Below are positions 1-64,000 of a stretch of DNA of 64,000 bases, in pieces. The notes beneath the pieces are model-generated. The model had not been told where the DNA came from, made no database searches, and saw only the letters and a list, made by a program, of their open reading frames with translations. Source of the DNA: Flavobacteriales bacterium (GTDB lineage: Bacteria > Bacteroidota > Bacteroidia > Flavobacteriales_D > Crocinitomicaceae). The stretch lies in assembly GCA_013373595.1 (NCBI GenBank), contig JABXHO010000021.1, positions 1-64,000 of the forward strand, written 5' to 3'. Numbering within the stretch: the first letter of the stretch is position 1; every line of letters begins with the position of its first letter. Position numbers and translations under genes: made by a program.

Positions 1-2931
1 AAATTGATTGAAGGAAAAGCAATTCGACTTCACCCATTGGTAACAACAGCCTTCAACGCCGATTTCGATGGTGACCAGATGGCCGTTCACTTACCGCTAG
101 GTAACGCAGCTATTTTGGAAGCACAACTCTTGATGTTGGCTTCGCACAATATTTTGAACCCAGCAAACGGTGCTCCAATTGCCGTACCTTCTCAGGATAT
201 GGTATTGGGTCTTTACTACATCACAAAGGCCAAGAAAACAATCGGAGATGACATCGTGAAAGGTGAAGGTGGAGTGTTCTACTCGCCAGAAGAAGTAATC
301 ATTGCACACAACGAAGGTGCTTTGGATCTTCACGCTGCAATTACGGTGAAAACACAAGATTTGGATGAGAACGGTGCAATCGTTACGAAAATGATCGAAA
401 CGACTTGTGGACGTGTTCTCTTCAACGAGAAAGTACCAGCTGAAGCAGGATACATTAACGGTGTAATGACGAAGAAAGCACTTCGTGATATGATCGGACA
501 CGTATTGAAAATCTGTGGAACATCGCGTACTGCTCACTTCTTGGATGAAATTAAAGAATTAGGATACCACATGGCCTTCGTTGGAGGATTGTCATTCAAC
601 TTGGATGATATTATCGTTCCTGAAGAGAAAGTGGCATTGGTTGATAAAGCGGAAAACGACGTTAAAGAAGTAATGGACAACTATAACATGGGGCTTATTA
701 CAAACAACGAGCGTTACAACCAAATCATTGATATTTGGACGCATACAAACTCTCGATTGACGCACACGTTGATGGAGCAGTTGAAAAATGACAAGCAAGG
801 ATTCAACTCGATCTACATGATGTACGATTCTGGTGCACGTGGTTCGAAAGAGCAAATCCGCCAGTTGTCTGGTATGCGTGGTCTGATGGCGAAACCACAA
901 AAATCGGGAGCGTCGTCGCAAGACATTATCGAAAACCCAATTCTTTCGAACTTTAAGGAAGGACTTTCGATTCTTGAGTACTTTATCTCAACTCACGGTG
1001 CACGTAAAGGTCTTGCCGATACAGCCTTGAAAACGGCCGATGCAGGTTACTTGACACGTCGTTTGGTTGACGTTGCACAAGATGTGGTAATCAACGCTGA
1101 AGATTGTGGTACTTTGAGAGGAATCGTTGCGACTCCATTGAAGAAAAACGATGAAATTGTTGAGCCATTGTACGATCGTATTTTAGGTCGTTCAGTAGTG
1201 AATGATGTATACGTTCCAGATACAGACGAGCTAATCGTTGCTGCTGGAGAGTTGGTAACAGAAGATATCGCTGAAGCAATTCAAGCTGCAGAGATCGATG
1301 AAGTTGAAATCAGATCAGTATTGACGTGTGAAATGCGTCGCGGAGTTTGTTCGAAATGTTACGGACGAAACTTGGCAACGCACCGAAACGCGCAAATTGG
1401 AGATTCTGTTGGTGTAGTAGCTGCCCAATCAATTGGAGAGCCAGGTACACAGTTGACGCTTCGTACGTTCCACGTTGGGGGTACAGCATCGAACATTGCA
1501 GATGAAAATGACTTGAAAGCGAAATCAGCAGGTACAATCGAAATCGATGAGTTACGTACATTGACACGTAAGAACAAAGATGGAGAAGATACAACAGTAG
1601 TTGTAGGACGTTCGGCTGAATTGAAATTGACAGACGCGAAAGGAAATATCACAATGACGGGTAACATCCCTTACGGTGCAGAAATCATGGTGAACAGTGG
1701 TGACACTGTGAAACGTGGTGATGTAATCTGTAAGTGGGATCCATATAACGCCGTTATCATCTCTGAGGTGAAAGGAAAGATCGTATTCGATAACATTATC
1801 GAAGGACTTACCTTCCGTGAAGAAGTGGATGAGCAAACTGGATTTACTGAAAAAGTAATTACAGAATCGCGTGATAAGAAGAAGAACCCTGCCATTCACA
1901 TCATCGATCCAAAATCGAAAGAAGTACTTCGTGAGTACAGCATCCCAGTTGATGCCCACATCTCGGTAAGCGAAGGAGATAACATTGAGGAAGGTGTGAT
2001 CTTGGTTAAAATCCCACGTAAGGCTGGTAAGTCTGGGGATATCACCGGAGGTCTTCCACGTGTAACAGAGTTGTTCGAAGCACGTAACCCATCAAACCCA
2101 GCTGTTGTGTCTGAAATTGATGGTGTAGCGGAATACGGAAAAATCAAACGTGGTAACCGTGAAATCAAAATTACGTCGAAAACAGGTGATGTACGTAAGT
2201 ACCTCGTGCCACTTTCGAAACACATTTTGGTACAAGAGAACGATTTCGTTCGTGCGGGACAAGCGTTGTCTGTAGGAGCAATTACTCCTCGTGACATCCT
2301 CAACATTGAAGGTCCAACAAAAGTTCAGGAGTACTTGGTAAATGAAATTCAAGAGGTATACCGACTTCAAGGGGTGAAGATCAACGACAAGCACTTCGAG
2401 GTGATTGTACGTCAGATGATGTTGAAAGCACAAGTTGTTGACGCTGGAGACACACGTTTCTTGGAAGGACAATCTGTTCATAGAGCGGATATCATGGAAG
2501 AGAACGATTCAATCTACGGAATGATGGTGATTACTGATCCAGGTGGATCAACTTCGTTGAAAGCAGGACAAATCGTTTCGGCTAGAAGATTGCGTGATGA
2601 GAACTCTCAAATGAGAAGAGCTGATCTCGCTCTAGTAGAAGCTAGAGATGCTGTTCCAGCGACGTCAACACCATTGTTACAAGGTATTACACGTGCCTCA
2701 CTTCAAACACAATCGTTTATTTCTGCGGCATCGTTCCAGGAAACAACGAAAGTATTGAATGAAGCGGCAATCAGTGGTAAAGAAGACGAACTACTTGGAT
2801 TGAAAGAAAACGTAATTGTTGGTCACTTGATTCCAGCAGGAACGGGAGTACGTAAATTCCAAAAAGTAGTAGTTGGTTCCAAAGAAAAAATGGAAGAATT
2901 TGCCAGCGATGCTGAAGTAGTAGAGGAATAA
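1..2931 (+). CDS. rpoC: DNA-directed RNA polymerase subunit beta' (5'-truncated by window edge)
   Basis: This is the C-terminal part of the largest catalytic RNA polymerase subunit; the reading frame is open from base 1, so the start lies outside the window. The invariant magnesium-binding motif [12 protein letters not shown] sits at residues 18-29 of the visible part. Four zinc-ligand cysteines follow (visible residues about 369, 443, 450 and 453, in CGTLRG and [11 protein letters not shown]). The trigger-loop region is present as [13 protein letters not shown]. About 975 residues are visible; the family in this phylum is usually around 1,400, so roughly 450 N-terminal residues are missing. 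rpoB would be expected just upstream. A strong hairpin terminator follows the stop codon, so this is the end of its operon. Identity is certain. Confidence 0.99.
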
Positions 2932-2974
2932 TTAGTAGCGTTTGTTCTCAAACGTCACTTAGTTAATAAAAGAA

Positions 2975-3009
2975 GAAGGCAGCTTTCCGAAAGGAAGGTT
3001 GCCTTTTTT
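2975..3009 (+). terminator. Rho-independent terminator after rpoC
   Basis: An inverted repeat (AAGGCAGCTTTCC, a GAAA loop, then GGAAGGTTGCCTT) runs into a T-tract. It starts about 45 bases after the rpoC stop codon and should end the rpoBC transcript. Confidence 0.9.
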
Positions 3010-3084
3010 CATTTAGAGGATGATTCATCAAAATCATATGGTCTATTCCAAGTTGATGTAAAGTCATATTATTCGGATAAAAAA

Positions 3085-3114
3085 GAGACAGCCTCAATAG
3101 AATGAAACTGTCTC
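3085..3114 (-). terminator. Orphan hairpin with a T-run on the minus strand
   Basis: A seven-base-pair stem (GAGACAG / CTGTCTC) with a loop of about 16 bases lies here. Read on the minus strand it is followed by a run of Ts, so it resembles a terminator for leftward transcription. No minus-strand gene lies immediately to its right, so it may be a relic or a guard against antisense transcription. The rest of the 3010-3188 gap holds nothing I recognise. Confidence 0.35.
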
Positions 3115-3188
3115 CGTGCGATAAACTCCAAACTAACTTGGGTTTTGTTTAAAGATACTGTAATTTTATTAAACAAAAATAAGGCAAG

Positions 3189-3611
3189 ATGATTTTTGAC
3201 TCAACATACATTGATAAGAAAACGGAAAAAGAATTGAATGCACTGCTGGGAAAATCATTCGGTTTGAGGGACCGCCTGAGAATGGGAGGTGTCGGGTCGC
3301 ATCGGATGGTTATTGATAAGGCAAGCATCGGCTTCACATCGATTCTTTCAAAAGCGACAGGAATTGTTTATGCCAGTATCGAATTGCGACCAACGGGGAT
3401 TTTACTTCACTTCAATGTAAAAAATACCAACTATTCATGGGCAGTGCCGTTTTATCGATTAACGGTATACCAATCGGATTATTTCAGTATTCACGCCAAT
3501 GGCGAGTTCATTTCCTTTCGAAAAGACAAGAACTTCATACGGAATAAAGCATTTTTGAATAAAATGATGGAACGCCGAAATACCTTAGTTCAGAGTGCGA
3601 GCATGTACTAG
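3189..3611 (+). CDS. Conserved hypothetical protein (140 aa)
   Basis: I do not recognise a family. The protein is 140 residues with no signal peptide and no membrane segment, so it is probably cytoplasmic. It is basic, with many Lys and Arg residues, and the C-terminal third (KDKNFIRNKAFLNKMMERR) is a likely amphipathic basic helix. The middle (SIELRPTGILLHFNVKN, then WAVPFYRLTVYQSDYFSIHANGEF) has alternating hydrophobic residues that look like a small beta-sheet domain, such as a PH-like or membrane-surface sensor fold; that is only a guess. Codon use matches the neighbours. It stands alone, in the same direction as the rpoC upstream and the deacetylase downstream. Confidence 0.7.
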   Translation: MIFDSTYIDKKTEKELNALLGKSFGLRDRLRMGGVGSHRMVIDKASIGFTSILSKATGIVYASIELRPTGILLHFNVKNTNYSWAVPFYRLTVYQSDYFSIHANGEFISFRKDKNFIRNKAFLNKMMERRNTLVQSASMY

Positions 3612-3673
3612 TGCTTAACAAGCTTTAACGCATGCAAGGTGGTTTGTATGGATTTCAACGGTAGTTTTGTCTC

Positions 3674-4660
3674 ATGCACAGTGTACGAATATTCTTTTTT
3701 CTTCTAATCAGTTTACCAAGTTTTGCTCAAAATGACCGACGAGTAGTAGATTCTCTCGTTCTGGAACACCCCAATTCAACCGAGAAAGTGGAAAAGAAAC
3801 GTGTTGCAATTACGATTGATGACGTACCGAATACACGAAGCTTTGAAGAAAATGGCTATCAAAGTAAACTGCTTAACCTTTTGGATAGTGCAAAGGTACC
3901 AGTCACTATTTTCATCAATGAGGGAAAACTCGATTACGGAAAGAAACGGAAAAATGTAAAACTACTCGAAGATTGGATTGAACGCCCCTTTGTTACTCCT
4001 GCAAATCACACCTTCGGGCATTCGAGGTATTCTACGGTGGGTTTTGATGAATTTGTTGAGGACATCGAAAAAGGAGAGGAGCTGACTGCATCTTTGGCTG
4101 CAAAACACAATAAGAATCTAAGGTATTTTCGTTTTCCGTATAATGATTTGGGTAAAGATTCCGCGCAGCAAGTGCAGATGCAAAAGTTCTTGTCAGACAA
4201 TCACTATATCTCGACCCCATTCACCATTGAAACATCGGATTGGATGTTTAGTGCAGTTTATGATCGTTACTTGGAGAAAGGAGATAAAGAAAAAGCGAAA
4301 GAAATAGGTCGAATGTATGTTGCTGAGACGATCCGAACATTTGCCTTTTTTGATTCTTTAATGCGGCATCAATATGGGAGAAGTGTAAATCAAATCTATT
4401 TGTGCCACGATAATAAGCTCAATGAGGATTATTTATCGGAATTGCTCCTTGGGTTGGAAATGGAAGGCTACGCATTCATTGATTTGGACGAAGCGATGCG
4501 TGATGAAGTATATCATCAGGAAGATAACTACTGGAAAAAGTGGGGTATTTCATGGTGTTACAGATGGATGAAACCGAGCGAAAGGAGATCAACGATGATG
4601 AAAGAACCTAATTTGGGAGGAATAGAAGATCGTTATCACAAAGAGATGGAAGAAAAGTGA
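3674..4660 (+). CDS. Secreted polysaccharide deacetylase family protein (NodB fold)
   Basis: This is an exported carbohydrate esterase-4-type protein expected to remove acetyl groups from amino sugars such as cell-wall or surface glycans. A signal peptide (residues 1-18, cleaved after SFAQ) is followed by the NodB motifs: the catalytic aspartate pair in VAITIDDVPN, the metal-binding HxxxH in NHTFGHS, and RYFRFPYND as motif 3. Length (328 residues) is normal for a single-domain secreted member with extra C-terminal sequence. The C-terminal approximately 60 residues are charged and of unknown role. The gene is monocistronic in appearance. The fold assignment is firm; the substrate cannot be told from sequence. 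Confidence 0.88.
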   Translation: MHSVRIFFFLLISLPSFAQNDRRVVDSLVLEHPNSTEKVEKKRVAITIDDVPNTRSFEENGYQSKLLNLLDSAKVPVTIFINEGKLDYGKKRKNVKLLEDWIERPFVTPANHTFGHSRYSTVGFDEFVEDIEKGEELTASLAAKHNKNLRYFRFPYNDLGKDSAQQVQMQKFLSDNHYISTPFTIETSDWMFSAVYDRYLEKGDKEKAKEIGRMYVAETIRTFAFFDSLMRHQYGRSVNQIYLCHDNKLNEDYLSELLLGLEMEGYAFIDLDEAMRDEVYHQEDNYWKKWGISWCYRWMKPSERRSTMMKEPNLGGIEDRYHKEMEEK

Positions 4661-4694
4661 ATTTATTTCAGCCATGTTTCATTATCTTTAGCCT

Positions 4695-5006
4695 ATGGAT
4701 AATAAAAACGACAATCAAGTAAATATTGAACTTTCCGAAGATGTGGCTACGGGAGTATATTCAAATCTGACGATCTTAACGCATTCTCCAACGGAGTTTG
4801 TGGCAGACTTTATTCAACTGATGCCAGGGATGCCGAAAGGCAAAGTACGCTCACGTGTGATCATGACCCCTCAAAATGCAAAGCGCTTGTTGCATGCAAT
4901 TCAAGATAACATTAGAAAATATGAGCAAGCTTTTGGCGTTATTGATGAAGGAAATGTTCCGCCAATGCCTCCAATGAACTTTGGAACGCCTACAACGGAA
5001 GCGTAA
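4695..5006 (+). CDS. DUF3467 domain-containing protein
   Basis: This is a small (103-residue) protein of the DUF3467 family, common in Bacteroidota and of unknown function. The recognisable features are the N-terminal INIELSEDVA-like strand (here VNIELSEDVATGVYSNL), the conserved HSPTEFVADFIQLMPG segment, and the KVRSRVIMTPQNAKRLLHAIQDNI helix. The last 20 residues are rich in Pro, Met and Gly (PPMPPMNFGTP) and probably disordered. There is no signal peptide. It lies 9 bases before the next lipoprotein gene, so the two are probably co-transcribed. In this phylum DUF3467 genes often sit near rpoBC, and this one is about 1.8 kb downstream, a known-style arrangement rather than evidence of function. 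Confidence 0.9.
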   Translation: MDNKNDNQVNIELSEDVATGVYSNLTILTHSPTEFVADFIQLMPGMPKGKVRSRVIMTPQNAKRLLHAIQDNIRKYEQAFGVIDEGNVPPMPPMNFGTPTTEA

Positions 5007-5015
5007 ATCGTACAA

Positions 5016-5444
5016 ATGAACAAGTCGTCAATCTCTCCTTTTCGAATCATTGCTTTTGCAGTCTTACTCGTTTTTGCAGGATTCAATACGAGCTGTGAAA
5101 AATATTCTAGCCCGAGAAAGGTCGAACGACACATTGTGGAGGGAACATGGCGATTGTCTTCTGCGTTTATCGACAATGACGACGTTACAAATATCTACGC
5201 GAATTATTCCTTCAATTTTACACCGGAAGGAGATATTGTCGTTATTGGCGATGCAACCATTTCTGGAAGCTGGTCAACGGGAATAGAGAAAAATCCCACA
5301 ACGCTCAACATAACATTGACACCGTTCGTTCCGTTTAACGATCTAAATGCAGACTGGACAGTAACAACGTGCACCAAGGAACGCATGACACTTGAACTCC
5401 ATGGAGCTTCCGCTGTCGATGTTTTGATTATTACGAGGAATTAG
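5016..5444 (+). CDS. Lipocalin-like lipoprotein
   Basis: The protein (142 residues) has a lipoprotein signal peptide with the lipobox FNTSC, giving Cys27 as the lipidated residue. The mature part begins near KVERHIVEGTWRLSSAFIDND and continues with alternating strands (YSFNFTPEGDIVVIG, TISGSWSTG, LNITLTPF, WTVTTCTKERMTLEL), which fits the small lipocalin-like beta-barrel lipoproteins abundant in Bacteroidota. The ligand is unknown. Its 3' third is repeated in diverged form at 6593-6765 (see that entry), so the genome once carried, or still carries, a paralogue. Transcription converges with the frameshifted T9SS gene starting 6 bases after this stop codon. Confidence 0.75.
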   Translation: MNKSSISPFRIIAFAVLLVFAGFNTSCEKYSSPRKVERHIVEGTWRLSSAFIDNDDVTNIYANYSFNFTPEGDIVVIGDATISGSWSTGIEKNPTTLNITLTPFVPFNDLNADWTVTTCTKERMTLELHGASAVDVLIITRN

Positions 5445-5450
5445 TGAATA

Positions 5451-6457
5451 TCACACCTTAATGAATTTTTGAACCGTCTGATTTATTTTGATAAAATAGA
5501 TTCCCGTTTTGAGTTTGGAGGTGTCGTAGTTCACTGATAAACTATTGTAAGTGCGTCGATCCACAACCTCACCAAGAGAATTATAGATTTCGATTGATGT
5601 CACGTTTACATTAGATCTAATGTCTAGAACGTCGATAACGGGATTAGGTGAAATCTTGAAACCTTTTTCAACACTTAATTCATTTTCTCCTAAGTGCAGA
5701 TACCAGCAATAACCGTTATCAGGTTCGTAATATGCAACGCTATCTAAATAAGGGTAATTTCCAGTATAGAAGTACTCATAGAAACAAAGAGATTTACCTC
5801 CAGATTCAAAGCAATTTGCGTACGGGAAATATCCTAAATTGCTACCAATTCCCTCAATCCAATGATAGTCATCAGGAATTTCAGGATACACTGAAGATGA
5901 TGTGTCGAAATTAAACCGTTTGAGTGTATCATTATTTATTATCACCGTATCAATCGACTCAACAATAATAGTATCGTACACGGTTATTGCAAAACTATCA
6001 CCTACAGCTAGTCCGAAATCATATAGAAGAATTTCGTCATTGGTATTAAAATGATAGAGCGTGTAATACTGAGGGTCATAGTCCGCACCTGAGAAATATG
6101 CCCAGTCAGCCCAGTCAGCAGTTTGTTCTGCTATGTAGAATACTTTATCGCCTTCTTTTCTGTGATAACCTACTAGATTTCCATTGTACTGGCAATTTTC
6201 GGGCATATAAATGAATGTCTCAGAATCAGCAAATAATCGTGTATAAACGATTCCATTTTTATGTATAGTGTCTCCCTAGCGTGGAGAGTCACATGTGAAT
6301 AGGTTGTTTGGGCATTGGGGTTTGGATCAGCAGGATCAGGATATTGCCAACTTTGGAATGCCCAAGAAGCGGCTGAATCAGGAAAAGGCGTTTGATATTG
6401 ACCTAATGCAAGTACGTAGAATGCAGAGAATAGAGTGATTAGGTAAAGTTTTATCAT
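5451..6457 (-). pseudogene. Frameshifted T9SS cargo gene (type A sorting domain)
   Basis: Two minus-strand reading frames make one gene if a single frameshift is removed. The 5' part starts at the ATG at 6457 with a signal peptide (MIKLYLITLFSAFYVLALG) and reads through YSHVTLHA; the 3' part, in another frame, carries GDTIHKNGIVYTRLFADSE, MPENCQYNG and the rest. Near 6276-6279 an extra AG dinucleotide (or an equivalent change) breaks the frame and creates a TAG just before GDTIHKNG; removing the AG restores LHAGDTIHKNG. The C-terminal 80 residues form a type A T9SS sorting domain (FKISPNPVIDVLDIRSN ... LKTGIYFIKI ... KFIKV). The intact product would be a secreted protein of about 330 residues of unknown role. 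A sequencing error is the main alternative. Confidence 0.8.
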
Positions 6458-6546
6458 TAGGGAGGTTTTGAGTACAGCTATCAATTTAGTGCCTTTTGAC
6501 AAAAAACAAAATAATTTCTTCTATTATTTCGGGATTTCCACATCTA

Positions 6547-6592
6547 AATACATCTTCCCCCTTTTTGAAATGGGTGTCTTTTCCAGATTGGG
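6547..6592 (-). pseudogene. Fragment resembling the PorU2 C-terminal tail
   Basis: Read on the minus strand this stretch encodes SGKDTHFKKG, which closely matches SGADTHFKKGFGKMYLMR at the very end of the PorU2-like gene at 9877-15081. The DNA match is about 40 bases with a small gap, and the flanks do not match. It therefore looks like a stray copy of a gene 3' end, lying between the frameshifted cargo gene and the lipoprotein fragment. It has no start or complete domain and is unlikely to be expressed. Confidence 0.5.
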
Positions 6593-6765
6593 AAACGGGA
6601 ATTGAGAAGAATCCGACGACACTCAACATAACATTGACACCGTTCGTTCCGTTTAACGATCTAAATGCAGACTGGACAGTCACAACGTGTACCAAGGAAC
6701 GCATGACGTTGGAGCTACGCGGTGCTTCGGACGTTGACGTACTGATTATTACTAGAGTAGGATAG
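6593..6765 (+). pseudogene. 5'-truncated paralogue of the lipoprotein at 5016-5444
   Basis: The reading frame TGIEKNPTTLNITLTPF through LIITRVG matches the last 55 residues of the lipoprotein at 5016-5444, but the signal peptide and first half are missing. The 59 bases 6622-6680 are identical to 5304-5362, while the flanking bases differ mainly at third codon positions on the left and at mixed positions on the right. The silent differences suggest the source was a functional paralogue rather than a fresh copy, and the identical core suggests gene conversion. An upstream ATG at 6496 keeps the frame open, but the added 5' residues come from unrelated sequence. I treat it as a remnant. Confidence 0.75.
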
Positions 6766-6799
6766 AAGAGGATGTAGATCGATTAGAGACAAGTTTCTT

Positions 6800-6844
6800 C
6801 GAGTAAAAAAATAATAGAAGGTAGTCCCATAAGAGACTACCTTC
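6800..6844 (-). terminator. Terminator hairpin downstream of the 679-aa T9SS cargo gene
   Basis: A perfect 10-base-pair stem (GAAGGTAGTC / GACTACCTTC) with an 8-base loop occupies 6817-6844. On the minus strand it is followed by TATTATTTTTTT, as expected of a terminator for the leftward gene ending at 6912. The remaining bases of 6766-6911 show nothing else. Confidence 0.75.
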
Positions 6845-6911
6845 ATTGCTTTTGGTTTAGACAATAGCAGCTTCCATGGTAGGAGAAAACGGCTAATCTG
6901 ATCTTAACTCA

Positions 6912-8951
6912 TTATTCGATGATTAGTCGAACGATTTGTTTTCCTTCTGAGGTTTCGATTTTGATCAAGTAAATTCCAGCGGGTTCTTCTATATGAACGA
7001 GTACTTTTTCTTCGTTTTCATATCGATGCTCTGCCACAATCCGACCACTCACGCTCAGAATTTCCACATCTACCAAAGGTAATTTGCTTCCAAAATCAAT
7101 TATGAATTGTTCATTGGCAGGATTCGGATAAACCTTAGCCGTTGAGTAACTTATCGGATGCAAGTTTACCGTGAGAATAGCCTCACAAGCTGATGTATCA
7201 ACACATCCATTTTGGGTGACTTCCACTGCATAATTTCCATTTTCACTTGGAGAGAAGCTTGAGTTTATTTCTCCTAAAATTGGAGCGAAATCATCATCGC
7301 AATCGAGCCATTGATAGTTCGCAGAAGTTGCGTTTGCTGTGAGTGTCGGGTCCGTCGAGGTAATCGATACATCTACTGTGTTAATGGTCAAGTTCAACGT
7401 AACGACTGAATCACATCCTGCTGCATTGGTCAAGGTGTGTGTGGCGGTATTGTTTGATGATGTGTACGTATTTCCATCGATCCAGTTGTAGGAATCACAT
7501 GCGGTAATGACATCAGTTCCCGTTGAAGAATTATTGATGGTCAAATTCAACGTAACGACTGAATCACATCCTGTTGCATTGGTCAAGGTGTGTGTGGCGG
7601 TATTATTTGATGATGTGTAGGTATTTCCATCAATCCAGTTGTAGGAATCACATGCGGTAATGACATCTGTTCCTGTTGTTGGAGCGCAACTACGATATAT
7701 TCGTGCATGACCGGAATAGCTTCCATTTCCGTCATTACGAATCGCACCGATTGCAAGAGAGTTTCCGTCATTTCCTAAACTAACGGCGTATCCTGAATAG
7801 TTATCAGATGACTCACCATCGATATCCATTCCTTTTTGAAGCCAGGTGCTTCCATTCCAATCGTAAACACGCGTATGTCCAGAATTGCTTCCATTTCCAT
7901 TATTTTTGTACGCCCCAATGGCAATGGTGTTTCCCAAGGAGTCCAAACTAACAGAACACCCAGATAGATCACCTGTAGATTCACCTTCGATATCCAATCC
8001 TAATTGAACCCAAGTGGTTCCGTTCCATTCATATACTCGAACCTGACCGATGTCTATATTACCAGAAGCACCATCGTTTTTGCTTGATCCAACGGCTAAA
8101 ATGTTTCCATTGGCACTCAAACTTACTGATCTGCCTGAGAAATCAAAGGCAGTTTCTCCATCAATATCAAGTCCTTTTTGAATCCAAGTGGTGCCATTCC
8201 ACTCATACACTCTCGTATGACCTGAATCTGTTCCGTTTCCGTCGTTTGAAGGGGCGCCAATTGCAATTGTATAGCCATTTGCGCTCAAATCGATTGCGCT
8301 TCCTGATTCATCGTCACTAGCTTCACCATCGATAGTGGCGCCAAGTTGTACCCAAGCGGTCCCGCTCCATTCGAAAATGTTTACATATCCAGGTGAGGCA
8401 CTACTACCGCCAGTTACAGGTGTGCCAATTGCAACGATGTTTCCATTCGCACTTAAATTCACGCTTGTCCCGAAATTGTCATAGGCATTTTCTCCATTAA
8501 TGCTTAAACCTTTTTGTTGCCAACTGGTTCCGTTCCAAACAAAGACGCGCGCATGTCCTGCATTAATGGCTGCCTGATCATTTCCAAAAGCTCCTACCAC
8601 TAAGGTGTTCCCATCTGCACTCAGGTCTACTGAAATTCCTGCATGATCGCCTGCTGCTTCGCCATCAATATCTGTTCCTCTTTGTACCCATGCTATTCCG
8701 TTCCATGCGTAAACACGAACATGCCCCATGTCACTGTTGGCACCTGCAGTTCCTGAATTTCGTTCGGCTCCAATCGCAATAACGGTTGCGTCGGCATTCA
8801 AACTAATTGAATTGGCTGACTGGTCTCCGCCAGCTTCACCATCGATATCGCTTCCTAGCTGATTCCAAACTTGGGCCCTTACATGGTGTCCAGTTAAAAG
8901 TACCGAGACAAACAAAAGCAGATTTAAAACGGTCGTATATGTGTTTTTCAT
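6912..8951 (-). CDS. T9SS cargo protein with seven propeller-like repeats and a type A sorting domain
   Basis: This 679-residue secreted protein has a signal peptide (cleaved after HVRAQ) and then seven repeats of about 55 residues. Each begins WxQxGxDIDGE, continues SGxxVSLSxxGNxxAIGAxxNDG and ends GHxRVYEWNG, which fits a beta-propeller of the FG-GAP/Kelch type; seven blades would close a ring (inference). Two 51-residue repeats follow (TGTDVITACDSYNWIDGNTYT ... GCDSVVTLNLTIN), a module common in Bacteroidota surface proteins. Next come an Ig/PKD-like segment and the C-terminal type A sorting domain (AKVYPNPANEQFIIDFGS ... GIYLIKIETSEGKQIVRLII). The product should cross the outer membrane by T9SS and stay on the surface or be released. 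The ligand is unknown. Confidence 0.9.
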   Translation of the reverse strand: MKNTYTTVLNLLLFVSVLLTGHHVRAQVWNQLGSDIDGEAGGDQSANSISLNADATVIAIGAERNSGTAGANSDMGHVRVYAWNGIAWVQRGTDIDGEAAGDHAGISVDLSADGNTLVVGAFGNDQAAINAGHARVFVWNGTSWQQKGLSINGENAYDNFGTSVNLSANGNIVAIGTPVTGGSSASPGYVNIFEWSGTAWVQLGATIDGEASDDESGSAIDLSANGYTIAIGAPSNDGNGTDSGHTRVYEWNGTTWIQKGLDIDGETAFDFSGRSVSLSANGNILAVGSSKNDGASGNIDIGQVRVYEWNGTTWVQLGLDIEGESTGDLSGCSVSLDSLGNTIAIGAYKNNGNGSNSGHTRVYDWNGSTWLQKGMDIDGESSDNYSGYAVSLGNDGNSLAIGAIRNDGNGSYSGHARIYRSCAPTTGTDVITACDSYNWIDGNTYTSSNNTATHTLTNATGCDSVVTLNLTINNSSTGTDVITACDSYNWIDGNTYTSSNNTATHTLTNAAGCDSVVTLNLTINTVDVSITSTDPTLTANATSANYQWLDCDDDFAPILGEINSSFSPSENGNYAVEVTQNGCVDTSACEAILTVNLHPISYSTAKVYPNPANEQFIIDFGSKLPLVDVEILSVSGRIVAEHRYENEEKVLVHIEEPAGIYLIKIETSEGKQIVRLIIE
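7386..7678 (-). repeat. Direct tandem repeat inside the T9SS cargo gene (two units, period 153 bp)
   Basis: The units at about 7386-7525 and 7539-7678 are near-identical over about 138 bases with only a handful of differences. They encode the two 51-residue GCDSVVTLNLTIN modules. The near identity at DNA level points to recent duplication, and such units can expand or contract by recombination. Confidence 0.9.
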
Positions 8952-9288
8952 AAAGTTTAATGGGTTTAAATAGTGTAAATTTTGATATCACGCTAGAGTG
9001 CTCAGAGATGCATCCTAACTGTGATTAATTGGGTTATCTCATTGCAAAAATAGCTGGTTAAGCCACGAAATAAGCGCGAAAAGGAAGGGGAGAATTGGGT
9101 AATGTACGGTTGGTAAACTATACAGCGGAATAGGACGAGGGTAGTGATCGGATAGATCAGCTGTGGAAAGCCAGAATTGGAACTTTCACCCATCAATTGA
9201 GCAGCCAGACGGATTTACTCAGAAATGAACCTTTCTTGGAAATAGGCCCAGAATCGGAAATTCTAGACGTTTGGCGCAAAATATTCTT
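8952..9288. other. Intergenic stretch of 337 bp without a supportable gene
   Basis: This holds the upstream region of the 679-residue cargo gene (its promoter should lie near 8960-9010, but I see no good TAnnTTTG box). A plus-strand open stretch at 9134-9292 encodes about 52 residues ending DVWRKIFF but has no ATG, GTG or TTG start at its beginning and matches nothing I know. It may be a gene remnant or chance. Confidence 0.4.
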
Positions 9289-9849
9289 CTAAGAATATCG
9301 AATGAGATAAGCGTAGTAGGCGAAAAATTCGCGAAAGCATGAGTAGAAGTCCCGCATTTCCCAATAGTCAGCATGTACACTTCCCACCTCGTTTATTCCA
9401 ATCTGGCGAAAGACCAATTTTGCCCGTAAAGCGTGGTGATATTGTGTCACAACGACAACCGAGCTCACATGTGGAAAGGTGCGCTTGAAATTTTTAGCCG
9501 TAGCACGTGTGTTATTACCCGAATTATCGATAATGATGGTAGTATCAGGAATGTTATTCAGGATTAAATATTCTGCCATTTTCGTCCCTTCGTAATGTCC
9601 TTCTTTCCCCAAACCACCACTCACGAAAAGTCGATCTACTTTTTGCTGATTGAACAATTCGATTCCTTTATCCAAACGGGCTTTCAAGCGAGGAGATAAA
9701 CTTCCATCACGATTCACTGTATTTCCAAAAATGACACCTACATCAAAGTTTGCGTTGTCGTCGGTTAATCCATCAGAAAAAATGACTATTTCATGGGTGA
9801 TAAAGAAAGTGAGGATAAAAACTCCAATTAACTTACTAAGTTGCTTCAT
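9289..9849 (-). CDS. YdcF/SanA-like DUF218 family protein
   Basis: The protein (186 residues) has one N-terminal hydrophobic segment (residues 5-25, an uncleaved anchor or signal peptide) and then the DUF218 fold: FDVGVIFGNTVNRDGSLSPRLKARLDKGIELF, VDRLFVSGG, GTKMAEYLI, the acidic/amide patch IIIDNSGNNTRATAKNF, and VVVVTQYHHALRAKLVF. This family (YdcF, SanA, ElyC) comprises envelope-associated proteins, some of which affect peptidoglycan precursor or envelope integrity; their biochemistry is poorly settled. Length and motifs are normal. It is encoded 27 bases downstream of the PorU2-like gene on the same strand, so read-through transcription is likely, but a functional link is not established. 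Confidence 0.85.
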   Translation of the reverse strand: MKQLSKLIGVFILTFFITHEIVIFSDGLTDDNANFDVGVIFGNTVNRDGSLSPRLKARLDKGIELFNQQKVDRLFVSGGLGKEGHYEGTKMAEYLILNNIPDTTIIIDNSGNNTRATAKNFKRTFPHVSSVVVVTQYHHALRAKLVFRQIGINEVGSVHADYWEMRDFYSCFREFFAYYAYLIRYS

Positions 9850-9876
9850 AGCGGATGGAGATCTGTTTTTTGGATA

Positions 9877-12800
9877 TCATCGCATCAGATACATCTTACC
9901 AAACCCTTTTTTGAAATGGGTATCAGCTCCAGATTCGCGGTGTTCAATGGATTCGCCATTCAGTTCTGTTTTGACGCGATACAAGTATACACCATTTGCC
10001 AAAGGATCTCCAAATTCATCCGTTCCGTCCCATGCGTATTCTGTGATGTTACGTCCAATGTGAATTTCCCCCAATTCATCTTCTGTAATTTCTCGTACTA
10101 CACGACCTGTAACGGTCATGATTTGGATAAGAATTTCATCGGGAACTTCAGAACCTGTTAACGTAAACACAAATCGCGTGCTCGTACTAAATGGGTTCGG
10201 GTAATTCATCATGTGCGTGATGGTCGATTCGTGAATCACCTCAAACGATACCTTATAATCGAAATCTCCAGACAAGTTTCCACTTTTATCCGTTCCTTGA
10301 ACGAAGAGCGTGTACGTTCCATCTTGAGTAAGTTCGCTTGGCCAAATGATTTTGAAACGCTTGTGTTGTGCTTCAGCTGGAATCCATTGCATCACAACAT
10401 TTCCACTTCCATCAACAAAGGGAATGCGTCGCTGAATACCACTTGGATCGGTAAGGTAGATTCCAAAATTGGTCGTATCGGAAACATCATCCATGATGAG
10501 GAATTCGTTATCATCCTTCAAGGTAATTAGTACCTCACTGCTTGGATCAACGATGTCTCCATTCAAAATATGTCTTCCGTTAAATGTAACATCCAAAATG
10601 GGATGAATGTCATCAGGATTCACATAAAATGGCAATTGTAAGAGGTTGTTGAAGTGGGCTTGTTCTGGCTGATCCGTGATGTACAAGCTTCCGTTAACGT
10701 AAGGATTCACTTCCATGACCAACAAATTCAAACCGCTCAAATTGGCAGTAGAAACCGTAATTGTATCACGCATTGTTTGTCCAACGAGCAGTGGACCTTG
10801 TCGATCATATGGAATCGGATGTCTCACTTGGTTGGCATCTTCTACCCAATATTCAATGAGCAAAGAATCCATATCTACATTGAAAATATTCTTCACATCA
10901 ACGGCGAAATCAAAGGTTTGTCCGGCCTCCAAAGTATCACTTGAATGCGAGTAGGTATACAAACTACTTCCATCAATGGCTGCTTCAGGAAGCGGTTGAT
11001 AAAGCACGTGCCAACGATCTATTTGGGCAGGAGTGAGGTTGAACGTATCGATGTAATTGGCTTCGAGTCTGAGGTATGGATACTGCGCAGCATCTACCAA
11101 AGCGTTCAGGTTGAGGATCGAGTCGTTGGATGTAAATAAGGTGTCAATGGTGAATTGCAACGATCCCGATATGTTGTAGGCTTTAATCCTCAGATTGGTC
11201 GAGTCATAGGTCGTAATTTCTGAAGGATCTTGCTTCCAATACACATTTCCCCAGTTGGCAGCAGGCCCAATCATGGTAGAATTTTCAAACCCGATATAGT
11301 CTTTTCCTGCAAGGTTGATACTCACGGAAACGTCTCCACCTGGAACCTGAACGAATCGTTCAATAACAGAATTTGGATCTCCTTTTTTGCAGAAGAAGAT
11401 GAATGGAAGGTTTGGACGTCCTGCATGAATACTATCCGATCCAAGTGTTTCGAATAATCCATACATGTCCGTAGAATCGAGTGCCGTCCACTGGTCGTAT
11501 AAGGTTTCAAACGGAGTGTAAATCAAAATATAATGACTGTCGGGAACATGATTCAAGATCATGCTTTGCATGGAATCCAATCGAACGGGATCGTTTTGAT
11601 TGAACGTAAAAATATTCATCGGACGTGAATTCGAAAGGTTGTAGAACCACGAATTCTGATCGTCGTTGTTGTTTCCGAAGTTATGATCTAGGTCTGTTCC
11701 CCAATCGGTAAATCGGGTGTACCAAGGTTCTAACGTGATAGGATCAATGACAGCTACGTGGAACTTTCTATTGAAGTTTCCAACTCCGTAATTATCGTTG
11801 TAATAATCTCCATCCAAAGACCACTGTACTTCCTGATAGTTTTGGAAGGTGATGTTCGATAGCGCTTTGCAGAGCAAAAGTTTTGTACTGCCATCAAATT
11901 CGCGTTCACGGTCGGGTCGATCATACAACACGCCACTAAATCCATTCTTCTTGAACTGAAAGAAATGATCTTGTCCCCAACCTTCTTTTCCTTCGATGTA
12001 TTGGAATGAAAATTCACGCCAATCTGGAACGGGATCGTTCACAGCTACTCGCCAGAAATAAACGGTACTGTCCGTACACACAAGCGGATCAGATAACCCT
12101 GAAGAAGAACTCAACCACTCCGATGGATGTACCTCTTTTACCCCTCCAAATCCTGATACAAGAGCGAAGCGATGTTCAGGACTATCGAATAAGTCTGTGG
12201 TGTCAATCTCGAAACGATAAGTGTTAAAATCTGCAATGGGATTTACGGTGGAAGCGCGTACCGTAACACTGTCGTTTGGAACAACGGCAAAATCGTATGG
12301 AAGCACGGGAAGAATTCCGTCGATATCAATAAATAAGGTCTTCGTGATTTGATTGTTGTTCAGTTCATCGTACACTTCGCCAATAAATGAGGGGATATCT
12401 GCAGTAATGGTGAATGTGTTCAATCCAAGTGCAATATTCGATTGTAAGGGCATTTTGAACTTAAATGTGTCCATGTAATGCAATTCGCTTATCTCAAAGG
12501 TATAAATGGAATCAATGCTTGATTGAGGGAAATTACGTCGAACTTCCAAGTTAAAGGGTTGCGTAACCGAACGCCCAAGATTCTTGAGAGCAATCAGCAT
12601 TTCGATGCTGTCAGTCAATAAATTGATATCATTTGGCTCAAAGGAAACGCGTTCAGGCAACAATTCGATTTCGGGTTTTGTATGCCAGTTTAATCGAAGC
12701 ATTGGATCACCATTCAAGGTCATTTGTTCTGATGTTGCTTCCATCAAAGGTGTTCCGATGGTACTTTCCATTGCGCGAATGGTACTTTGCATTTGGCTTC

Positions 12801-15081
12801 CTAGTGTACCGCCGTAATTGTAGCGAGAAAATTGTCGGTACAATTCTGTTGAATACACAGAAAGGTTATAGGCTTCACCAAGATGAACAGAGGCAATATA
12901 GGCAATGGCTCCGTAGCCCGCTTGTTGGACAAACTCTTCAGATTTTGAGTTCCCTAGTTGAAAGATGTTTCCATTGTAGCAGGAGTTCACAAGCATCACG
13001 GGATATTTCCCTGCGTTGTTCCAGTTGATGGGTTCATCGAGGTTCACCTCAAATCCACTTGAAGTAGCAGAGGCGTGACCGAGATAACTCATCAAGCTTA
13101 CACCATTCGCGATCCGATCGGTTACCGTCTGAAGAACCGTAGGATCTAAGGGATTACTATCTGTTTTATACACTTTCGTAACATCGGCTCCTACCAGAGA
13201 ATCTGTAATGATTTGCTCGAGCCCATTCATGGTACTCTGGAAGTTATTTTGCTCTTGTACGTTCGTTCCTCCTGCAAAATGCAATACGTGTTTTTGCCAA
13301 TCTTTGTTCGGTGTATCGTAAATGTCTGTTGAATCTTGTTCCTGCTCGTATTCAATTACTTTTTCGAGGTAATTTTGCAACTCTGTTTCTGTTCTTGCCG
13401 AAATCCTTCCGGTAGGCATCAGCGGTGTCCAATTATAGGTCCCATCTAATCCTGCGGTAATGGCATTATCACTCGATGGATGACCAAAAGAAGGAACAAG
13501 TGATTGATGGAAACGAGAAGGATCAAAACGAGTTCCAGGTCCATCAGAAGTAAACGAGTTTAGGTTTGCTTCGCGGATTCCTTTTCCCATTAGGAACAAA
13601 CCACTTGGTTTCTGTACCGAAATAGCATCCATGTAGTGTGCAAACCGTCGAATTCCGTTGATGTGTTTCTCAATTCCTCCTCCGAACTGATGATACAATT
13701 CCTCGGCATTCGCTGCTACCACATTATAGCTACCACCCGCAAGTGATTGACGGTAACTTTTGTAGTTCACAACGGCATTCTCAAGTTTTTTATGATACAC
13801 CATCAACAAGGCGCTGTCTGTCGCTCCTGGCAAGTTGGCATAATCGGTAAACGTTCCATTTCCATTTACTGCCTCAAGCGTAACGGTTGGAATTTGCGAT
13901 TGATTGGAGTACACAACATTTTGCTCAACTCCAGAACTCGAATTTGGAATCAACATGGAATGCGTTGATGTACCGTTGGGTAAAAATGGGATGAAGCGAG
14001 GCGTTTCACCATGTACAAAAACAACAGGGTCTGAGTACGCCGCAGCAATAATATCTAATCGGGTTTTCGACTCTGTTGCACTGTTCCTAACACTAAACTG
14101 AAGTTTAGGGGAACCACCAAAGTGAGGTTGGCGCGCATATTTCAGTTGATAAAAGGTAAATGATTGATAATCGGTATCAACGTTTAAGTCATCAATAATG
14201 TCAAAATAAAAATTGGTTCCATATGCACCTAATTCACTCGCGGGAATAGGCGTTTCCACTTTGATTTGCTCGTAACCGGCAAACACGGTGTCAACGATCG
14301 TAGTGGCAGAATTCCCCAGTCGTAAACGCAAATGGTGATTGTATGTACTTCCCAAAGGAGGAGGAGCGTTTGATGCAGAAACACAGAGCGCTAAGAATTC
14401 GCCATTTGGAGCGTCCGACCCTGCGTATCGAAATGGGTTGGATAGGGAGGGAGTAATCGTTGTACCTCCTGGAACACCGTTGTATTTTCCTGCTCCCCAA
14501 CCTTCTCCAGGAACGAAGAAAGAACTACTCAAGTCGGAAATCTTTTGACCTTCATAGTATTCGTTCGTGAAATTTGACCTCACAAGACTCATGAAGTGCG
14601 TGGCTGGCGTATAGGATGCAAAGTCGACGTCTGTTTCAACAGTATATCGGAGATTGTTCGTTGAATTGTTCCATGTTAAGAAATAATGAATGGTGTCATT
14701 GTAAAGGCTCATACCTGGAGATCCAACAGTATTCGGGTCGAGGTAGAGCGTAGAGTCTAGCCAACCATCGTTGCGCTGACCATAAAACAAGATGTAATCT
14801 CCTCCATCAATACTAGAGTCACCTCCATCAACAACGTGAAGCGGAATTTCTTTTTCTCTTCCGAAGAGTTGGAAGTTTTCGGAGAGAATGGAAGCAACGG
14901 GCACACCTGCATTGGCTAATGCGGCAGAATCAATCCGATAGATACCGTCCTCAACAATTTTGATGGAGTAATATGACTGCGAATAATCGATCCATTCATT
15001 TCCGAAGGTTTGAGCACGGGCAATGAAGCCTGTAGTGGCACAAACGAGTAGGAGTAGTATGATTGATCGAAGAAAATTCAT
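9877..15081 (-). CDS. porU2: PorU2-like type IX secretion sortase (gingipain-type C25 domain)
   Basis: This very large (1,734-residue) secreted protein carries a gingipain-like C25 peptidase domain and resembles the proteins annotated in this phylum as PorU2, a relative of the T9SS sortase PorU. A signal peptide (cleaved after ARAQ) precedes an N-terminal beta-rich region (GNEWIDYSQSYYSIKI, GIYRID). The likely catalytic pair is His669 in SYLGHASATSSG and Cys701 in MLVNSCYNGNIF. A long series of Ig-like beta domains follows, ending with a FlgD-like C-terminal segment (NYPNPFSTSTRFVFTL ... YAWDGTDEFGDPLANGVYLYRV) and the tail HFKKGFGKMYLMR. True PorU is about 1,100-1,300 residues, so this one is longer. 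It starts 5 bases after the PorV2-like gene and is surely co-transcribed with it. Processing of a T9SS cargo subset is an inference. Confidence 0.85.
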   Translation of the reverse strand: MNFLRSIILLLLVCATTGFIARAQTFGNEWIDYSQSYYSIKIVEDGIYRIDSAALANAGVPVASILSENFQLFGREKEIPLHVVDGGDSSIDGGDYILFYGQRNDGWLDSTLYLDPNTVGSPGMSLYNDTIHYFLTWNNSTNNLRYTVETDVDFASYTPATHFMSLVRSNFTNEYYEGQKISDLSSSFFVPGEGWGAGKYNGVPGGTTITPSLSNPFRYAGSDAPNGEFLALCVSASNAPPPLGSTYNHHLRLRLGNSATTIVDTVFAGYEQIKVETPIPASELGAYGTNFYFDIIDDLNVDTDYQSFTFYQLKYARQPHFGGSPKLQFSVRNSATESKTRLDIIAAAYSDPVVFVHGETPRFIPFLPNGTSTHSMLIPNSSSGVEQNVVYSNQSQIPTVTLEAVNGNGTFTDYANLPGATDSALLMVYHKKLENAVVNYKSYRQSLAGGSYNVVAANAEELYHQFGGGIEKHINGIRRFAHYMDAISVQKPSGLFLMGKGIREANLNSFTSDGPGTRFDPSRFHQSLVPSFGHPSSDNAITAGLDGTYNWTPLMPTGRISARTETELQNYLEKVIEYEQEQDSTDIYDTPNKDWQKHVLHFAGGTNVQEQNNFQSTMNGLEQIITDSLVGADVTKVYKTDSNPLDPTVLQTVTDRIANGVSLMSYLGHASATSSGFEVNLDEPINWNNAGKYPVMLVNSCYNGNIFQLGNSKSEEFVQQAGYGAIAYIASVHLGEAYNLSVYSTELYRQFSRYNYGGTLGSQMQSTIRAMESTIGTPLMEATSEQMTLNGDPMLRLNWHTKPEIELLPERVSFEPNDINLLTDSIEMLIALKNLGRSVTQPFNLEVRRNFPQSSIDSIYTFEISELHYMDTFKFKMPLQSNIALGLNTFTITADIPSFIGEVYDELNNNQITKTLFIDIDGILPVLPYDFAVVPNDSVTVRASTVNPIADFNTYRFEIDTTDLFDSPEHRFALVSGFGGVKEVHPSEWLSSSSGLSDPLVCTDSTVYFWRVAVNDPVPDWREFSFQYIEGKEGWGQDHFFQFKKNGFSGVLYDRPDREREFDGSTKLLLCKALSNITFQNYQEVQWSLDGDYYNDNYGVGNFNRKFHVAVIDPITLEPWYTRFTDWGTDLDHNFGNNNDDQNSWFYNLSNSRPMNIFTFNQNDPVRLDSMQSMILNHVPDSHYILIYTPFETLYDQWTALDSTDMYGLFETLGSDSIHAGRPNLPFIFFCKKGDPNSVIERFVQVPGGDVSVSINLAGKDYIGFENSTMIGPAANWGNVYWKQDPSEITTYDSTNLRIKAYNISGSLQFTIDTLFTSNDSILNLNALVDAAQYPYLRLEANYIDTFNLTPAQIDRWHVLYQPLPEAAIDGSSLYTYSHSSDTLEAGQTFDFAVDVKNIFNVDMDSLLIEYWVEDANQVRHPIPYDRQGPLLVGQTMRDTITVSTANLSGLNLLVMEVNPYVNGSLYITDQPEQAHFNNLLQLPFYVNPDDIHPILDVTFNGRHILNGDIVDPSSEVLITLKDDNEFLIMDDVSDTTNFGIYLTDPSGIQRRIPFVDGSGNVVMQWIPAEAQHKRFKIIWPSELTQDGTYTLFVQGTDKSGNLSGDFDYKVSFEVIHESTITHMMNYPNPFSTSTRFVFTLTGSEVPDEILIQIMTVTGRVVREITEDELGEIHIGRNITEYAWDGTDEFGDPLANGVYLYRVKTELNGESIEHRESGADTHFKKGFGKMYLMR

Positions 15082-15086
15082 GTAGT

Positions 15087-16214
15087 TTATTCGGTTCCGC
15101 TATTTTGGGGTTGATTTAATTTCAGTCGTAGGGAAACAATATGTGAGTACAGAGCAGCAGAGGCGTCTCCAATATCTGTAAACGCGTAATCTAGGTAGAC
15201 ATTCTTGAAGTTCAAACCTATTCCAATGTTTGGTTGCACATTCAATTTTTGAACATCATCAAAATCTTTAACATATTGGACATTCGACAACCCTGCACGA
15301 ACGCTCACATAATTTTTAAATCCTACGCTCACACCTAAATGTGGGTCAATTGAAACAAGTCCTGTTTTGATTAAGGTATTTCTTCTACCATCTGTTGTCA
15401 CGTCAACATCCAATTCAGATGATGTCCATAATCCCTTTTTACCGAGGTCAAATTTCTTGTAACCTGCCAAGATGAGGCGAGGAAGTGTTAATTCAAGTCC
15501 ATTCTCAGGAATTTCGTTTCCTGTATTTAAGAATACTTCACGTGTTTCTTGATCAAGGGAGAAAACCCACGCATTGAAAGTGGATGTTACATCTCGTGCC
15601 ATCAACCCGAATTTCCAGCCGCTCTTTGTATGGTATTGTGCTCCAGCATCCAATCCGAATCCCCATGATTTGGCAAAGTCTCCAACTTTTCGGTGAATCA
15701 CTTTAAATGTACCTCCAACGCTCAAACCTTCAACGTCTAGTTTTCGGGCATATGAGAAAAGAAAACCGTAATCTGCTGCTGTAAATCGCGTAATTCTGTC
15801 GTAGTCAATTACACCGTTGTTATCAATAAGTTGCGTTGTATTCGGGATATCATCTACGCCAAAACGAATCGCTGTAAAACCAATCGCGCTTTTATCGTCA
15901 ATTGAATGCGCCAAACCTACGTAATCGTATTTTGCAATGCCCGCGAAGTACTCGGAGTGCATCAATCCAACTTCCATCCATTTGTTAACGTTTGTCAAAC
16001 CAGCTGGATTCCAATAACCGGAACTCACGCCATCTGTTTGGGCAACGAAAGCGTTTCCTACACCAAGAGCATCAGCGCCTACACCGATCGCCAAAAATTC
16101 ATTGGAATATTTCGGTGCAATTGTTTCAGTCAGAGATGGATCGCTTTGAGCAGAAGCTTGAAAGCCTGATAAAATCGAGGAAGCACACAGTAAAAAGGAC
16201 CAAAAATTTTTCAT
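15087..16214 (-). CDS. porV2: PorV2-like outer-membrane beta-barrel protein of type IX secretion
   Basis: A 375-residue FadL-like beta-barrel of the PorV/PorQ family. In T9SS, PorV binds the C-terminal sorting domain of cargo and hands it to the sortase PorU; a PorV2 partnered with PorU2 is the analogous assignment here. The signal peptide (cleaved after ASAQ) is followed by the family hallmark FLAIGVGADALGVGNAFVAQTDGVSSGYWNPAG, shown here in parts: ADALGVGNAFVA and GYWNPAGL. Alternating strands run to the end (IGIGLNFKNVYLDYAFTD, HIVSLRLKLN). It is first in a two-gene unit with the PorU2-like gene. A PorQ-type or general transport barrel is the main alternative, but the neighbour makes PorV2 the better call. 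Confidence 0.82.
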   Translation of the reverse strand: MKNFWSFLLCASSILSGFQASAQSDPSLTETIAPKYSNEFLAIGVGADALGVGNAFVAQTDGVSSGYWNPAGLTNVNKWMEVGLMHSEYFAGIAKYDYVGLAHSIDDKSAIGFTAIRFGVDDIPNTTQLIDNNGVIDYDRITRFTAADYGFLFSYARKLDVEGLSVGGTFKVIHRKVGDFAKSWGFGLDAGAQYHTKSGWKFGLMARDVTSTFNAWVFSLDQETREVFLNTGNEIPENGLELTLPRLILAGYKKFDLGKKGLWTSSELDVDVTTDGRRNTLIKTGLVSIDPHLGVSVGFKNYVSVRAGLSNVQYVKDFDDVQKLNVQPNIGIGLNFKNVYLDYAFTDIGDASAALYSHIVSLRLKLNQPQNSGTE

Positions 16215-16346
16215 AAATAGCTTTTGTTTACACCCTAAACTGTGATTTCGTTAAAAAATTGTGTTCTTTGCATGTATAATTATAGACGCAAAAGTACTCG
16301 TTTTGGTTGACACCATTTCGTGAATATTAATTTTTTGGAGGTACGA

Positions 16347-17126
16347 ATGTTTAATATACCCAATCTATTTACCGCTTTTAATATGCTCTCGGGTTGTGCG
16401 GCCATAATTTTGACCTTCGCGGGTCGAATTGATTTGGCACCCTTTGCCATATTTGCCGGAGCCTTTTTCGATTTTCTAGACGGATTTCTTGCTCGAAAAC
16501 TGAAGGTGTCTGGTGAGATGGGGAAACAGTTGGATTCACTAGCCGATATGGTGACCTTCGGTGTTGCGCCAGGGTTGATAATGCTGGTCATGTTGATTCA
16601 AGTAAATATTCACTTTTCATCGGGGAGACCTATTGAAGCGTGGTTAGAGTCTTTATTGAATATGGAATGGAAAGCATTTTATCCACTCATCGCTTTACTG
16701 ATTCCTTTCTTCTCTATTTTTCGATTGGCAAAGTTCAATCTGGATACCCGACAAACAGAATCGTTTATTGGTTTACCAACACCAGCCAACACCTTGTTTT
16801 TTATGTCCTTTCCGCTCGTGGCTGTTTACGGATCGAACAACTCTGATGTTATGAGTAGCATCAACGATTTCATGTTTCATCCAATAACGATGGGAGTTTT
16901 CATTTTGACGATGAGTTTACTCCTCGTTTCAGAAATTCCATTGTTCTCACTAAAGTTTAAAACCTTTGGAATAAAAGGAAACGAAACACGCTACATCTTT
17001 TTGTTAATAAGTTTGACATTTATTATCATTTTCAAGGTGTGGGCTTTGGCATTAATCGTATTTTTGTACCTCGTATTATCGATAATTGAAAACTTCGTTT
17101 TAAAGACAAAAAAAGATGAAATTTAG
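16347..17126 (+). CDS. pssA: CDP-diacylglycerol--serine O-phosphatidyltransferase
   Basis: This inner-membrane enzyme makes phosphatidylserine from CDP-diacylglycerol and L-serine, the first step to phosphatidylethanolamine. The CDP-alcohol phosphotransferase motif is complete: DG-x2-AR-x8-G-x3-D-x3-D, seen as DGFLARKL followed by GKQLDSLAD. About eight transmembrane segments are predicted over 259 residues. I chose the ATG at 16347 because GGAGG lies six bases upstream, a rare strong ribosome-binding site here, and the product starts MFNIPNLFTAFNML as in relatives; an in-frame GTG at 16320 is less likely. The stop overlaps the purS start by 11 bases, so the two are translationally linked despite unrelated pathways. 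Confidence 0.93.
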   Translation: MFNIPNLFTAFNMLSGCAAIILTFAGRIDLAPFAIFAGAFFDFLDGFLARKLKVSGEMGKQLDSLADMVTFGVAPGLIMLVMLIQVNIHFSSGRPIEAWLESLLNMEWKAFYPLIALLIPFFSIFRLAKFNLDTRQTESFIGLPTPANTLFFMSFPLVAVYGSNNSDVMSSINDFMFHPITMGVFILTMSLLLVSEIPLFSLKFKTFGIKGNETRYIFLLISLTFIIIFKVWALALIVFLYLVLSIIENFVLKTKKDEI

Positions 17127-17367
17127 AGCTGAAATTGACGTGATGCCATTAGATGCATTGTTAGATCCACAAGGGAAAGCCGTGACTGGTAGCATGAAAA
17201 CCGTAGGTTTGGAAATGATTGACGGTGTTCGTATCGGAAAACACATTCGTTTGTTCGTTGAGGCTGATTCAAAAGAAGCAGCATCCGAAAAAGTAGATGA
17301 AGCATGCACGAAATTGCTTTCTAACCAAATTATGGAGAGCTACACTTACACCATTGAAGAAGCCTAA
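17116..17367 (+). CDS. purS: Phosphoribosylformylglycinamidine synthase subunit PurS
   Basis: PurS is the small structural subunit that bridges PurL and PurQ in the fourth step of purine synthesis (FGAR to FGAM). The 83-residue length and features fit: an N-terminal strand MKFRAEIDVMPLDALLDPQGKAV, the conserved TVGLEMIDGVRIGKHIRLFVEA, and a C-terminal SYTYTIEEA strand. The start overlaps the pssA end by 11 bases (ATGAAATTTAG contains the pssA stop). purQ and purL are not adjacent, so the genes are split in this genome, or a single long PurL is used and this protein has another role. The family call is firm; the exact partner is unknown. Confidence 0.9.
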   Translation: MKFRAEIDVMPLDALLDPQGKAVTGSMKTVGLEMIDGVRIGKHIRLFVEADSKEAASEKVDEACTKLLSNQIMESYTYTIEEA

Positions 17368-17446
17368 GTCTCAATTAGATTTCGTATATTTTCAGTAAGT
17401 TGTCAAGAGGTTTTTCTCTTGAATACAAACCCGATTAACGAAGCAA

Positions 17447-18424
17447 ATGACAGAAATGACAGATTCAACAATTACTCCTGAACCAAAGAAAAAAGGAACT
17501 GGCGGATACATCGCTGTAATTATCATTCTTATCCTCGCTCTTGGAGGAATGTTCTTTTGGCTTTCTTCGGAAAGAGCAAAAGTAGCCGATTGCGCCAAGC
17601 AAAATGATATGTTGAATGCTGATATGGAAGGCATGAATGATATGCTGGAAGGCTATGTAGGAAACATGTCAAACGATCTGAAAACTGATTTTCAGAACAT
17701 GTTGAAAACATATGATGCTCTGCTAACAAAAGATAAGTCTAAAGCGGATAGTATCAATGCACAGAAAGAAAAAATTCAAGACTTGCTAGACGAGCTCGAA
17801 TCTGGTAAGAAAATGAGTGCTTACCAAATCAGTAAACTTCGAAAAGAGAACGAAACCCTTCGTAAAATCATGAAGGATTACGTATACGAAATCGATTCGT
17901 TGAATACGCTGAACCTTCAATTGACAAGTAAATTAGACTCTACTTCAACGCAGTTGAATGTGACGAAGGAGGAAAGAGATCAATTAGAAGAGGATAACAA
18001 GAAGAAAGCGGAAACGATTGGAAAAGCGCAAAAGTTAATCGCAGGAAGCTTTAGTTCTGGTGCGCTAAGAGGCAGGTTGAATGGAACAACAACGGAAACG
18101 ACAAAGGCAAGAAATGCCGTTCAGTTAAAGTCAAGTTTCACAATCATGGAGAACTTAGTGGCAACTAAGGGGAATAAAGAAGTGTACATGCAAATTACAG
18201 ATCCAAACGGAAAAGTGTTCCAGAAACGATCAAGTAACTTTACATCAACAAGCAGTGGAGATGTGCCGTACACGGACATGAAAACAATTAATTACACAGG
18301 ATCGCGAATTGATGTAGCGATTTACTACGACCTAAATGGTCAAGACATTGATAAAGGAAATTACAAGGTGAAAATCTATTGCCAGGGACAACTTATTGGT
18401 TCCGATAGTTTCTCCCTCAAATAA
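17447..18424 (+). CDS. Membrane-anchored coiled-coil protein of unknown function
   Basis: I do not recognise a named family. The 325-residue protein has a short cytoplasmic N-terminus, one transmembrane helix (YIAVIIILILALGGMFFWL, residues about 25-43) and then a long coiled coil from about residue 45 to 195, rich in Asp, Lys, Glu and Leu (for example EKIQDLLDELESGKKMSAYQI). The last 110 residues are a globular beta-rich domain (KSSFTIMENLVATKGNKEVYMQI, RIDVAIYYDLNGQDI, KVKIYCQGQLIGSDSF) that resembles a small Ig-like envelope domain. Bacteroidota encode many such anchors, often as periplasmic spacers. It lies 13 bases upstream of an RRM protein gene and is probably in one transcript with it. 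Confidence 0.7.
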   Translation: MTEMTDSTITPEPKKKGTGGYIAVIIILILALGGMFFWLSSERAKVADCAKQNDMLNADMEGMNDMLEGYVGNMSNDLKTDFQNMLKTYDALLTKDKSKADSINAQKEKIQDLLDELESGKKMSAYQISKLRKENETLRKIMKDYVYEIDSLNTLNLQLTSKLDSTSTQLNVTKEERDQLEEDNKKKAETIGKAQKLIAGSFSSGALRGRLNGTTTETTKARNAVQLKSSFTIMENLVATKGNKEVYMQITDPNGKVFQKRSSNFTSTSSGDVPYTDMKTINYTGSRIDVAIYYDLNGQDIDKGNYKVKIYCQGQLIGSDSFSLK

Positions 18425-18436
18425 TAGTTAGGTTAG

Positions 18437-18718
18437 ATGATCAATATTTTTATTGCCAATTTGGATTGGGGGGTGACTTCCGAAGATTTGGAACAAACGT
18501 TCTCAACGTTTGGAAAGGTAACGTACGCACACGTAGTGTACGACAGAAAAACGAAGCGCTCAATGGGCTACGGATACGTGGAAATGGAAAACAGCGAAGA
18601 AGGAATCAATGCCATTCAAGCGCTTAACGGATTGCCCGTGAACGGTCGACCAATCGATGTGAAAGTAGCATCGCCAAAAGGAAACCGTCCGAAAAAGAAA
18701 GCAGAACCAAAGAAATAA
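18437..18718 (+). CDS. Small RNA-binding protein with a single RRM domain
   Basis: This 93-residue protein is almost only an RNA-recognition motif. The RNP2 motif is IFIANL (residues 4-9) and RNP1 is SMGYGYVEM (near residue 42), with the aromatic pair needed to stack on RNA bases. The C-terminal tail is a basic stretch (KVASPKGNRPKKKAEPKK), likely for extra RNA contact. Similar short RRM proteins occur in cyanobacteria and Bacteroidota, where they are thought to bind mRNAs, but targets are mostly unknown. The gene is 13 bases after the coiled-coil gene and 46 bases before the enoyl-CoA hydratase gene. Confidence 0.93.
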   Translation: MINIFIANLDWGVTSEDLEQTFSTFGKVTYAHVVYDRKTKRSMGYGYVEMENSEEGINAIQALNGLPVNGRPIDVKVASPKGNRPKKKAEPKK

Positions 18719-18763
18719 TTCTGTTCGAAGCATCGAACAAGGAAATTTAAATCACTATATATT

Positions 18764-19537
18764 ATGTCTGAAGCAATCAATCAGGGACACGTTGAGTCAA
18801 CTATTGATGATAAAGGAATCGCTACGATCGAATTTGGTCATCCGTTGAGTAATTCATTACCAGGGAAGATCCTACAGAAACTGGCGAACACAATCGAAAG
18901 CTTAGGAACAGATGATCGCGTGAAAGTGATCGTATTGAAATCAGCAGGTGAACGCGCATTTTGTGCAGGAGCTAGTTTTGATGAGCTCATTTCGATCAAA
19001 GATCTCGAAACAGGAAAGGTATTCTTCTCTGGCTTTGCAAATGTGATTAACGCATGCCGCAAATGCCCAAAATTCATCATTGGACGCGTTCAAGGAAAAG
19101 CTGTCGGTGGTGGAGTAGGAGTGGCTTCTGCTGTAGATTATTGCTTCGCAACAAAATTCGCAGATGTAAAGTTGTCTGAATTGGCTATCGGTATCGGACC
19201 GTTTGTTGTTGGACCTGCGGTTGAACGTAAATTGGGAACTTCTGGAATGACGCAATTGGCAATCAATGCAACTGAATGGAGATCGGCTCAATGGGCAAAA
19301 GAACATGGCTTGTACGCTGAAATCTTCGATGATGCAATGGAAATGGATGAGCGCATTGATGAGTTGGCAAATAAATTGGCAGGCTCAAATCCTGAAGCGA
19401 TGCGATTGTTGAAACAAACGTTCTGGAAAGGAACAGAAGATTGGGATCAACTTCTCGCTGAACGTGCAGCAATGAGTGGAGAGTTAGTTCTTTCTGACTT
19501 CACCATCAATGCAATCAATAAGTTCAAGAAGAAATAG
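18764..19537 (+). CDS. Enoyl-CoA hydratase/isomerase family protein
   Basis: A 257-residue crotonase-superfamily enzyme acting on acyl-CoA thioesters, probably cytoplasmic. The first oxyanion-hole region is seen as AFCAGASFDEL and the second as GGGVGVASAVDYCFAT; the CoA-binding N-terminal strand IATIEFGHPLSNSLP is also clear. In classical hydratases two glutamates act; here the position after the second oxyanion segment holds KLSELAIGIGPFVVGPAV, with Glu retained in the LSELAIG part. Hydratase, isomerase or a related hydrolase cannot be told apart from sequence alone; methylglutaconyl-CoA hydratase-type activity is one option. A terminator follows, so this ends the pssA-to-hydratase gene run. 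Confidence 0.88.
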   Translation: MSEAINQGHVESTIDDKGIATIEFGHPLSNSLPGKILQKLANTIESLGTDDRVKVIVLKSAGERAFCAGASFDELISIKDLETGKVFFSGFANVINACRKCPKFIIGRVQGKAVGGGVGVASAVDYCFATKFADVKLSELAIGIGPFVVGPAVERKLGTSGMTQLAINATEWRSAQWAKEHGLYAEIFDDAMEMDERIDELANKLAGSNPEAMRLLKQTFWKGTEDWDQLLAERAAMSGELVLSDFTINAINKFKKK

Positions 19538-19560
19538 AGAATAAATGACTTCAAAGTAAA

Positions 19561-19588
19561 AACCATCACTGAGAAGTGATGGTTTTTT
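19561..19588 (+). terminator. Rho-independent terminator after the enoyl-CoA hydratase gene
   Basis: A nine-base-pair stem (AACCATCAC / GTGATGGTT) with a loop of about six bases runs into seven Ts, 23 bases past the stop codon. The A-rich left side also allows some function for the convergent gene at 19631-20353. Confidence 0.9.
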
Positions 19589-19630
19589 TGGTTTAGAATA
19601 TAAAAGGCTAGGCTTTGCTCTTTCAAGTCC

Positions 19631-20353
19631 TTATTCAGAAGCAGTGGTAATGCTTACAATTTTGGGCATTGCTTTTTGTGCTTCGGATGTCTCAAAGGTT
19701 AAGGTAAGTTTCGATCCAGGAGCCAATTCTGCTGTTTCAGGTGTCGGGTAGATTTGATCGGTTGTAAAAATATAGTACGTAGGAACCGAAGCGCGATGTA
19801 CTTTACCGCCACTTTTATAGTTCTTCTCAATCTCTATACTCGTGATCGTTTTGTCGGAAGTATTTCTGATTTGCAAAATCAAACGGCGCTTCTTGGTGTC
19901 GTATCCGGGTAATAAAGTGTCTTTCTCGAAAGTGTCAATGCTCAACGATTCAAGTAAAGCTTGAGTCTTCTCTCGCGAGATCATCTCTTTTTTGAAATGT
20001 TCTACTTCACCAGTGCGCATCTTTAATAGTTCTTCAGGAGGGAAGGTTGCCCGAAGAGAGTCTTTGATGGATGCGTATAAACCTTCAATTGTTTTCTCGT
20101 TCTTTTTATAATGCTCTACAAATTTTTCGCGCAATGCTAATTCCTCCTCCAGAGATAATGGTTCAGCACCTTCCTCAAATGTTTGATTGATCTCTTCATT
20201 GATCGCTAACATTTTGTTGTAGACCTCACTTTTTTCACAGTCAACCGAGACACCAAGAACTTCACACGAATTCGCTTCAGTAGTGTTAGAGGTGCATGAG
20301 GTAAACATGCCAAAAGCAAGAGCACTTCCTAATATTATATGTCGATAGCCCAT
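19631..20353 (-). CDS. Lipoprotein of unknown function (240 aa)
   Basis: A lipoprotein signal peptide (lipobox FTSC, Cys at residue 20) begins this 240-residue protein. Residues about 45-150 are a helical, Glu/Lys-rich region (EINQTFEEGAEPLSLEEELALREKF, then HYKKNEKTIEGLYASIKDSL). The last 85 residues look like a small beta-sandwich (KRRLILQIRNTSDKTITSIEIEKNY, SKLTLTFETSEA), the pattern of a FxLYD-like or similar immunoglobulin-type domain that carries the typical NxSDKxITxIEI motif. I do not know its role; the localisation should be the outer or inner membrane facing the periplasm. It is transcribed alone, convergent with the hydratase gene and divergent from rplM. Confidence 0.72.
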   Translation of the reverse strand: MGYRHIILGSALAFGMFTSCTSNTTEANSCEVLGVSVDCEKSEVYNKMLAINEEINQTFEEGAEPLSLEEELALREKFVEHYKKNEKTIEGLYASIKDSLRATFPPEELLKMRTGEVEHFKKEMISREKTQALLESLSIDTFEKDTLLPGYDTKKRRLILQIRNTSDKTITSIEIEKNYKSGGKVHRASVPTYYIFTTDQIYPTPETAELAPGSKLTLTFETSEAQKAMPKIVSITTASE

Positions 20354-20710
20354 AAAGATTGATTTTTTGGATAAAGCAACTCCTTTTTAGCATCATCTGC
20401 AACGATTGCATTCACTTTTTGAGAAAAATACGCAGTTCATCGTACGTCATCTGAATGGATAGGCTTCGGGAATAAAATTCCTTACTTTTGGCGGTTGAAT
20501 GTGAAGAGTTAAAATCCTTAAATCGTGATTTAAATAACTGAAAGAGATTTTGAAGAGAGAAGCTGTAAGATGCCGATTATTTATTCCCAAAGCGGGAGAT
20601 AATGTACTATACAGCAATCTTTTTAAAAAAGGGTTTGTTAATAAACCTAGAAATCATATCTTTGCAGCCCCATTTTGGGGAAATTGTCTTATATTAATTA
20701 ATTAGAAACT
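20354..20710 (+). other. 357-bp region with the rplM promoter and 5' leader
   Basis: This gap contains the divergent upstream regions of the lipoprotein and of rplM. The right half holds the promoter listed separately and a small inverted repeat CCCC-ATTTT-GGGG at 20668-20680, which overlaps the predicted start of transcription; it may form the 5' end of the leader. Autoregulatory leaders exist in front of ribosomal protein genes in this phylum, but I cannot identify one firmly here. The left half (20354-20600) shows nothing I recognise. Confidence 0.5.
20634..20664 (+). promoter_or_regulatory. Bacteroidota-type promoter of rplM-rpsI
   Basis: The -33 element TTTG (20634-20637) and the -7 element TATCTTTG (20657-20664) are separated by 19 bases, a good match to the phylum's TTTG-N19-TAnnTTTG pattern. 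Transcription should begin near 20670, about 40 bases before the rplM start codon. Confidence 0.75.
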
Positions 20711-21166
20711 GTGGATACATTAAGTTACAAAACCGTTTCCGCTAACAAAGAAACCGCTGATAAAAAGTGGTACGTAGTGGATGCTGAGGGCCAAACAGTA
20801 GGTCGCTTAGCGAGCAAGGTGGCGAAGGTTATTCGTGGAAAACACAAACCAAACTTCACACCTCATGCAGATTGCGGCGACAATGTGATCATTGTCAATG
20901 CAGAGAAAGTATCGTTCTCAGGCACTAAATTGGTAGACAAGACATACATTCGTTACACAGGTTACCCTGGTGGACAACGTATGACTTCTGCTGAAGAAAT
21001 GCTGAGAAAGCACCCTGAACGTCTTATCGAAAAGGCTGTTAAAGGAATGCTTCCTAAAAACAAATTGGGACGTAAATTATTTACCAATCTTAAAGTGTAC
21101 AAAGGAGCAGAGCACAATCAAGAAGCTCAAAAGCCTGAAGTACTAAACTTGGATACATTCAAATAA
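20711..21166 (+). CDS. rplM: 50S ribosomal protein L13
   Basis: L13 is an early-assembling large-subunit protein. The 151-residue product shows WYVVDAEGQTVGRLASKVA at the start, HADCGDNVIIVNAEKV in the middle, and MLPKNKLGRKLFTNLKVYKG near the end, all typical. The start codon is GTG (MDTLSYKTVSANKETADKKW); no ATG is available upstream in frame close to the promoter, so GTG is accepted. It is co-transcribed with rpsI, whose ATG begins four bases past the stop, the usual L13-S9 pair. The strong promoter upstream fits high expression. Confidence 0.98.
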   Translation: MDTLSYKTVSANKETADKKWYVVDAEGQTVGRLASKVAKVIRGKHKPNFTPHADCGDNVIIVNAEKVSFSGTKLVDKTYIRYTGYPGGQRMTSAEEMLRKHPERLIEKAVKGMLPKNKLGRKLFTNLKVYKGAEHNQEAQKPEVLNLDTFK

Positions 21167-21170
21167 TCGC

Positions 21171-21557
21171 ATGGAAGTAATTAACACATTAGGAAGAAGA
21201 AAAACAGCAGTTGCACGCGTTTACATGACAGAAGGTAAAGGAAGCGTGACTGTGAACAAAAGAGACTACAAGGAGTTCTTTCCTGTAGCTGTTCTTCAAT
21301 CAAAAATCGTTCAACCTTTCGAGTTGACAGATACTGTTGGTAAATACGATATCAAAGTAAATGTTGCTGGTGGTGGTGTGAACGGACAAGTAGAAGCGAT
21401 CCGTTTAGGAATTGCTCGTGCTCTTGTTAAATTGAATGAAGAGAATAAACCTTTGTTGAAAGAAGAAGGATTGATGACACGTGATCCAAGAATGGTCGAG
21501 CGTAAGAAGCCAGGTCAGCCGAAAGCACGTAAGAAATTCCAATTCTCGAAACGTTAA
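21171..21557 (+). CDS. rpsI: 30S ribosomal protein S9
   Basis: S9 is a small-subunit protein whose C-terminal arm contacts P-site tRNA. The 128-residue product starts MEVINTLGRRKTAVARVYMTEGKG, has the GGGVNGQVEAIRLGIARAL core, and ends KARKKFQFSKR with the conserved terminal Lys-Arg that touches tRNA. It lies four bases downstream of rplM. A 133-base gap then leads to rpsB; no terminator is seen, so the four genes to tsf may share read-through transcription. Confidence 0.98.
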   Translation: MEVINTLGRRKTAVARVYMTEGKGSVTVNKRDYKEFFPVAVLQSKIVQPFELTDTVGKYDIKVNVAGGGVNGQVEAIRLGIARALVKLNEENKPLLKEEGLMTRDPRMVERKKPGQPKARKKFQFSKR

Positions 21558-21690
21558 GCAGTTTTTACTCGGTTTGGAGAGGATTCTCTATCGAGTGTAA
21601 AACGGTTGTTTAGTATCCAAATTCCTGAGTATCGCTTCGGCCCCTCTTGAATTGACTACTAAGGAACGTAAACAATTAAAAAAGAAAAAA

Positions 21691-22536
21691 ATGTCAAAAG
21701 TTAGCTTTGAACAACTATTAGAAGCAGGTGCTCATTTTGGACACTTGAAAAGAAAATGGAACCCGGCAATGGCGCCGTATATCTTTGAAGAGAAAAAAGG
21801 TATCCACATTATCGACCTCAATAAGACAATTGCACATCTTGATCAAGCGTGTGCGGCGTTAGGGCAAATTGCTCGTTCTGGGAAAAAGATTCTTTTCGTT
21901 GCTACTAAAAAACAAGCAAAAGAATTACTCGCTGAAAAAGTGAAAGAAGTAAACATGCCTTACGTTACAGAACGTTGGACAGGTGGTATGTTGACAAACT
22001 TCCAAACTACGCGTAAGTCTATCCGTAAAATGACGTCTATCGACAAAATGAAAACGGATGGAACATGGGAAACATTGAACAAAAGAGAGCGTCTTTTCAA
22101 AACTCGTCAACGTGAGAAATTGGAGAAAACGTTTGGTTCAATCGCAGATATGACGCGTCAGCCAGCAGCAATCTTCATCGTGGATATCTTGAAAGAGCAC
22201 ATCGCATTGAAAGAAGCACGCCGCTTGAGCATCCCTGTTTTCGCAATGGTAGATACGAACGTAAACCCTAAGTTGGTTGACTTCCCAATTCCTGCGAACG
22301 ACGATGCTACAAAATCAATCGCTGTAATCCTTGATGCTGTTTGTGATTCAATCAAAAAAGGATTGGAAGAAAGAAAAGCAAACAAAGACAGCGAAGTAAA
22401 AGCTGAAAAGAAAGCGAAGAAAGCTGAAAAAGAAGCAACAACTGAGGAAGCAGCAGCGCCTGCACCAGAAGCTCCAGTTGCTGAAGCAGCTCCAGAAGTA
22501 AAAGAAGAATCAACTGATTCTACCGAAGAAAAATAA
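21691..22536 (+). CDS. rpsB: 30S ribosomal protein S2
   Basis: S2 binds late to the 30S subunit near S1. The product starts MSKVSFEQLLEAGAHFGH at the ATG at 21691; I reject an upstream in-frame TTG at 21652 because it adds a Lys-rich stretch absent in relatives. The conserved core reads FGHLKRKWNPAM, IHIIDLNKT and RWTGGMLTNFQT. The last 50 residues form an Ala/Glu/Lys-rich low-complexity tail (KKAKKAEKEATTEEAAAPAPEA), an extension common in Bacteroidota S2 proteins. The 281-residue length fits this. It precedes tsf, as in most bacteria. Confidence 0.97.
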   Translation: MSKVSFEQLLEAGAHFGHLKRKWNPAMAPYIFEEKKGIHIIDLNKTIAHLDQACAALGQIARSGKKILFVATKKQAKELLAEKVKEVNMPYVTERWTGGMLTNFQTTRKSIRKMTSIDKMKTDGTWETLNKRERLFKTRQREKLEKTFGSIADMTRQPAAIFIVDILKEHIALKEARRLSIPVFAMVDTNVNPKLVDFPIPANDDATKSIAVILDAVCDSIKKGLEERKANKDSEVKAEKKAKKAEKEATTEEAAAPAPEAPVAEAAPEVKEESTDSTEEK

Positions 22537-22549
22537 ATTAAACTAAATC

Positions 22550-22578
22550 GTCCTGACGTTCGTGTGAATCGTCAGGAC
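22550..22578 (+). promoter_or_regulatory. Intercistronic hairpin between rpsB and tsf
   Basis: A perfect nine-base-pair stem (GTCCTGACG / CGTCAGGAC) with an 11-base loop sits between the two genes. No T-run follows, so it is not a standard terminator. A role in mRNA processing, stability or partial attenuation that sets the S2 to EF-Ts ratio is possible (inference). Confidence 0.6.
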
Positions 22579-22594
22579 ACAAATACAAAATTCC

Positions 22595-23425
22595 ATGGCA
22601 ATTACAGCTGCAGAAGTGAATAAATTGCGTAAGCAAACAGGAGCAGGGATGATGGACTGCAAGAAAGCACTAACTGAAACAAATGGTGATTTCGAAGCAG
22701 CAATCGATGTACTCCGCAAAAAAGGTCAGAAAGTTGCTGCTAAACGCGGTGATAACGAGGCTAGCGAAGGATTGATTTTCGCTCAAACTACTGAAGATGG
22801 AAAAACAGGTGTTATGGTTCGTTTGAACTGTGAAACTGATTTCGTTGCGAAAAACGATGATTTCCGTGATTTCGTTCAGTCACTTGTGGATATCGCAATG
22901 AAGGAAATGCCTGCATCAATCGATGAGTTGAAAAATGCTGCTTACAACGATAAATTGTCAGTAAACGAAAAAATTACTGAGCACGTTGGTGTTGTAGGTG
23001 AGAAATTGGACCTTTCTGGTTTTGAAGTAGTAAACGCGGAAAGCGTTGTTGCTTACAACCACCCAGGAAACCAAATCGCTGCATTGGTTGGATTGAATAG
23101 CGCTTCTGCTGAAGCTCAAGACGCTGGTCGTCAAGTAGCGATGCAAGTAGCAGCAATGAATCCAGTAGCATTGAACAAAGAAGGTTTCGATCAAGAAACA
23201 ATCGATCGTGAATTGGAAGTTGGAAAAGATTTGGCAATCCAAGAGGGAAAACCAGCTGAAATGGCTGAGAAAATCGCTCAAGGTCGATTGAACAAATTCT
23301 TCAAAGAAAATTCTCTTTTGAGTCAAGCATTCGTTCGTGATAACAAAAAATCTGTTGAGCAGTTCCTTAAGGATACTGAGTCTGGATTGACTGTTGTTGA
23401 CTTCAAGCGTTTTGCAATGTCTTAA
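22595..23425 (+). CDS. tsf: Translation elongation factor Ts
   Basis: EF-Ts is the nucleotide-exchange factor that regenerates EF-Tu-GTP in the cytoplasm. The N-terminal UBA-like domain is clear (ITAAEVNKLRKQTGAGMMDCKKAL), followed by the core with the signature VRLNCETDFVAKNDDF, residues that contact EF-Tu. The C-terminal domain ends SLLSQAFVRDNKKSVEQFL, the conserved closing helix. Length (276 residues) is normal. It is last in the rplM-tsf run and is followed by a strong terminator. Confidence 0.98.
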   Translation: MAITAAEVNKLRKQTGAGMMDCKKALTETNGDFEAAIDVLRKKGQKVAAKRGDNEASEGLIFAQTTEDGKTGVMVRLNCETDFVAKNDDFRDFVQSLVDIAMKEMPASIDELKNAAYNDKLSVNEKITEHVGVVGEKLDLSGFEVVNAESVVAYNHPGNQIAALVGLNSASAEAQDAGRQVAMQVAAMNPVALNKEGFDQETIDRELEVGKDLAIQEGKPAEMAEKIAQGRLNKFFKENSLLSQAFVRDNKKSVEQFLKDTESGLTVVDFKRFAMS

Positions 23426-23448
23426 TCCAAAAGGATAAATTATTGAAA

Positions 23449-23482
23449 TCCCGACGTTCTTTTTGAGCGTCGGGATTTTTTT
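23449..23482 (+). terminator. Rho-independent terminator after tsf
   Basis: A stem of eight base pairs (TCCCGACG / CGTCGGGA) runs into a seven-T tract, about 25 bases past the tsf stop. It ends the ribosomal-protein gene run. Confidence 0.92.
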
Positions 23483-23532
23483 GTGCTTAACATTCAGTTA
23501 ATATTGGGCAAACTTCGTATCTTTATATAACT

Positions 23533-24222
23533 ATGCGTACATACTATCTATTACTTATTATACTTGGTTTAGCAAGTTGCGCCCCCTCTAGATTTGTAGA
23601 ACCTCTTGATAAAGGAGAGTGGTCGGTGGGAGGAAACTTCGGAGGACCAGTAATCGATTTTGCAGGAGCTCCCATTCCTGTTCCAATCACTGCTATCGAG
23701 GTCGGATATGGACTTGATTCCACTAAAACAATCCATGGTGGCTTACACACAACTTCAATGCTCTTCGGAAACTTTCAAATTGATGCCGGAATGACGTATC
23801 AGTTTCTACAGCAGAAAAAGTACATTCCAAACGTGAGTGGAGCCCTCGGATTTAATACCATTTATGACTTCGACGATAAAAGTGGAAAGTTCTGGCCAAC
23901 ACTCGACGTGAATGCCTTCTGGAACTACGGAGAGCGTCGAAACTATTTTTACGCAGGAGTTAATAATTACTTTGATTTTACACGCACCTTAGAGAATGGA
24001 GAAGATCAAACCAATAATGTGGTCTTTTCACCGCAACTGGGTCATGTCGTGAAAGGAAAGAACCGTTCGTGGGAACTGACAACGGAAATTAAATTTCTTG
24101 CTCCGTACAGAAGAAATGAATATGCCTTCGTACCCTACAAGAGTTTTACGGGGAATTATGGAGCTGCTGGATTTTACATCGGTTTCAGAAAGATTTTAGG
24201 AAATAAAGCCAAAACGAAATAG
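23533..24222 (+). CDS. Outer-membrane-type lipoprotein with beta-rich structure
   Basis: I do not recognise a named family. The lipoprotein signal peptide is short and clear (lipobox LASC, Cys at residue 16). The mature protein (about 214 residues) consists of alternating aromatic-rich strands (WSVGGNFGGPVIDF, AIEVGYGLDSTKTIHGGLH, FGNFQIDAGMTYQFL, WNYGERRNYFYAGVNNYF, YGAAGFYIGFRKIL) and ends close to a basic residue run. The pattern fits a small outer-membrane beta-barrel attached by a lipid, as seen in many Bacteroidota. It lies two bases upstream of the hydrolase lipoprotein gene, so the two are one operon. Confidence 0.7.
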   Translation: MRTYYLLLIILGLASCAPSRFVEPLDKGEWSVGGNFGGPVIDFAGAPIPVPITAIEVGYGLDSTKTIHGGLHTTSMLFGNFQIDAGMTYQFLQQKKYIPNVSGALGFNTIYDFDDKSGKFWPTLDVNAFWNYGERRNYFYAGVNNYFDFTRTLENGEDQTNNVVFSPQLGHVVKGKNRSWELTTEIKFLAPYRRNEYAFVPYKSFTGNYGAAGFYIGFRKILGNKAKTK

Positions 24223-24224
24223 CT

Positions 24225-25127
24225 ATGAAAAAGATATTCTTCACATTCGGGATGATTGCCGTTGTTACAGCGCTTTTGGTTTCGTGTAAAAAGATGACAC
24301 TCGATGGACTCGCTTTTCCTGCGGAGAAAACAGATCAATACTTGTTTGAGGCATTCAGCGATGGAGAAATTGATATTCCTTCGCAATACGATCTTTCCGC
24401 AGCAGACAGAACACTAGTGGAATTCAATTCAACGGATCAAGAATCAGGAGAGCAATATAAGTTGTACGGAGTGTATATTGGAGATATGTCCACAATTGCA
24501 ACGGATACGGTTATTTTGTACCTACACGGTCAGTCAAAACACATGGACTACTATTGGTCCCGAGCAAGTCTGTTGGCACACACAGGAGGACATTTAAATT
24601 ACGGTGTATTTATGATCGACTATCGCGGATACGGAATGTCGGAAGGTACATCTACTGAACGAGGGTTGTACGAAGATGCCGATGCTGCAATCGATTGGCT
24701 CATCGCTCAAGGAGCAACACCTGAAAAAACGATCTACTACGGTTTCAGCCTTGGTGCAATCCCTGCGATCGATCGCTCAGCATACAGAACGGATTTTAAA
24801 CCGAGTAAATTGATCATCGAATCGCCACTTGCTTCCGTTCAAAATTTGGTAGATAATTCGACCTTGATGAATGTCAATTCTGATTTCGTTACGGATCTTT
24901 CTTTTGAGAATTCGGAAAAGATTAAAGAGGTGAATTGTCCGCTCTTGTGGATGCACGGAAAAGAAGATACATACATCAGTATTCAGAACGGTGAACTTAT
25001 CTATGCGAATTATGGTGGCTCACAAAAGACAGCATACAGAGTGGATAATTGCGATCACTCAGAGGTTCCAGAAAAAATGGGGTACGAAACCTATGTTTCG
25101 AATTTATTGAATTACATTCGCGAATAG
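24225..25127 (+). CDS. Alpha/beta-hydrolase lipoprotein
   Basis: A 300-residue alpha/beta-hydrolase with a lipoprotein signal peptide (lipobox VSC, Cys at residue 21), so it probably acts at the membrane facing the periplasm. The oxyanion segment is YLHGQSKHMDYYW, the nucleophile elbow is GFSLG (Ser about residue 179), the acid is likely in LLWMHGKEDTYI (Asp), and the His is in CDHSEVP near the C-terminus. The fold resembles that of esterases and thioesterases of the BAAT/abhydrolase-12 type. The substrate cannot be told. It is co-transcribed with the lipoprotein before it. Confidence 0.85.
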   Translation: MKKIFFTFGMIAVVTALLVSCKKMTLDGLAFPAEKTDQYLFEAFSDGEIDIPSQYDLSAADRTLVEFNSTDQESGEQYKLYGVYIGDMSTIATDTVILYLHGQSKHMDYYWSRASLLAHTGGHLNYGVFMIDYRGYGMSEGTSTERGLYEDADAAIDWLIAQGATPEKTIYYGFSLGAIPAIDRSAYRTDFKPSKLIIESPLASVQNLVDNSTLMNVNSDFVTDLSFENSEKIKEVNCPLLWMHGKEDTYISIQNGELIYANYGGSQKTAYRVDNCDHSEVPEKMGYETYVSNLLNYIRE

Positions 25128-25142
25128 GAATGTAATGTCGAG

Positions 25143-25200
25143 TTTCGACTTCGCTTAACCCTCTTGAAATGTTTTTAATAGCGCCGAGTACTAAGCGAAG
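25143..25200. repeat. Dispersed intergenic repeat with inverted arms
   Basis: The segment TTTCGACTTCGCTTAACCCTC (shown in part: TTTCGACTTCGCTTAA) at 25143-25163 resembles CTTCGACTTCGCTCAGCCCTC at about 39116-39136. Nine-base arms CTTCGCTTA (25149-25157) and TAAGCGAAG (25192-25200) are perfect inverted repeats, giving a possible hairpin between the hydrolase and glycosyltransferase genes. It may be a relic of a palindromic repeat family. Confidence 0.6.
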
Positions 25201-25236
25201 CTGAAGCCTGAGTCCCAACTCAATGAACGAACGAAA

Positions 25237-26463
25237 TTGTCGCAACCAAAAGTCCTCTACATATCGTACGATGGAATGACAGATCCACTGGGTCAGTCAC
25301 AGGTGCTGCCCTATGTATTTGGTCTCAGAAAACGAGGATATGAGTTTCATGTCATCAGCTTCGAGAAGATGGATCGCTACAAGAAACACCATCGAACAAT
25401 CGCAGAATTGTTCAAAGAAAATGATGTGCATTGGCATCCGCAGGATTATCAATTATCAGGTGGAATTAAAACAACGCTCAAGCAGGTGCTTAGAATGCAC
25501 AAAGTGGCGAAGTACTTGCACGGATTACATCATTTCGATATCGTTCACTGTAGAAGCTACATGCCTGCTCTAACAGGATTAAAGCTAAAACGGAAGTACG
25601 GCGTAAAGTTCATTTTTGATATGCGCGGATTTTGGGCCGATGAGCGTATCGATGGGAAAATTTGGAGCCTGGATAATCCCGTTTACAAAAGAATCTACAA
25701 TTATTTCAAACGAAAAGAGACGCAATTCATCCTCAATAGTGATTATGCGATTATTGGGACGCAAAATGGCTACGATGAAATGCATTCGTGGAAATCGATT
25801 CAAGGAAAAGAGACGAATGTAAAAGTGATTCCTTGCTGTGCCAACCTAGATTTATTTGATCCATCGAAGATAGAACCGTCTGAACAAGATGCATTGCGCG
25901 AGAAACTCGGAATTGAAAAACACCATTTCGTGTTAGGTTACGTCGGGTCAATCGGAACATGGTACATGCTTTCCGAAATGCTCGATTATTTCAAGTGTTT
26001 GAAAGAAGAAAATTCCAACGCAGTCTTCTTATTTGTTTCGGGTGAAAAACCGGAATACATCAAGGACGAAGCGGAGAAAAAAGGAATTGATCCCAATACG
26101 ATTATCGTTGCTTCAACATTGCACTCAGGAGTGCCGCTTCACTTGTCGTTGTTCGATACGGCAATCTTTTTCATCCGTCCGAGTTATTCCAAAAAGGCAG
26201 CATCTCCTGTGAAACAAGGGGAGATAATGGCCATGGGAATTCCGCTCGTATGTAATGCAGGCGTGGGAGATACGGATAGCATCGTTCTTCGCTACAAAGC
26301 AGGAACAGTGATTGACGAGTTGAACGAAGAGACCTATCGCCAAAACTTTATTCAGAAGGAAATGTTTGATGCACAGGAAATCAAAGATGGAGCAAAAGCG
26401 TACTTTTCCCTTGAAGAAGGATTGAATCAATACGAATGGATTTACAAAAAAGTACTTGAGTAA
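25237..26463 (+). CDS. Glycosyltransferase, GT4-like
   Basis: A 408-residue GT-B-fold enzyme expected to transfer a sugar from a nucleotide donor to a growing surface glycan at the inner membrane. The N-terminal domain has VLYISYDGMTDPLGQSQVLPY and FDIVHCRSYMPALTGL; the C-terminal domain has LGYVGSIGTWYML and KQGEIMAMGIPLVCNAGVGDT, the usual donor-site region. No ATG exists near the start; TTG at 25237 is the first usable codon after the in-frame stop at 25192, and the start is therefore moderately certain. The next glycosyltransferase gene overlaps its end by eight bases, so they are translated together. Confidence 0.88.
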   Translation: MSQPKVLYISYDGMTDPLGQSQVLPYVFGLRKRGYEFHVISFEKMDRYKKHHRTIAELFKENDVHWHPQDYQLSGGIKTTLKQVLRMHKVAKYLHGLHHFDIVHCRSYMPALTGLKLKRKYGVKFIFDMRGFWADERIDGKIWSLDNPVYKRIYNYFKRKETQFILNSDYAIIGTQNGYDEMHSWKSIQGKETNVKVIPCCANLDLFDPSKIEPSEQDALREKLGIEKHHFVLGYVGSIGTWYMLSEMLDYFKCLKEENSNAVFLFVSGEKPEYIKDEAEKKGIDPNTIIVASTLHSGVPLHLSLFDTAIFFIRPSYSKKAASPVKQGEIMAMGIPLVCNAGVGDTDSIVLRYKAGTVIDELNEETYRQNFIQKEMFDAQEIKDGAKAYFSLEEGLNQYEWIYKKVLE

Positions 26464-27529
26464 ACGGTTTGTGATCATAGCGCCCTATCCGCAAGGTGAA
26501 GCACCTTCTCAACGATTTCGATTCGAGCAATACCTTTCGTTTTTTGAAGAACAAGGATATACAATTGAGTTTTACGCGTTTCTTTCTGATAAAACGTGGA
26601 AAGCTTTGTACAAGGAAGGTTCATTCTTTGCGAAAGCATTCGGTATTTTAGGAAGTTTCTGGCGTCGCTTTTTGTTGATGTTTAAGCTGCGTTCAGCAGA
26701 TGTCATATTTATCCATCGCGAAGCATCCATGATTGGATTGCCCATTTTTGAATGGATCATCGCAAAAGTGCTTCGCAAGAAGTATGTGTACGATTTCGAT
26801 GACGCTATTTGGTTACCCAATTACAGCGATGCCAATGCACGATTTCAGCGATTGAAAGCTTATGGTAAAGTCAAAAAAGTGATGAAATGGGCACATTGCG
26901 TCAGTGCTGGGAATGAATATTTGGCAGGATACGCAAAGCAGTACAATGAGAACGTGACTGTAATTCCAACGACCGTTGATCTGGAAAATGTACACACGCT
27001 TTCTACGAATCAGCAAGTGGAAAAGCCTGTGATCGGTTGGACAGGTACGCATACCACAATGAATTACCTCAACGAACTCGTTCCAATCCTGCAAGAATTA
27101 GAAAAGACACACGACTTTATCTTTCGAATCATCTCGAATCAAGCTCCCGATTTCAACTTGAAAAGTGTGGAGTTTGTCAAGTGGAACAAAGAGACGGAAA
27201 TCGAAGACCTGGCGAGGATCAACATTGGCGTAATGCCGCTTACTGATACCATTTGGGCAAAAGGAAAGTGTGGATTCAAGGGCTTGCAATACATGGCGCT
27301 GAAAATCCCTTCGGTGATGTCTCCAGTTGGTGTAAACACCTCGATTGTAACAGATGGAGAAAATGGATTTTTGTGCAATTCGCCTGAAGAATGGAAGAAA
27401 ACCTTGATTCAACTGCTCGAAAGTGAAGCACTCCGAATCGAAATAGGGAAGAGGGGATATGAAACGGTGAAAGCCCATTATTCCGTGCAAGCAAACCGAA
27501 AGAAATATTTGAAATTAGTCAACCCATGA
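26456..27529 (+). CDS. Glycosyltransferase, GT4-like
   Basis: A 357-residue GT-B enzyme for surface-glycan assembly. The N-terminal part begins MSKRFVIIAPYPQGEAPSQR and includes VIFIHREASMIGL and YVYDFDDAIWLP; the C-terminal donor domain has VIGWTGTHTTMNYL and GLQYMALKIPSVMSPVG. Start is TTG at 26456, overlapping the previous stop by eight bases (TTGAGTAA), a coupling arrangement. The next gene, rdgB, overlaps its stop by four bases (ATGA). The exact sugar is unknown. Together with the preceding gene it may belong to the same polysaccharide pathway as the 39-56 kb locus, but that is inference. Confidence 0.88.
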   Translation: MSKRFVIIAPYPQGEAPSQRFRFEQYLSFFEEQGYTIEFYAFLSDKTWKALYKEGSFFAKAFGILGSFWRRFLLMFKLRSADVIFIHREASMIGLPIFEWIIAKVLRKKYVYDFDDAIWLPNYSDANARFQRLKAYGKVKKVMKWAHCVSAGNEYLAGYAKQYNENVTVIPTTVDLENVHTLSTNQQVEKPVIGWTGTHTTMNYLNELVPILQELEKTHDFIFRIISNQAPDFNLKSVEFVKWNKETEIEDLARINIGVMPLTDTIWAKGKCGFKGLQYMALKIPSVMSPVGVNTSIVTDGENGFLCNSPEEWKKTLIQLLESEALRIEIGKRGYETVKAHYSVQANRKKYLKLVNP

Positions 27530-28107
27530 AATTACTTTTTGCAACAGCCAATCAAAATAAAGCGAAGGAAATTGCCGCATTGTTGCCAGCATCTTACGAA
27601 CTGCTAACCTTGCGAGATATCGACTTGAAAGAAGATATTCCTGAAACGCAAAATACCCTTGAAGGGAATGCCAAGCAGAAATCGGAATACGTTTTGAACA
27701 ATTTTCAATTGGACTGCTTCGCAGATGATACGGGGCTGGAAATTCCTGCACTGAATAATGAGCCAGGTGTACTTTCTGCAAGATATGCGGGCGAGCAACG
27801 CGATTCGGAAGCAAACATGCAATTGGTGTTGGACCGCCTAAAGGGAAAGGACGATCGTTCTGCTCGTTTTCGAACAGTCATTTCACTCGAACTGAACGGA
27901 AAACAATATCTCTTCGAAGGAATCGTGAATGGAACAATTCGAGAAGGAAAGTCAGGTGATGGCGGATTTGGGTACGATCCCATTTTTGAACCTGAAAATT
28001 GCGGAAGAACGTTCGGAGAAATGACGATGGACGAAAAAAATCAATACTCGCATCGTGCTCGTGCATTCGAAAAAATGATCAACTTTCTCTCTGAAATGGC
28101 AGAATAG
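27526..28107 (+). CDS. rdgB: RdgB/HAM1 family non-canonical purine NTP pyrophosphatase
   Basis: This enzyme hydrolyses dITP, ITP and XTP to monophosphates, keeping deaminated purines out of nucleic acids. Visible motifs are the N-terminal FATANQNKAKE (nucleotide binding), FADDTGLEIPAL with catalytic acids, ARYAG, GDGGFGYDPIFEP and the C-terminal MTMDEKNQYSHRARAF. The 193-residue length is normal. The ATG overlaps the glycosyltransferase stop (ATGA), so it depends on that operon for expression. The protein is cytoplasmic. Confidence 0.96.
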   Translation: MKLLFATANQNKAKEIAALLPASYELLTLRDIDLKEDIPETQNTLEGNAKQKSEYVLNNFQLDCFADDTGLEIPALNNEPGVLSARYAGEQRDSEANMQLVLDRLKGKDDRSARFRTVISLELNGKQYLFEGIVNGTIREGKSGDGGFGYDPIFEPENCGRTFGEMTMDEKNQYSHRARAFEKMINFLSEMAE

Positions 28108-28115
28108 GAAAGGCC

Positions 28116-28685
28116 TTAGAAATCAATGACAACGGAGAATCCGTTACTGTCGAAGTAATACGTGTCCTCCATCGTTTCTGTTGGAGCAACGAGTTTGACA
28201 TATCTCCATCCTACAGGTATCTTTTTTGAATAGGCTCCATAATTATTGGCACTTCCAGCGTATTGTCCATCTATGTACACATCGTATTCATCATGCTCTC
28301 CCTGAGAATTCGAGTAAGCGTTTACTTTTAAATAAATGTGATCAGACTTAATCAAAAATTCCTTCTCAGCAGAACGTTCTTTTTTACGTAGAAAAGTGGT
28401 TAAACGGAGCGTGTGAATGCCATTTTGGAATAAAATTCCCGTCACCAAATTGGGATGATTTCCCGTTACTGTTTTTACCACTTCGCCACTAGGAGCAATC
28501 ATCTCCCATTGACAACTATCGTATTTCAGAGATAAATTTTGGATCATTAGTGCATCCCCCGCACCGTATTCATATTGGCCCATGGAAAATTCTGCGGAAG
28601 CTTTGTTCTTTCTACAACTCGTAAAACTGAAAGCAAATATCAGAAAGAAAGAGACGAATAAGAGGTTCTTAGATATTGTAAACAT
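28116..28685 (-). CDS. Lipoprotein of unknown function (189 aa)
   Basis: A lipoprotein signal peptide (lipobox FTSC at residues 21-24) starts this 189-residue protein. Residues about 30-115 look like a PKD/Ig-type sandwich (SAEFSMGQYEYGAGDALMIQNLSLKYDSCQWEM, IHTLRLTTFLRKKERSAEKEF). The C-terminal part (HDEYDVYIDGQYAGSANNYGAYSKKIPVGWRYVKLVA) resembles the carboxypeptidase-like or PEGA-type small strand domain. I cannot assign a function; the protein should face the periplasm or cell surface. It converges on rdgB and diverges from icd. Confidence 0.65.
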   Translation of the reverse strand: MFTISKNLLFVSFFLIFAFSFTSCRKNKASAEFSMGQYEYGAGDALMIQNLSLKYDSCQWEMIAPSGEVVKTVTGNHPNLVTGILFQNGIHTLRLTTFLRKKERSAEKEFLIKSDHIYLKVNAYSNSQGEHDEYDVYIDGQYAGSANNYGAYSKKIPVGWRYVKLVAPTETMEDTYYFDSNGFSVVIDF

Positions 28686-28789
28686 GAGGTTCTAGTACTT
28701 TTTTTTCAAGTTACGTTAATTATTTAAATCAACACAAAGAACAGGAATTTTATCTTGGAATTCTACTTCCTTTTTCCCGAACAAAAGCG

Positions 28790-28797
28790 TAAATTTG
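28790..28797 (+). promoter_or_regulatory. Putative -7 box of the isocitrate dehydrogenase gene
   Basis: TAAATTTG fits the TAnnTTTG consensus and lies 53 bases before the start codon. A clear TTTG -33 element at the right spacing is missing, so the assignment is tentative. Confidence 0.45.
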
Positions 28798-28829
28798 TGA
28801 GCCTGAGAAATCAGCAAAATTGATATTAA

Positions 28830-31076
<2,247 letters not shown>

Positions 31077-31103
31077 TCCATTGCGTATCGCATAGTTAAA
31101 CGA

Positions 31104-31143
31104 TAAACGTCCTTTTCTGAATCTAGAAAAGGACGTTTTTTTA
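31104..31143 (+). terminator. Rho-independent terminator after icd
   Basis: A 13-base-pair perfect stem (AAACGTCCTTTTC / GAAAAGGACGTTT) runs into a T-tract 28 bases past the stop codon, a strong terminator for the single icd gene. Confidence 0.95.
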
Positions 31144-31156
31144 TTAATTTCAGTCC

Positions 31157-31891
31157 ATGAAAAAAATACTGTTCGCCGTCTGCTTCCTTTTCACATTTGT
31201 GAACGAGTCTTCAGCACAGTCTCCACTAAACGAATGGGAAGGGGAATACAAAGGACAAATGTCCATTGGTTATGCAAATGGACACCAGGATTCACTTGAT
31301 GTAACATTCGAATTGAAAACGATCGAAAAAGATTCAAGTTGGACCTACAAAATGCTCTATAACAGTGCGCGCTTCGGCGAAGTCCTAAAAGATTATGAAA
31401 TCAAACGCGTAGGAGTGAATCCTGCTAGTTATGTACTCGATGAAAAAGATGGAACGCTTATCGACATGACGTACATGGATGGCTGTTTCTATGATGTGTT
31501 TGACGTCATGGATAACTACTTCACCTCTACACTTTGCAAAAACGGGGACGATCTTCGCTTCGATTTGTTTATGTCTTCAAAAGAACCAAGTTCGGTAACT
31601 GTTTCTGACGAGGATGAAGAAGGGAAAACGTACGAAGTAACGAGTTACAAACCGCTATTGCATCAAACGGTGGTGCTTGAGAAGCAGATCGTGCTCACAG
31701 ATCAGGAAAAAGAGGCGAATAGAAACGCAATTGAAGCGTATGATAAACTCGTAGACGCTGCTGATGAGGCATATGTCCGAAAAAAATATAAGAAAGCACT
31801 CGAATTGTATACGCGCGCAGTGGTGTTGATGCCGAGCAATGAGTATGCTCAAAGACAGAAAATAAAAACTGAAAAACTCCTATCGAAATGA
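31157..31891 (+). CDS. Secreted protein with C-terminal TPR-like segment
   Basis: I do not recognise a family. The 244-residue protein has a cleavable signal peptide (cleaved after SSAQ). The N-terminal domain (residues 25-170) is beta-rich with repeated aromatic strands (WEGEYKGQMSIGYANGHQDSLDVTFELKTIEKDSSWTYKML). The last 60 residues look like one to two TPR-like helical pairs (YDKLVDAADEAYVRKKYKKALELYTRAVVLMP). Such architecture fits a periplasmic lipid- or ligand-binding protein, but that is a guess. The stop overlaps the start of the DUF4403 lipoprotein by four bases (ATGA), so the two probably work together or are at least translated together. Confidence 0.7.
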   Translation: MKKILFAVCFLFTFVNESSAQSPLNEWEGEYKGQMSIGYANGHQDSLDVTFELKTIEKDSSWTYKMLYNSARFGEVLKDYEIKRVGVNPASYVLDEKDGTLIDMTYMDGCFYDVFDVMDNYFTSTLCKNGDDLRFDLFMSSKEPSSVTVSDEDEEGKTYEVTSYKPLLHQTVVLEKQIVLTDQEKEANRNAIEAYDKLVDAADEAYVRKKYKKALELYTRAVVLMPSNEYAQRQKIKTEKLLSK

Positions 31892-33282
31892 AACTGACAT
31901 TCGTGTTATCCATTATTGCTCTTGCTGTACTGTCGAGCTGTGGATCAATTAAACCAGAGGCTCCAGAAATTGTTGTGGAGGAGAATTACGAGATTCCCAA
32001 AGCAGAGCCTTCGTACATTAAGATTCCGATCAAAATTAACCTCAAACCTTATTTTGATGAAACGGATAATGGGATCGACCGCACTTTTATTGGTGAAGAA
32101 TCGCAGTGCTCAGGTGTAAGTATCAAATATCATTTCAATCGTGATCCGATTAAATTCGAAGGGAAAGGAAGTAAACTGAACTTTGATGTTGACGGGAAAT
32201 ACCGTCTGTGGTTGAACTATTGTGCTGCATGTTCTGACATGTTCTCAAGTGAGGAATATTGTTTGACATCTAGAGTTTATGCGAGCTGTGGAGTTGGAGA
32301 GCCGATGCGTAAAATCCACGTTGGATATGAAACGAAAATTGGTGTAGCCAAAGATTTTAAGTTGAAGTCGGAAACGAAATTACGCACGATCAAAGCTCTT
32401 TCTCCGTGTAAAATTACGGTGTTCAATTATGACGCTACTTCGCGTTTGGAAACGGAGGTAGAAGCAGTATTGAAAGATTTGGAGAAGGATATCGACAAAG
32501 AAATCAGCGCGATTGATCTTCGTCCAGATATGGAAGCAACCTGGGAAGTGATGAACGAACCAATCGACTTGGAAGGATACGGCTTTCTTGAGCTTCGCCC
32601 GAAGTATATTGCCATGGATGACATCGTATACAAAGGTGATACAGCATACTTCAATGCTGTGTTGAAGGCATACCCACGTATCTTATCTCAAGAATCAGGT
32701 AGAAAAGTTAAGCCGCTTCCGAATTTGTCAACGTACCGCGATCGCGATGGATTCGATATCAATATGAATGTGTACTCGCGCTATGATTCGCTCAGTAATA
32801 TCTTGACGCGAAATGTGGCAGGAACGGAATTGGAGGTAAAGGGAAAAACGGTCATTTTCGATTCGATTCAAATTTATGGAGCCAACAACAAACAATTACA
32901 CATCAAAATCAACTTTTCGGGGTCAAAATCAGGTGAAGTTTACTTGACAGGAACTCCCGTTTTCGTTGCAGATAGTCAATTCATCTCGTTTCCCGATTTG
33001 GAGTTCGATGTGAAATCGAAAAGTGCTTTGCTCAAAAGTGCAAAGTGGTTCTTTGATAAGAAAATCACGAATATGTTGCGCCAAGAAACAGAAATCGACC
33101 TTTCTCCATACATGGATACATTGCGTGAAGAATTGAATAAGAACCTTGCCATGGAGCTTGATGAGGGCGTAAACATGTCAGGAAAAGTAGAAGAAATCAC
33201 CATCGAAATGATTCAACCAAGAGGAGATCAATTGCACATTCAATTGCATAGTTTGGGTAAATTGGAGATCGTGATGGATTGA
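31888..33282 (+). CDS. DUF4403 family lipoprotein
   Basis: A 464-residue lipoprotein (lipobox LSSC, Cys at residue 18) of the DUF4403 family, found widely in Bacteroidota and of unknown function. Its features are the N-terminal SYIKIPIKINLKPYFD, a middle domain with LRTIKALSPCKITVFN, and a C-terminal domain with GAGTELEVKGKTVIFDSI-like sequence (here AGTELEVKGKTVIFDSIQI) and DKKITNMLRQETEIDLSPYMD. Two repeated alpha/beta modules resembling SMP- or BPI-like tubular lipid-binding domains are plausible (inference). It overlaps the secreted gene before it and is followed 24 bases later by a TauE/SafE permease. Confidence 0.85.
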   Translation: MKLTFVLSIIALAVLSSCGSIKPEAPEIVVEENYEIPKAEPSYIKIPIKINLKPYFDETDNGIDRTFIGEESQCSGVSIKYHFNRDPIKFEGKGSKLNFDVDGKYRLWLNYCAACSDMFSSEEYCLTSRVYASCGVGEPMRKIHVGYETKIGVAKDFKLKSETKLRTIKALSPCKITVFNYDATSRLETEVEAVLKDLEKDIDKEISAIDLRPDMEATWEVMNEPIDLEGYGFLELRPKYIAMDDIVYKGDTAYFNAVLKAYPRILSQESGRKVKPLPNLSTYRDRDGFDINMNVYSRYDSLSNILTRNVAGTELEVKGKTVIFDSIQIYGANNKQLHIKINFSGSKSGEVYLTGTPVFVADSQFISFPDLEFDVKSKSALLKSAKWFFDKKITNMLRQETEIDLSPYMDTLREELNKNLAMELDEGVNMSGKVEEITIEMIQPRGDQLHIQLHSLGKLEIVMD

Positions 33283-33305
33283 TCAGTTTCTAATTTTTCA
33301 AAGCA

Positions 33306-34037
33306 ATGGGTAATATCAGCGTAATCTTTCTTTTTCTGGCACTCATTGCTGAGGTGGTTGGAACCATCGGCGGATTCGGTTCCTCAGTTTTCTTTGTCCC
33401 TATCGCGAACTTCTATTTCGATTTTGAATCGGTATTGGGACTTACCGCTATTTACCACCTTTCGAGTAACTTGAGTAAGATTTTCTTCTTCAAAAAAGGC
33501 TTGGACAAGAAACTTCTGTTGACCATCGGGATTCCTTCTGTGATTTTTGTTATTGTGGGAGGCTTGCTCACAACTGTATTCATTGGCGCTTATCTTGAGT
33601 TGAGCCTGGGCATTTTTCTCGTATTACTATCACTTGTTTTTCTGATCAAACGGAAATTGGTCATCAACCCAAACAATCGAAATGCGATTATCGGAGGAAG
33701 CTTATCCGGATTTTCGGCAGGACTTTTGGGAACAGGAGGAGCCATTCGTGGGCTAACAATGGCTGCTTTCAATATGGAGAAAAGCGCATTTATTGCTACC
33801 TCCGCATTTATTGATTTCATGATCGATTTCTCCCGAACCTTTGTGTATTATCGGAATGGATACATCCATAAACACGATCTAATCTATGTCCCATTTTTGG
33901 TGCTTATCGGAATTGTAGGAACCTTGATCGGAAAGAAAGTACTGGCGTATATTCCTCAGGATAAATTCAAACGAATTTCACTCATCCTTGTGCTAATTAT
34001 TGGATGTGTAACGCTCGCAAAGGTATTGTTGGGATAA
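33306..34037 (+). CDS. TauE/SafE family (TSUP) permease
   Basis: A 243-residue inner-membrane protein of the sulfite/sulfonate exporter family with about seven to eight transmembrane helices. The first repeat has FLFLALIAEVVGTIGGFGSSVFFVPI and the second FSAGLLGTGGAIRGLTMAAF, the pseudo-symmetric Gly-rich motifs of the family. The length matches single-unit members. The substrate is unknown; members carry sulfite, sulfoacetate or other small organic anions. It is 24 bases after DUF4403 and may be in the same transcript, converging on the globin gene. Confidence 0.9.
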   Translation: MGNISVIFLFLALIAEVVGTIGGFGSSVFFVPIANFYFDFESVLGLTAIYHLSSNLSKIFFFKKGLDKKLLLTIGIPSVIFVIVGGLLTTVFIGAYLELSLGIFLVLLSLVFLIKRKLVINPNNRNAIIGGSLSGFSAGLLGTGGAIRGLTMAAFNMEKSAFIATSAFIDFMIDFSRTFVYYRNGYIHKHDLIYVPFLVLIGIVGTLIGKKVLAYIPQDKFKRISLILVLIIGCVTLAKVLLG

Positions 34038-34039
34038 TA

Positions 34040-34402
34040 TCAACGATTCTGCATGTGCGCAGCAACACGCGGAAAGCAATTATACAAGGCTTCGGCCAGT
34101 TCAGGATCAAAGTCCATTTTCGAAATCGCCAATTTCATGCAACGTAACCATTCAATTCGCGCATCGTTATCAATAGCGTGTGGCATGTGACGCATTCGCA
34201 TTCGTGGATGACCGTATTCAGAAGTGTACAACTGTGGACCGCCCAAAAATTGCGTCAAAAATCGGTACTGTTTGTCCCGAATTAAGGATGGATCATTCGT
34301 AAACAAATGCGCAATGTCAGATTCATTAAAGACGAGGTCGTAAAAGGTGTCGACCAAGTGTTTCAATTTTTCAGGTCCGATTTTTGAATACAGTGTTTCC
34401 AT
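34040..34402 (-). CDS. Truncated haemoglobin-like globin
   Basis: A small cytoplasmic haem protein of the 2/2 (truncated) globin superfamily, expected to bind oxygen, NO or related ligands. The start is the ATG at 34402 (METLYSKIGPEKLKHLVDTFYDL); an earlier start at 34585 would add 61 residues unlike any globin and would run into the OmpA gene. The 120-residue product has FLGGPQLYTSEYGHPRMRMRHMPHAI, containing the proximal His in the RMRH segment, and the B-helix Phe/Tyr pair. The group (I, II or III) looks like the 120-130-residue group III/II type. It is monocistronic. Confidence 0.9.
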   Translation of the reverse strand: METLYSKIGPEKLKHLVDTFYDLVFNESDIAHLFTNDPSLIRDKQYRFLTQFLGGPQLYTSEYGHPRMRMRHMPHAIDNDARIEWLRCMKLAISKMDFDPELAEALYNCFPRVAAHMQNR

Positions 34403-34475
34403 AGTTGATAAATGAGTGTTACTCAGTCGAAAACCTTGATAAAACCTTAAGGCTTTCGTACATTTACCCGACTCT

Positions 34476-35657
34476 ATGGCAAAGATATTATTTATTTTCT
34501 CCTTGTTCCTATTCACATCGATTGCTTTTGCGCAAAATGAGGTGAAGCACGCTACGTCACTTAATTCGTGTACGGGAGGAATCAATATTTTTGAAGACGG
34601 AGACTTTCAATTGCAGTTTACAGGTAAAAAAGGTGGAGATAATGGAGTCGAAGCGTACCCATCACTCGTCGACAAAATCAATGCGGAAAATGTTATTTGG
34701 GTCACGTATATCGCTCCAAAAGATGGCGATTTAACCTTTACTGCTTCCAAAAAATCGGGTTTTGTACAAATGGTCATTTTCGAACAAGACGAGAAAGATG
34801 TTTGTGGTGAAATTGCGCAGGGAATTGCTGAGATCAAACGTGTCCACACAGGAAAGGAGGCGTCAATGGTTGGTTTAGATTACAAGGTGGAAGGTGGAAT
34901 CATGTATGCGCTACCGATGAAAGAGGGACGGAAATACCAACTTTTGTTTGCTACAGATAGTGACCTGAAAGATAAACTGTATTTGCAATGGCGTTTTCTT
35001 ATTGGTGGAAACGAGGTTGCGAAAACAGAAGCGGAAGTTGTGGATCGAAGAAATGATGATTTTGCACCGACGTTTAAGATTGTTGTGCGAGACAAGGAAA
35101 CGAAAGAACCGATCATTGCAAACTTGACCATTGAAGGCAATAAGTCGTTAACCGGGATGTATTCAGGGTCAGACTTTTTGTTCAATGTAGAACGCAGTTC
35201 AACCATTACGATCAAATGCAATGCGGAAGGTTATTTCTTGAATGATTTGGAGGAGGAAGCAAGCTCATTCGACGATCAAGCAATAGTCTTAGAACTCGAA
35301 CGAATTTCGGCTGGGAAATCGATGAAATTAGAAGATATCGAGTTTGTTCCAGGAACGAGTGAAATAACACTTGCGTCAGAGCCGAAGTTGAGAAGACTCA
35401 AAGATTTTCTCGCATTAAATGCGGAACTCCATGTGGAAATTCAAGGTCACGTATTTGCAATAGGCGATAACACCAATGCGGCACAGCGGGTATCAGAAGC
35501 TCGAGCAAAACGCGTGAAGAAATACCTCATTCAAAACGGCATCGACAAAGATCGGTTGACGGCTGTAGGTTATGGAAATACGCGACCTGTGTACGAGGAA
35601 CCCAAATTCTTCTACGAAGAGCAGGCCAATCGTCGCGTGGAGATTGTAGTGAAGTGA
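34476..35657 (+). CDS. OmpA family protein (peptidoglycan-binding C-terminus)
   Basis: A 393-residue secreted protein. The signal peptide (cleaved after AFAQ) is followed by an N-terminal beta-sandwich region (residues 25-200; TFTASKKSGFVQMVIF, QLLFATDSDLKDKLYLQWRFL) and a carboxypeptidase-like strand domain (TFKIVVRDKETKEPIIANLTIEG). The C-terminal OmpA domain (residues 280-393) has FVPGTSEITLASEPKLRRL, VEIQGHVF, RVSEARAKRVKKYLI and NRRVEIVVK, which bind meso-diaminopimelate of peptidoglycan. It should anchor to the cell wall from the periplasmic side of the outer membrane. The gene stands alone, divergent from the globin gene. Confidence 0.9.
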   Translation: MAKILFIFSLFLFTSIAFAQNEVKHATSLNSCTGGINIFEDGDFQLQFTGKKGGDNGVEAYPSLVDKINAENVIWVTYIAPKDGDLTFTASKKSGFVQMVIFEQDEKDVCGEIAQGIAEIKRVHTGKEASMVGLDYKVEGGIMYALPMKEGRKYQLLFATDSDLKDKLYLQWRFLIGGNEVAKTEAEVVDRRNDDFAPTFKIVVRDKETKEPIIANLTIEGNKSLTGMYSGSDFLFNVERSSTITIKCNAEGYFLNDLEEEASSFDDQAIVLELERISAGKSMKLEDIEFVPGTSEITLASEPKLRRLKDFLALNAELHVEIQGHVFAIGDNTNAAQRVSEARAKRVKKYLIQNGIDKDRLTAVGYGNTRPVYEEPKFFYEEQANRRVEIVVK

Positions 35658-35740
35658 TTCGGTTAAAGTTCTCCGCGACGCCCTACATTTCGACTTCGAA
35701 ATACATCATTTTCATTCTTTCTTTACTTTGAGAAACTAGT

Positions 35741-36046
35741 TCATGCATCCCGTGTTTTTCTAACAAAGATGGATAGTCGCTCAATAATTACACAATAAAA
35801 GTGTGCGTGAGCCGCGTAGGATGCAATTGCAAGCACAATACCCACGTACGGAATCGAGAAGATATAGCGTGACGAGAAGTCATAGGGAAGCAACATAATC
35901 TCTAAGTACAGATCAAATGTCCTGAGAAAGGAGTTTTCATCATAGCTGAAAAAGAGCCCGAAGTGTACAAAAGGAAAAAAGAGTATGATGAGCATCGGAA
36001 TGCCATAAATCCATGGGTTGAGTGCGTTTCTCTTGTAATCAAACAT
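35741..36046 (-). CDS. Small membrane protein (101 aa)
   Basis: A 101-residue protein with two to three hydrophobic segments (WIYGIPMLIILFFPFVHFGLFF and VGIVLAIASYAAHAHFYCVII) and no known domain. Its ATG overlaps the preceding lipoprotein stop by one base (TAATG), so it is translationally coupled to that gene. The C-terminus is basic (RLSIFVRKTRDA), as expected on the cytoplasmic side. I cannot name a role. The convergent 83-bp gap to the OmpA gene holds a TTTCGACTTCG segment similar to the dispersed repeat. Confidence 0.6.
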   Translation of the reverse strand: MFDYKRNALNPWIYGIPMLIILFFPFVHFGLFFSYDENSFLRTFDLYLEIMLLPYDFSSRYIFSIPYVGIVLAIASYAAHAHFYCVIIERLSIFVRKTRDA

Positions 36047-36828
36047 TATTTAAGGTAAGAACGAAGCGATTTTTTCAAATCTTTTGAGAAGATTTCCTTC
36101 GCCTTTGCAGGCTCCATAATTTTCATGCTGCTAAAGCTTGTTTCATCGTTTGAAAGGAATGATTTGCTTCCATCGGAATCCAAAATTGTTTTAATCATGA
36201 TGGATTGTGTCTCTGGATAATACGTGTAATCAAGGAAATGCTCGTTTTCGGGTGTGATTTGCGTAAAATTGGATCCGTCCAAATCTGAAATGTAGAGCAT
36301 CACAGGATCGAGATTATTGTATTTTAGATCTTCATTATAATCGTTGCGAACGACGCGATAGAAGATCAAATCACGATCATATTCTTTGTGTAATGCGAAT
36401 GATAAAATATGCAAGGAATCCAAAACGAGTGGGTGTGTTTCTTGCGTGAACATATTGTAAAACAATAAGTTTCGAATGTCATAGTCTTCAGTTTTCTCGT
36501 TCACATACTCAATAGACGCGTTGCTGTCAAAGTAGGAAACGGTGTTTGCTGAAAACTGGATTTGTTTCGAACGAGTCGATATCGTTCCGCTATACCCTTG
36601 AACCTGTGGCGAAGCATTTATTTCTTCTTCTTCTGGTTCTGTTACATCTGGATAATAACTGCTCCCCAAAGGGAAAATCAATAAACTGTCAAGACCGCAG
36701 TCGAGTGGATCGCCGATGATCAAAGCGTCGGATTTAACGGGTGTTTTAGGTGTTCTGGGAGATTCTTTTTTGTCGCTACATGCGAAGATAAGTGGCACAG
36801 AGAGAGTAATCAGTAGTAGGTTTTTCAT
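36046..36828 (-). CDS. Lipoprotein with a PD40-like segment
   Basis: A 260-residue lipoprotein (lipobox IFAC, Cys at residue 17) with a proline/acidic linker (EPEEEEINASPQVQ). The central part contains a WD40-like PD40 motif (LYISDLDGSNFTQITPENEHFLDYTYYPETQSIMI), typical of TolB-like or protein-surface beta-propeller units. The rest shows no motif. It should be a periplasmic or outer-membrane lipoprotein. It is coupled to the small membrane protein gene that follows it by TAATG. Confidence 0.7.
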   Translation of the reverse strand: MKNLLLITLSVPLIFACSDKKESPRTPKTPVKSDALIIGDPLDCGLDSLLIFPLGSSYYPDVTEPEEEEINASPQVQGYSGTISTRSKQIQFSANTVSYFDSNASIEYVNEKTEDYDIRNLLFYNMFTQETHPLVLDSLHILSFALHKEYDRDLIFYRVVRNDYNEDLKYNNLDPVMLYISDLDGSNFTQITPENEHFLDYTYYPETQSIMIKTILDSDGSKSFLSNDETSFSSMKIMEPAKAKEIFSKDLKKSLRSYLK

Positions 36829-36896
36829 GGTATTCCTTTTTCACGAAGAAAGGGTACTTTTTCTGAATACACAATCAACTTAACATTCCTTCACAA

Positions 36897-36929
36897 AAAA
36901 ATCCCGCCTTCATATGAAAACGGGATCAG
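36897..36929 (-). terminator. Rho-independent terminator after frr
   Basis: On the minus strand a stem GATCCCG ... CGGGATT with an inner TTCA-TATGAA palindrome runs into a seven-T tract, about 20 bases past the frr stop. It ends the pyrH-frr operon. Confidence 0.85.
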
Positions 36930-36950
36930 TCTTTTATAGGTGTACAACGA

Positions 36951-37514
36951 TTAGATCGTCATAATGTCTACTTCTTTCTCTTTGATCATTTCATCGATGC
37001 TATTCGAGAACCAGTTTGTAATGTTTTGAACTTCGTTTTCGCCGTCTTTTTGCATGTCTTCTGGCATACCGTCGTCTTTCAATGTTTTGATCATATCCAT
37101 TGCATCTTTACGGTTATTTCGAATCGCTACTTTGGCGTTTTCTCCTTCAGCTTTCGCGCGTTTCACTAAATCACGTCTGCGCTCTTCCGTTAATGGAGGA
37201 ACAGAAATCAACAACGATTCACCATTGCTTTGAGGAGCGAATCCGAGGTTTGCATTGACAATTCCACGCATGATTTCGTCCAACAATGATTTTTCCCATG
37301 GCTGAACCGTAATTGTTCGAGCATCCATGGTATTCACATTCGCCACCTGTTGAAGTGGAGTAGGAGAACCGTAGTAATCAACCATTACACCTTGAAGCAT
37401 AGCAGGAGACGCTTTTCCTGCGCGAATCTTCAACAATTCACTTTTCAAGTGATCAATCGACTTTTTGTTCGCTGATTTGAACTCGTCGTATACAAGATTT
37501 AATTCTTCTGTCAT
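36951..37514 (-). CDS. frr: Ribosome recycling factor
   Basis: RRF works with EF-G to split post-termination ribosomes. The 187-residue protein has the signature LLKIRAGKASPAMLQGV, the NVNTMDARTITVQPWEKSLLDEIMRGI block, and RRRDLVKRAKAEGENAKVAIRNNRKDAM, including the conserved Arg residues. Coordinates are compact and the start ATG is 20 bases downstream of the pyrH stop, the usual pyrH-frr order. Length is normal (about 185). The operon ends here with a terminator. Confidence 0.98.
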   Translation of the reverse strand: MTEELNLVYDEFKSANKKSIDHLKSELLKIRAGKASPAMLQGVMVDYYGSPTPLQQVANVNTMDARTITVQPWEKSLLDEIMRGIVNANLGFAPQSNGESLLISVPPLTEERRRDLVKRAKAEGENAKVAIRNNRKDAMDMIKTLKDDGMPEDMQKDGENEVQNITNWFSNSIDEMIKEKEVDIMTI

Positions 37515-37534
37515 GTTATTTTTCTTTTCAGTGA

Positions 37535-38242
37535 TTAGTTACGAACAATTGTGCCAACCTGATCTCCATCCATTACCTTACGTAAGTTACCGGGTGTATC
37601 CATGTCGAACACGATAATTGGCAAGTCATTTTCCTTACACAAGGTAAATGCGGTCATATCCATAACTTTCAATCCATTTCCATAAACATCATCAAAACTG
37701 ATCATATCGTATTTTGTTGCGTTTGGATCTTTTTCAGGATCAGCTGAATAAACTCCGTCAACGCGCGTACCTTTCAAAATTACTTCTACATCCATTTCGA
37801 TCGCTCGCAATGAAGCCGCAGAATCAGTTGTAAAATAAGGATTTCCCGTTCCAGCTCCAAAAATCACTACGCGCCCTTTTTCCAAGTGACGTGTTGCTCT
37901 TCGTCGAACGTAAGGTTCCGCAATTTCTTTCATTTCAATCGCTGATTGAAGTCGCGTTTGAACTCCTTTCGATTCTAAAGCTGCTTGCAAGGCCATAGAG
38001 TTGATCATTGTGGCCAACATTCCCATGTAATCACCATGCGTGCGGTCCATTCCACCTTCTTCTGCTTGAACACCACGGAAAATATTTCCTCCTCCAATAA
38101 CGATGGCTACTTCTACTCCTAAATCGGAAATTTCTTTGATTTGATCAGCGTAGGAAGCCAAACGGCTGTTGTCAATTCCAAAGGCTTTGTCACCCATGAG
38201 AGATTCTCCACTAAGTTTTAGGAGGATGCGTTTGTATTTCAT
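37535..38242 (-). CDS. pyrH: UMP kinase
   Basis: This enzyme phosphorylates UMP to UDP in pyrimidine synthesis and is a hexameric amino-acid-kinase-fold protein. Motifs include [47 protein letters not shown] and [16 protein letters not shown] place the start at the ATG at 38242 (MKYKRILLK); an upstream TTG at 38266 would add eight non-conserved residues. The product is 235 residues. frr follows directly, giving the classic pair. Confidence 0.97.
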
Positions 38243-38349
38243 GTACTCAAGTTTGAAGTCGAGCAAATATAATGAATCTCGTTGATGTGTTTGGTTAAAA
38301 AAAAGGATTGATTCAAACGAAACGCCATCTTTCTTACGTTGTTTATAGC

Positions 38350-39072
38350 ATGTATAGATTAGTTATTACTTTTTTGTTGATTGGTTCAATGGCTTCTTGT
38401 GTGAATGCGCAAGTCGATTCAACTTCCAATCATGATTGGAATGTTTTCGTTTCTCCATTATCCATTTTGAATCCGAGCTATCCCGCCTTTCATGCAGGAA
38501 CAGAAAGGGAACTGGGGAAATGGAGTGCTGTCGGAGAATTAGGAGTTCTGCTTCCACAAAGTGTTTATCAGGACGAGAGTTCAGTGATCGGGTTTCAAGA
38601 CTTGTCGGGAAGAAACAGTGGCTTTTTTGTCAAAGTTGAAGGCAAACGATACTTTAATAAACATTGGTATGCGGCAGTAAATTTGCAGTATTTGTACAAT
38701 AACACGAGGCGGACAGATACCTTCGATGCAACTCCTGAATTGACAGATTACTACGCGGCAACATACGGACTTCATCTGTTCTGTTCAACTTGTATTGAAG
38801 AAACGTATTCGATCAGGAAATCGATGATAGGATTGACGTTTAAGATTGGTGTAAGGTATGATTTACCCAAGAATTTTTACCTAGACGGATATTTTGGTTT
38901 GGGCGTGAATTATCACAATAATATACACTCTGTTAATAGTGAGTTACATAAAAATCCAGCCAGGTCAGATGGACTTTTGGGGTATTACGACACTTTTTAT
39001 CCAGGAAGTTATTTTTACCACCTTCCAGTTCCAACAATCGGATTGCGTGTAGGGTATACAATCGTGCATTAA
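38350..39072 (+). CDS. Secreted outer-membrane beta-barrel-like protein (240 aa)
   Basis: The product has a signal peptide ([21 protein letters not shown]); I chose the ATG at 38350 rather than upstream codons because the signal peptide begins there. The mature part shows repeated strands with aromatic edges ([96 protein letters not shown]) and ends in a hydrophobic last strand, the layout of small outer-membrane barrels of the DUF3575 kind. Function is unknown. It is divergent from pyrH and upstream of the repeat-rich intergenic region. Confidence 0.72.
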
Positions 39073-39109
39073 TTATGAATTGTGACTCCATATAGTTTAT
39101 GGATCTTTG

Positions 39110-39140
39110 TGCGCTTCGACTTCGCTCAGCCCTCGACTAA
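39110..39140. repeat. Dispersed intergenic repeat (left copy)
   Basis: CTTCGACTTCGCTCAGCC and flanks match the reverse complement of GGCTGAGCGGAGTCGAAG at about 39303-39320, so the two copies face each other around the tandem repeat. Related forms occur near 25143. This is the kind of short palindromic-type repeat that recurs between genes in Bacteroidota. Confidence 0.7.
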
Positions 39141-39180
39141 TCAACCTAGAAAATGCTTCGCCTTCGGGTTATTGACTCAT

Positions 39181-39300
39181 GGTAGTCAATAAGAATGGTG
39201 ACTAATCAGAATCAACGAGAATGGTGACAAATGAGAGTCATTGGGAGTGGTGACTAATTAGTGTCAATGAGGGTGTGACAAATTAGAGTCAATGGGAGTG
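39181..39300. repeat. Imperfect tandem repeat, about 26 bp x 5
   Basis: Units of roughly 26 bases with the core AGTCAATGGGAGTGGTGAC and a tail AAATTAG or TAATTAG repeat about five times with scattered substitutions. The array is bounded by the inverted dispersed repeat copies at 39110 and 39303. It lies in the intergenic space and runs into the end of asnB. Confidence 0.8.
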
Positions 39301-41220
39301 GTGGCTGAGCGGAGTCGAAGCCATCCACTTCGCGTACCACATTTGGAACATCAATAAATACCAGATCTTAAAATCGTATTCTTTCTTCCCAAGGAAAAAA
39401 GCAGTTTTCAGCTTGGAGACTTCTTCCCAGTTCAATAATCCTTGTTCTTTGATCTTCTTTTCAGAGATGAATTCTTCTACAAGAGGACGTAGCTCATTTA
39501 ACATCCAATCGGCAATAGGAATAGCGAAGCCCATTTTAGGTCGATCCATCATTTCCTTCGGAACGTACTGGTGAACAATATCTCTCAGGATGCGCTTTTT
39601 GACGCCGTTGTGGTACTTGTATTCATCGGGAAGGCGTGCGGCAAATTCGATGATTCGCTGGTCCAAAAAAGGTTCCCGACCTTCCAAACTGACGGTCATA
39701 GTGGCGCGATCTACTTTTTGCAAAATATCATCGACCAAATAAGTTTGATAATCCACCGCCATCATGTAGCCAAGCGTCGAGTTGGTAGTTCGATCCAATG
39801 CATCATTTTCGTATGCCGTCTGAAGGATTTCGTATTCTGCCTTCATCATTTTTTTCATCTGATCGTTGGTAAATTGCTGACTCAAACTGAGCATAATATT
39901 GTGATCAGAAGGATCGCGGAGCACCATTTTCAGCTTCTCGTAACGATTGTGAAAGTTGTATTTGTTTTTTAGAATCGGCAACCAGTTCGAAGGAACTTTA
40001 TTCATAGTGGCAGCAGCCAACTTTCGAGTGAATCCCGGAATTTTACTCAGCTTTTGACCGTAACGTTGCATGTAATCGTAGCGGTTGTATCCTGCAAAAA
40101 TTTCATCGCCAGCATCGGCACTTAACGCAACAGTTACGTCTTTTCGCGCCATTTTACTGACTAAAGTAGTTGGAATGGCAGAGGAGTCCGCAAAAGGTTC
40201 ATCAAAATTGAAAGGTAAGTCCTCAATCATTTCCAGAGCTTCCTTTTGTGTACATGTAAATTCGGTGTGATCGGTGCCCAAATGTTTGGCGATTTCCTTC
40301 GCGTAGGGCGCTTCGTTCAATCCAATATCTGGAACGCCAATGGTGTATGTTTTGAGTCGTTCGGTGCGATCTTTTTGCAAAAGTGCTGTTACCGAAACAC
40401 TGTCAAATCCTCCACTTAAAAAGACGCCCACGGGAACGTCCGAAACCATTCGGTACTCAAAAGCCGATTGCAAAATCTTTTCAGTTTCCACCTTCGCATC
40501 ATCGTAAGAAAGTGTCAATTTCGGTTGATTGTACGCATCGTAAACATCCCAGTATTTTTCTTCGGAAATTTCCTTGTTCGCGAGCGAAATGGTCATTGAA
40601 TAGCCAGGCATCAATTTCTTACAGTGCTTGAAGATACAGTGCGGAGTTGGAACATTTCCATATTGCATGAATGCAGCAACGGCACTCGGTTCAATTTCTT
40701 TGTGGAAGCGTTTGTGCTCGTGAAAGGCTTTCAATTCAGAAGCGAAAAGAAACAATCCATCTTTCCAGTAATAGAAAAAAGGTTTTACGCCAGCACGATC
40801 GCGCAGACAGAATACACGTTGATTTTTCGTGTCGTAAATCACAATGGCGAACATGCCAATGAATCGGTCAACGCATTTATTTCCCCACTCCAAATACGCG
40901 TGCAGAATCATTTCTGTATCGGAAGATCCTGTGAATTGATGTCCCAATTGAATCAATTCTTTCTTGATTTCTTGGAAATTGTAGATTTCTCCGTTGAAAC
41001 AGATCCACAAGTGTTCGAAGCGCATGGGTTGTTTTCCGTGGTCGGATAAATCGAGAATCGCTAGGCGACGGTGTCCAAAGCCAACCTGAGCATGCGGTCC
41101 GTCCAGCAATTCGAAGCCATCTCCATCTGGACCACGATGTGCCAATGACGTAGTCATACGAACCAGTTCTTCGTGAGAAGATTGCTTGTTGAAATCAATA
41201 AATCCAGTTATTCCACACAT
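39289..41220 (-). CDS. asnB: Asparagine synthase (glutamine-hydrolysing)
   Basis: A 643-residue two-domain enzyme. The N-terminal Ntn glutaminase domain starts MCGITGFID, with Cys2 as the nucleophile after Met removal, and contains RLAILDLSDHGKQPM and NGEIYNF. The synthase domain has the ATP-binding PP motif SGGFDSVSV and AGDEIFAGYNRYDY. Glutamine-hydrolysing AsnB makes asparagine from aspartate; AsnB-like proteins in polysaccharide loci often instead amidate a sugar uronic acid in the glycan. The location at the edge of the polysaccharide cluster makes the latter possible. The last ten residues (ASTPLSHHSH) come from a dispersed repeat. A methyltransferase gene starts 18 bases upstream on the same strand. 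Confidence 0.92.
   Translation of the reverse strand: MCGITGFIDFNKQSSHEELVRMTTSLAHRGPDGDGFELLDGPHAQVGFGHRRLAILDLSDHGKQPMRFEHLWICFNGEIYNFQEIKKELIQLGHQFTGSSDTEMILHAYLEWGNKCVDRFIGMFAIVIYDTKNQRVFCLRDRAGVKPFFYYWKDGLFLFASELKAFHEHKRFHKEIEPSAVAAFMQYGNVPTPHCIFKHCKKLMPGYSMTISLANKEISEEKYWDVYDAYNQPKLTLSYDDAKVETEKILQSAFEYRMVSDVPVGVFLSGGFDSVSVTALLQKDRTERLKTYTIGVPDIGLNEAPYAKEIAKHLGTDHTEFTCTQKEALEMIEDLPFNFDEPFADSSAIPTTLVSKMARKDVTVALSADAGDEIFAGYNRYDYMQRYGQKLSKIPGFTRKLAAATMNKVPSNWLPILKNKYNFHNRYEKLKMVLRDPSDHNIMLSLSQQFTNDQMKKMMKAEYEILQTAYENDALDRTTNSTLGYMMAVDYQTYLVDDILQKVDRATMTVSLEGREPFLDQRIIEFAARLPDEYKYHNGVKKRILRDIVHQYVPKEMMDRPKMGFAIPIADWMLNELRPLVEEFISEKKIKEQGLLNWEEVSKLKTAFFLGKKEYDFKIWYLLMFQMWYAKWMASTPLSHHSH
39300..39325. 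repeat. Dispersed intergenic repeat (right copy, inside asnB 3' end)
   Basis: GTGGCTGAGCGGAGTCGAAG is the inverted mate of the copy at 39110. On the minus strand it encodes ASTPLSHHSH, the last residues of AsnB, so the repeat has been taken into the coding region. Confidence 0.7.
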
Positions 41221-41238
41221 GCCTTAAAAGTAATGATT

Positions 41239-42111
41239 CTATTGTTTGATAAAGGTCGCTTTGATGCTGTCGCCAAGTTTAAATGCATTCAGGAACCCAT
41301 TAACCATGTTTTTTAATCCGCGTAAATACCATCTTTTCTCAATTCGATGTCGCAAGATTTCATCATCTGATGTCTCGGAAACAAAGGCTTGATTGCTTTT
41401 TCCCGTACTCGTTTTAACCCGAGTTCGACTGATCCCGTTTGTAACCAAGGACTTTTTTCTGAAGCCACTCGATTCTAACAATGATTTCAATGTGTTTGCC
41501 GTAAAGTAGGAAAGATGATTGGGGTAATTGATCACATCGTACTGTCCTTTCAATCTTCTCCTGAGCAAGGAATCAAAATTGGGCGTTGAGATATAGACAG
41601 CTCCTCCAGAACGCAGAATCCGATAAATTTCGGAGGTGAACGTTTTCGGAAAAGAAACATGCTCTATTACTTCAATACAGACCACGAGATCAAAGAAACC
41701 CGATTCGAATGCGACATCTTCCAGTTTCCCTTTTGACATTTTCAACCCCTTCTTTTCTGCGAGAGAAATTGTTTTATCGGTTAATTCTGTTCCATAAACC
41801 TCCCATCCGCGTTTCAATGCAACCTCAGCGAAAAAGGCACTTCCTGAACCAATATCTAGTAATCGATTGGTCTTTTTTAGCGGCTCGAAGCGATCCAAAA
41901 TTTCCTCGTATCGTTTGGCTGTAATGGGAGAGAAAAACTCGGTGAGTTCGTATTCGTGGGAGTAATATGTTTTTAGTTCTTCATCCGAAGGAATTTGTTC
42001 AGAGAAAATGAATTGACAAGTCTTACATTGTTGCAAATAGGCATGCTGATATTCCGAAAGCACATGCAATTCTGCAGACTGACAAAGAGGACATTTTTTG
42101 TGATGATTCAT
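41239..42111 (-). CDS. SAM-dependent methyltransferase with N-terminal zinc-ribbon-like motif
   Basis: A 290-residue protein. It starts with CPLC and CKTC (residues about 8-11 and 34-37), a zinc-ribbon-like pair also found in polysaccharide-locus methyltransferases. The class I methyltransferase domain follows: RLLDIGSGSAFFAEVALKRG (motif I with the acidic end), FFDLVVCIEVIEHVSFPKTF (motif IV) and LRSGGAVYISTPN. Length and layout fit. It overlaps the next gene (the glycosyltransferase) by four bases. It probably methylates a sugar or lipid-linked intermediate (inference). Confidence 0.88.
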   Translation of the reverse strand: MNHHKKCPLCQSAELHVLSEYQHAYLQQCKTCQFIFSEQIPSDEELKTYYSHEYELTEFFSPITAKRYEEILDRFEPLKKTNRLLDIGSGSAFFAEVALKRGWEVYGTELTDKTISLAEKKGLKMSKGKLEDVAFESGFFDLVVCIEVIEHVSFPKTFTSEIYRILRSGGAVYISTPNFDSLLRRRLKGQYDVINYPNHLSYFTANTLKSLLESSGFRKKSLVTNGISRTRVKTSTGKSNQAFVSETSDDEILRHRIEKRWYLRGLKNMVNGFLNAFKLGDSIKATFIKQ

Positions 42112-43433
42112 AAGGTATCCAGAAATTTCGCAAAGGTAGTAATCTGGTTTATTCTCGAATATTGTTCAATTGAATGAGATTTGGAAGCAATTTTACCAGT
42201 CAATGCGAGTTCTGCTTGATATTTTTTCAGTATTTCTAATAGATGTTCGCTATTTCCTACTGCAATTCCACTGTTTGTTTTTTCAATTAGTTCTTTTTGA
42301 AGTGAATTTTTGTCAAAATCTGAACTGTCATAAGCAAAGTTTTTTTCACGAAGTTCATTCGTTTCGGAGCAGTTGGTATAGCACAGTAGAATGGGGCGTT
42401 TAGCTGCCATGTAATTGAAAATTTTCGTACCCAATAATGCGTGGTCATTAAACAGAAGTAGTAGATGAGAACGCAATAATTTGTTAGCAAGTTCTGCATT
42501 GGGCATTCTGCTTTGATGTTTTACGACTTGCTCAAGGGCTTTGCAATGAGCCGAAATGTACTTCACCAGTTCAGATTCTTTATTGGTTCCAATCAGATTA
42601 ATCTCGATGGAAGAACTAGAGTTTTCTCGAATGAATCTGTCCAGTGTATTCAAGACGTTTTTTAGAGGATGCCAAGGATATACGGAACCAGCAAAGGTTA
42701 TTACCATGGTTTCACTCGGTGGTTCCAGTTCTTTTTGATCGAAAATTTCTGAGTCATATCCATTTGATTGGATATGAATTGGTGTCTTATTTGGAATGTT
42801 TGATCGAATAACAGTTTCCACGTATGGAGAAACGGTACAAATGGCATGTGCGTTAGTAATTGCTTTATGCTCAAAATACTTATTTAATCTTGCCATCAAG
42901 AAATTTGATTTTCTCCACGCGGCTTGAGACCAAGGATCTCGGTAATCTGCGACCCATTTTGTGTTATACTTCTTGCTGAGTTTAGATGCGTACATGAATA
43001 AGACGAAGGGTTCTCCAGTTGCCAGAATGAGATCAACTTTATTTTTCGAGAGGTATTTTTTCGCCTCTAGATACAGCTGTTTTTTTGGCCCAATTGGTAA
43101 AATGTACTGTGCGAGTTCAAAAAAAAGAGTTAGAGATTTTCTGAAGATAACGAATCTGTTTTCGCCATATTTTAATAAAAGTCTTTGAGATAGATTCGGT
43201 TTATAGGGCGTTTTAATCAAGGTTCCATATTCCGTTTTTTCAATCTCAACTTGACGAGTTGCACTTTGGGAAATGTAATCCCTCTGATCTCCATATTTGT
43301 TTTCCCATTGGCGCGTTATAACCACAGGCTCATAACCAAATTTTTTCAAGTTGAGATACCAACTGTAAGGCCTTAAGCCGCCAGCGGACACATATGGAGG
43401 AAAGTCGTACGCGATAATGAGAATCTTCTTCAT
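42108..43433 (-). CDS. Glycosyltransferase, GT4-like (441 aa)
   Basis: A GT-B enzyme of surface-polysaccharide assembly. The N-terminal domain begins MKKILIIAYDFPPYVSAGGLRPYSWY, typical of GT4; the donor domain has FAGSVYPWHPLKNVLNTLDR and GTKIFNYMAAKRPILLCY. The sequence has no signal peptide; an early Gly-rich loop (SAGGLRPY) matches the acceptor site. The first four bases overlap the methyltransferase start downstream (ATGA), so both are translated together. The sugar transferred is unknown. Confidence 0.87.
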   Translation of the reverse strand: MKKILIIAYDFPPYVSAGGLRPYSWYLNLKKFGYEPVVITRQWENKYGDQRDYISQSATRQVEIEKTEYGTLIKTPYKPNLSQRLLLKYGENRFVIFRKSLTLFFELAQYILPIGPKKQLYLEAKKYLSKNKVDLILATGEPFVLFMYASKLSKKYNTKWVADYRDPWSQAAWRKSNFLMARLNKYFEHKAITNAHAICTVSPYVETVIRSNIPNKTPIHIQSNGYDSEIFDQKELEPPSETMVITFAGSVYPWHPLKNVLNTLDRFIRENSSSSIEINLIGTNKESELVKYISAHCKALEQVVKHQSRMPNAELANKLLRSHLLLLFNDHALLGTKIFNYMAAKRPILLCYTNCSETNELREKNFAYDSSDFDKNSLQKELIEKTNSGIAVGNSEHLLEILKKYQAELALTGKIASKSHSIEQYSRINQITTFAKFLDTL

Positions 43434-43512
43434 TTTTGCCTAAATTAGTATTTCATCTTTGAAAGACGGCATTTGAGTGAAGGTTATATGAATGTAGTAA
43501 TATTCTTTGGAT

Positions 43513-43543
43513 TTCGAGTTAGACCAAATAGCACGTATCTTTG
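43513..43543 (+). promoter_or_regulatory. Putative promoter of the rightward glycosyltransferase
   Basis: TATCTTTG at 43536-43543 matches the TAnnTTTG -7 box and sits about 22 bases before the TTG start at 43565. A TTCG near 43513-43516 is a weak -33 element at the right spacing. It lies in the divergent space between two glycosyltransferase genes. Confidence 0.5.
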
Positions 43544-43564
43544 GTTTTTTAATAGTCTACTCAA

Positions 43565-44794
43565 TTGAAAAATAAAAAACTCATTTTGTTTACTTCTCAA
43601 TTTCCATATGGAATGGGAGAAACGTTTTTGGAGACTGAAATTTCGTTCCTATCAGAAGTATTTGATGAAGTCCAAATTTTTGCGACAGCTGTAAATACCT
43701 TTGAGGCACGTTTTGTTCCAGAAAATGTGCGTTTTAGTGTTTTCTCCGAAGAGTTGAGTAGGATAGAAAAATTAGTCGCGCTGACTGCTATTTTTTCGAA
43801 GGATTATCAGGAAGAAAAACGCAGGTCAAAACAGGCGTATGGTCTCAAATGGACAAGGAAAAGACGTAACACTGCATTGGTATCCTTGGCGAGAGCCAGA
43901 AAGATTACCAAAATGTTGGGTGATTTTTGTGGAAATAATTTGAACGAGCAAGTCGTTTTGTACAGTTATTGGTGTAACGATTCAGCCATTGGTTTAGGCT
44001 TATTCTGTAGAAGTCATCCTAGTGTTGAGGCGGTAACTCGAGTTCATGGTTGGGATCTATATTTTGAAGCAACTCCTTTCAATTACTTGCCTTTTCGGGC
44101 GTTAATTGCGGAACATCTCTCCTTATTTCCTATTTCAAGTAAAGGAGAAAGTTATATCAAAGACAGATGGAAAGTTGATCCCGTGCGGATCGAAATTGCT
44201 AGATTGGGAACCAAAAATGTTCAAAAAATCGGAGGGCGATCTGAACGAAATGTTCTTGTCAGTTGTTCAAATTTAATTCCATTGAAACGCGTTTCTTTGA
44301 TAGCAAAGGCACTAATATTCTTGAAGGATATTCAACTTGACTGGTATCATTTTGGAGATGGGGTAGAGCGACAAGTCATAGAAAATATTCTTAAGGAAAT
44401 TCCTTCTGATCATATTCAAGTGCACCTGATGGGCCGAAAAAAGAACGTCGAAATTCTTAACTGGTACTCTCAGAATAATCCAGATTTATTTGTGAATGTA
44501 AGTACCACAGAAGGCATTCCCGTTTCCATCATGGAGGCAATGTCGTTTGGAATTCCTGTTTTTGCCACGGATGTTGGTGGAACGAGTGAAATTGTGAATA
44601 ATGAAAACGGACAACTACTACAGGTAGACATTTCTGCAAAAGAATTGTCTGAGAGAATTCGAGCGTTTTTTCTGTCACCCAATGATTTTAGAGAGGCTGT
44701 AAGCGTAAAAGCATTTGAGACATGGAAGTCGGAGTATAACGCTGAGGCGAATTACACAAAATTTGCGCAGGCACTGATTCGAATGGGAAAATAG
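43565..44794 (+). CDS. Glycosyltransferase, GT4-like (409 aa)
   Basis: A GT-B enzyme expected at the inner membrane. The N-terminus MKNKKLILFTSQFPYGMGETFLETEISFL is typical of GT4, and the donor region VLVSCSNLIPLKRVSLIAKALIFL, LMGRKKNVEILNWY and VSTTEGIPVSIMEAMSFGIPVFAT carries the family EX7E motif (E in TEGIPVSIMEA). The start is TTG at 43565; no ATG precedes the conserved N-terminus. This is the third glycosyltransferase in the window with a TTG start. It is monocistronic and divergent from the preceding gene. Confidence 0.9.
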   Translation: MKNKKLILFTSQFPYGMGETFLETEISFLSEVFDEVQIFATAVNTFEARFVPENVRFSVFSEELSRIEKLVALTAIFSKDYQEEKRRSKQAYGLKWTRKRRNTALVSLARARKITKMLGDFCGNNLNEQVVLYSYWCNDSAIGLGLFCRSHPSVEAVTRVHGWDLYFEATPFNYLPFRALIAEHLSLFPISSKGESYIKDRWKVDPVRIEIARLGTKNVQKIGGRSERNVLVSCSNLIPLKRVSLIAKALIFLKDIQLDWYHFGDGVERQVIENILKEIPSDHIQVHLMGRKKNVEILNWYSQNNPDLFVNVSTTEGIPVSIMEAMSFGIPVFATDVGGTSEIVNNENGQLLQVDISAKELSERIRAFFLSPNDFREAVSVKAFETWKSEYNAEANYTKFAQALIRMGK

Positions 44795-44809
44795 TGCGTA
44801 CGCTTTAAT

Positions 44810-45105
44810 TTATTTGGATGATTCCTCCAATATCACAAAGTTGATGCTCGAATTCCATTCTTGGTTTTCTGATTGAATCACTCCTGATTTGACAGTTCTT
44901 CCTTTGCTGTCGACTATATCATAATCAGTACCAATTGGTAATCCGTTAATTATGAATTCACCTTTGTTGGGGTTGAGACGTACACCATCAATACAGAGCG
45001 TGGTGTCAACCAGATTGGTACAATAGGAGCGTCGAGAACCGTTAAATTCGTTATGATGGTACTGTCACAGCCATAAATGTTCTGGGTGACGTCATTAATT
45101 CTTAC
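44810..45105 (-). pseudogene. Decayed 3' end of a T9SS cargo gene
   Basis: The gap between two glycosyltransferase genes holds minus-strand coding remnants. One frame reads NIYGCDSTIITNLTVLDAP, which matches the GCDSxVTLNLTV repeat type of T9SS cargo proteins; a shifted frame reads LNPNKGEFIINGLPIGTDYD ... KGRTVKSGVIQ, like a T9SS type A sorting domain, ending at the stop 44810-44812. No start or intact domain exists, and the two frames do not join. It is the relic of a larger cargo gene interrupted by the polysaccharide locus. Confidence 0.75.
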
Positions 45106-46269
45106 TCAACACGTTTTGTTTCGATCAATCTCATTTGAATAAAGTTGAACCAAGTTTCGAACGTAAGTAGAAATATCAAACTGCTTACTAAACACTTGAG
45201 CGTTTCGCCCCATTTCTAAACTTTTTTCGGGATTTTTGATCAAAAACTCAATCTTATCCGCTAGTAGTTCTGCATCAAACTCATTCACTAAAAAACCGTT
45301 GTAATCTTCAACAATCAAGTCTGAATTTCCGCCACCGTTGGTACACACTATAGGTAGTCCTGCGGCCATTGCTTCAACGAGAACGAGTCCGAAAGGTTCT
45401 TCTATAGCCGTGTGTAAGTAGATGTCTGAATTCGATAAATAATCCTCTACATTTTTAACGTTTCCATGTAAATGCACGGAATCATTTAGGTCTTCGTTAT
45501 CTATTTTATTCAATAATTCACTTTTGAGCATTCCATAGCCCAAAATGTGGACGTCGAAGGGGATTTTTCGTCTTCTCAATTCGGAAGCAACATCGATGAT
45601 GAGCGTATGATTTTTTTTAGGAACCAAGTTACCCACCGAAATAAGTTGGATTTTATTATTCTTACTTTCCTTACTATAAAACCGATCGAGCCGAATAGCA
45701 TTGTGCAATAGATGGATTCGGGTATCAAAAAAGGAAGGTAGATTTCGTTTCAGAAAGTTCTGAGAATTCCCCGAAATGGCGATGAAACTTGCATTCGCTT
45801 TCTGGTACCGTCTTTTTAACCATCTACTTTCATAGTAGTCTGTAAAGTCTTTCTTATTTAGTAAAAAACGCCAACTGAATCGTCTTAATTGGCGCATATT
45901 GTCGTGAGCATGCGAAAAATAGCAGATGTTTCGACGAATCGTGCTGTAGGCAATTAACTCGGAGTTGTAAAGATGAGAGTGAATAATGTCTGGTCGAAAT
46001 TCATCAATAATCGATAAGAATTCGGTATTATCAATAGTCGTTTTACGAAAAAGAGAGAATGTCACTTTTGATTGAATAATAACAGGCTTTAGCTCATGCA
46101 ATACGAACTCTTTGTTGGGGAAATTCTCAAAAGTTGGATGATGCGGCTGTAAACAAATTAATTTGACGTGATGATTTTGATTGATAAGCTCTTCACAAAT
46201 CGCCCCTAACATGATTTCAGCGCCTCCTCCTCCAAGTATTGGTATGATAAAAACAATCTTCATCGGCAT
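45106..46269 (-). CDS. Glycosyltransferase, GT4-like (387 aa)
   Basis: A GT-B enzyme. The N-terminus MPMKIVFIIPILGGGGAEIML has the Gly-rich acceptor loop; the donor domain shows ISVGNLVPKKNHTLIIDVASEL and the EX7E motif in TAIEEPFGLVLVEAMAAGLPIVCTNGGGNSDLI. Start could be the ATG at 46269 or the third codon; both are plausible. It follows the acetyltransferase gene on the same strand with a four-base gap. No membrane segment is seen. It is the last gene of a five-gene minus-strand run. Confidence 0.9.
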   Translation of the reverse strand: MPMKIVFIIPILGGGGAEIMLGAICEELINQNHHVKLICLQPHHPTFENFPNKEFVLHELKPVIIQSKVTFSLFRKTTIDNTEFLSIIDEFRPDIIHSHLYNSELIAYSTIRRNICYFSHAHDNMRQLRRFSWRFLLNKKDFTDYYESRWLKRRYQKANASFIAISGNSQNFLKRNLPSFFDTRIHLLHNAIRLDRFYSKESKNNKIQLISVGNLVPKKNHTLIIDVASELRRRKIPFDVHILGYGMLKSELLNKIDNEDLNDSVHLHGNVKNVEDYLSNSDIYLHTAIEEPFGLVLVEAMAAGLPIVCTNGGGNSDLIVEDYNGFLVNEFDAELLADKIEFLIKNPEKSLEMGRNAQVFSKQFDISTYVRNLVQLYSNEIDRNKTC

Positions 46270-46273
46270 CCAT

Positions 46274-47203
46274 TTAGAAGGTGTCTAAATCAGCATATGT
46301 GAAACAATAATCGCGCTTCGAATCTATTTGAAGCTCGAGATATCCGATTTTTATAACAGCGGATTTTGCGTTGCAGTTCTTTTCAAGAAACGCTTTAAAA
46401 ACAGAATTTGGACCGACCACAATGGATACTTTCTTTACACCAAAGATACGCGCTAGTTTGCGTAGAGTGGCGAGTGTATGCTCATTTATTTCTTCCATCG
46501 CACCAATGCGAATTCCGTCATCAAATTTAATCCAGAAGCGAATTCCGTTGACTTTAATCAAATATGACTTTTCATATCGTTTATAATTGACATAACTCGA
46601 ATTGTGAGTAACGGTCGCAACATCAGGCCGACGTTCCGGGTTTTGAAACACTTTGGATCGAACGAAAGGGTAAACTGCATTGAAGTGGATTTTATAGAGC
46701 CATTTCGTAAGAGAATATTTATGAGTGATATTGTAGATGTTACTATTCTTGAATTCAAAACTGTAAGAGGTGAAATCACCAGTTTCTAACCAGTTTAGTT
46801 TTTTGAAAAAACCAGGTGCCGACTGCCCATTGGGAAAGCCGAATATTACGTGTATACCCTCTTCTCGAGCAAGATCATACGTTAGTTTTGCTAGTTGTAG
46901 AAAAAGCCCTTTTCGTTGATGATTCGGATGGGTGATTGTGTCTCCAGATTGAGCTCCTAAAAAGTGATCTCCGTTGATTTCTAGTTGATACGGATAGACA
47001 CCGTAATAAGCCGCTGGTTCATGAGATTCGGCGTATGCAAAGAATCCAATGTAATCTGCTCCAAATTGTTTAGTGCTGAATTTTCTTTCGTAGTATTCTT
47101 TCGGTTTTGATTGACCATGAACGGATTTCATCAAGTAAACAAGGTCGGATATGTTTGCCTGGGAAACGCGTTCGAACCGATAAGCAGGTGTACAATTCTC
47201 CAT
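46274..47203 (-). CDS. GNAT family N-acetyltransferase
   Basis: A 309-residue GNAT-fold protein expected to acetylate an amino sugar, for example the product of the WecE-like aminotransferase encoded nearby (inference). The N-terminal RFERVSQANISDLVYLM leads into the acetyl-CoA site HPNHQRKGLFLQLAKLTYDLARE (the RxxGxG/A-type loop is QRKGLF) and GFPNGQSAPGFFKKLNW. I chose the ATG at 47203 because it overlaps the deacetylase stop by one base (TGATG), which couples the two genes; an upstream start at 47227 would add eight residues inside the other gene. The C-terminal half is longer than minimal GNATs and may form a second lobe. Confidence 0.82.
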   Translation of the reverse strand: MENCTPAYRFERVSQANISDLVYLMKSVHGQSKPKEYYERKFSTKQFGADYIGFFAYAESHEPAAYYGVYPYQLEINGDHFLGAQSGDTITHPNHQRKGLFLQLAKLTYDLAREEGIHVIFGFPNGQSAPGFFKKLNWLETGDFTSYSFEFKNSNIYNITHKYSLTKWLYKIHFNAVYPFVRSKVFQNPERRPDVATVTHNSSYVNYKRYEKSYLIKVNGIRFWIKFDDGIRIGAMEEINEHTLATLRKLARIFGVKKVSIVVGPNSVFKAFLEKNCNAKSAVIKIGYLELQIDSKRDYCFTYADLDTF

Positions 47204-48177
47204 CACAATATTAGTTGATTTCCCCATGAATCACAGTTGTAAATCCCTTTTCTATTCATTATCCGTTTGTCCGATCGATCTGTTTCCGAATTTTGATAAT
47301 GGTCAGTGGCAAGTTGATAGTTAAATCCAACTTTTTCCGCAGCGTCTTTCACTTCATCGGTATATGCACCATCAGGATATCCGATTGTATTTATTTCATA
47401 ATTGACCAGCCCCTCTAAATACTCCTTTGAAGCTTTCAATTCGTGAGTCGCATCTTTTAGAAGAATCTTATTCAGGTTATTGTGATAGAAACCGTGACTG
47501 CCAATTTGAACAAACGGTGATTGTGAAAGGGAAACTATTTGGTCATCGTTCATTAATTGAGAGAGTTCTCTATTTTCTGGTAAATTCAAAAAATCGTGAA
47601 CGTTTGGAAACTGGCTGTAAATTAATTGTTTGAACGTGTAATTAGCTCGGACATTCTTGATGTAATAATAGATCGACTGTCCAATAGTATTGGTATAGAT
47701 TCCATTTATTTTTTGATAAACCTGATCCCCAATTAACACTTCATTTTGGTTGGTAAGATGGATGGCATCAACGAAGTCAGCCCATAAGAAATGATCTTCC
47801 GTTCTATTAATTCCTGTAACGAATACCGTTGCTGGCACCTCATATTTTTCTAATAAGGGTTTCGCGTTTGTGTAGTTATTTAGGTATCCATCATCAAAAG
47901 TTATCGAAACGTTCGGTTTACCATTAATAAACTTTTCTTGAAAGAAATCTTCCAATGTGAGAATATTGGAGGTCTTTTTTAGGTAAATCAGTTGCTTCTC
48001 AAAATCTATCTTACTCGTATGCCTCGTATTGAATCGATTGCTTCCATCAGAATCAATACCGTGATACATAAAGATGGTATTCGACCCTTTACGGGCAAAA
48101 TGCGTCGAAAGAGGAGCGTAATTGAACATCACATTGTTGCGAATCCTTCTAATTTTATTTTGTATTCGATTCACCAT
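47203..48177 (-). CDS. Polysaccharide deacetylase family protein
   Basis: A 324-residue carbohydrate-esterase-4-fold protein without a clear signal peptide, hence probably acting in the cytoplasm on a lipid-linked or nucleotide-bound glycan. The NodB hallmark motif is VSITFDDGYLNNYTNAKPLLEKYEVPATVFV; the catalytic Asp pair is FDDG and the metal-binding HxxxH may be HGFYHNN. The C-terminal region has GYPDGAYTDEVKDAAEKVGF, typical of motif 3. It sits between the GNAT gene (TGATG coupling) and a GT-like gene. Removal of an acetyl group and re-addition by the neighbouring acetyltransferase could tune the glycan (inference). Confidence 0.88.
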   Translation of the reverse strand: MVNRIQNKIRRIRNNVMFNYAPLSTHFARKGSNTIFMYHGIDSDGSNRFNTRHTSKIDFEKQLIYLKKTSNILTLEDFFQEKFINGKPNVSITFDDGYLNNYTNAKPLLEKYEVPATVFVTGINRTEDHFLWADFVDAIHLTNQNEVLIGDQVYQKINGIYTNTIGQSIYYYIKNVRANYTFKQLIYSQFPNVHDFLNLPENRELSQLMNDDQIVSLSQSPFVQIGSHGFYHNNLNKILLKDATHELKASKEYLEGLVNYEINTIGYPDGAYTDEVKDAAEKVGFNYQLATDHYQNSETDRSDKRIMNRKGIYNCDSWGNQLIL

Positions 48178-48178
48178 A

Positions 48179-49243
48179 TCAAACTGCTAAAAACGCCTCC
48201 ATTCTCTCCGTTGCCAAAGTATTCAAATACGCTGAATACTCCAAACAGCGCTTCGACAAATAATCACGATCGTTGAGTACTTCTTGAATTTTCTGGTAAA
48301 TGTGCCAACTATCCTCAAATCCATCTACAATCAATCGTTCTCTTAGCTCTTGATCATAGTCGAAAAATGCACTAGTGTACGCGGAAATACAGGGCACTCC
48401 TTGAGAAATACTTTCAGAACAAACCTGACCCACTGCTGATTCAGCCAACGTTATATGTAGGTTGATTGTCATTTTACCCAATAATTCGATAAATTGATTG
48501 TGTTCTAAAAAACCGTGCGCTTCAATACGTTGATTTTGGTTAAGATATCCAAGTTCTTTATCATTTGATACATGTAGTATTGAATCATCGCAAAGCAGAG
48601 CCCCCGCTGCCATGTTGTGAAGATTTTTCCGGAACGAATTATTAACAAAAGCGCCAAGGTGTAGCCTGTCATCAATGGGGGTACCATTCCTGTTTTCAGG
48701 GTTCTTGAGGATGATTTCTTTACTATTGAAGCCATACAAGCGGTTAACTGTAAGTGCCATTCCTTTTTTTACAAAACCAATAGAGTCTAATTTACCTGAA
48801 ATGTGGTCTTCAATCATTAGCTGAAATACTTTCTGTTGAAAATCATTTCCTGCCAATTCAGCTAAGAAGCCATGGTAAATAGCTTTAACCTTTAATTTAG
48901 GATTAACCTTTTTTATCGCATCACTAATGATTCCATAATAAGGCGTGTATCCATTTAAAATTAATTGGTTGAAGCCTAACTCTGCGATAAATGCTCCTAA
49001 CTCTGACAAACTCTCTTTGGACAGCAAACATTCCGAATAATAATGAGGTAGCTCTATCCAACTCTCTGGGAAAAGAGAAATTCCAGCTCTTTTTACACCT
49101 AGCCATGAATGCTCAGTATTCTCGGGGAAAAGGGTCAGGATTGATTGAGTTTTGGAGATGAGCTCTATCTGAGACTTTAATTCTTTTAGAAAGAATTTAT
49201 CTTTTTTTTTGAGTTCAAGATTCCGCCTAACTTTACCTATCAT
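48179..49243 (-). CDS. Glycosyltransferase-like protein of the polysaccharide locus
   Basis: I do not recognise a specific family. The 354-residue protein lacks a signal peptide and membrane segment. It has features of a GT-B C-terminal half: QLILNGYTPYYGIISDAI, KAIYHGFLAEL, and ESAVGQVCSESISQGVPCISAYTSAFFDYD, the last being a likely donor-binding region with the Glu-x7-Glu-like spacing (E-SAVGQVCSE). Placement in a run of glycan genes, one base before the deacetylase gene, supports a glycosyltransferase role, but a sugar-modifying enzyme is possible. It is monitored here as GT-like with moderate confidence. Confidence 0.6.
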   Translation of the reverse strand: MIGKVRRNLELKKKDKFFLKELKSQIELISKTQSILTLFPENTEHSWLGVKRAGISLFPESWIELPHYYSECLLSKESLSELGAFIAELGFNQLILNGYTPYYGIISDAIKKVNPKLKVKAIYHGFLAELAGNDFQQKVFQLMIEDHISGKLDSIGFVKKGMALTVNRLYGFNSKEIILKNPENRNGTPIDDRLHLGAFVNNSFRKNLHNMAAGALLCDDSILHVSNDKELGYLNQNQRIEAHGFLEHNQFIELLGKMTINLHITLAESAVGQVCSESISQGVPCISAYTSAFFDYDQELRERLIVDGFEDSWHIYQKIQEVLNDRDYLSKRCLEYSAYLNTLATERMEAFLAV

Positions 49244-49265
49244 TTCATTCCTAATTTAATTGTCT

Positions 49266-50309
49266 TTATCTAGGTCTAGAGCTTTCGCTGTAACAATTTA
49301 CCACAAAACTATTCTTATCTGAAAAATTTTTAAGAAATAAAATTCGGTAATAGAATCGTTTGAGGTTTTCATAAGTCCATTTTCGTTGAACTCGCTGTAG
49401 CTTTTCGCTATCGCTGAATGATTTTCTACGAAGTTTAGCCAAAAAATAGAGTGTGCTATCCAGAAGTTGATTTTTGCAGACGAGCATCATGGTAAGAAAA
49501 GTGTAAAAGCTACCCCTCGTTTTTTTGAGGTAAAGCCAATCGGAGGCTTGAATTTGCTGAAATCGTTTTTTCTGTCCAAAAGATCCTGCGCTAGCGCTGC
49601 CAATATGAATCAATTCTTGCTCTTGCCAATGATAAAATTTCATCCCTGATTTTTTTGCGCGCCAGCACCATTCAACGTCTTCTCCATAAAGGAAAAAATC
49701 AGAGTCAAAAAACAGTTCTTGGTTCTTAATTTCAGCTAGGTTCATTAGCAAAAATGCTCCATTAATCCATTCTACTTCTCCCGAGTGAAAATGAGCTTCC
49801 TTTTGGAGCGCCTTCTCCTTTGCATTTGATTTTCGTTTCAAGAGGCGCTCAACTATCAAAATGTAAAAGGCATTTGCTCTAAATTCTCTTCGTATTCCAG
49901 GAAACTTTAGTCTTAATGTCTCTTGAAAACTTCCGTCCTCATTGATCAAGCGGGTGCCAAGGACGGTTTTATTTGGTTCAGGAAGTGACTTTAGCTGTTC
50001 CAGACAATTAAAGATCGTATTCTTGTCTTTGACAATTACATCAGAGTTTAACAAAAGAATATATTCACCATTTGCCGCAGCGATTCCCTTGTTATTTGCT
50101 CGACCAAACCCACTGTTGTATGCCATCGGTATCCATTTCAGCTCTGGGTAAATTGTTTTCAACTTTTCCTCTGAATCATCTTCAGAATGATTATCCACCA
50201 CAATAATTTCATACGATAGTTGAGGTTCATAGTCTATTATCGACTGTACGCATTGAAGAATCAAATCTTGATTTTTGTAATTGACGATAATGATCGATAA
50301 TTCAGGCAT
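49266..50309 (-). CDS. Glycosyltransferase family 2
   Basis: A 347-residue GT-A enzyme. The N-terminal LSIIIVNYKNQDLILQCVQSI, VVDNHSEDDSEEKL and the DxD-type metal site in LLNSDVIV are standard GT2 motifs, and EVEWINGAFLLMNL and GEDVEWCWRAKKSGMKF (ED as catalytic base) follow. No membrane helix is evident except weak hydrophobic parts. Family 2 enzymes of this type often add rhamnose or similar sugars; the identity here is unknown. It is the first gene of the minus-strand run 50309-45106. Confidence 0.93.
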   Translation of the reverse strand: MPELSIIIVNYKNQDLILQCVQSIIDYEPQLSYEIIVVDNHSEDDSEEKLKTIYPELKWIPMAYNSGFGRANNKGIAAANGEYILLLNSDVIVKDKNTIFNCLEQLKSLPEPNKTVLGTRLINEDGSFQETLRLKFPGIRREFRANAFYILIVERLLKRKSNAKEKALQKEAHFHSGEVEWINGAFLLMNLAEIKNQELFFDSDFFLYGEDVEWCWRAKKSGMKFYHWQEQELIHIGSASAGSFGQKKRFQQIQASDWLYLKKTRGSFYTFLTMMLVCKNQLLDSTLYFLAKLRRKSFSDSEKLQRVQRKWTYENLKRFYYRILFLKNFSDKNSFVVNCYSESSRPR

Positions 50310-50505
50310 TCAGGGTTGACTATGTTTTTTCAGATTGAATTTATTACGCTTCATTCTGAATGAGAAAGTTTGCGTTATGCAAGAGTGTAAAATTAGATAA
50401 AAATGGCAGTTCTCCGTTAAGTAGAAGGTAATAGGAGTGTGAATATCATGGTAGATATATGATCACACGCATTTTTTGGTTATTTTGGTGAAGCAATCGA
50501 AGCGA

Positions 50506-51651
50506 ATGAAAACTGAAACGATACCGTTTAATAAGCCGCATTTAACGGGGAAGGAGACAACCTACATTCAGGACGCAGTACTTTCTGGAAAAATTTCGGG
50601 GAACGGTAAATACACGCAGAAATGTCATCGTTTTTTTGAAGATAGACATGGTTTCAAAAAGTGTTTGTTAACCACTTCGTGTACAGACGCATTGGAAATG
50701 GCAGCAATTCTTATGGATATACAGCCAGAAGATGAGGTTATTTTGCCTTCGTTTACGTTCACTTCAACAGCAAATGCCTTTGTTTTAAGGGGGGCAAAGT
50801 TGGTGTTTGTCGATAGCTCTTCTGAAAACCCCAATATGGACGTTCAGTTAATTGAAGCATTGATTACGCACAAAACGAAGGGAATTGTAGTGGTGCACTA
50901 TGCCGGAATTTCTTGTGATATGGATGTTGTGATGGATATTGCAGAACGATACAACCTTCTTGTTATAGAAGATGCAGCGCAATCGATAGAAAGTACCTTC
51001 AAAGGAAAACCGTTGGGAAGCATTGGACACTTTGGTGCATTCTCATTTCATGAAACGAAGAATGTGATCAGTGGAGAAGGAGGGATGTTGGTAGTGAATG
51101 ATGAGCGTTTTATTGATCGAGCTGAAATTATTTGGGAAAAAGGGACCAATCGGGCGGCATTTTTTCGGGGAGAAATTGAGCAGTACGGATGGATGGATGT
51201 AGGATCTTCCTTTCTTCCTTCGGAAGTTGTTTCTGCGTTTCTTTTTGCTCAATTGGAAGAACTCAGCGAGATTCAAAGTAGAAGGATGAAAATATGGAAG
51301 CGTTACTGGGATGAACTTTCAGAAGTATGTCTTGCTCAGAATATTCAAATTCCGGTTATTCCTGATTTTGCGAGTAATAATGCGCATATTTTTTACCTCG
51401 TTCTACCAAATCGTGACCTACGAGACCGTTTAATTCAAACCTTGGGAGATAATCACATTTTGGCTGTTTTTCACTACCAATCATTACACAAAAGTGATTT
51501 TTTTCTTAAAAAGGGTGGTACACCAAGGCTGTTAAAGAATTCAGATCGTTATTCGGATTGCTTAGTGCGGTTACCGTTGTACTATGATCTTCAAGATGAA
51601 GAGCAGGATCGTATCCTGAAATGTATCAAAAACATAATTGAGACAAGGTGA
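50506..51651 (+). CDS. wecE: dTDP-4-amino-4,6-dideoxygalactose-type sugar aminotransferase (WecE/RffA-like)
   Basis: A PLP-dependent DegT/DnrJ/EryC1 aminotransferase. The N-terminal IPFNKPHLTGKETTYIQDAVLSGKISGNGKY is very like WecE (RffA), which makes dTDP-Fuc4N from dTDP-4-keto-6-deoxyglucose. The PLP-lysine is in SFHETKNVISGEGG, and VIEDAAQSI supplies the PLP-contacting Asp and Gln. Length from the ATG at 50506 (381 residues) fits; the upstream GTG at 50476 adds ten non-conserved residues. It is the only rightward gene in this part and probably provides the amino sugar for the locus. Confidence 0.9.
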   Translation: MKTETIPFNKPHLTGKETTYIQDAVLSGKISGNGKYTQKCHRFFEDRHGFKKCLLTTSCTDALEMAAILMDIQPEDEVILPSFTFTSTANAFVLRGAKLVFVDSSSENPNMDVQLIEALITHKTKGIVVVHYAGISCDMDVVMDIAERYNLLVIEDAAQSIESTFKGKPLGSIGHFGAFSFHETKNVISGEGGMLVVNDERFIDRAEIIWEKGTNRAAFFRGEIEQYGWMDVGSSFLPSEVVSAFLFAQLEELSEIQSRRMKIWKRYWDELSEVCLAQNIQIPVIPDFASNNAHIFYLVLPNRDLRDRLIQTLGDNHILAVFHYQSLHKSDFFLKKGGTPRLLKNSDRYSDCLVRLPLYYDLQDEEQDRILKCIKNIIETR

Positions 51652-51681
51652 TAGAAGAAGTGTCTTCAGTCACCAATGGAA

Positions 51682-52506
51682 CTAGTTACCTCGTCTAGCG
51701 AATTTTTTGAAAACCGAAAAAGGCGTCAAGAAAAACCGTCCAACTTTCCAGGTGATGGAGTTTTGCATGGCATGAATTTCATTTTGCTTTGATTCGATTA
51801 ATTTCTGAGATACTTTACTACCGTCGAAAAAACTAGAGACTTCACCCAAAAAAGGTGCATCAGAACAAATCGCTAGATCGTATATTGGTTGGAATGCATC
51901 GTAAACAGAAGGTTGGTTTTTGTCTGAGATAAAGCGAAAAGAAGTGTCGTCCTCACTGCAAAGTAAAGAGCCGTAAACTAATTTCTGGTAAAAAAAACGT
52001 GAGTGAGCGAAGTGCTTTCTAATTAGAGCTTTGAACTCGAAGAATTCCAGTTCCTTTACGTGAAATTCATTCTGCTTTGCTAGCGTTTTGTTGTAATTGT
52101 GTTTGTCAGGAGATGAAATTATTAGGAGGCCGCCCGGAGCTAGTACACGTTTCACCTCTTTCATCATTTGTTCATGTTGGTCATGATGCTCTATCGTTTC
52201 AAAACTCACAACAACATCAATGGAGTGGTCTTCGATAGGGATGGCAGATGTGCTACCTTGTTCAAATCTAAGGTGAGCCTGCTTGTATTTGTTCTTGGCG
52301 AAATCGATGGTCTCCGCAGAAATATCAACACCTATAACTTCTTTTGCATGGCTCGCTAGCAGATGACTTCCGTAGCCTTCCCCACAGGCGATGTCCAGAA
52401 CACGTTTGTCCTTGACCAAGTGAAAAATTGAATAATACCTATGATAATGCTCCAAGTAGATTGTACCTTGAATCTCTGGTAAATATCGTTCTCCTGTAAA
52501 TTTCAT
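51682..52506 (-). CDS. SAM-dependent methyltransferase, possible glycan chain-end modifier
   Basis: A 274-residue class I methyltransferase. Motif I is RVLDIACGEGYGSHLLASHA, motif II KEVIGVDIS, and IDVVVSFETIEHHDQHEQMMKEVKRVL covers motif IV. The family resembles methyltransferases of O-antigen loci that act on nonreducing ends. It lies nine bases downstream of the ABC exporter ATPase gene, so co-expression is certain; in ABC-transporter O-antigen systems such an enzyme can cap the chain to signal export, which is the inference here. The C-terminal 60 residues (QNEIHAMQNSITWKVGRFFLTPF) are amphipathic and may touch the membrane. Confidence 0.88.
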   Translation of the reverse strand: MKFTGERYLPEIQGTIYLEHYHRYYSIFHLVKDKRVLDIACGEGYGSHLLASHAKEVIGVDISAETIDFAKNKYKQAHLRFEQGSTSAIPIEDHSIDVVVSFETIEHHDQHEQMMKEVKRVLAPGGLLIISSPDKHNYNKTLAKQNEFHVKELEFFEFKALIRKHFAHSRFFYQKLVYGSLLCSEDDTSFRFISDKNQPSVYDAFQPIYDLAICSDAPFLGEVSSFFDGSKVSQKLIESKQNEIHAMQNSITWKVGRFFLTPFSVFKKFARRGN

Positions 52507-52515
52507 CTGAAAGTA

Positions 52516-53763
52516 TTAGTCATTATTTTCAAATTCCCAGTATAAATCGGGGCGAATAAGCCCATCAATCTTTCCTACATAACCATTCCTGAAGTTGGAA
52601 TTCAAGTCGCTGTCCAAGACTTCGAAGTTGATTGCGTCGTAATCGGAAACATGAACTTGAAACGGAGAGAAGGTAGTGATGGCAACACCAATTTTAAAAT
52701 AATTATTGTTTAGGAAATTTTTTGGGATCCATGCTGTAGCAAAGTGCTTTCCTTTTGAGGAAAACTGATTAGATGCATTTGGGGCAATTGAAACCAAAAG
52801 TTTTCCGCCCAAGCTATTAGAAATATGAATATTAGGGATGGGGTAAACACCCTTGCTATCAAGTACTTCGAATTCAACCTGAATGCCTATTGTTTGATCA
52901 ATCGTGGCGTTTAATATCTCCTCTTTTTGTTCGTTAATGAGTTTGACGTTATGCAGAACTACCTTTTCATCCCATTCGTTAAACGCAAATTCTTTGTATT
53001 TTTTTATGAGGTCGGTTCCTTTTGTACTGCTGTTTAGATAGTGTTCAACAACCTCATCAACGGGACCTTCTTTTATGATGGTTCCTTTTTCCAAATAGAA
53101 TCCCTTTGTACATAATGATGAAATTGCTCCCATGTCATGACTAACAAAGAGCACTGTTCGTCCTTCGGCAGCTACGTCACTCATTTTTCCGATGCATTTC
53201 TTTTGGAACTCCGCATCACCAACAGCCAATACTTCGTCAATAATCAGAATTTCGGGTTCGAGGTGTGCTGCAACGGAAAAAGCTAATCGCACATACATTC
53301 CAGAAGAATAGTGCTTTACAGGAGTATCAATGAATTGTTTCACTCCAGAGAATTCAACGATATCGTTGAACTTTTCCTTTACTTCTTTGCGTGTCATCCC
53401 CAAAATAGTTCCGTTGAGGTAGATATTCTCGCGACCTGTTAATTCAGGGTGGAAGCCCGTTCCAACTTCCAATAGTGAAGCTACACGACCATTAATTTCG
53501 ATGCGACCCGTTGTAGGTTTGGTGATCTGAGAAAGCACCTTCAAAAGTGTACTTTTTCCAGCTCCGTTTTTTCCAATAATCCCAACGATGTCTCCTCGGT
53601 TAATTTCAAAGTTGATATCTCGAATCGCCCAAAAATCATCGCCTTTGGCTGCGGCGCTTTTAAACACATTCGATAGAGTAGAGCGGAGACTAGCATTTTT
53701 TTGCTTCCCAATGGTGTATCGCTTACCCAGATTACTGACTTTTATGGCTTTTGTCTCTTCCAT
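52516..53763 (-). CDS. Polysaccharide ABC transporter ATP-binding protein (Wzt-like)
   Basis: The ATPase of an ABC-2 exporter that moves finished glycan across the inner membrane. The Walker A is GKNGAGKST (residues 64-72), the signature YSSGM (152-156) and Walker B ILIIDE (172-177), with SHD as the switch His region. Residues about 245-415 form an extra C-terminal beta-sandwich (NEWDEKVVLHNVKLINEQKEEIL ... SSKGKHFATAWIPKNFL) like the Wzt C-terminal carbohydrate-binding domain that recognises the terminal residue of the chain. The ATG overlaps the permease stop by one base (TAATG). It is followed by the methyltransferase nine bases later. Confidence 0.93.
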   Translation of the reverse strand: MEETKAIKVSNLGKRYTIGKQKNASLRSTLSNVFKSAAAKGDDFWAIRDINFEINRGDIVGIIGKNGAGKSTLLKVLSQITKPTTGRIEINGRVASLLEVGTGFHPELTGRENIYLNGTILGMTRKEVKEKFNDIVEFSGVKQFIDTPVKHYSSGMYVRLAFSVAAHLEPEILIIDEVLAVGDAEFQKKCIGKMSDVAAEGRTVLFVSHDMGAISSLCTKGFYLEKGTIIKEGPVDEVVEHYLNSSTKGTDLIKKYKEFAFNEWDEKVVLHNVKLINEQKEEILNATIDQTIGIQVEFEVLDSKGVYPIPNIHISNSLGGKLLVSIAPNASNQFSSKGKHFATAWIPKNFLNNNYFKIGVAITTFSPFQVHVSDYDAINFEVLDSDLNSNFRNGYVGKIDGLIRPDLYWEFENND

Positions 53764-54605
53764 TACACAAAATCAGCTATTTCGTCTTCGACGCGTTTGA
53801 AATACATAAGACTCGTTACGAAAAGGAGTAGAATCATTCCGAAGGAGATAAACATCATGTTGTCAGGAGCTTCTCCTCCGAAAAGGCTCCAGCGAAATCC
53901 TTGAACCACACCGGCCATAGGATTTAAGTAATACAAACTCACGGCCCACTCAGGCGCTTTATCTAGCACTTTTTCCGCGGGGAATGCAACTGGAGAAATG
54001 AATAAGCCGAGCTGCACCATAAAAGGTATAATGTGTTGAAAATCACGGAAGCGAATAGTTAATGCACTGAGCCAAATTCCTACACTGAGAGCGGCAATCA
54101 TACCCACTAAAATGAATAAAGGAGAGAACCATGCAGTGGATGCTGGAGCGACACCGTGATAAATCATCAGAGCTACGAGAATAATCACTGCAACTCCCAT
54201 GTCTATAAGTCCAACCAGTGCTTTTGAAAGTGGAATGATTAAACGAGGGAAATAGATCTTTTTGATCATATTTTGACTTTCGATGATTGACTTCCCTGAA
54301 TTGGTCATTACAAATGCAAAATACGTCCAAGTAATCAAGCCGCAAGCTGTAAAAATGGAATGGGGAATGTTTCCAGTATCGACCTTCGCAAATTTTGTGA
54401 AAACGATAGAAAGAATAATTAAGGTAACGATAGGCTGAATAAATGCCCACAGAAAACCAATCGTTGTTTGGGCATAACGTACACGGAAATCCCTCCAGGC
54501 AAGCGTAATAAATAGATCTTTGTATCTTTTTAGCTCACTTAAACTAGGGAAGAGTTTGCGCTTTTTGGCGTCAATTATCGTTGTTTTCGACATACGTAGC
54601 TTCAT
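53763..54605 (-). CDS. Polysaccharide ABC transporter permease (Wzm-like)
   Basis: An ABC-2-type permease of 280 residues with six transmembrane helices, partner of the ATPase gene that follows with a one-base overlap. The N-terminal LAWRDFRVRYAQTTIGFLWAFIQPIVTLIILS is a hallmark of polysaccharide and teichoic-acid exporters, and the C-terminal half has AVSLYYLNPMAGVVQGFRWSLFGG with the usual periplasmic re-entrant region. Both the first ATG and a second one four codons later are usable starts. The cargo is inferred from the neighbours. Confidence 0.93.
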   Translation of the reverse strand: MKLRMSKTTIIDAKKRKLFPSLSELKRYKDLFITLAWRDFRVRYAQTTIGFLWAFIQPIVTLIILSIVFTKFAKVDTGNIPHSIFTACGLITWTYFAFVMTNSGKSIIESQNMIKKIYFPRLIIPLSKALVGLIDMGVAVIILVALMIYHGVAPASTAWFSPLFILVGMIAALSVGIWLSALTIRFRDFQHIIPFMVQLGLFISPVAFPAEKVLDKAPEWAVSLYYLNPMAGVVQGFRWSLFGGEAPDNMMFISFGMILLLFVTSLMYFKRVEDEIADFV

Positions 54606-54683
54606 TCGGTTGAGTCTGTACTCGATGGCAAATATACGTTACTTTTTAGTTTTACTAAATCACTATTCAGTTCTAAGAAAGGG

Positions 54684-56042
54684 TCAGCTCAGAGCCTGCG
54701 TTATTTCTTGTTTCGAATCTGCAGCCTCATTTTTTACTGTCAGGGAAAGTAGAATGATGAAGAATGGCAGAAGTGGAGCCCGTAGTCGTACGAGTACACC
54801 AAAAAGTCCAGAGGTTAAACCTGTTACAAATGCTAAAATGAGGACGAATGAAATCGAAAAAAGCAGGAGTTCATTGTTTTGAATGAGTTTGATCTTTTTC
54901 AGGGCATCTTTCCGAATGAAAATGAACAACAAATAGAGAAAAAGTAGACTTTCTAGGCCGTTGAAAATTAAGGAAGGAGAAAGTGCTTCCCAAATAAAAG
55001 GACGGAAAATTCCCGCAGTTATGGCAAACGGACTAGCTCGTAGTAAGCCGAGAGGGGTGTATTGAATTTCACCAATGCTGTATCGGTTGTCACCATAGGT
55101 GACGTTGGTGGCGAAATCTCGTTGCGTAATGGCGGCTTCCTGAAAAATTTCATTCTGCTCAAGAAATTCTGCTTCCGAACCTGAAGATAAAGCTTGTGAG
55201 AGCACAACGAAACCTCCAATCAATATGGCAAATCGAACAAAAAGCGTAGCTTGATTACTGTTAGAAATTCGTTTGGCAATGGCTGTGCTGTAAGCCAAGG
55301 CAAGTGAAAGGATGGTGACGTACAGAACAACCGACCGTATGTGATAAACCATGAGAGCCATCAGAATGAAAAAAATAAACGCACGAAACCGGTTTTTGGA
55401 ATCTCTTGAAATGAGGATAAGACCATTGTAAACCATCGTCACTACACCGATGTAAACAAGTGTATCTTTCGAGATTCCAGTACACCAGAAATTAACAGAA
55501 GGCAGAAACAGAACTCCTATGGCGAGGTACGTTTCGGACACAATGTTCATACTACGTATGTAGGCAAATAACTTCCATGTTGCTGAGGCAACAAAGTAGG
55601 AGAGAAGTAAGGTGGTTGCAATAAAACTTTTGAAGGTGAAAAAAGACAAAATAGATGTCAATTTACACACGAAAAAACCTTCAGGCTCGCGATAAATCCA
55701 TCCAGGCGGATAGCCTGTACGAGAATTAAAGAAGAGAGAAATCGAGTGGTCAGTTGGTGTTGAAAATAGTTGCTCAAAATACAATCCAGGGTCCTCCATA
55801 AACAGATTATTCAGAGCAACGGTTCCATGGTAGTAGGCAATGGTGTCACCTCCACCGTAGACTAGAATAAAAAAGAGAGCAAATGATAAACTGAAAAATA
55901 ACTTCGCGTACACATTATACATGTAGTACTTTCCTTCATTACCCGCGTAATTTCCTTTACGCACTTGTGCCACGACCAAGATAATGATCAGCCACAAGAA
56001 TGCTGGGATGAGTTGAAAGATGCTAAAGAAATCGGTTTGCAC
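54684..56042 (-). CDS. Polytopic membrane protein, O-antigen polymerase/ligase-like
   Basis: A 452-residue integral membrane protein with about ten to twelve hydrophobic segments (for example IFQLIPAFLWLIIILVVAQVR, FSLSFALFFILVYGG, and FRAFIFFILMALMVY) and a large periplasmic loop in the middle (SGSEAEFLEQNEIFQEAAIT). The topology is typical of EpsG/Wzy-type polymerases or WaaL-like ligases, but no diagnostic motif is obvious. Because the locus uses an ABC exporter, a Wzy polymerase is not expected; it may be a ligase or a polymerase from another pathway. The role is uncertain. It is 78 bases upstream of the permease gene. Confidence 0.65.
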   Translation of the reverse strand: MQTDFFSIFQLIPAFLWLIIILVVAQVRKGNYAGNEGKYYMYNVYAKLFFSLSFALFFILVYGGGDTIAYYHGTVALNNLFMEDPGLYFEQLFSTPTDHSISLFFNSRTGYPPGWIYREPEGFFVCKLTSILSFFTFKSFIATTLLLSYFVASATWKLFAYIRSMNIVSETYLAIGVLFLPSVNFWCTGISKDTLVYIGVVTMVYNGLILISRDSKNRFRAFIFFILMALMVYHIRSVVLYVTILSLALAYSTAIAKRISNSNQATLFVRFAILIGGFVVLSQALSSGSEAEFLEQNEIFQEAAITQRDFATNVTYGDNRYSIGEIQYTPLGLLRASPFAITAGIFRPFIWEALSPSLIFNGLESLLFLYLLFIFIRKDALKKIKLIQNNELLLFSISFVLILAFVTGLTSGLFGVLVRLRAPLLPFFIILLSLTVKNEAADSKQEITQALS

Positions 56043-56090
56043 GAATCTTGTTTTATCAATGTCTTACGGAGAAAATAGTTTTTTGTTCTC

Positions 56091-56564
56091 CTATTGATGA
56101 TGATACGGTTCTCCTTTGAGAATAGTGAGTGCACGATATACTTGCTCAATAAAGAATAGTCGAACCATTTGATGTGAAAATGTCATTTCAGAGAGACTGA
56201 TTTTTCCGTTTGACCGAGCATACACTTCATCTGAAAATCCGTAGGCTCCGCCCACCACAAAAACCAACGATTTCCCTCCTTGGTTGAACTTTTTCTGAAG
56301 GTATTTTGAAAAACCGACAGAGCTGAATGATTTTCCGTTTTCATCGAGCAAAATAAGCTGCGCTGAGGAGTCTACTTTCGCTAAAATCAATTTACCCTCT
56401 TCTACTTTGATTTGATCTTCCCTGAGTTTTTTGGCATTCTTCAATTCAGGAATTTCAATTTTCTCAAAGTTACAGTAGTGTTTGAGTCGCTTCAAATACT
56501 CGGATTCACCTTCCTTCAAATACGGTCGTTCGGTTTTCCCGACGCAGATCAATTGTATTTTCAT
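56091..56564 (-). CDS. rlmH: 23S rRNA (pseudouridine(1915)-N(3))-methyltransferase
   Basis: RlmH is a SPOUT-class enzyme that methylates pseudouridine 1915 in helix 69 of 23S rRNA. The 157-residue protein has MKIQLICVGKTERPYLKEGESEYLKRL, the cofactor-binding FVVGGAYGFSDEVY and SLSEMTFSHQMVRLFFIEQVYRA, and ends GEPYHHQ, the conserved C-terminal tail. Length and motifs are textbook. It is the last leftward gene after the polysaccharide locus and is likely on its own promoter. Confidence 0.98.
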   Translation of the reverse strand: MKIQLICVGKTERPYLKEGESEYLKRLKHYCNFEKIEIPELKNAKKLREDQIKVEEGKLILAKVDSSAQLILLDENGKSFSSVGFSKYLQKKFNQGGKSLVFVVGGAYGFSDEVYARSNGKISLSEMTFSHQMVRLFFIEQVYRALTILKGEPYHHQ

Positions 56565-56661
56565 GGGGTAAATTTAACAAACGATCCTGTAAAGAATTTA
56601 AAACTTCAGAAAAGCGTATATTACGGCATTATATTTGTTGATAGACTGAAAAACGAAAACT

Positions 56662-57045
56662 ATGCATCTCGTATTTTCTTTGCTCGCATCTTTGATGCTT
56701 TCTGTGAATTTGGTAACGAACGTTCCTTACGCTTCAATTGAGAAATCATTTGAATCGAATCGTGCGAAAGATATTGTTTCTTTGGGAGGAAGTAAGCTCT
56801 TGATAAATGTTCAAGGAAAAGAAGGTGCGTACAGTCAGTCTCAGGCAAACCTTGTCCTTCAAGATTTTATGTCGAAAAATCCATGTACTTCTTTCGATTT
56901 CATTTTTAAAGGGAAAGAATCAAATGGAGGAAGTTTTGCGATTGGAAACTACAAGACGCGTTCTGAAAAGTTTCGGGTAACGATTTACTTCAAAAAAGAG
57001 CAGAGTTCTTACAAGATTGAAAGCTTAACCATCGAAAGGGACTGA
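56662..57045 (+). CDS. DUF4783 domain-containing protein
   Basis: A 127-residue secreted protein with a signal peptide (LVFSLLASLMLSVNLVTNVPYA) and the DUF4783 fold: SIEKSFESNRAKDIVSLGG, INVQGKEGAYSQSQANLVLQDFMSKN, FDFIFKGKESNGGSFAIGNYKTRS and RVTIYFKKEQSSYKIESLTIE. The family is common in Bacteroidota, is NTF2-like in shape and has no known function. It very often sits directly before nadC, as here (73 bases), so it may be expressed with it, but the link to NAD synthesis is unexplained. Confidence 0.9.
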   Translation: MHLVFSLLASLMLSVNLVTNVPYASIEKSFESNRAKDIVSLGGSKLLINVQGKEGAYSQSQANLVLQDFMSKNPCTSFDFIFKGKESNGGSFAIGNYKTRSEKFRVTIYFKKEQSSYKIESLTIERD

Positions 57046-57117
57046 TACTATCGTCTCCATCAATTGAATATTTCAAAAATCGAATTACTGAATGCAGAGA
57101 ATCTCTATATTTGAGTC

Positions 57118-57954
57118 ATGATAGATGAAATTATAGCGAATGCATTGCGTGAAGATATTGGTGATGGAGATCATTCCACACTTTCATCGGTTCCCGAAAA
57201 TGGAAAAGGTGTTGCGCGACTCTTAGTAAAAGATGAAGGAATTATTGCTGGCGTTGAACTCGCTGAGCGAATTTTTAAAACCTTCGATCCAAACCTTGAA
57301 ATAGAGGTATTCATCAAAGATGGTCAGCACGTGAAGCCTGGCGACGTAGCCTTTATCGTTAAAGGAGCATCACGGTCCATTCTTACAACAGAGCGACTTG
57401 TACTCAATTTCATGCAACGCATGAGTGGAATTGCTACCCAAACAAATCGTATTGTCAAATTGATTGAAGGGACATCCGCGAAATTATTGGATACGCGTAA
57501 AACAACACCAGGTATTCGATACATGGAAAAGTGGGCTGTTCGCATTGGTGGCGGTCACAATCACCGATTCGCATTGTATGATATGATCATGTTGAAAGAC
57601 AATCATATTGATTACGCAGGAGGAATCAGGCCAGCTATCGAGAAGGCAAATCAGTACTTAAAAGATACAGGCAAGGATTTAAAGATCGAAATTGAAGTTC
57701 GTAACGAAGAGGAATTAAAAGAAGTTTTGGAAGTTGGGCAGGTGAATCGAATTATGTTGGATAATTTTTCTCCTGAACGAATTGTAGCAGCTTTGAAAAC
57801 AATTCCAGAATCATACGAAGTGGAAGCGTCGGGTGGAATTACTATTGATACCATTCGTGCATATGCTGAAACTGGAGTTGATTTCATTTCGGTTGGAGCA
57901 CTTACGCACAGCTTCAAAAGTCTGGATATGTCGTTGAAGGCAGTTTACGAATGA
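57118..57954 (+). CDS. nadC: Nicotinate-nucleotide diphosphorylase (carboxylating)
   Basis: NadC converts quinolinate and PRPP to nicotinate mononucleotide in de novo NAD synthesis. The 278-residue enzyme has ALREDIGDGDHSTLSSV at the start, ERLVLNFMQRMSGIAT, LDTRKTTPGIRYMEKWAVRIGGG and the DNHI signature in MIMLKDNHI, ending with EASGGITIDTIRAYAETGVDFISVGALTH. All active-site residues are present. The gene ends ten bases inside the convergent small membrane protein gene. Confidence 0.97.
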   Translation: MIDEIIANALREDIGDGDHSTLSSVPENGKGVARLLVKDEGIIAGVELAERIFKTFDPNLEIEVFIKDGQHVKPGDVAFIVKGASRSILTTERLVLNFMQRMSGIATQTNRIVKLIEGTSAKLLDTRKTTPGIRYMEKWAVRIGGGHNHRFALYDMIMLKDNHIDYAGGIRPAIEKANQYLKDTGKDLKIEIEVRNEEELKEVLEVGQVNRIMLDNFSPERIVAALKTIPESYEVEASGGITIDTIRAYAETGVDFISVGALTHSFKSLDMSLKAVYE

Positions 57955-58331
57955 TTTTTCGGATTGTCCAGAAGGTCAGAATCATCCGATTTACCTGTAA
58001 TCAAAGTAGGACTTAAGAAAAAGGAAATGCCCGTGATCGCCAATCCTGCAATTACTACGTAATTATGGTATGGAAGATTGAGAAATTGTAAGATCAATCC
58101 GCCAAATAGAACAACGCTTCCCACCCAGAAAATTAAATTGAAGGATGGATTGCTGTTTTTGTCTTTTTGAAAACTGAATAAGTTCAAAACAAGCGCTGCC
58201 GCTCCCGAAATCATAAAGATAATTCGAGCCGTAGGAACGGAGATGTATGATCGTCCAATACGGGCGAAAAGCACGAGTGCCATCAAAAAGGCGATCGCAA
58301 AGCAGATACTGGCTATTCGTTTTACTAGCAT
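57945..58331 (-). CDS. Small membrane protein (128 aa)
   Basis: A 128-residue inner-membrane protein with four hydrophobic segments (ICFAIAFLMALVLFARIG, IIFMISGAAALVLNLFSF, IFWVGSVVLFGGLILQF, and NYVVIAGLAITGISFFLS) and no known domain. The N-terminus MLVKRIAS is basic and the C-terminus polar (GKSDDSDLLDNPKNHS). Conserved hypothetical proteins of this type are frequent in Flavobacteria. Its 3' end overlaps the nadC end by ten bases (convergent). No function can be assigned. Confidence 0.7.
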   Translation of the reverse strand: MLVKRIASICFAIAFLMALVLFARIGRSYISVPTARIIFMISGAAALVLNLFSFQKDKNSNPSFNLIFWVGSVVLFGGLILQFLNLPYHNYVVIAGLAITGISFFLSPTLITGKSDDSDLLDNPKNHS

Positions 58332-58484
58332 ATATACGAATCTACGAAATATTCCTTTGCAATGAACGGAACATCATTTATTGCGGATTTCTGTGTAGTT
58401 TGAAATTTTTGGAACGCATTTTGAAGGAGTAGGAGTAAAACCAGAAAGAACGAATAGAGTAGTTCTTTCATAAACGAAGGAAAG

Positions 58485-58784
58485 ATGAAAAATATAGCAA
58501 TACTCGGAATGATGTTCTTGTCACTAGGAGCATTCGCACAACAAAATTCAAATATCGAAGCGAAACAGAAAGAAAAAGTTTGTGTAATCCAAAGAGATCA
58601 AGCACAGCAACCTCAAATGAAGCATCGAATGATTACGGCGCCAATTCAAAATGCTCCAAATCATGCATACATTCGTGCTGTTCGCGCTGATAACCGAAAG
58701 CAGGCAAAACGTGGACAGGTTCGTGATCAGAAGATGGTTGTGCCACTAAAAAGAAAAAGTGCAGAAGTGAAAGCGAAGCAATAA
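58485..58784 (+). CDS. Small basic secreted protein (99 aa)
   Basis: A 99-residue protein with a clear signal peptide (MKNIAILGMMFLSLGAFAQ). The mature 80 residues are strongly basic and hydrophilic (NRKQAKRGQVRDQKMVVPLKRKSAEVKAKQ), with no hydrophobic core, so it is probably unstructured. It contains a single Cys and several Gln/His. No family is known to me. It is monocistronic, ends in a two-way terminator, and its codon use does not differ from its neighbours. Real expression is likely because of the signal peptide, but the role is unknown. Confidence 0.6.
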   Translation: MKNIAILGMMFLSLGAFAQQNSNIEAKQKEKVCVIQRDQAQQPQMKHRMITAPIQNAPNHAYIRAVRADNRKQAKRGQVRDQKMVVPLKRKSAEVKAKQ

Positions 58785-58808
58785 ATGTTGCTCAATATAA
58801 AGTTCAAG

Positions 58809-58843
58809 CGGCCGATTGGGGATTAACCGATTGGTCGTTTTTT
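58809..58843. terminator. Bidirectional terminator between convergent genes
   Basis: An 11-base-pair stem with some G-T pairs (CGGCCGATTGG / CCGATTGGTCG) and a T-tract on the right serves the small basic protein gene; the convergent gene ends at 58842, inside the same element. Confidence 0.75.
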
Positions 58844-59585
58844 ATTGGGCATGCTTAAAAGCATGAATATCGAGTAGGAAGTCGATGTCTTCTTCAAGTT
58901 TATTCCCAATAACGATCACATTGGCACCTGCATCGCGTAGCTGATGCATTTCATCAAGCGATCGAATTCCTCCTCCAACAATAATTGGCGTATCGAGATT
59001 TTTCAGTTCATGAATAACAGAAGCAGGAACATGTTTCTTCGCACCGCTGCCTGCATCGAAGTAAAGTAATTTCTTTCCTTGAAGAATTCCTGCCTTAGCC
59101 GTGTTCATTATAATAGATAGATGATCTTTCGGAATAGGAGTGGTTTGACTCACATAGGCAACCGAAGATAAATTTCCACCATCAATTAATATGTAGGCAG
59201 TGGGAATCACTTCAATATCCATAGCGAATACTTCTTGTGCCGACTGAACATGATGGCCGATGAGGTAATCTGGATTTCTTCCAGAGATAAGACTTAAATA
59301 CAATAAAGCATCTGCCTTTTCTGAAATTTGATGTGCTGCCCCAGGGAAAATGACCAATGGAAGATTGGAATGTGCAGTGATAAAATCAACAACAAGGTGA
59401 AAGTCCTTTCGCGACACAGTACTTCCGCCAACAAAAAGATAATCGACTCCAGCAAACGTTGATTTCTCGAGTAAAACTTTCAAGCGAGAAAGATCAGAAT
59501 ATTTGTCAGGATCAATCAGCGCGGCAACTTGTCCGGTCTTTCGACTGAACTTTTCATAAATTTCTTTAGATACGTTCAACAGCAC
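58842..59585 (-). CDS. Geranylgeranylglyceryl/heptaprenylglyceryl phosphate synthase family protein
   Basis: A 247-residue TIM-barrel prenyltransferase of the GGGPS/PcrB family, which joins a polyprenyl diphosphate to glycerol-1-phosphate to make an ether lipid. Key segments are VAALIDPDKYSDLSRLKVLL, VDYLFVGGS, LPLVIFPGA, IPTAYILIDGGNLSSVAYV and IIVGGGIRSLDEMHQLRDAGAN, the phosphate-binding end. Archaea use it for membrane lipids; Bacteroidota carry homologues (for example in Flavobacterium) whose lipid product and role are little known. It overlaps the phosphopantetheinyl transferase gene by 20 bases, so both are translated together. Confidence 0.9.
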   Translation of the reverse strand: MLLNVSKEIYEKFSRKTGQVAALIDPDKYSDLSRLKVLLEKSTFAGVDYLFVGGSTVSRKDFHLVVDFITAHSNLPLVIFPGAAHQISEKADALLYLSLISGRNPDYLIGHHVQSAQEVFAMDIEVIPTAYILIDGGNLSSVAYVSQTTPIPKDHLSIIMNTAKAGILQGKKLLYFDAGSGAKKHVPASVIHELKNLDTPIIVGGGIRSLDEMHQLRDAGANVIVIGNKLEEDIDFLLDIHAFKHAQ

Positions 59586-60204
59586 TACTATTTATAGAAA
59601 CAACTGTTCCTTGGTGATCAAATATATCCAACTCAACGAGAAGCGTATGGTCGTGGTTGATGATTTTACCCAGCCATTTGTCGTCAGTCGACTTGGAAAG
59701 AAGAAGGTCTTCCTTAAAGATAATCTTTTTCCGTCCTGCTAATTTATACATCGCTTCCTTTGCCGACCATAGTCGTGTCATTTCTAATTTATCATTCTCG
59801 TCAAAGAAATCTTTCTCCGATGGAGCTAGAAATTTAGGACAAACGTCAAGAATGTTTGGGCGAGGAGTTTCTAAGTCAAGCCCAATCTGATATTGTGCAT
59901 TAAAAGCGAGTCCTACTAAATAGGATGAATGGCTGATTGAAATAAAACCGATACCTTCTATATATGGAGCGCCAATCGAATTGTACTGAATCGTTTGCTT
60001 GCCTAGCACCTTTTCGCGCAATATTCGTGTAGCAATAAACTCCCTTCTCCTTCTGATGTGTTTAAATGTCAGGTAACGCGATAATTCTTCATCGTTGAGA
60101 CAATCGAGGTAATGACTTGGAGCAAAGTCTCCATATCCAAGTAGGTGAATTTGCGTTGATTCGCTCGATATTTGCCAAAAATTAAAGTCGGACATCTGGT
60201 GCAA
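59566..60204 (-). CDS. 4'-phosphopantetheinyl transferase superfamily protein
   Basis: A 212-residue enzyme that attaches the phosphopantetheine arm of CoA to carrier proteins. The magnesium-binding GLDLE (residues about 107-111, in YQIGLDLETPR) and the WSAKEAMYKL motif are the hallmarks of the Sfp/AcpS-like superfamily, and ISISHSSYLVGLAF precedes them. The size fits the Sfp type. It starts the short leftward operon and overlaps the GGGPS-like gene. Target carrier proteins are not in the window, apart from the general acyl carrier protein of fatty acid synthesis. Confidence 0.93.
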   Translation of the reverse strand: MHQMSDFNFWQISSESTQIHLLGYGDFAPSHYLDCLNDEELSRYLTFKHIRRRREFIATRILREKVLGKQTIQYNSIGAPYIEGIGFISISHSSYLVGLAFNAQYQIGLDLETPRPNILDVCPKFLAPSEKDFFDENDKLEMTRLWSAKEAMYKLAGRKKIIFKEDLLLSKSTDDKWLGKIINHDHTLLVELDIFDHQGTVVSINSSAVERI

Positions 60205-60422
60205 AGGAACGAAAATCTATCCGTTTTTAGCTAGACGTGTATAATTGAAATGAAATTCGAATATTTATCGTTTCCCCACTCAAAGTAAACTTCATACATT
60301 TGTTAAATAAGGTTAAGCCAAAATGAATTTAATTTTTATTAACAATTAAGGGAGTGAACACGAATTTTTCTATATTTACGGGCTTTCTAGGAGGAAAACG
60401 ATTTAAATAACAAACTATACTT
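60205..60422 (+). promoter_or_regulatory. Upstream region of the TonB receptor
   Basis: The divergent 218-bp gap contains TATATTTA at about 60371-60378, a partial match to the -7 box, about 45 bases before the start codon, and GGAGG at about 60390. A clear -33 TTTG is not at the right spacing. AT-rich stretches fill the remainder. Confidence 0.4.
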
Positions 60423-63400
60423 ATGTTACGAAAACTTAACTTAGTGTTAGTAAGCATCTTGCTTACAATGTCTTACGGGTTCTCCCAAGTGGGACAAGGT
60501 ACAGTAAAAGGGGTGGTTACTGACGTCGACACAGGGGAACCAATTCCATTCGCTAAAGTTGTCTTAAAACAAGGTGGCTCGATTAAAGCTGGAGTGGAAA
60601 CTGATTTTGATGGAGCATTCCAAATCAACTCAATTAATGCTGGTTCTTACGACGTGGAAATCAGTAATGAAGTTGAAGGTTACAAGCCTCAATTGATGAC
60701 CGGGGTGAAAATTAGTTCTGAGAAAATTACATTCTTGGACAATATTGCTCTCGGAAAAGCAAAAGATGTCTTGGACATTGAAGAAGTAGAGGTCATTGCC
60801 TATAAGGTTCCTCTTATTGATAAAGATGGTGGAGCTTCTGGTTCTACAGTAACAAGAGAAGATATTGCGAAACTTCCAGTACGTTCGGCAGCAGGTGTTG
60901 CGGGAACAGTAGGGGGAGTTAACGCGGATGAAAGTTCAGGTGACTTAAGTGTACGTGGATCTCGTTCGGATGCAACATACTTCTATATAGATGGTATTAA
61001 AGTTCGTGGTTCTTCTAACCTTCCAAAATCAGCGATTGAAGAAGTGAAGGTAATCACCGGAGGTTTGCCTGCAAACTACGGAGATGCAACAGGAGGGATT
61101 ATCTCGGTAACAACTAGAGGTCCTTCTGCGCAATACTTCGGAAGTATTGAAGCAGTAACTTCAGGTTTCTACTTTAGTGGTAAAGATCCTGATGGATACG
61201 ATGGAAAAGTTTTTGGTTTAGATAAGTATGGATACAACTTGGTAGAGGGGATGTTCTCTGGGCCACTTTGGATGCAGAAAGACTCAACAGGAAAGAAAAC
61301 GAAGCCTAGACTTGGTTTCTTGGTTTCAGCAAACCTTACGGATCAATTAGATTCTCGCCCGCTTGCAGAAGGAGGTTGGAGAATTAAAAAAGAAGTAAGA
61401 GATGAGCTAGTTGCAAATCCTTTACGCGCTACTTCAGATGGTTCTAGTACTATTCATAATGCATTCTTCCTTAGAAAAGATGATTTCGAAAGAATTCCTT
61501 GGAGAATGAATACACGAAGAACGAATGTTTCAGGTCAGGCTAAGATTGATGTGAATACAGGACCTTCTGTCAACCTTTCTTTTGGAGGTTCATTGAACTA
61601 CCGATTTGGAAACAACTACAATTACGCAAACTCACTATTGAACTTCCAGAATTTTGGAGCGTTCCAACAGTTGGATTGGCGTGTGTTTGGTCGTTTGACT
61701 CAACGTTTTACAAATAATACAGAAGGGTCTAGTTCTAAAATTAGAAGTGCCAACTATAGTATTATGGTAGATTACTCGAAGTCAAAAACGAACTTCTTTG
61801 ATCCAAAACATAAATACAACCTATTTAACTACGGTCACGTAGGTACGTACGAAACTTCAATTCGTCCTTCTTACACGTTCGATAGTGATAGAAACATGTA
61901 CGTGCATGATGGTTTTGAAGAGTATGAAGTGTCATTTACACCGTCAGAAACAAACCCAGCATTGGCTGCAATCACTAGTCAGTACTATGACTTGTTCAAT
62001 TACCGTCCAGGTATTTCTGAAGAGTACTTTTCTAACCCAGACGCTAACCCTTTCAGAAGCTTGGATAAAATTCAAGAGTTGAACGGTTTGAGAAATGGTG
62101 ATGTTCCTTTGAGTGTTTATGATATTTGGAGCAACATTGGTAGTCCGTTTAACTACTTTGAGAGAACTGAAAACGATCAGTTCCGTGTTACAGGTTCTGG
62201 TTCTGTTAATATCGGCGACCACGCTTTGTCTCTAGGATTTGAGTATGAGCAACGTTGGGATAGAAGCTGGAGATCAGGAACAACAACAAATGGTAACGGA
62301 AACGGACCAATCAGTATTTGGAGAATTGCTCGTCAGTTAACGAACTTCCATATTGATGAATTAGATACTTCATCTGCGTACGTTTCGGATTCTGGATCTT
62401 ACAAGCGTGTTACTTACGATCGTTTGAACACGGGATATGCTAGCCAATCAGGAACTGGACAATACGGTGGAGCGTTGAATAACGATAACCAATCATTCTT
62501 CGATTACAACCTACGTGAATACCTTCACGAAAATGGATGGATCGGTACAGGTGGAGATGGTAGCGAGTTTATCGATATCGACCGTTATGATCCAAGTATC
62601 TACTCATTTGATATGTTCTCGCCAGACGAGTTGTTGAATGGTGGTAACTCATACGTGTCATACTGGGGATACGATCATACAGGTAAGAAAGTGAGAGGTA
62701 ACACTGATATCAATAAGTACTTTAACGAATTTGATGAAAACGGAAACTACAAGCGTTTCGTAGGTGCCTTCCAACCAATTTACATGGCAGGTTACATTAT
62801 GGATAAGTTTGCATTCCGCGATATCGTATTCAACGTTGGTGTTCGTGTTGACGTTTTCGACGCCAACCAACCAGTATTGAAAGATCCATGGTTGTTCTAC
62901 TCAGCGAGAACTGTTGCTGAAGCGAAAACAGAGCTTTCAAACGATCCTACTAAAACGTGGATTGACATTCCAGACGCAATGGGAGATGATTACGTAGTAT
63001 ATGTTGATGACGTAAACAACCCAGGAAATATTAAAGGTTTCCGTTCAGGTCAAGTTTGGTACGATGCAAACGGTGTTGAAACTGAAGATCCAACTGAATT
63101 GAGAGGTGCAGCAGGTATTCAACCGTATTTGACTCAAAAGGGTCTTGAAGCATGGAACAAAGGAACGCCAATCGCAGATGCATTTGAAGATTATAGAGCG
63201 CAGGTTAATGTAATGCCTCGTATTTCATTCTCTTTCCCTATCTCTGATGAAGCAGCGTTCTTCGCTCACTACGATATCTTGACAAAACGTCCAACTTCTG
63301 GATTCCGTTTTGACCCATTCCAATACCAATTCGTGAACGAAAGAAGTGCGATTATCAATAACGCTAACTTGAAACCAGAAACAACAGTTGATTACGAACT

Positions 63401-64000
63401 TGGTTTCCAACAAGTGTTGACGAAGACTTCTTCATTGAAAATTGCAGCATTCTACCGTGAGCAAAGAAACAACGTTCAGTTGATGAACATCTTCGAAGCG
63501 TATCCTTCAACGTACAGAACTTACGGAAACCGTGACTTCGGAACAGTTAAAGGGATGACAGTTGAGTACGATATGCGTCGAACTGGAAACTTAAGATTGA
63601 GAGCTAACTATACATTGCAGTTTGCTGATGGAACTGGTTCAGATGCAACATCTGCGGCAGGACTTGTAAACGCAGGGCTTCCTAACTTAAGAGCAATCTT
63701 TCCATACTCATTTGATCAGCGTCATGCATTTGCAATAACAGCAGATTACCGATATGGTTCTGGAAAAGATTACAACGGTCCTAAGATTAAGGATGTTGCA
63801 ATTTTTGAGAACACAGGATTGAACGTAGTTACAAATATTTACTCTGGTTCGCCATATTCAGCTCAAACATCTATTACAAACGAAGGACAGTTCAGCCCAC
63901 TTAACGCAGGTTTGGACGGAACAACAAACGGTTCTCGTTTGCCATGGTCTTACCGATTGGATTTGCAATTGGATAGAACATTCGATTTAGAGCTTGGTAA
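60423..64000 (+). CDS. TonB-dependent receptor with carboxypeptidase-like domain (3'-truncated by window edge)
   Basis: An outer-membrane active transporter of at least 1,192 residues; the stop lies outside the window. The signal peptide (MLRKLNLVLVSILLTMSYGFSQ) is followed by a carboxypeptidase-like regulatory domain (GVVTDVDTGEPIPFAKVVL, ETDFDGAFQINSI), then the plug (DKDGGASGSTVTREDIAKLPV, YFYIDGIKVRG, SAIEEVKVITGGLPANYGDATGGIISVTT), and a long barrel of strands. The layout is like the SusC/RagA or Oar-like receptors of Bacteroidota; no SusD-like partner is visible because the window ends. The substrate is unknown. The long extracellular loops (for example 62520-62760) carry Asp/Asn-rich sequence. 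The gene is not in an obvious operon with the genes to its left. Confidence 0.93.
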   Translation, partial: MLRKLNLVLVSILLTMSYGFSQVGQGTVKGVVTDVDTGEPIPFAKVVLKQGGSIKAGVETDFDGAFQINSINAGSYDVEISNEVEGYKPQLMTGVKISSEKITFLDNIALGKAKDVLDIEEVEVIAYKVPLIDKDGGASGSTVTREDIAKLPVRSAAGVAGTVGGVNADESSGDLSVRGSRSDATYFYIDGIKVRGSSNLPKSAIEEVKVITGGLPANYGDATGGIISVTTRGPSAQYFGSIEAVTSGFYFSGKDPDGYDGKVFGLDKYGYNLVEGMFSGPLWMQKDSTGKKTKPRLGFLVSANLTDQLDSRPLAEGGWRIKKEVRDELVANPLRATSDGSSTIHNAFFLRKDDFERIPWRMNTRRTNVSGQAKIDVNTGPSVNLSFGGSLNYRFGNNYNYANSLLNFQNFGAFQQLDWRVFGRLTQRFTNNTEGSSSKIRSANYSIMVDYSKSKTNFFDPKHKYNLFNYGHVGTYETSIRPSYTFDSDRNMYVHDGFEEYEVSFTPSETNPALAAITSQYYDLFNYRPGISEEYFSNPDANPFRSLDKIQELNGLRNGDVPLSVYDIWSNIGSPFNYFERTENDQFRVTGSGSVNIGDHALSLGFEYEQRWDRSWRSGTTTNGNGNGPISIWRIARQLTNFHIDELDTSSAYVSDSGSYKRVTYDRLNTGYASQSGTGQYGGALNNDNQSFFDYNLREYLHENGWIGTGGDGSEFIDIDRYDPSIYSFDMFSPDELLNGGNSYVSYWGYDHTGKKVRGNTDINKYFNEFDENGNYKRFVGAFQPIYMAGYIMDKFAFRDIVFNVGVRVDVFDANQPVLKDPWLFYSARTVAEAKTELSNDPTKTWIDIPDAMGDDYVVYVDDVNNPGNIKGFRSGQVWYDANGVETEDPTELRGAAGIQPYLTQKGLEAWNKGTPIADAFEDYRAQVNVMPRISFSFPISDEAAFFAHYDILTKRPTSGFRFDPFQYQFVNERSAIINNANLKPETTVDYELGFQQVLTKTSSLKIAAFYREQRNNVQLMNIFEAYPSTYRTYGNRDFGTVKGMTVEYDMRRTGNLRLRANYTLQFADGTGSDATSAAGLVNAGLPNLRAIFPYSFDQRHAFAITADYRYGSGKDYNGPKIKDVAIFENTGLNVVTNIYSGSPYSAQTSITNEGQFSPLNAGLDGTTNGSRLPWSYRLDLQLDRTFDLELG

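Follow-up and report, generated by a model that had tools for sequence, protein, structure and literature searches.

A porV2-porU2 gene pair of a Flavobacteriales genome as a probable second type IX secretion attachment unit with a predicted FAM3/ILEI-fold domain

The window analysed here, a 64,000-nucleotide stretch of a Flavobacteriales genome, contains a gene for a C25-family sortase-like protein next to a gene for a PorV-type barrel. We asked whether this pair is simply PorU with PorV or a second processing unit of the type IX secretion system (T9SS), and what the additional length of its sortase-like member might serve. The anchoring of T9SS cargo is known mainly from Porphyromonas gingivalis. 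The genes and the catalytic features are as follows.

9877..15081, minus strand: porU2, 1734-aa C25-family sortase-like protein (NF052324, 710.7 bits; Peptidase_C25, E 1.9e-51)
15087..16214, minus strand: porV2, 375 aa, PorV/PorQ-family outer-membrane barrel, partner gene (NF052325, 485.5 bits)
15013..15081, minus strand: signal-peptide-like start of PorU2, residues 1-23, judged by eye from the sequence
12691..13806, minus strand: Peptidase_C25 catalytic domain, residues 426-797 (Pfam, E 1.9e-51)
13075..13077, minus strand: His669, catalytic histidine by family (68/71 rows, 3 gapped; 18/18)
12979..12981, minus strand: Cys701, catalytic cysteine by family (68/71 rows, 3 gapped; 18/18)

The porV2 gene lies directly upstream of porU2 with a gap of 5 nt, and the N-termini of both proteins read by eye as signal-peptide-like. 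Both proteins clear by a wide margin the curated cut-offs of NCBIfam families that already exist under the name "putative PorU2/PorV2" (450 bits for NF052324, matched by residues 9-909 over model positions 5-879, and 325 bits for NF052325); the models bear putative names only. The reading frames and these matches bear out the first-pass annotation, which described a C25 sortase-like protein of 1,734 residues with a PorV-type barrel directly upstream. In the case of the canonical models, the scores stayed under the cut-offs: 178 bits for PorU2 on PorU (NF033707, cut-off 420), and for PorV2 31.2 bits on PorV (NF033710, cut-off 250), 54.6 bits on PorQ (NF033711, cut-off 220) and a sub-threshold 16.9 bits on Pfam PorV (cut-off 27). 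Of the 70 named loci in which a PorU2 frame was recognised, 53 show the same order, porV2-porU2: an open reading frame of fitting size was seen in 54, and 53 of these matched PorV2. Among cultured relatives, Crocinitomix algicola and Taishania pollutisoli both carry the locus. The pairing is not universal, as the PorU2 proteins of two sample genomes, G203 and G106, have no adjoining PorV2. Among open-licence papers, no type IX secretion literature naming PorU2 was found; the string "PorV2" in an excerpt of PMC10994853 is apparently PorV followed by a reference number.

The search for porU and porV elsewhere in the same genome was positive for both. A canonical PorU (1233.9 bits, the PorU cut-off being 420) is encoded on contig C129 with PorV adjoining (405.3 bits), in the order porU-porV-ispF, and the genome also has PorQ (294.7 bits) and PorZ (523.2 bits). 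The possibility that the window protein is simply PorU was rejected on the strength of this canonical PorU. Because the canonical set lies elsewhere, PorU2 and PorV2 form a second unit, as the first-pass annotation had suggested. The pair shares with the PorU-PorV-PorQ-PorZ complex the C25 domain, the PorV-family partner and the FlgD-like C-terminal end. PorU2 is 402 residues longer than the PorU of this genome and has added Ig-like and FAM3/ILEI domains. It represents a separate C25 family.

On balance, porV2-porU2 is probably a second T9SS attachment unit, that is, a parallel signal peptidase/sortase with a recognition domain for the acceptor or the cargo. PorU2 would be an exported cysteine transpeptidase/signal peptidase of the C25 type with an intact His669-Cys701 pair, and PorV2 its presumed partner in the outer membrane. 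The two would receive cargo with a type A sorting domain once it is out of the SprA translocon. The sorting domain would then be cut off, and the cargo released or joined to a surface anchor.

Activity of this kind is plausible in the light of the catalytic residues. His669 and Cys701 are invariant in all 18 aligned sequences, and a broader alignment of 71 rows retains them in 68 and has gaps at the site in the other 3; the first-pass annotation had named their lack of conservation in close homologues as an outcome that would speak against it. We consider it very improbable that PorU2 is a structural or regulatory relative only, a catalytically idle C25 protein serving as scaffold or latch. 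Such a reading could draw on the Ig-like scaffold that makes up much of the chain and on the open-licence literature, where no experiment on, or assay of, any PorU2 was found. Against it, the two residues persist, with the exception of the gapped rows, among loci that are 32-87% identical in their best segment, and PorU2 is the sole C25 protein in three genomes having SprA and type A CTD proteins.

These three genomes emerged from a sample of 148 genomes of the phylum, 37 of which contain PorU2 (E <= 1e-100); PorU is present in 34 of the 37. None of the 12 listed sample genomes of family f17 matches PorU2. In G066, G148 and G183, every C25 match is a PorU2 (1, 2 and 2, respectively); that PorU is absent was judged from the NCBIfam model with a threshold of E <= 1e-100 and from a Pfam C25 scan. 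All three have SprA, a canonical PorV (431.5, 403.9 and 357.1 bits) and a PorV2-like barrel, and their other PorV-family matches reach at most 27.2 bits. In G066 and G183, porV directly adjoins ispF, as in the genome studied here, but without porU, which fits a loss of porU; in G148, ispF lies some 4 kb away from porV.

The first-pass annotation raised a division of labour, in which PorU2/PorV2 would treat a private subset of sorting-domain proteins and PorU/PorV the rest. The joint occurrence of PorU and PorU2 in 34 of 37 genomes agrees with it, and an excerpt of PMC12618676 describes barrels that act as dedicated shuttles for type B sorting domains in Flavobacterium johnsoniae. However, a scan for type A CTDs gave 8, 52 and 96 matches in G066, G148 and G183 (counted as matches, not proteins, a few of them being PorU2's own ends), so PorU2 seems able to serve general cargo there. 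In addition, none of the 22 most frequent neighbour families listed looked cargo-like when judged by eye. We therefore regard a cargo-specific unit as doubtful. The PorU2-only genomes, together with an extra domain of known fold, make the role of the second sortase directly testable.

The region of PorU2 that follows the catalytic domain was analysed by modelling and structural comparison, and contains the following parts.

11299..11889, minus strand: FAM3/ILEI-fold (POMGnT1-stem-like) domain, residues about 1065-1261 (AF2, VIA, Pfam ILEI in homologues, hhalign)
10612..11004, minus strand: CARDB-type Ig-like domain, residues about 1360-1490 (VIA Z 12.6 to 3idu, 110/110 aligned)
9880..10617, minus strand: C-terminal part resembling the end of P. 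gingivalis PorU, with a FlgD-like end, residues 1489-1734 (VIA, FlgD_ig)

This region comprises 937 residues, compared with 364 in the PorU of the same genome, which is 1332 aa long. PorU2 is longer than canonical PorU, whose open frames span 1077-1477 aa among 103 genomes. The description of an unusually long sortase does not hold within its own family, where the median is 1706 aa (59 frames of >1500 aa from the 70 found in 80 loci; 10 loci gave no PorU2 frame by the motif used, and 11 frames of <=1500 aa were excluded). The earlier assignment of the extra length to many Ig-like domains was partly upheld: the AlphaFold model that covers residues 800-1734 (935 residues, pLDDT 85.7, pTM 0.63) shows such domains, but one extra domain is not Ig-like. 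Foldseek matched this model mainly to complement and macroglobulin chains at TM about 0.15, which may be read as generic Ig-like repeats. The C-terminal part aligns with residues 935-1157 of 6za2 (VIA: 196 aligned, 20% identity, Z 9.5, rmsd 12.6). FlgD_ig was matched at residues 1635-1706 with 25.1 bits, below the Pfam cut-off of 27; canonical PorU has a FlgD-like end too. The proposal that the extra length holds or displays cargo found no support, and the end of PorU2 resembles that of PorU.

What is new here is the predicted FAM3/ILEI-like fold of residues ~1065-1261. The AF2 model of this domain has a pLDDT of 88.3, and its best solved match is the POMGnT1 stem domain (VIA Z 16.6, rmsd 2.3, 145/152 aligned). 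The POMGnT1 entries scored Z 16.3-16.6, FAM3A/B/C 13.4-13.9, TMEM2 13.6 and the FAM3C dimer form 10.1, while the next unrelated row had Z 3.9; the FAM3 fold was recovered again inside the 935-residue model (Z 16.8). The domain escaped Pfam when only the window protein was scanned. The scans of homologues revealed ILEI (PF15711) in 34 of 61 homologous pieces (E <= 1, best 1.9e-9), the other 27 having no match, and in 1 of 18 full-length proteins (E <= 0.1). Two alignments, A2 and A3, included 60 of 69 and 54 of 67 listed pieces, the rest being omitted by choice. By hhalign, the domain profile matched ILEI at 92.9% (E 3.6e-7 over 71 columns). A sequence-profile search of the PDB gave FAM3C/FAM3B only at E 0.49-1, behind an unrelated ribonuclease (0.097), and was not used as proof. 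The domain falls outside NF052324, which has 879 positions. Neither Pfam ILEI nor the domain's own profile matches two divergent PorU2 proteins (L166 and L171), and the ILEI-fold domain was not matched in the genome's canonical PorU. Among the open-licence matches listed, nothing relevant on ILEI/FAM3 in bacteria was found.

The fold is like that of the POMGnT1 stem lectin and FAM3 domains; in PorU2, however, it is embedded within a bacterial sortase. Most likely, this domain recognises the anchor or the cargo; if the former, the acceptor could be a glycan or a glycolipid. POMGnT1 contacts GlcNAc through Arg129, Asp179 and Arg207, whereas the PorU2 columns aligned to them by an inferred transfer of residue numbers are not conserved among the 61 pieces: Pro in 35, with Arg in 2; a variable column, in which Thr is commonest (14); and Asn in 23, respectively. 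Glycan binding is consequently unsupported at the level of residues. Via this domain, PorU2 might do on board what the separate PorZ does for PorU. PorZ occurs in 31 of the 37 PorU2 genomes, and the present genome has both PorZ and PorQ, so PorU2 is no replacement for them here.

The neighbour on the other side of porV2 brings in a phospholipid as a candidate anchor.

16320..17126, plus strand: pssA, CDP-diacylglycerol-serine O-phosphatidyltransferase-like, divergent neighbour of porV2 (TIGR00473, 97.8 bits, just under the cut-off of 107)

We considered that PorU2 could attach the new C-terminus of the cargo to a phospholipid made via PssA, at the amino group of either phosphatidylserine or phosphatidylethanolamine; we rate this bold and unproven idea as unlikely. 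In 41 of the 54 loci compared (the window and the 53 of 80 loci with a frame of >1400 aa and a length of >12 kb), a divergent pssA adjoins porV2-porU2, but these loci are best-scoring, related hits and not independent. Where PorU2 is <45% identical to that of the window, pssA is kept in 18 of 30 loci and another window neighbour, PorV2 aside, in only 1 of 30. At >=45% identity, other window neighbours are kept as well (17/23 versus 22/23 for pssA), so simple synteny accounts for part of the linkage. A phylum-wide link was not found: of the 37 genomes, only 2 have pssA at a distance of 10 kb or less from PorU2. The pssA of the window is the only match in its genome (E <= 1e-12) and presumably a housekeeping copy; ispF, a housekeeping gene with no known link, is likewise kept next to porV in this genome, G066 and G183. 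The sugar-binding type of fold also favours a glycan over a phospholipid.

The proposed parallel is the archaeosortase ArtA, which belongs to an enzyme family, and acts at a membrane, unrelated to those of PorU2. In haloarchaea, the gene of this protein-sorting enzyme likewise adjoins pssA, and it was this proximity that prompted the discovery that lipid modification of an ArtA substrate requires HvPssA and HvPssD, according to an excerpt of PMC7157517. For PorU2, lipidation is a supposition, and the linkage to pssA is confined to part of the phylum. Also in favour of a lipid anchor, an excerpt of PMC13086638 states that the linker sugar of P. gingivalis has an N-seryl group. In open-licence papers, none was found that joins PorU with phosphatidylserine synthase, and none of the T9SS matches listed mentions phosphatidylethanolamine. 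The fullest form of the idea, a second T9SS anchoring route with an on-board FAM3-type domain that would pass cargo to a PssA-supplied phospholipid head group (phosphatidylserine or phosphatidylethanolamine) and need neither A-LPS nor PorZ, is a long shot. If true, it would mirror the archaeosortase-PssA system in the outer membrane of bacteria.

The gene pssA also occurs next to canonical porU. Tables read by eye placed it within 10 kb in only 5 of 103 cases, a count that weighs against the lipid anchor. In these five genomes, from two other families (G133, G168, G203, G106 and G129), it lies directly upstream of and co-directional with porU, which speaks for such an anchor. The pssA frame of G168 (locus L179) was seen in the pssA search and is missing from the neighbourhood listing. 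PorZ is absent from three of the five genomes, and in one of the five pssA and porU overlap by 4 nt.

The first-pass annotation suggested that a C25-family sortase-like protein and its PorV-type barrel partner form a second type IX secretion unit, apart from PorU/PorV. The genes concerned are:

9877-15081, minus strand: C25 protein (PorU2), 1734 aa; NCBIfam PorU2, 710.7 bits (cut-off 450)
15087-16214, minus strand: PorV/PorQ-family barrel (PorV2), 375 aa; NCBIfam PorV2, 485.5 bits (cut-off 325)
16320-17126, plus strand: PssA-like gene, divergent from porV2; 97.8 bits (cut-off 107)

The porV2 and porU2 genes abut on the same strand with a gap of 5 nt. PorU2 scored only 178 bits against the canonical PorU model (cut-off 420). 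Only one further C25 match was found in the genome, canonical PorU on contig C129 (1233.9 bits), which is followed by PorV (405.3 bits) and then ispF; PorQ (294.7 bits) and PorZ (523.2 bits) lie on contigs C75 and C104. Since the canonical set is encoded on these other contigs, porU2/porV2 is a second unit, as had been proposed. The conservation of His669 and Cys701 was also confirmed: both are kept in 68 of 71 alignment rows, the other three being gapped. Among named records, Fluviicola sp. isolate NORP8 comes closest, with 84% over its best segment, which makes a Fluviicola-like flavobacterium the probable host. Two type A sorting-domain proteins, one with FG-GAP repeats, are encoded downstream of porU2 (6912-8951 and 5451-6206, minus strand). 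Contig C145 carries a fifth PorV-family match (13883-14557), a weak one at 63.5 bits against a cut-off of 90. At and beyond the window end (contig C174, 62000-73000), three genes stand in a row: one is a TonB-receptor-like frame recognized by eye, one encodes 1408 aa whose C-terminus resembles PorZ/FlgD, and one encodes a PorV-family member of 355 aa. The row holds a further PorV-paralogue pair.

The sortase had been called unusually long, which was not borne out. PorU2 exceeded the cut-off in 45 of 60 genomes (our own and 59 relatives), with open frames of about 1650-1770 aa except for three (1345, 729 and 1452 aa). In 80 named loci 70 frames were found, 59 of them >1500 aa (median 1706, maximum 1734). 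PorV2 lies directly upstream in 53 of these 70 loci, and in many of the remaining 17 PorU2 starts near the locus edge; no PorV2 was found beside PorU2 in two divergent genomes, G203 and G106. The window pair is a well-formed member of its family, ordinary among relatives. As far as open-licence literature shows, this family is named yet unstudied; the present analysis adds the FAM3-fold domain, the pssA linkage and the genomes with PorU2 as their sole C25 protein. Two PorU2 copies near each other were seen in G007 (L061, same genus), G148 (L164) and G112 (contig C10). One copy in G183 (L165, 4931-9844) ends in a Por_Secre_tail sorting domain of the ordinary kind, which scores 49.8 bits with Pfam and, as the genome's best TIGR04183 match, 59.7 bits.

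After the C25 domain PorU2 has 937 residues, whereas our canonical PorU has 364. Structures were predicted from alignments of related loci for residues 1040-1325 (pLDDT 88.3) and 800-1734 (pLDDT 85.7). The models show Ig-like domains, including a CARDB-like one at about 1360-1490 (Z 12.6). The modelled C-terminal part aligns over 196 residues with that of P. gingivalis PorU (Z 9.5), although the rmsd is 12.6. For the domain at residues ~1065-1261, Foldseek alone gave a POMGnT1 match at E 1.9e-4. Pfam ILEI (PF15711) matched 34 of 61 homologous pieces (best E 1.9e-9), the window's own piece not among them, and profile comparison with POMGnT1/FAM3 gave 92.9% probability (E 3.6e-7, 71 columns). 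This sequence evidence agrees with a FAM3/ILEI fold. Among five divergent PorU2 scanned, two matched ILEI (E 6.4e-5 and 0.0047), a third only our custom domain profile, and two neither; our canonical PorU gave no match of this kind. According to PMC9802357, the POMGnT1 stem binds beta-linked GlcNAc via Arg129, Asp179 and Arg207, and FAM3 proteins retain the equivalents and bind GlcNAc too. With these residue numbers placed on the sequence by inference, the corresponding PorU2 columns (n=61) are not conserved: the first is Pro in 35 and Arg in 2, the second is variable and the third is Asn in 23. The fold is therefore shared without that sugar site.

A phylum sample of 148 genomes (requested completeness at least 95%) contained PorU2 in 37, PorU in 103 (both E <= 1e-100) and PorZ in 99 (E <= 1e-50). 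PorU accompanies PorU2 in 34 of the 37 and PorZ in 31. G133, G168 and G203 have PorU and PorU2, with PorZ absent. G066, G148 and G183 lack both PorU and PorZ, and their C25 matches are PorU2 only. All three retain SprA. Canonical PorV is also kept, as is a PorV2-like barrel, with no other PorV-family match above 27.2 bits. Matches to type A CTDs number 8, 52 and 96, respectively, and include a few ends of PorU2 itself. In G066 and G183 ispF directly adjoins porV, as in our genome but without porU; in G148 it lies ~4 kb away. Given the gene content of these three genomes, PorU2 is probably able to serve as the sortase for ordinary type A cargo. P. gingivalis PorZ delivers A-LPS to PorU (PMC8545088). 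In PorU2 the FAM3-fold domain might take PorZ's place as a built-in recognition domain.

The divergent PssA-like gene is the sole pssA match in our genome and the commonest porU2 neighbour (41 of 54 loci), followed by families present in 32 (PorV2 by BLAST), 19, 16 and 15. Among PorU2 at least 45% identical to the window's, pssA is kept in 22/23 and any other window neighbour besides PorV2 in 17/23; below 45% the figures are 18/30 and 1/30. In archaea, juxtaposition of this kind pointed the way to a role of PssA and PssD in lipid anchoring by archaeosortase (PMC7157517), and lipid anchoring by PorU2 would be a bold, unproven reading of the linkage. However, the 53 loci behind it are related to each other, pssA lies within 10 kb of PorU2 in only 2 of the 37 phylum-sample PorU2 genomes, and ispF illustrates that a housekeeping neighbour can stay in place without a known link. 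Five genomes from two families (L178-L182; G133, G168, G203, G106 and G129) also have pssA immediately before canonical porU, in the order pssA-porU-porV, with a 4-nt overlap of pssA and porU in L178. One same-strand gene follows in all five, encoding 419-435 aa with similar first residues.
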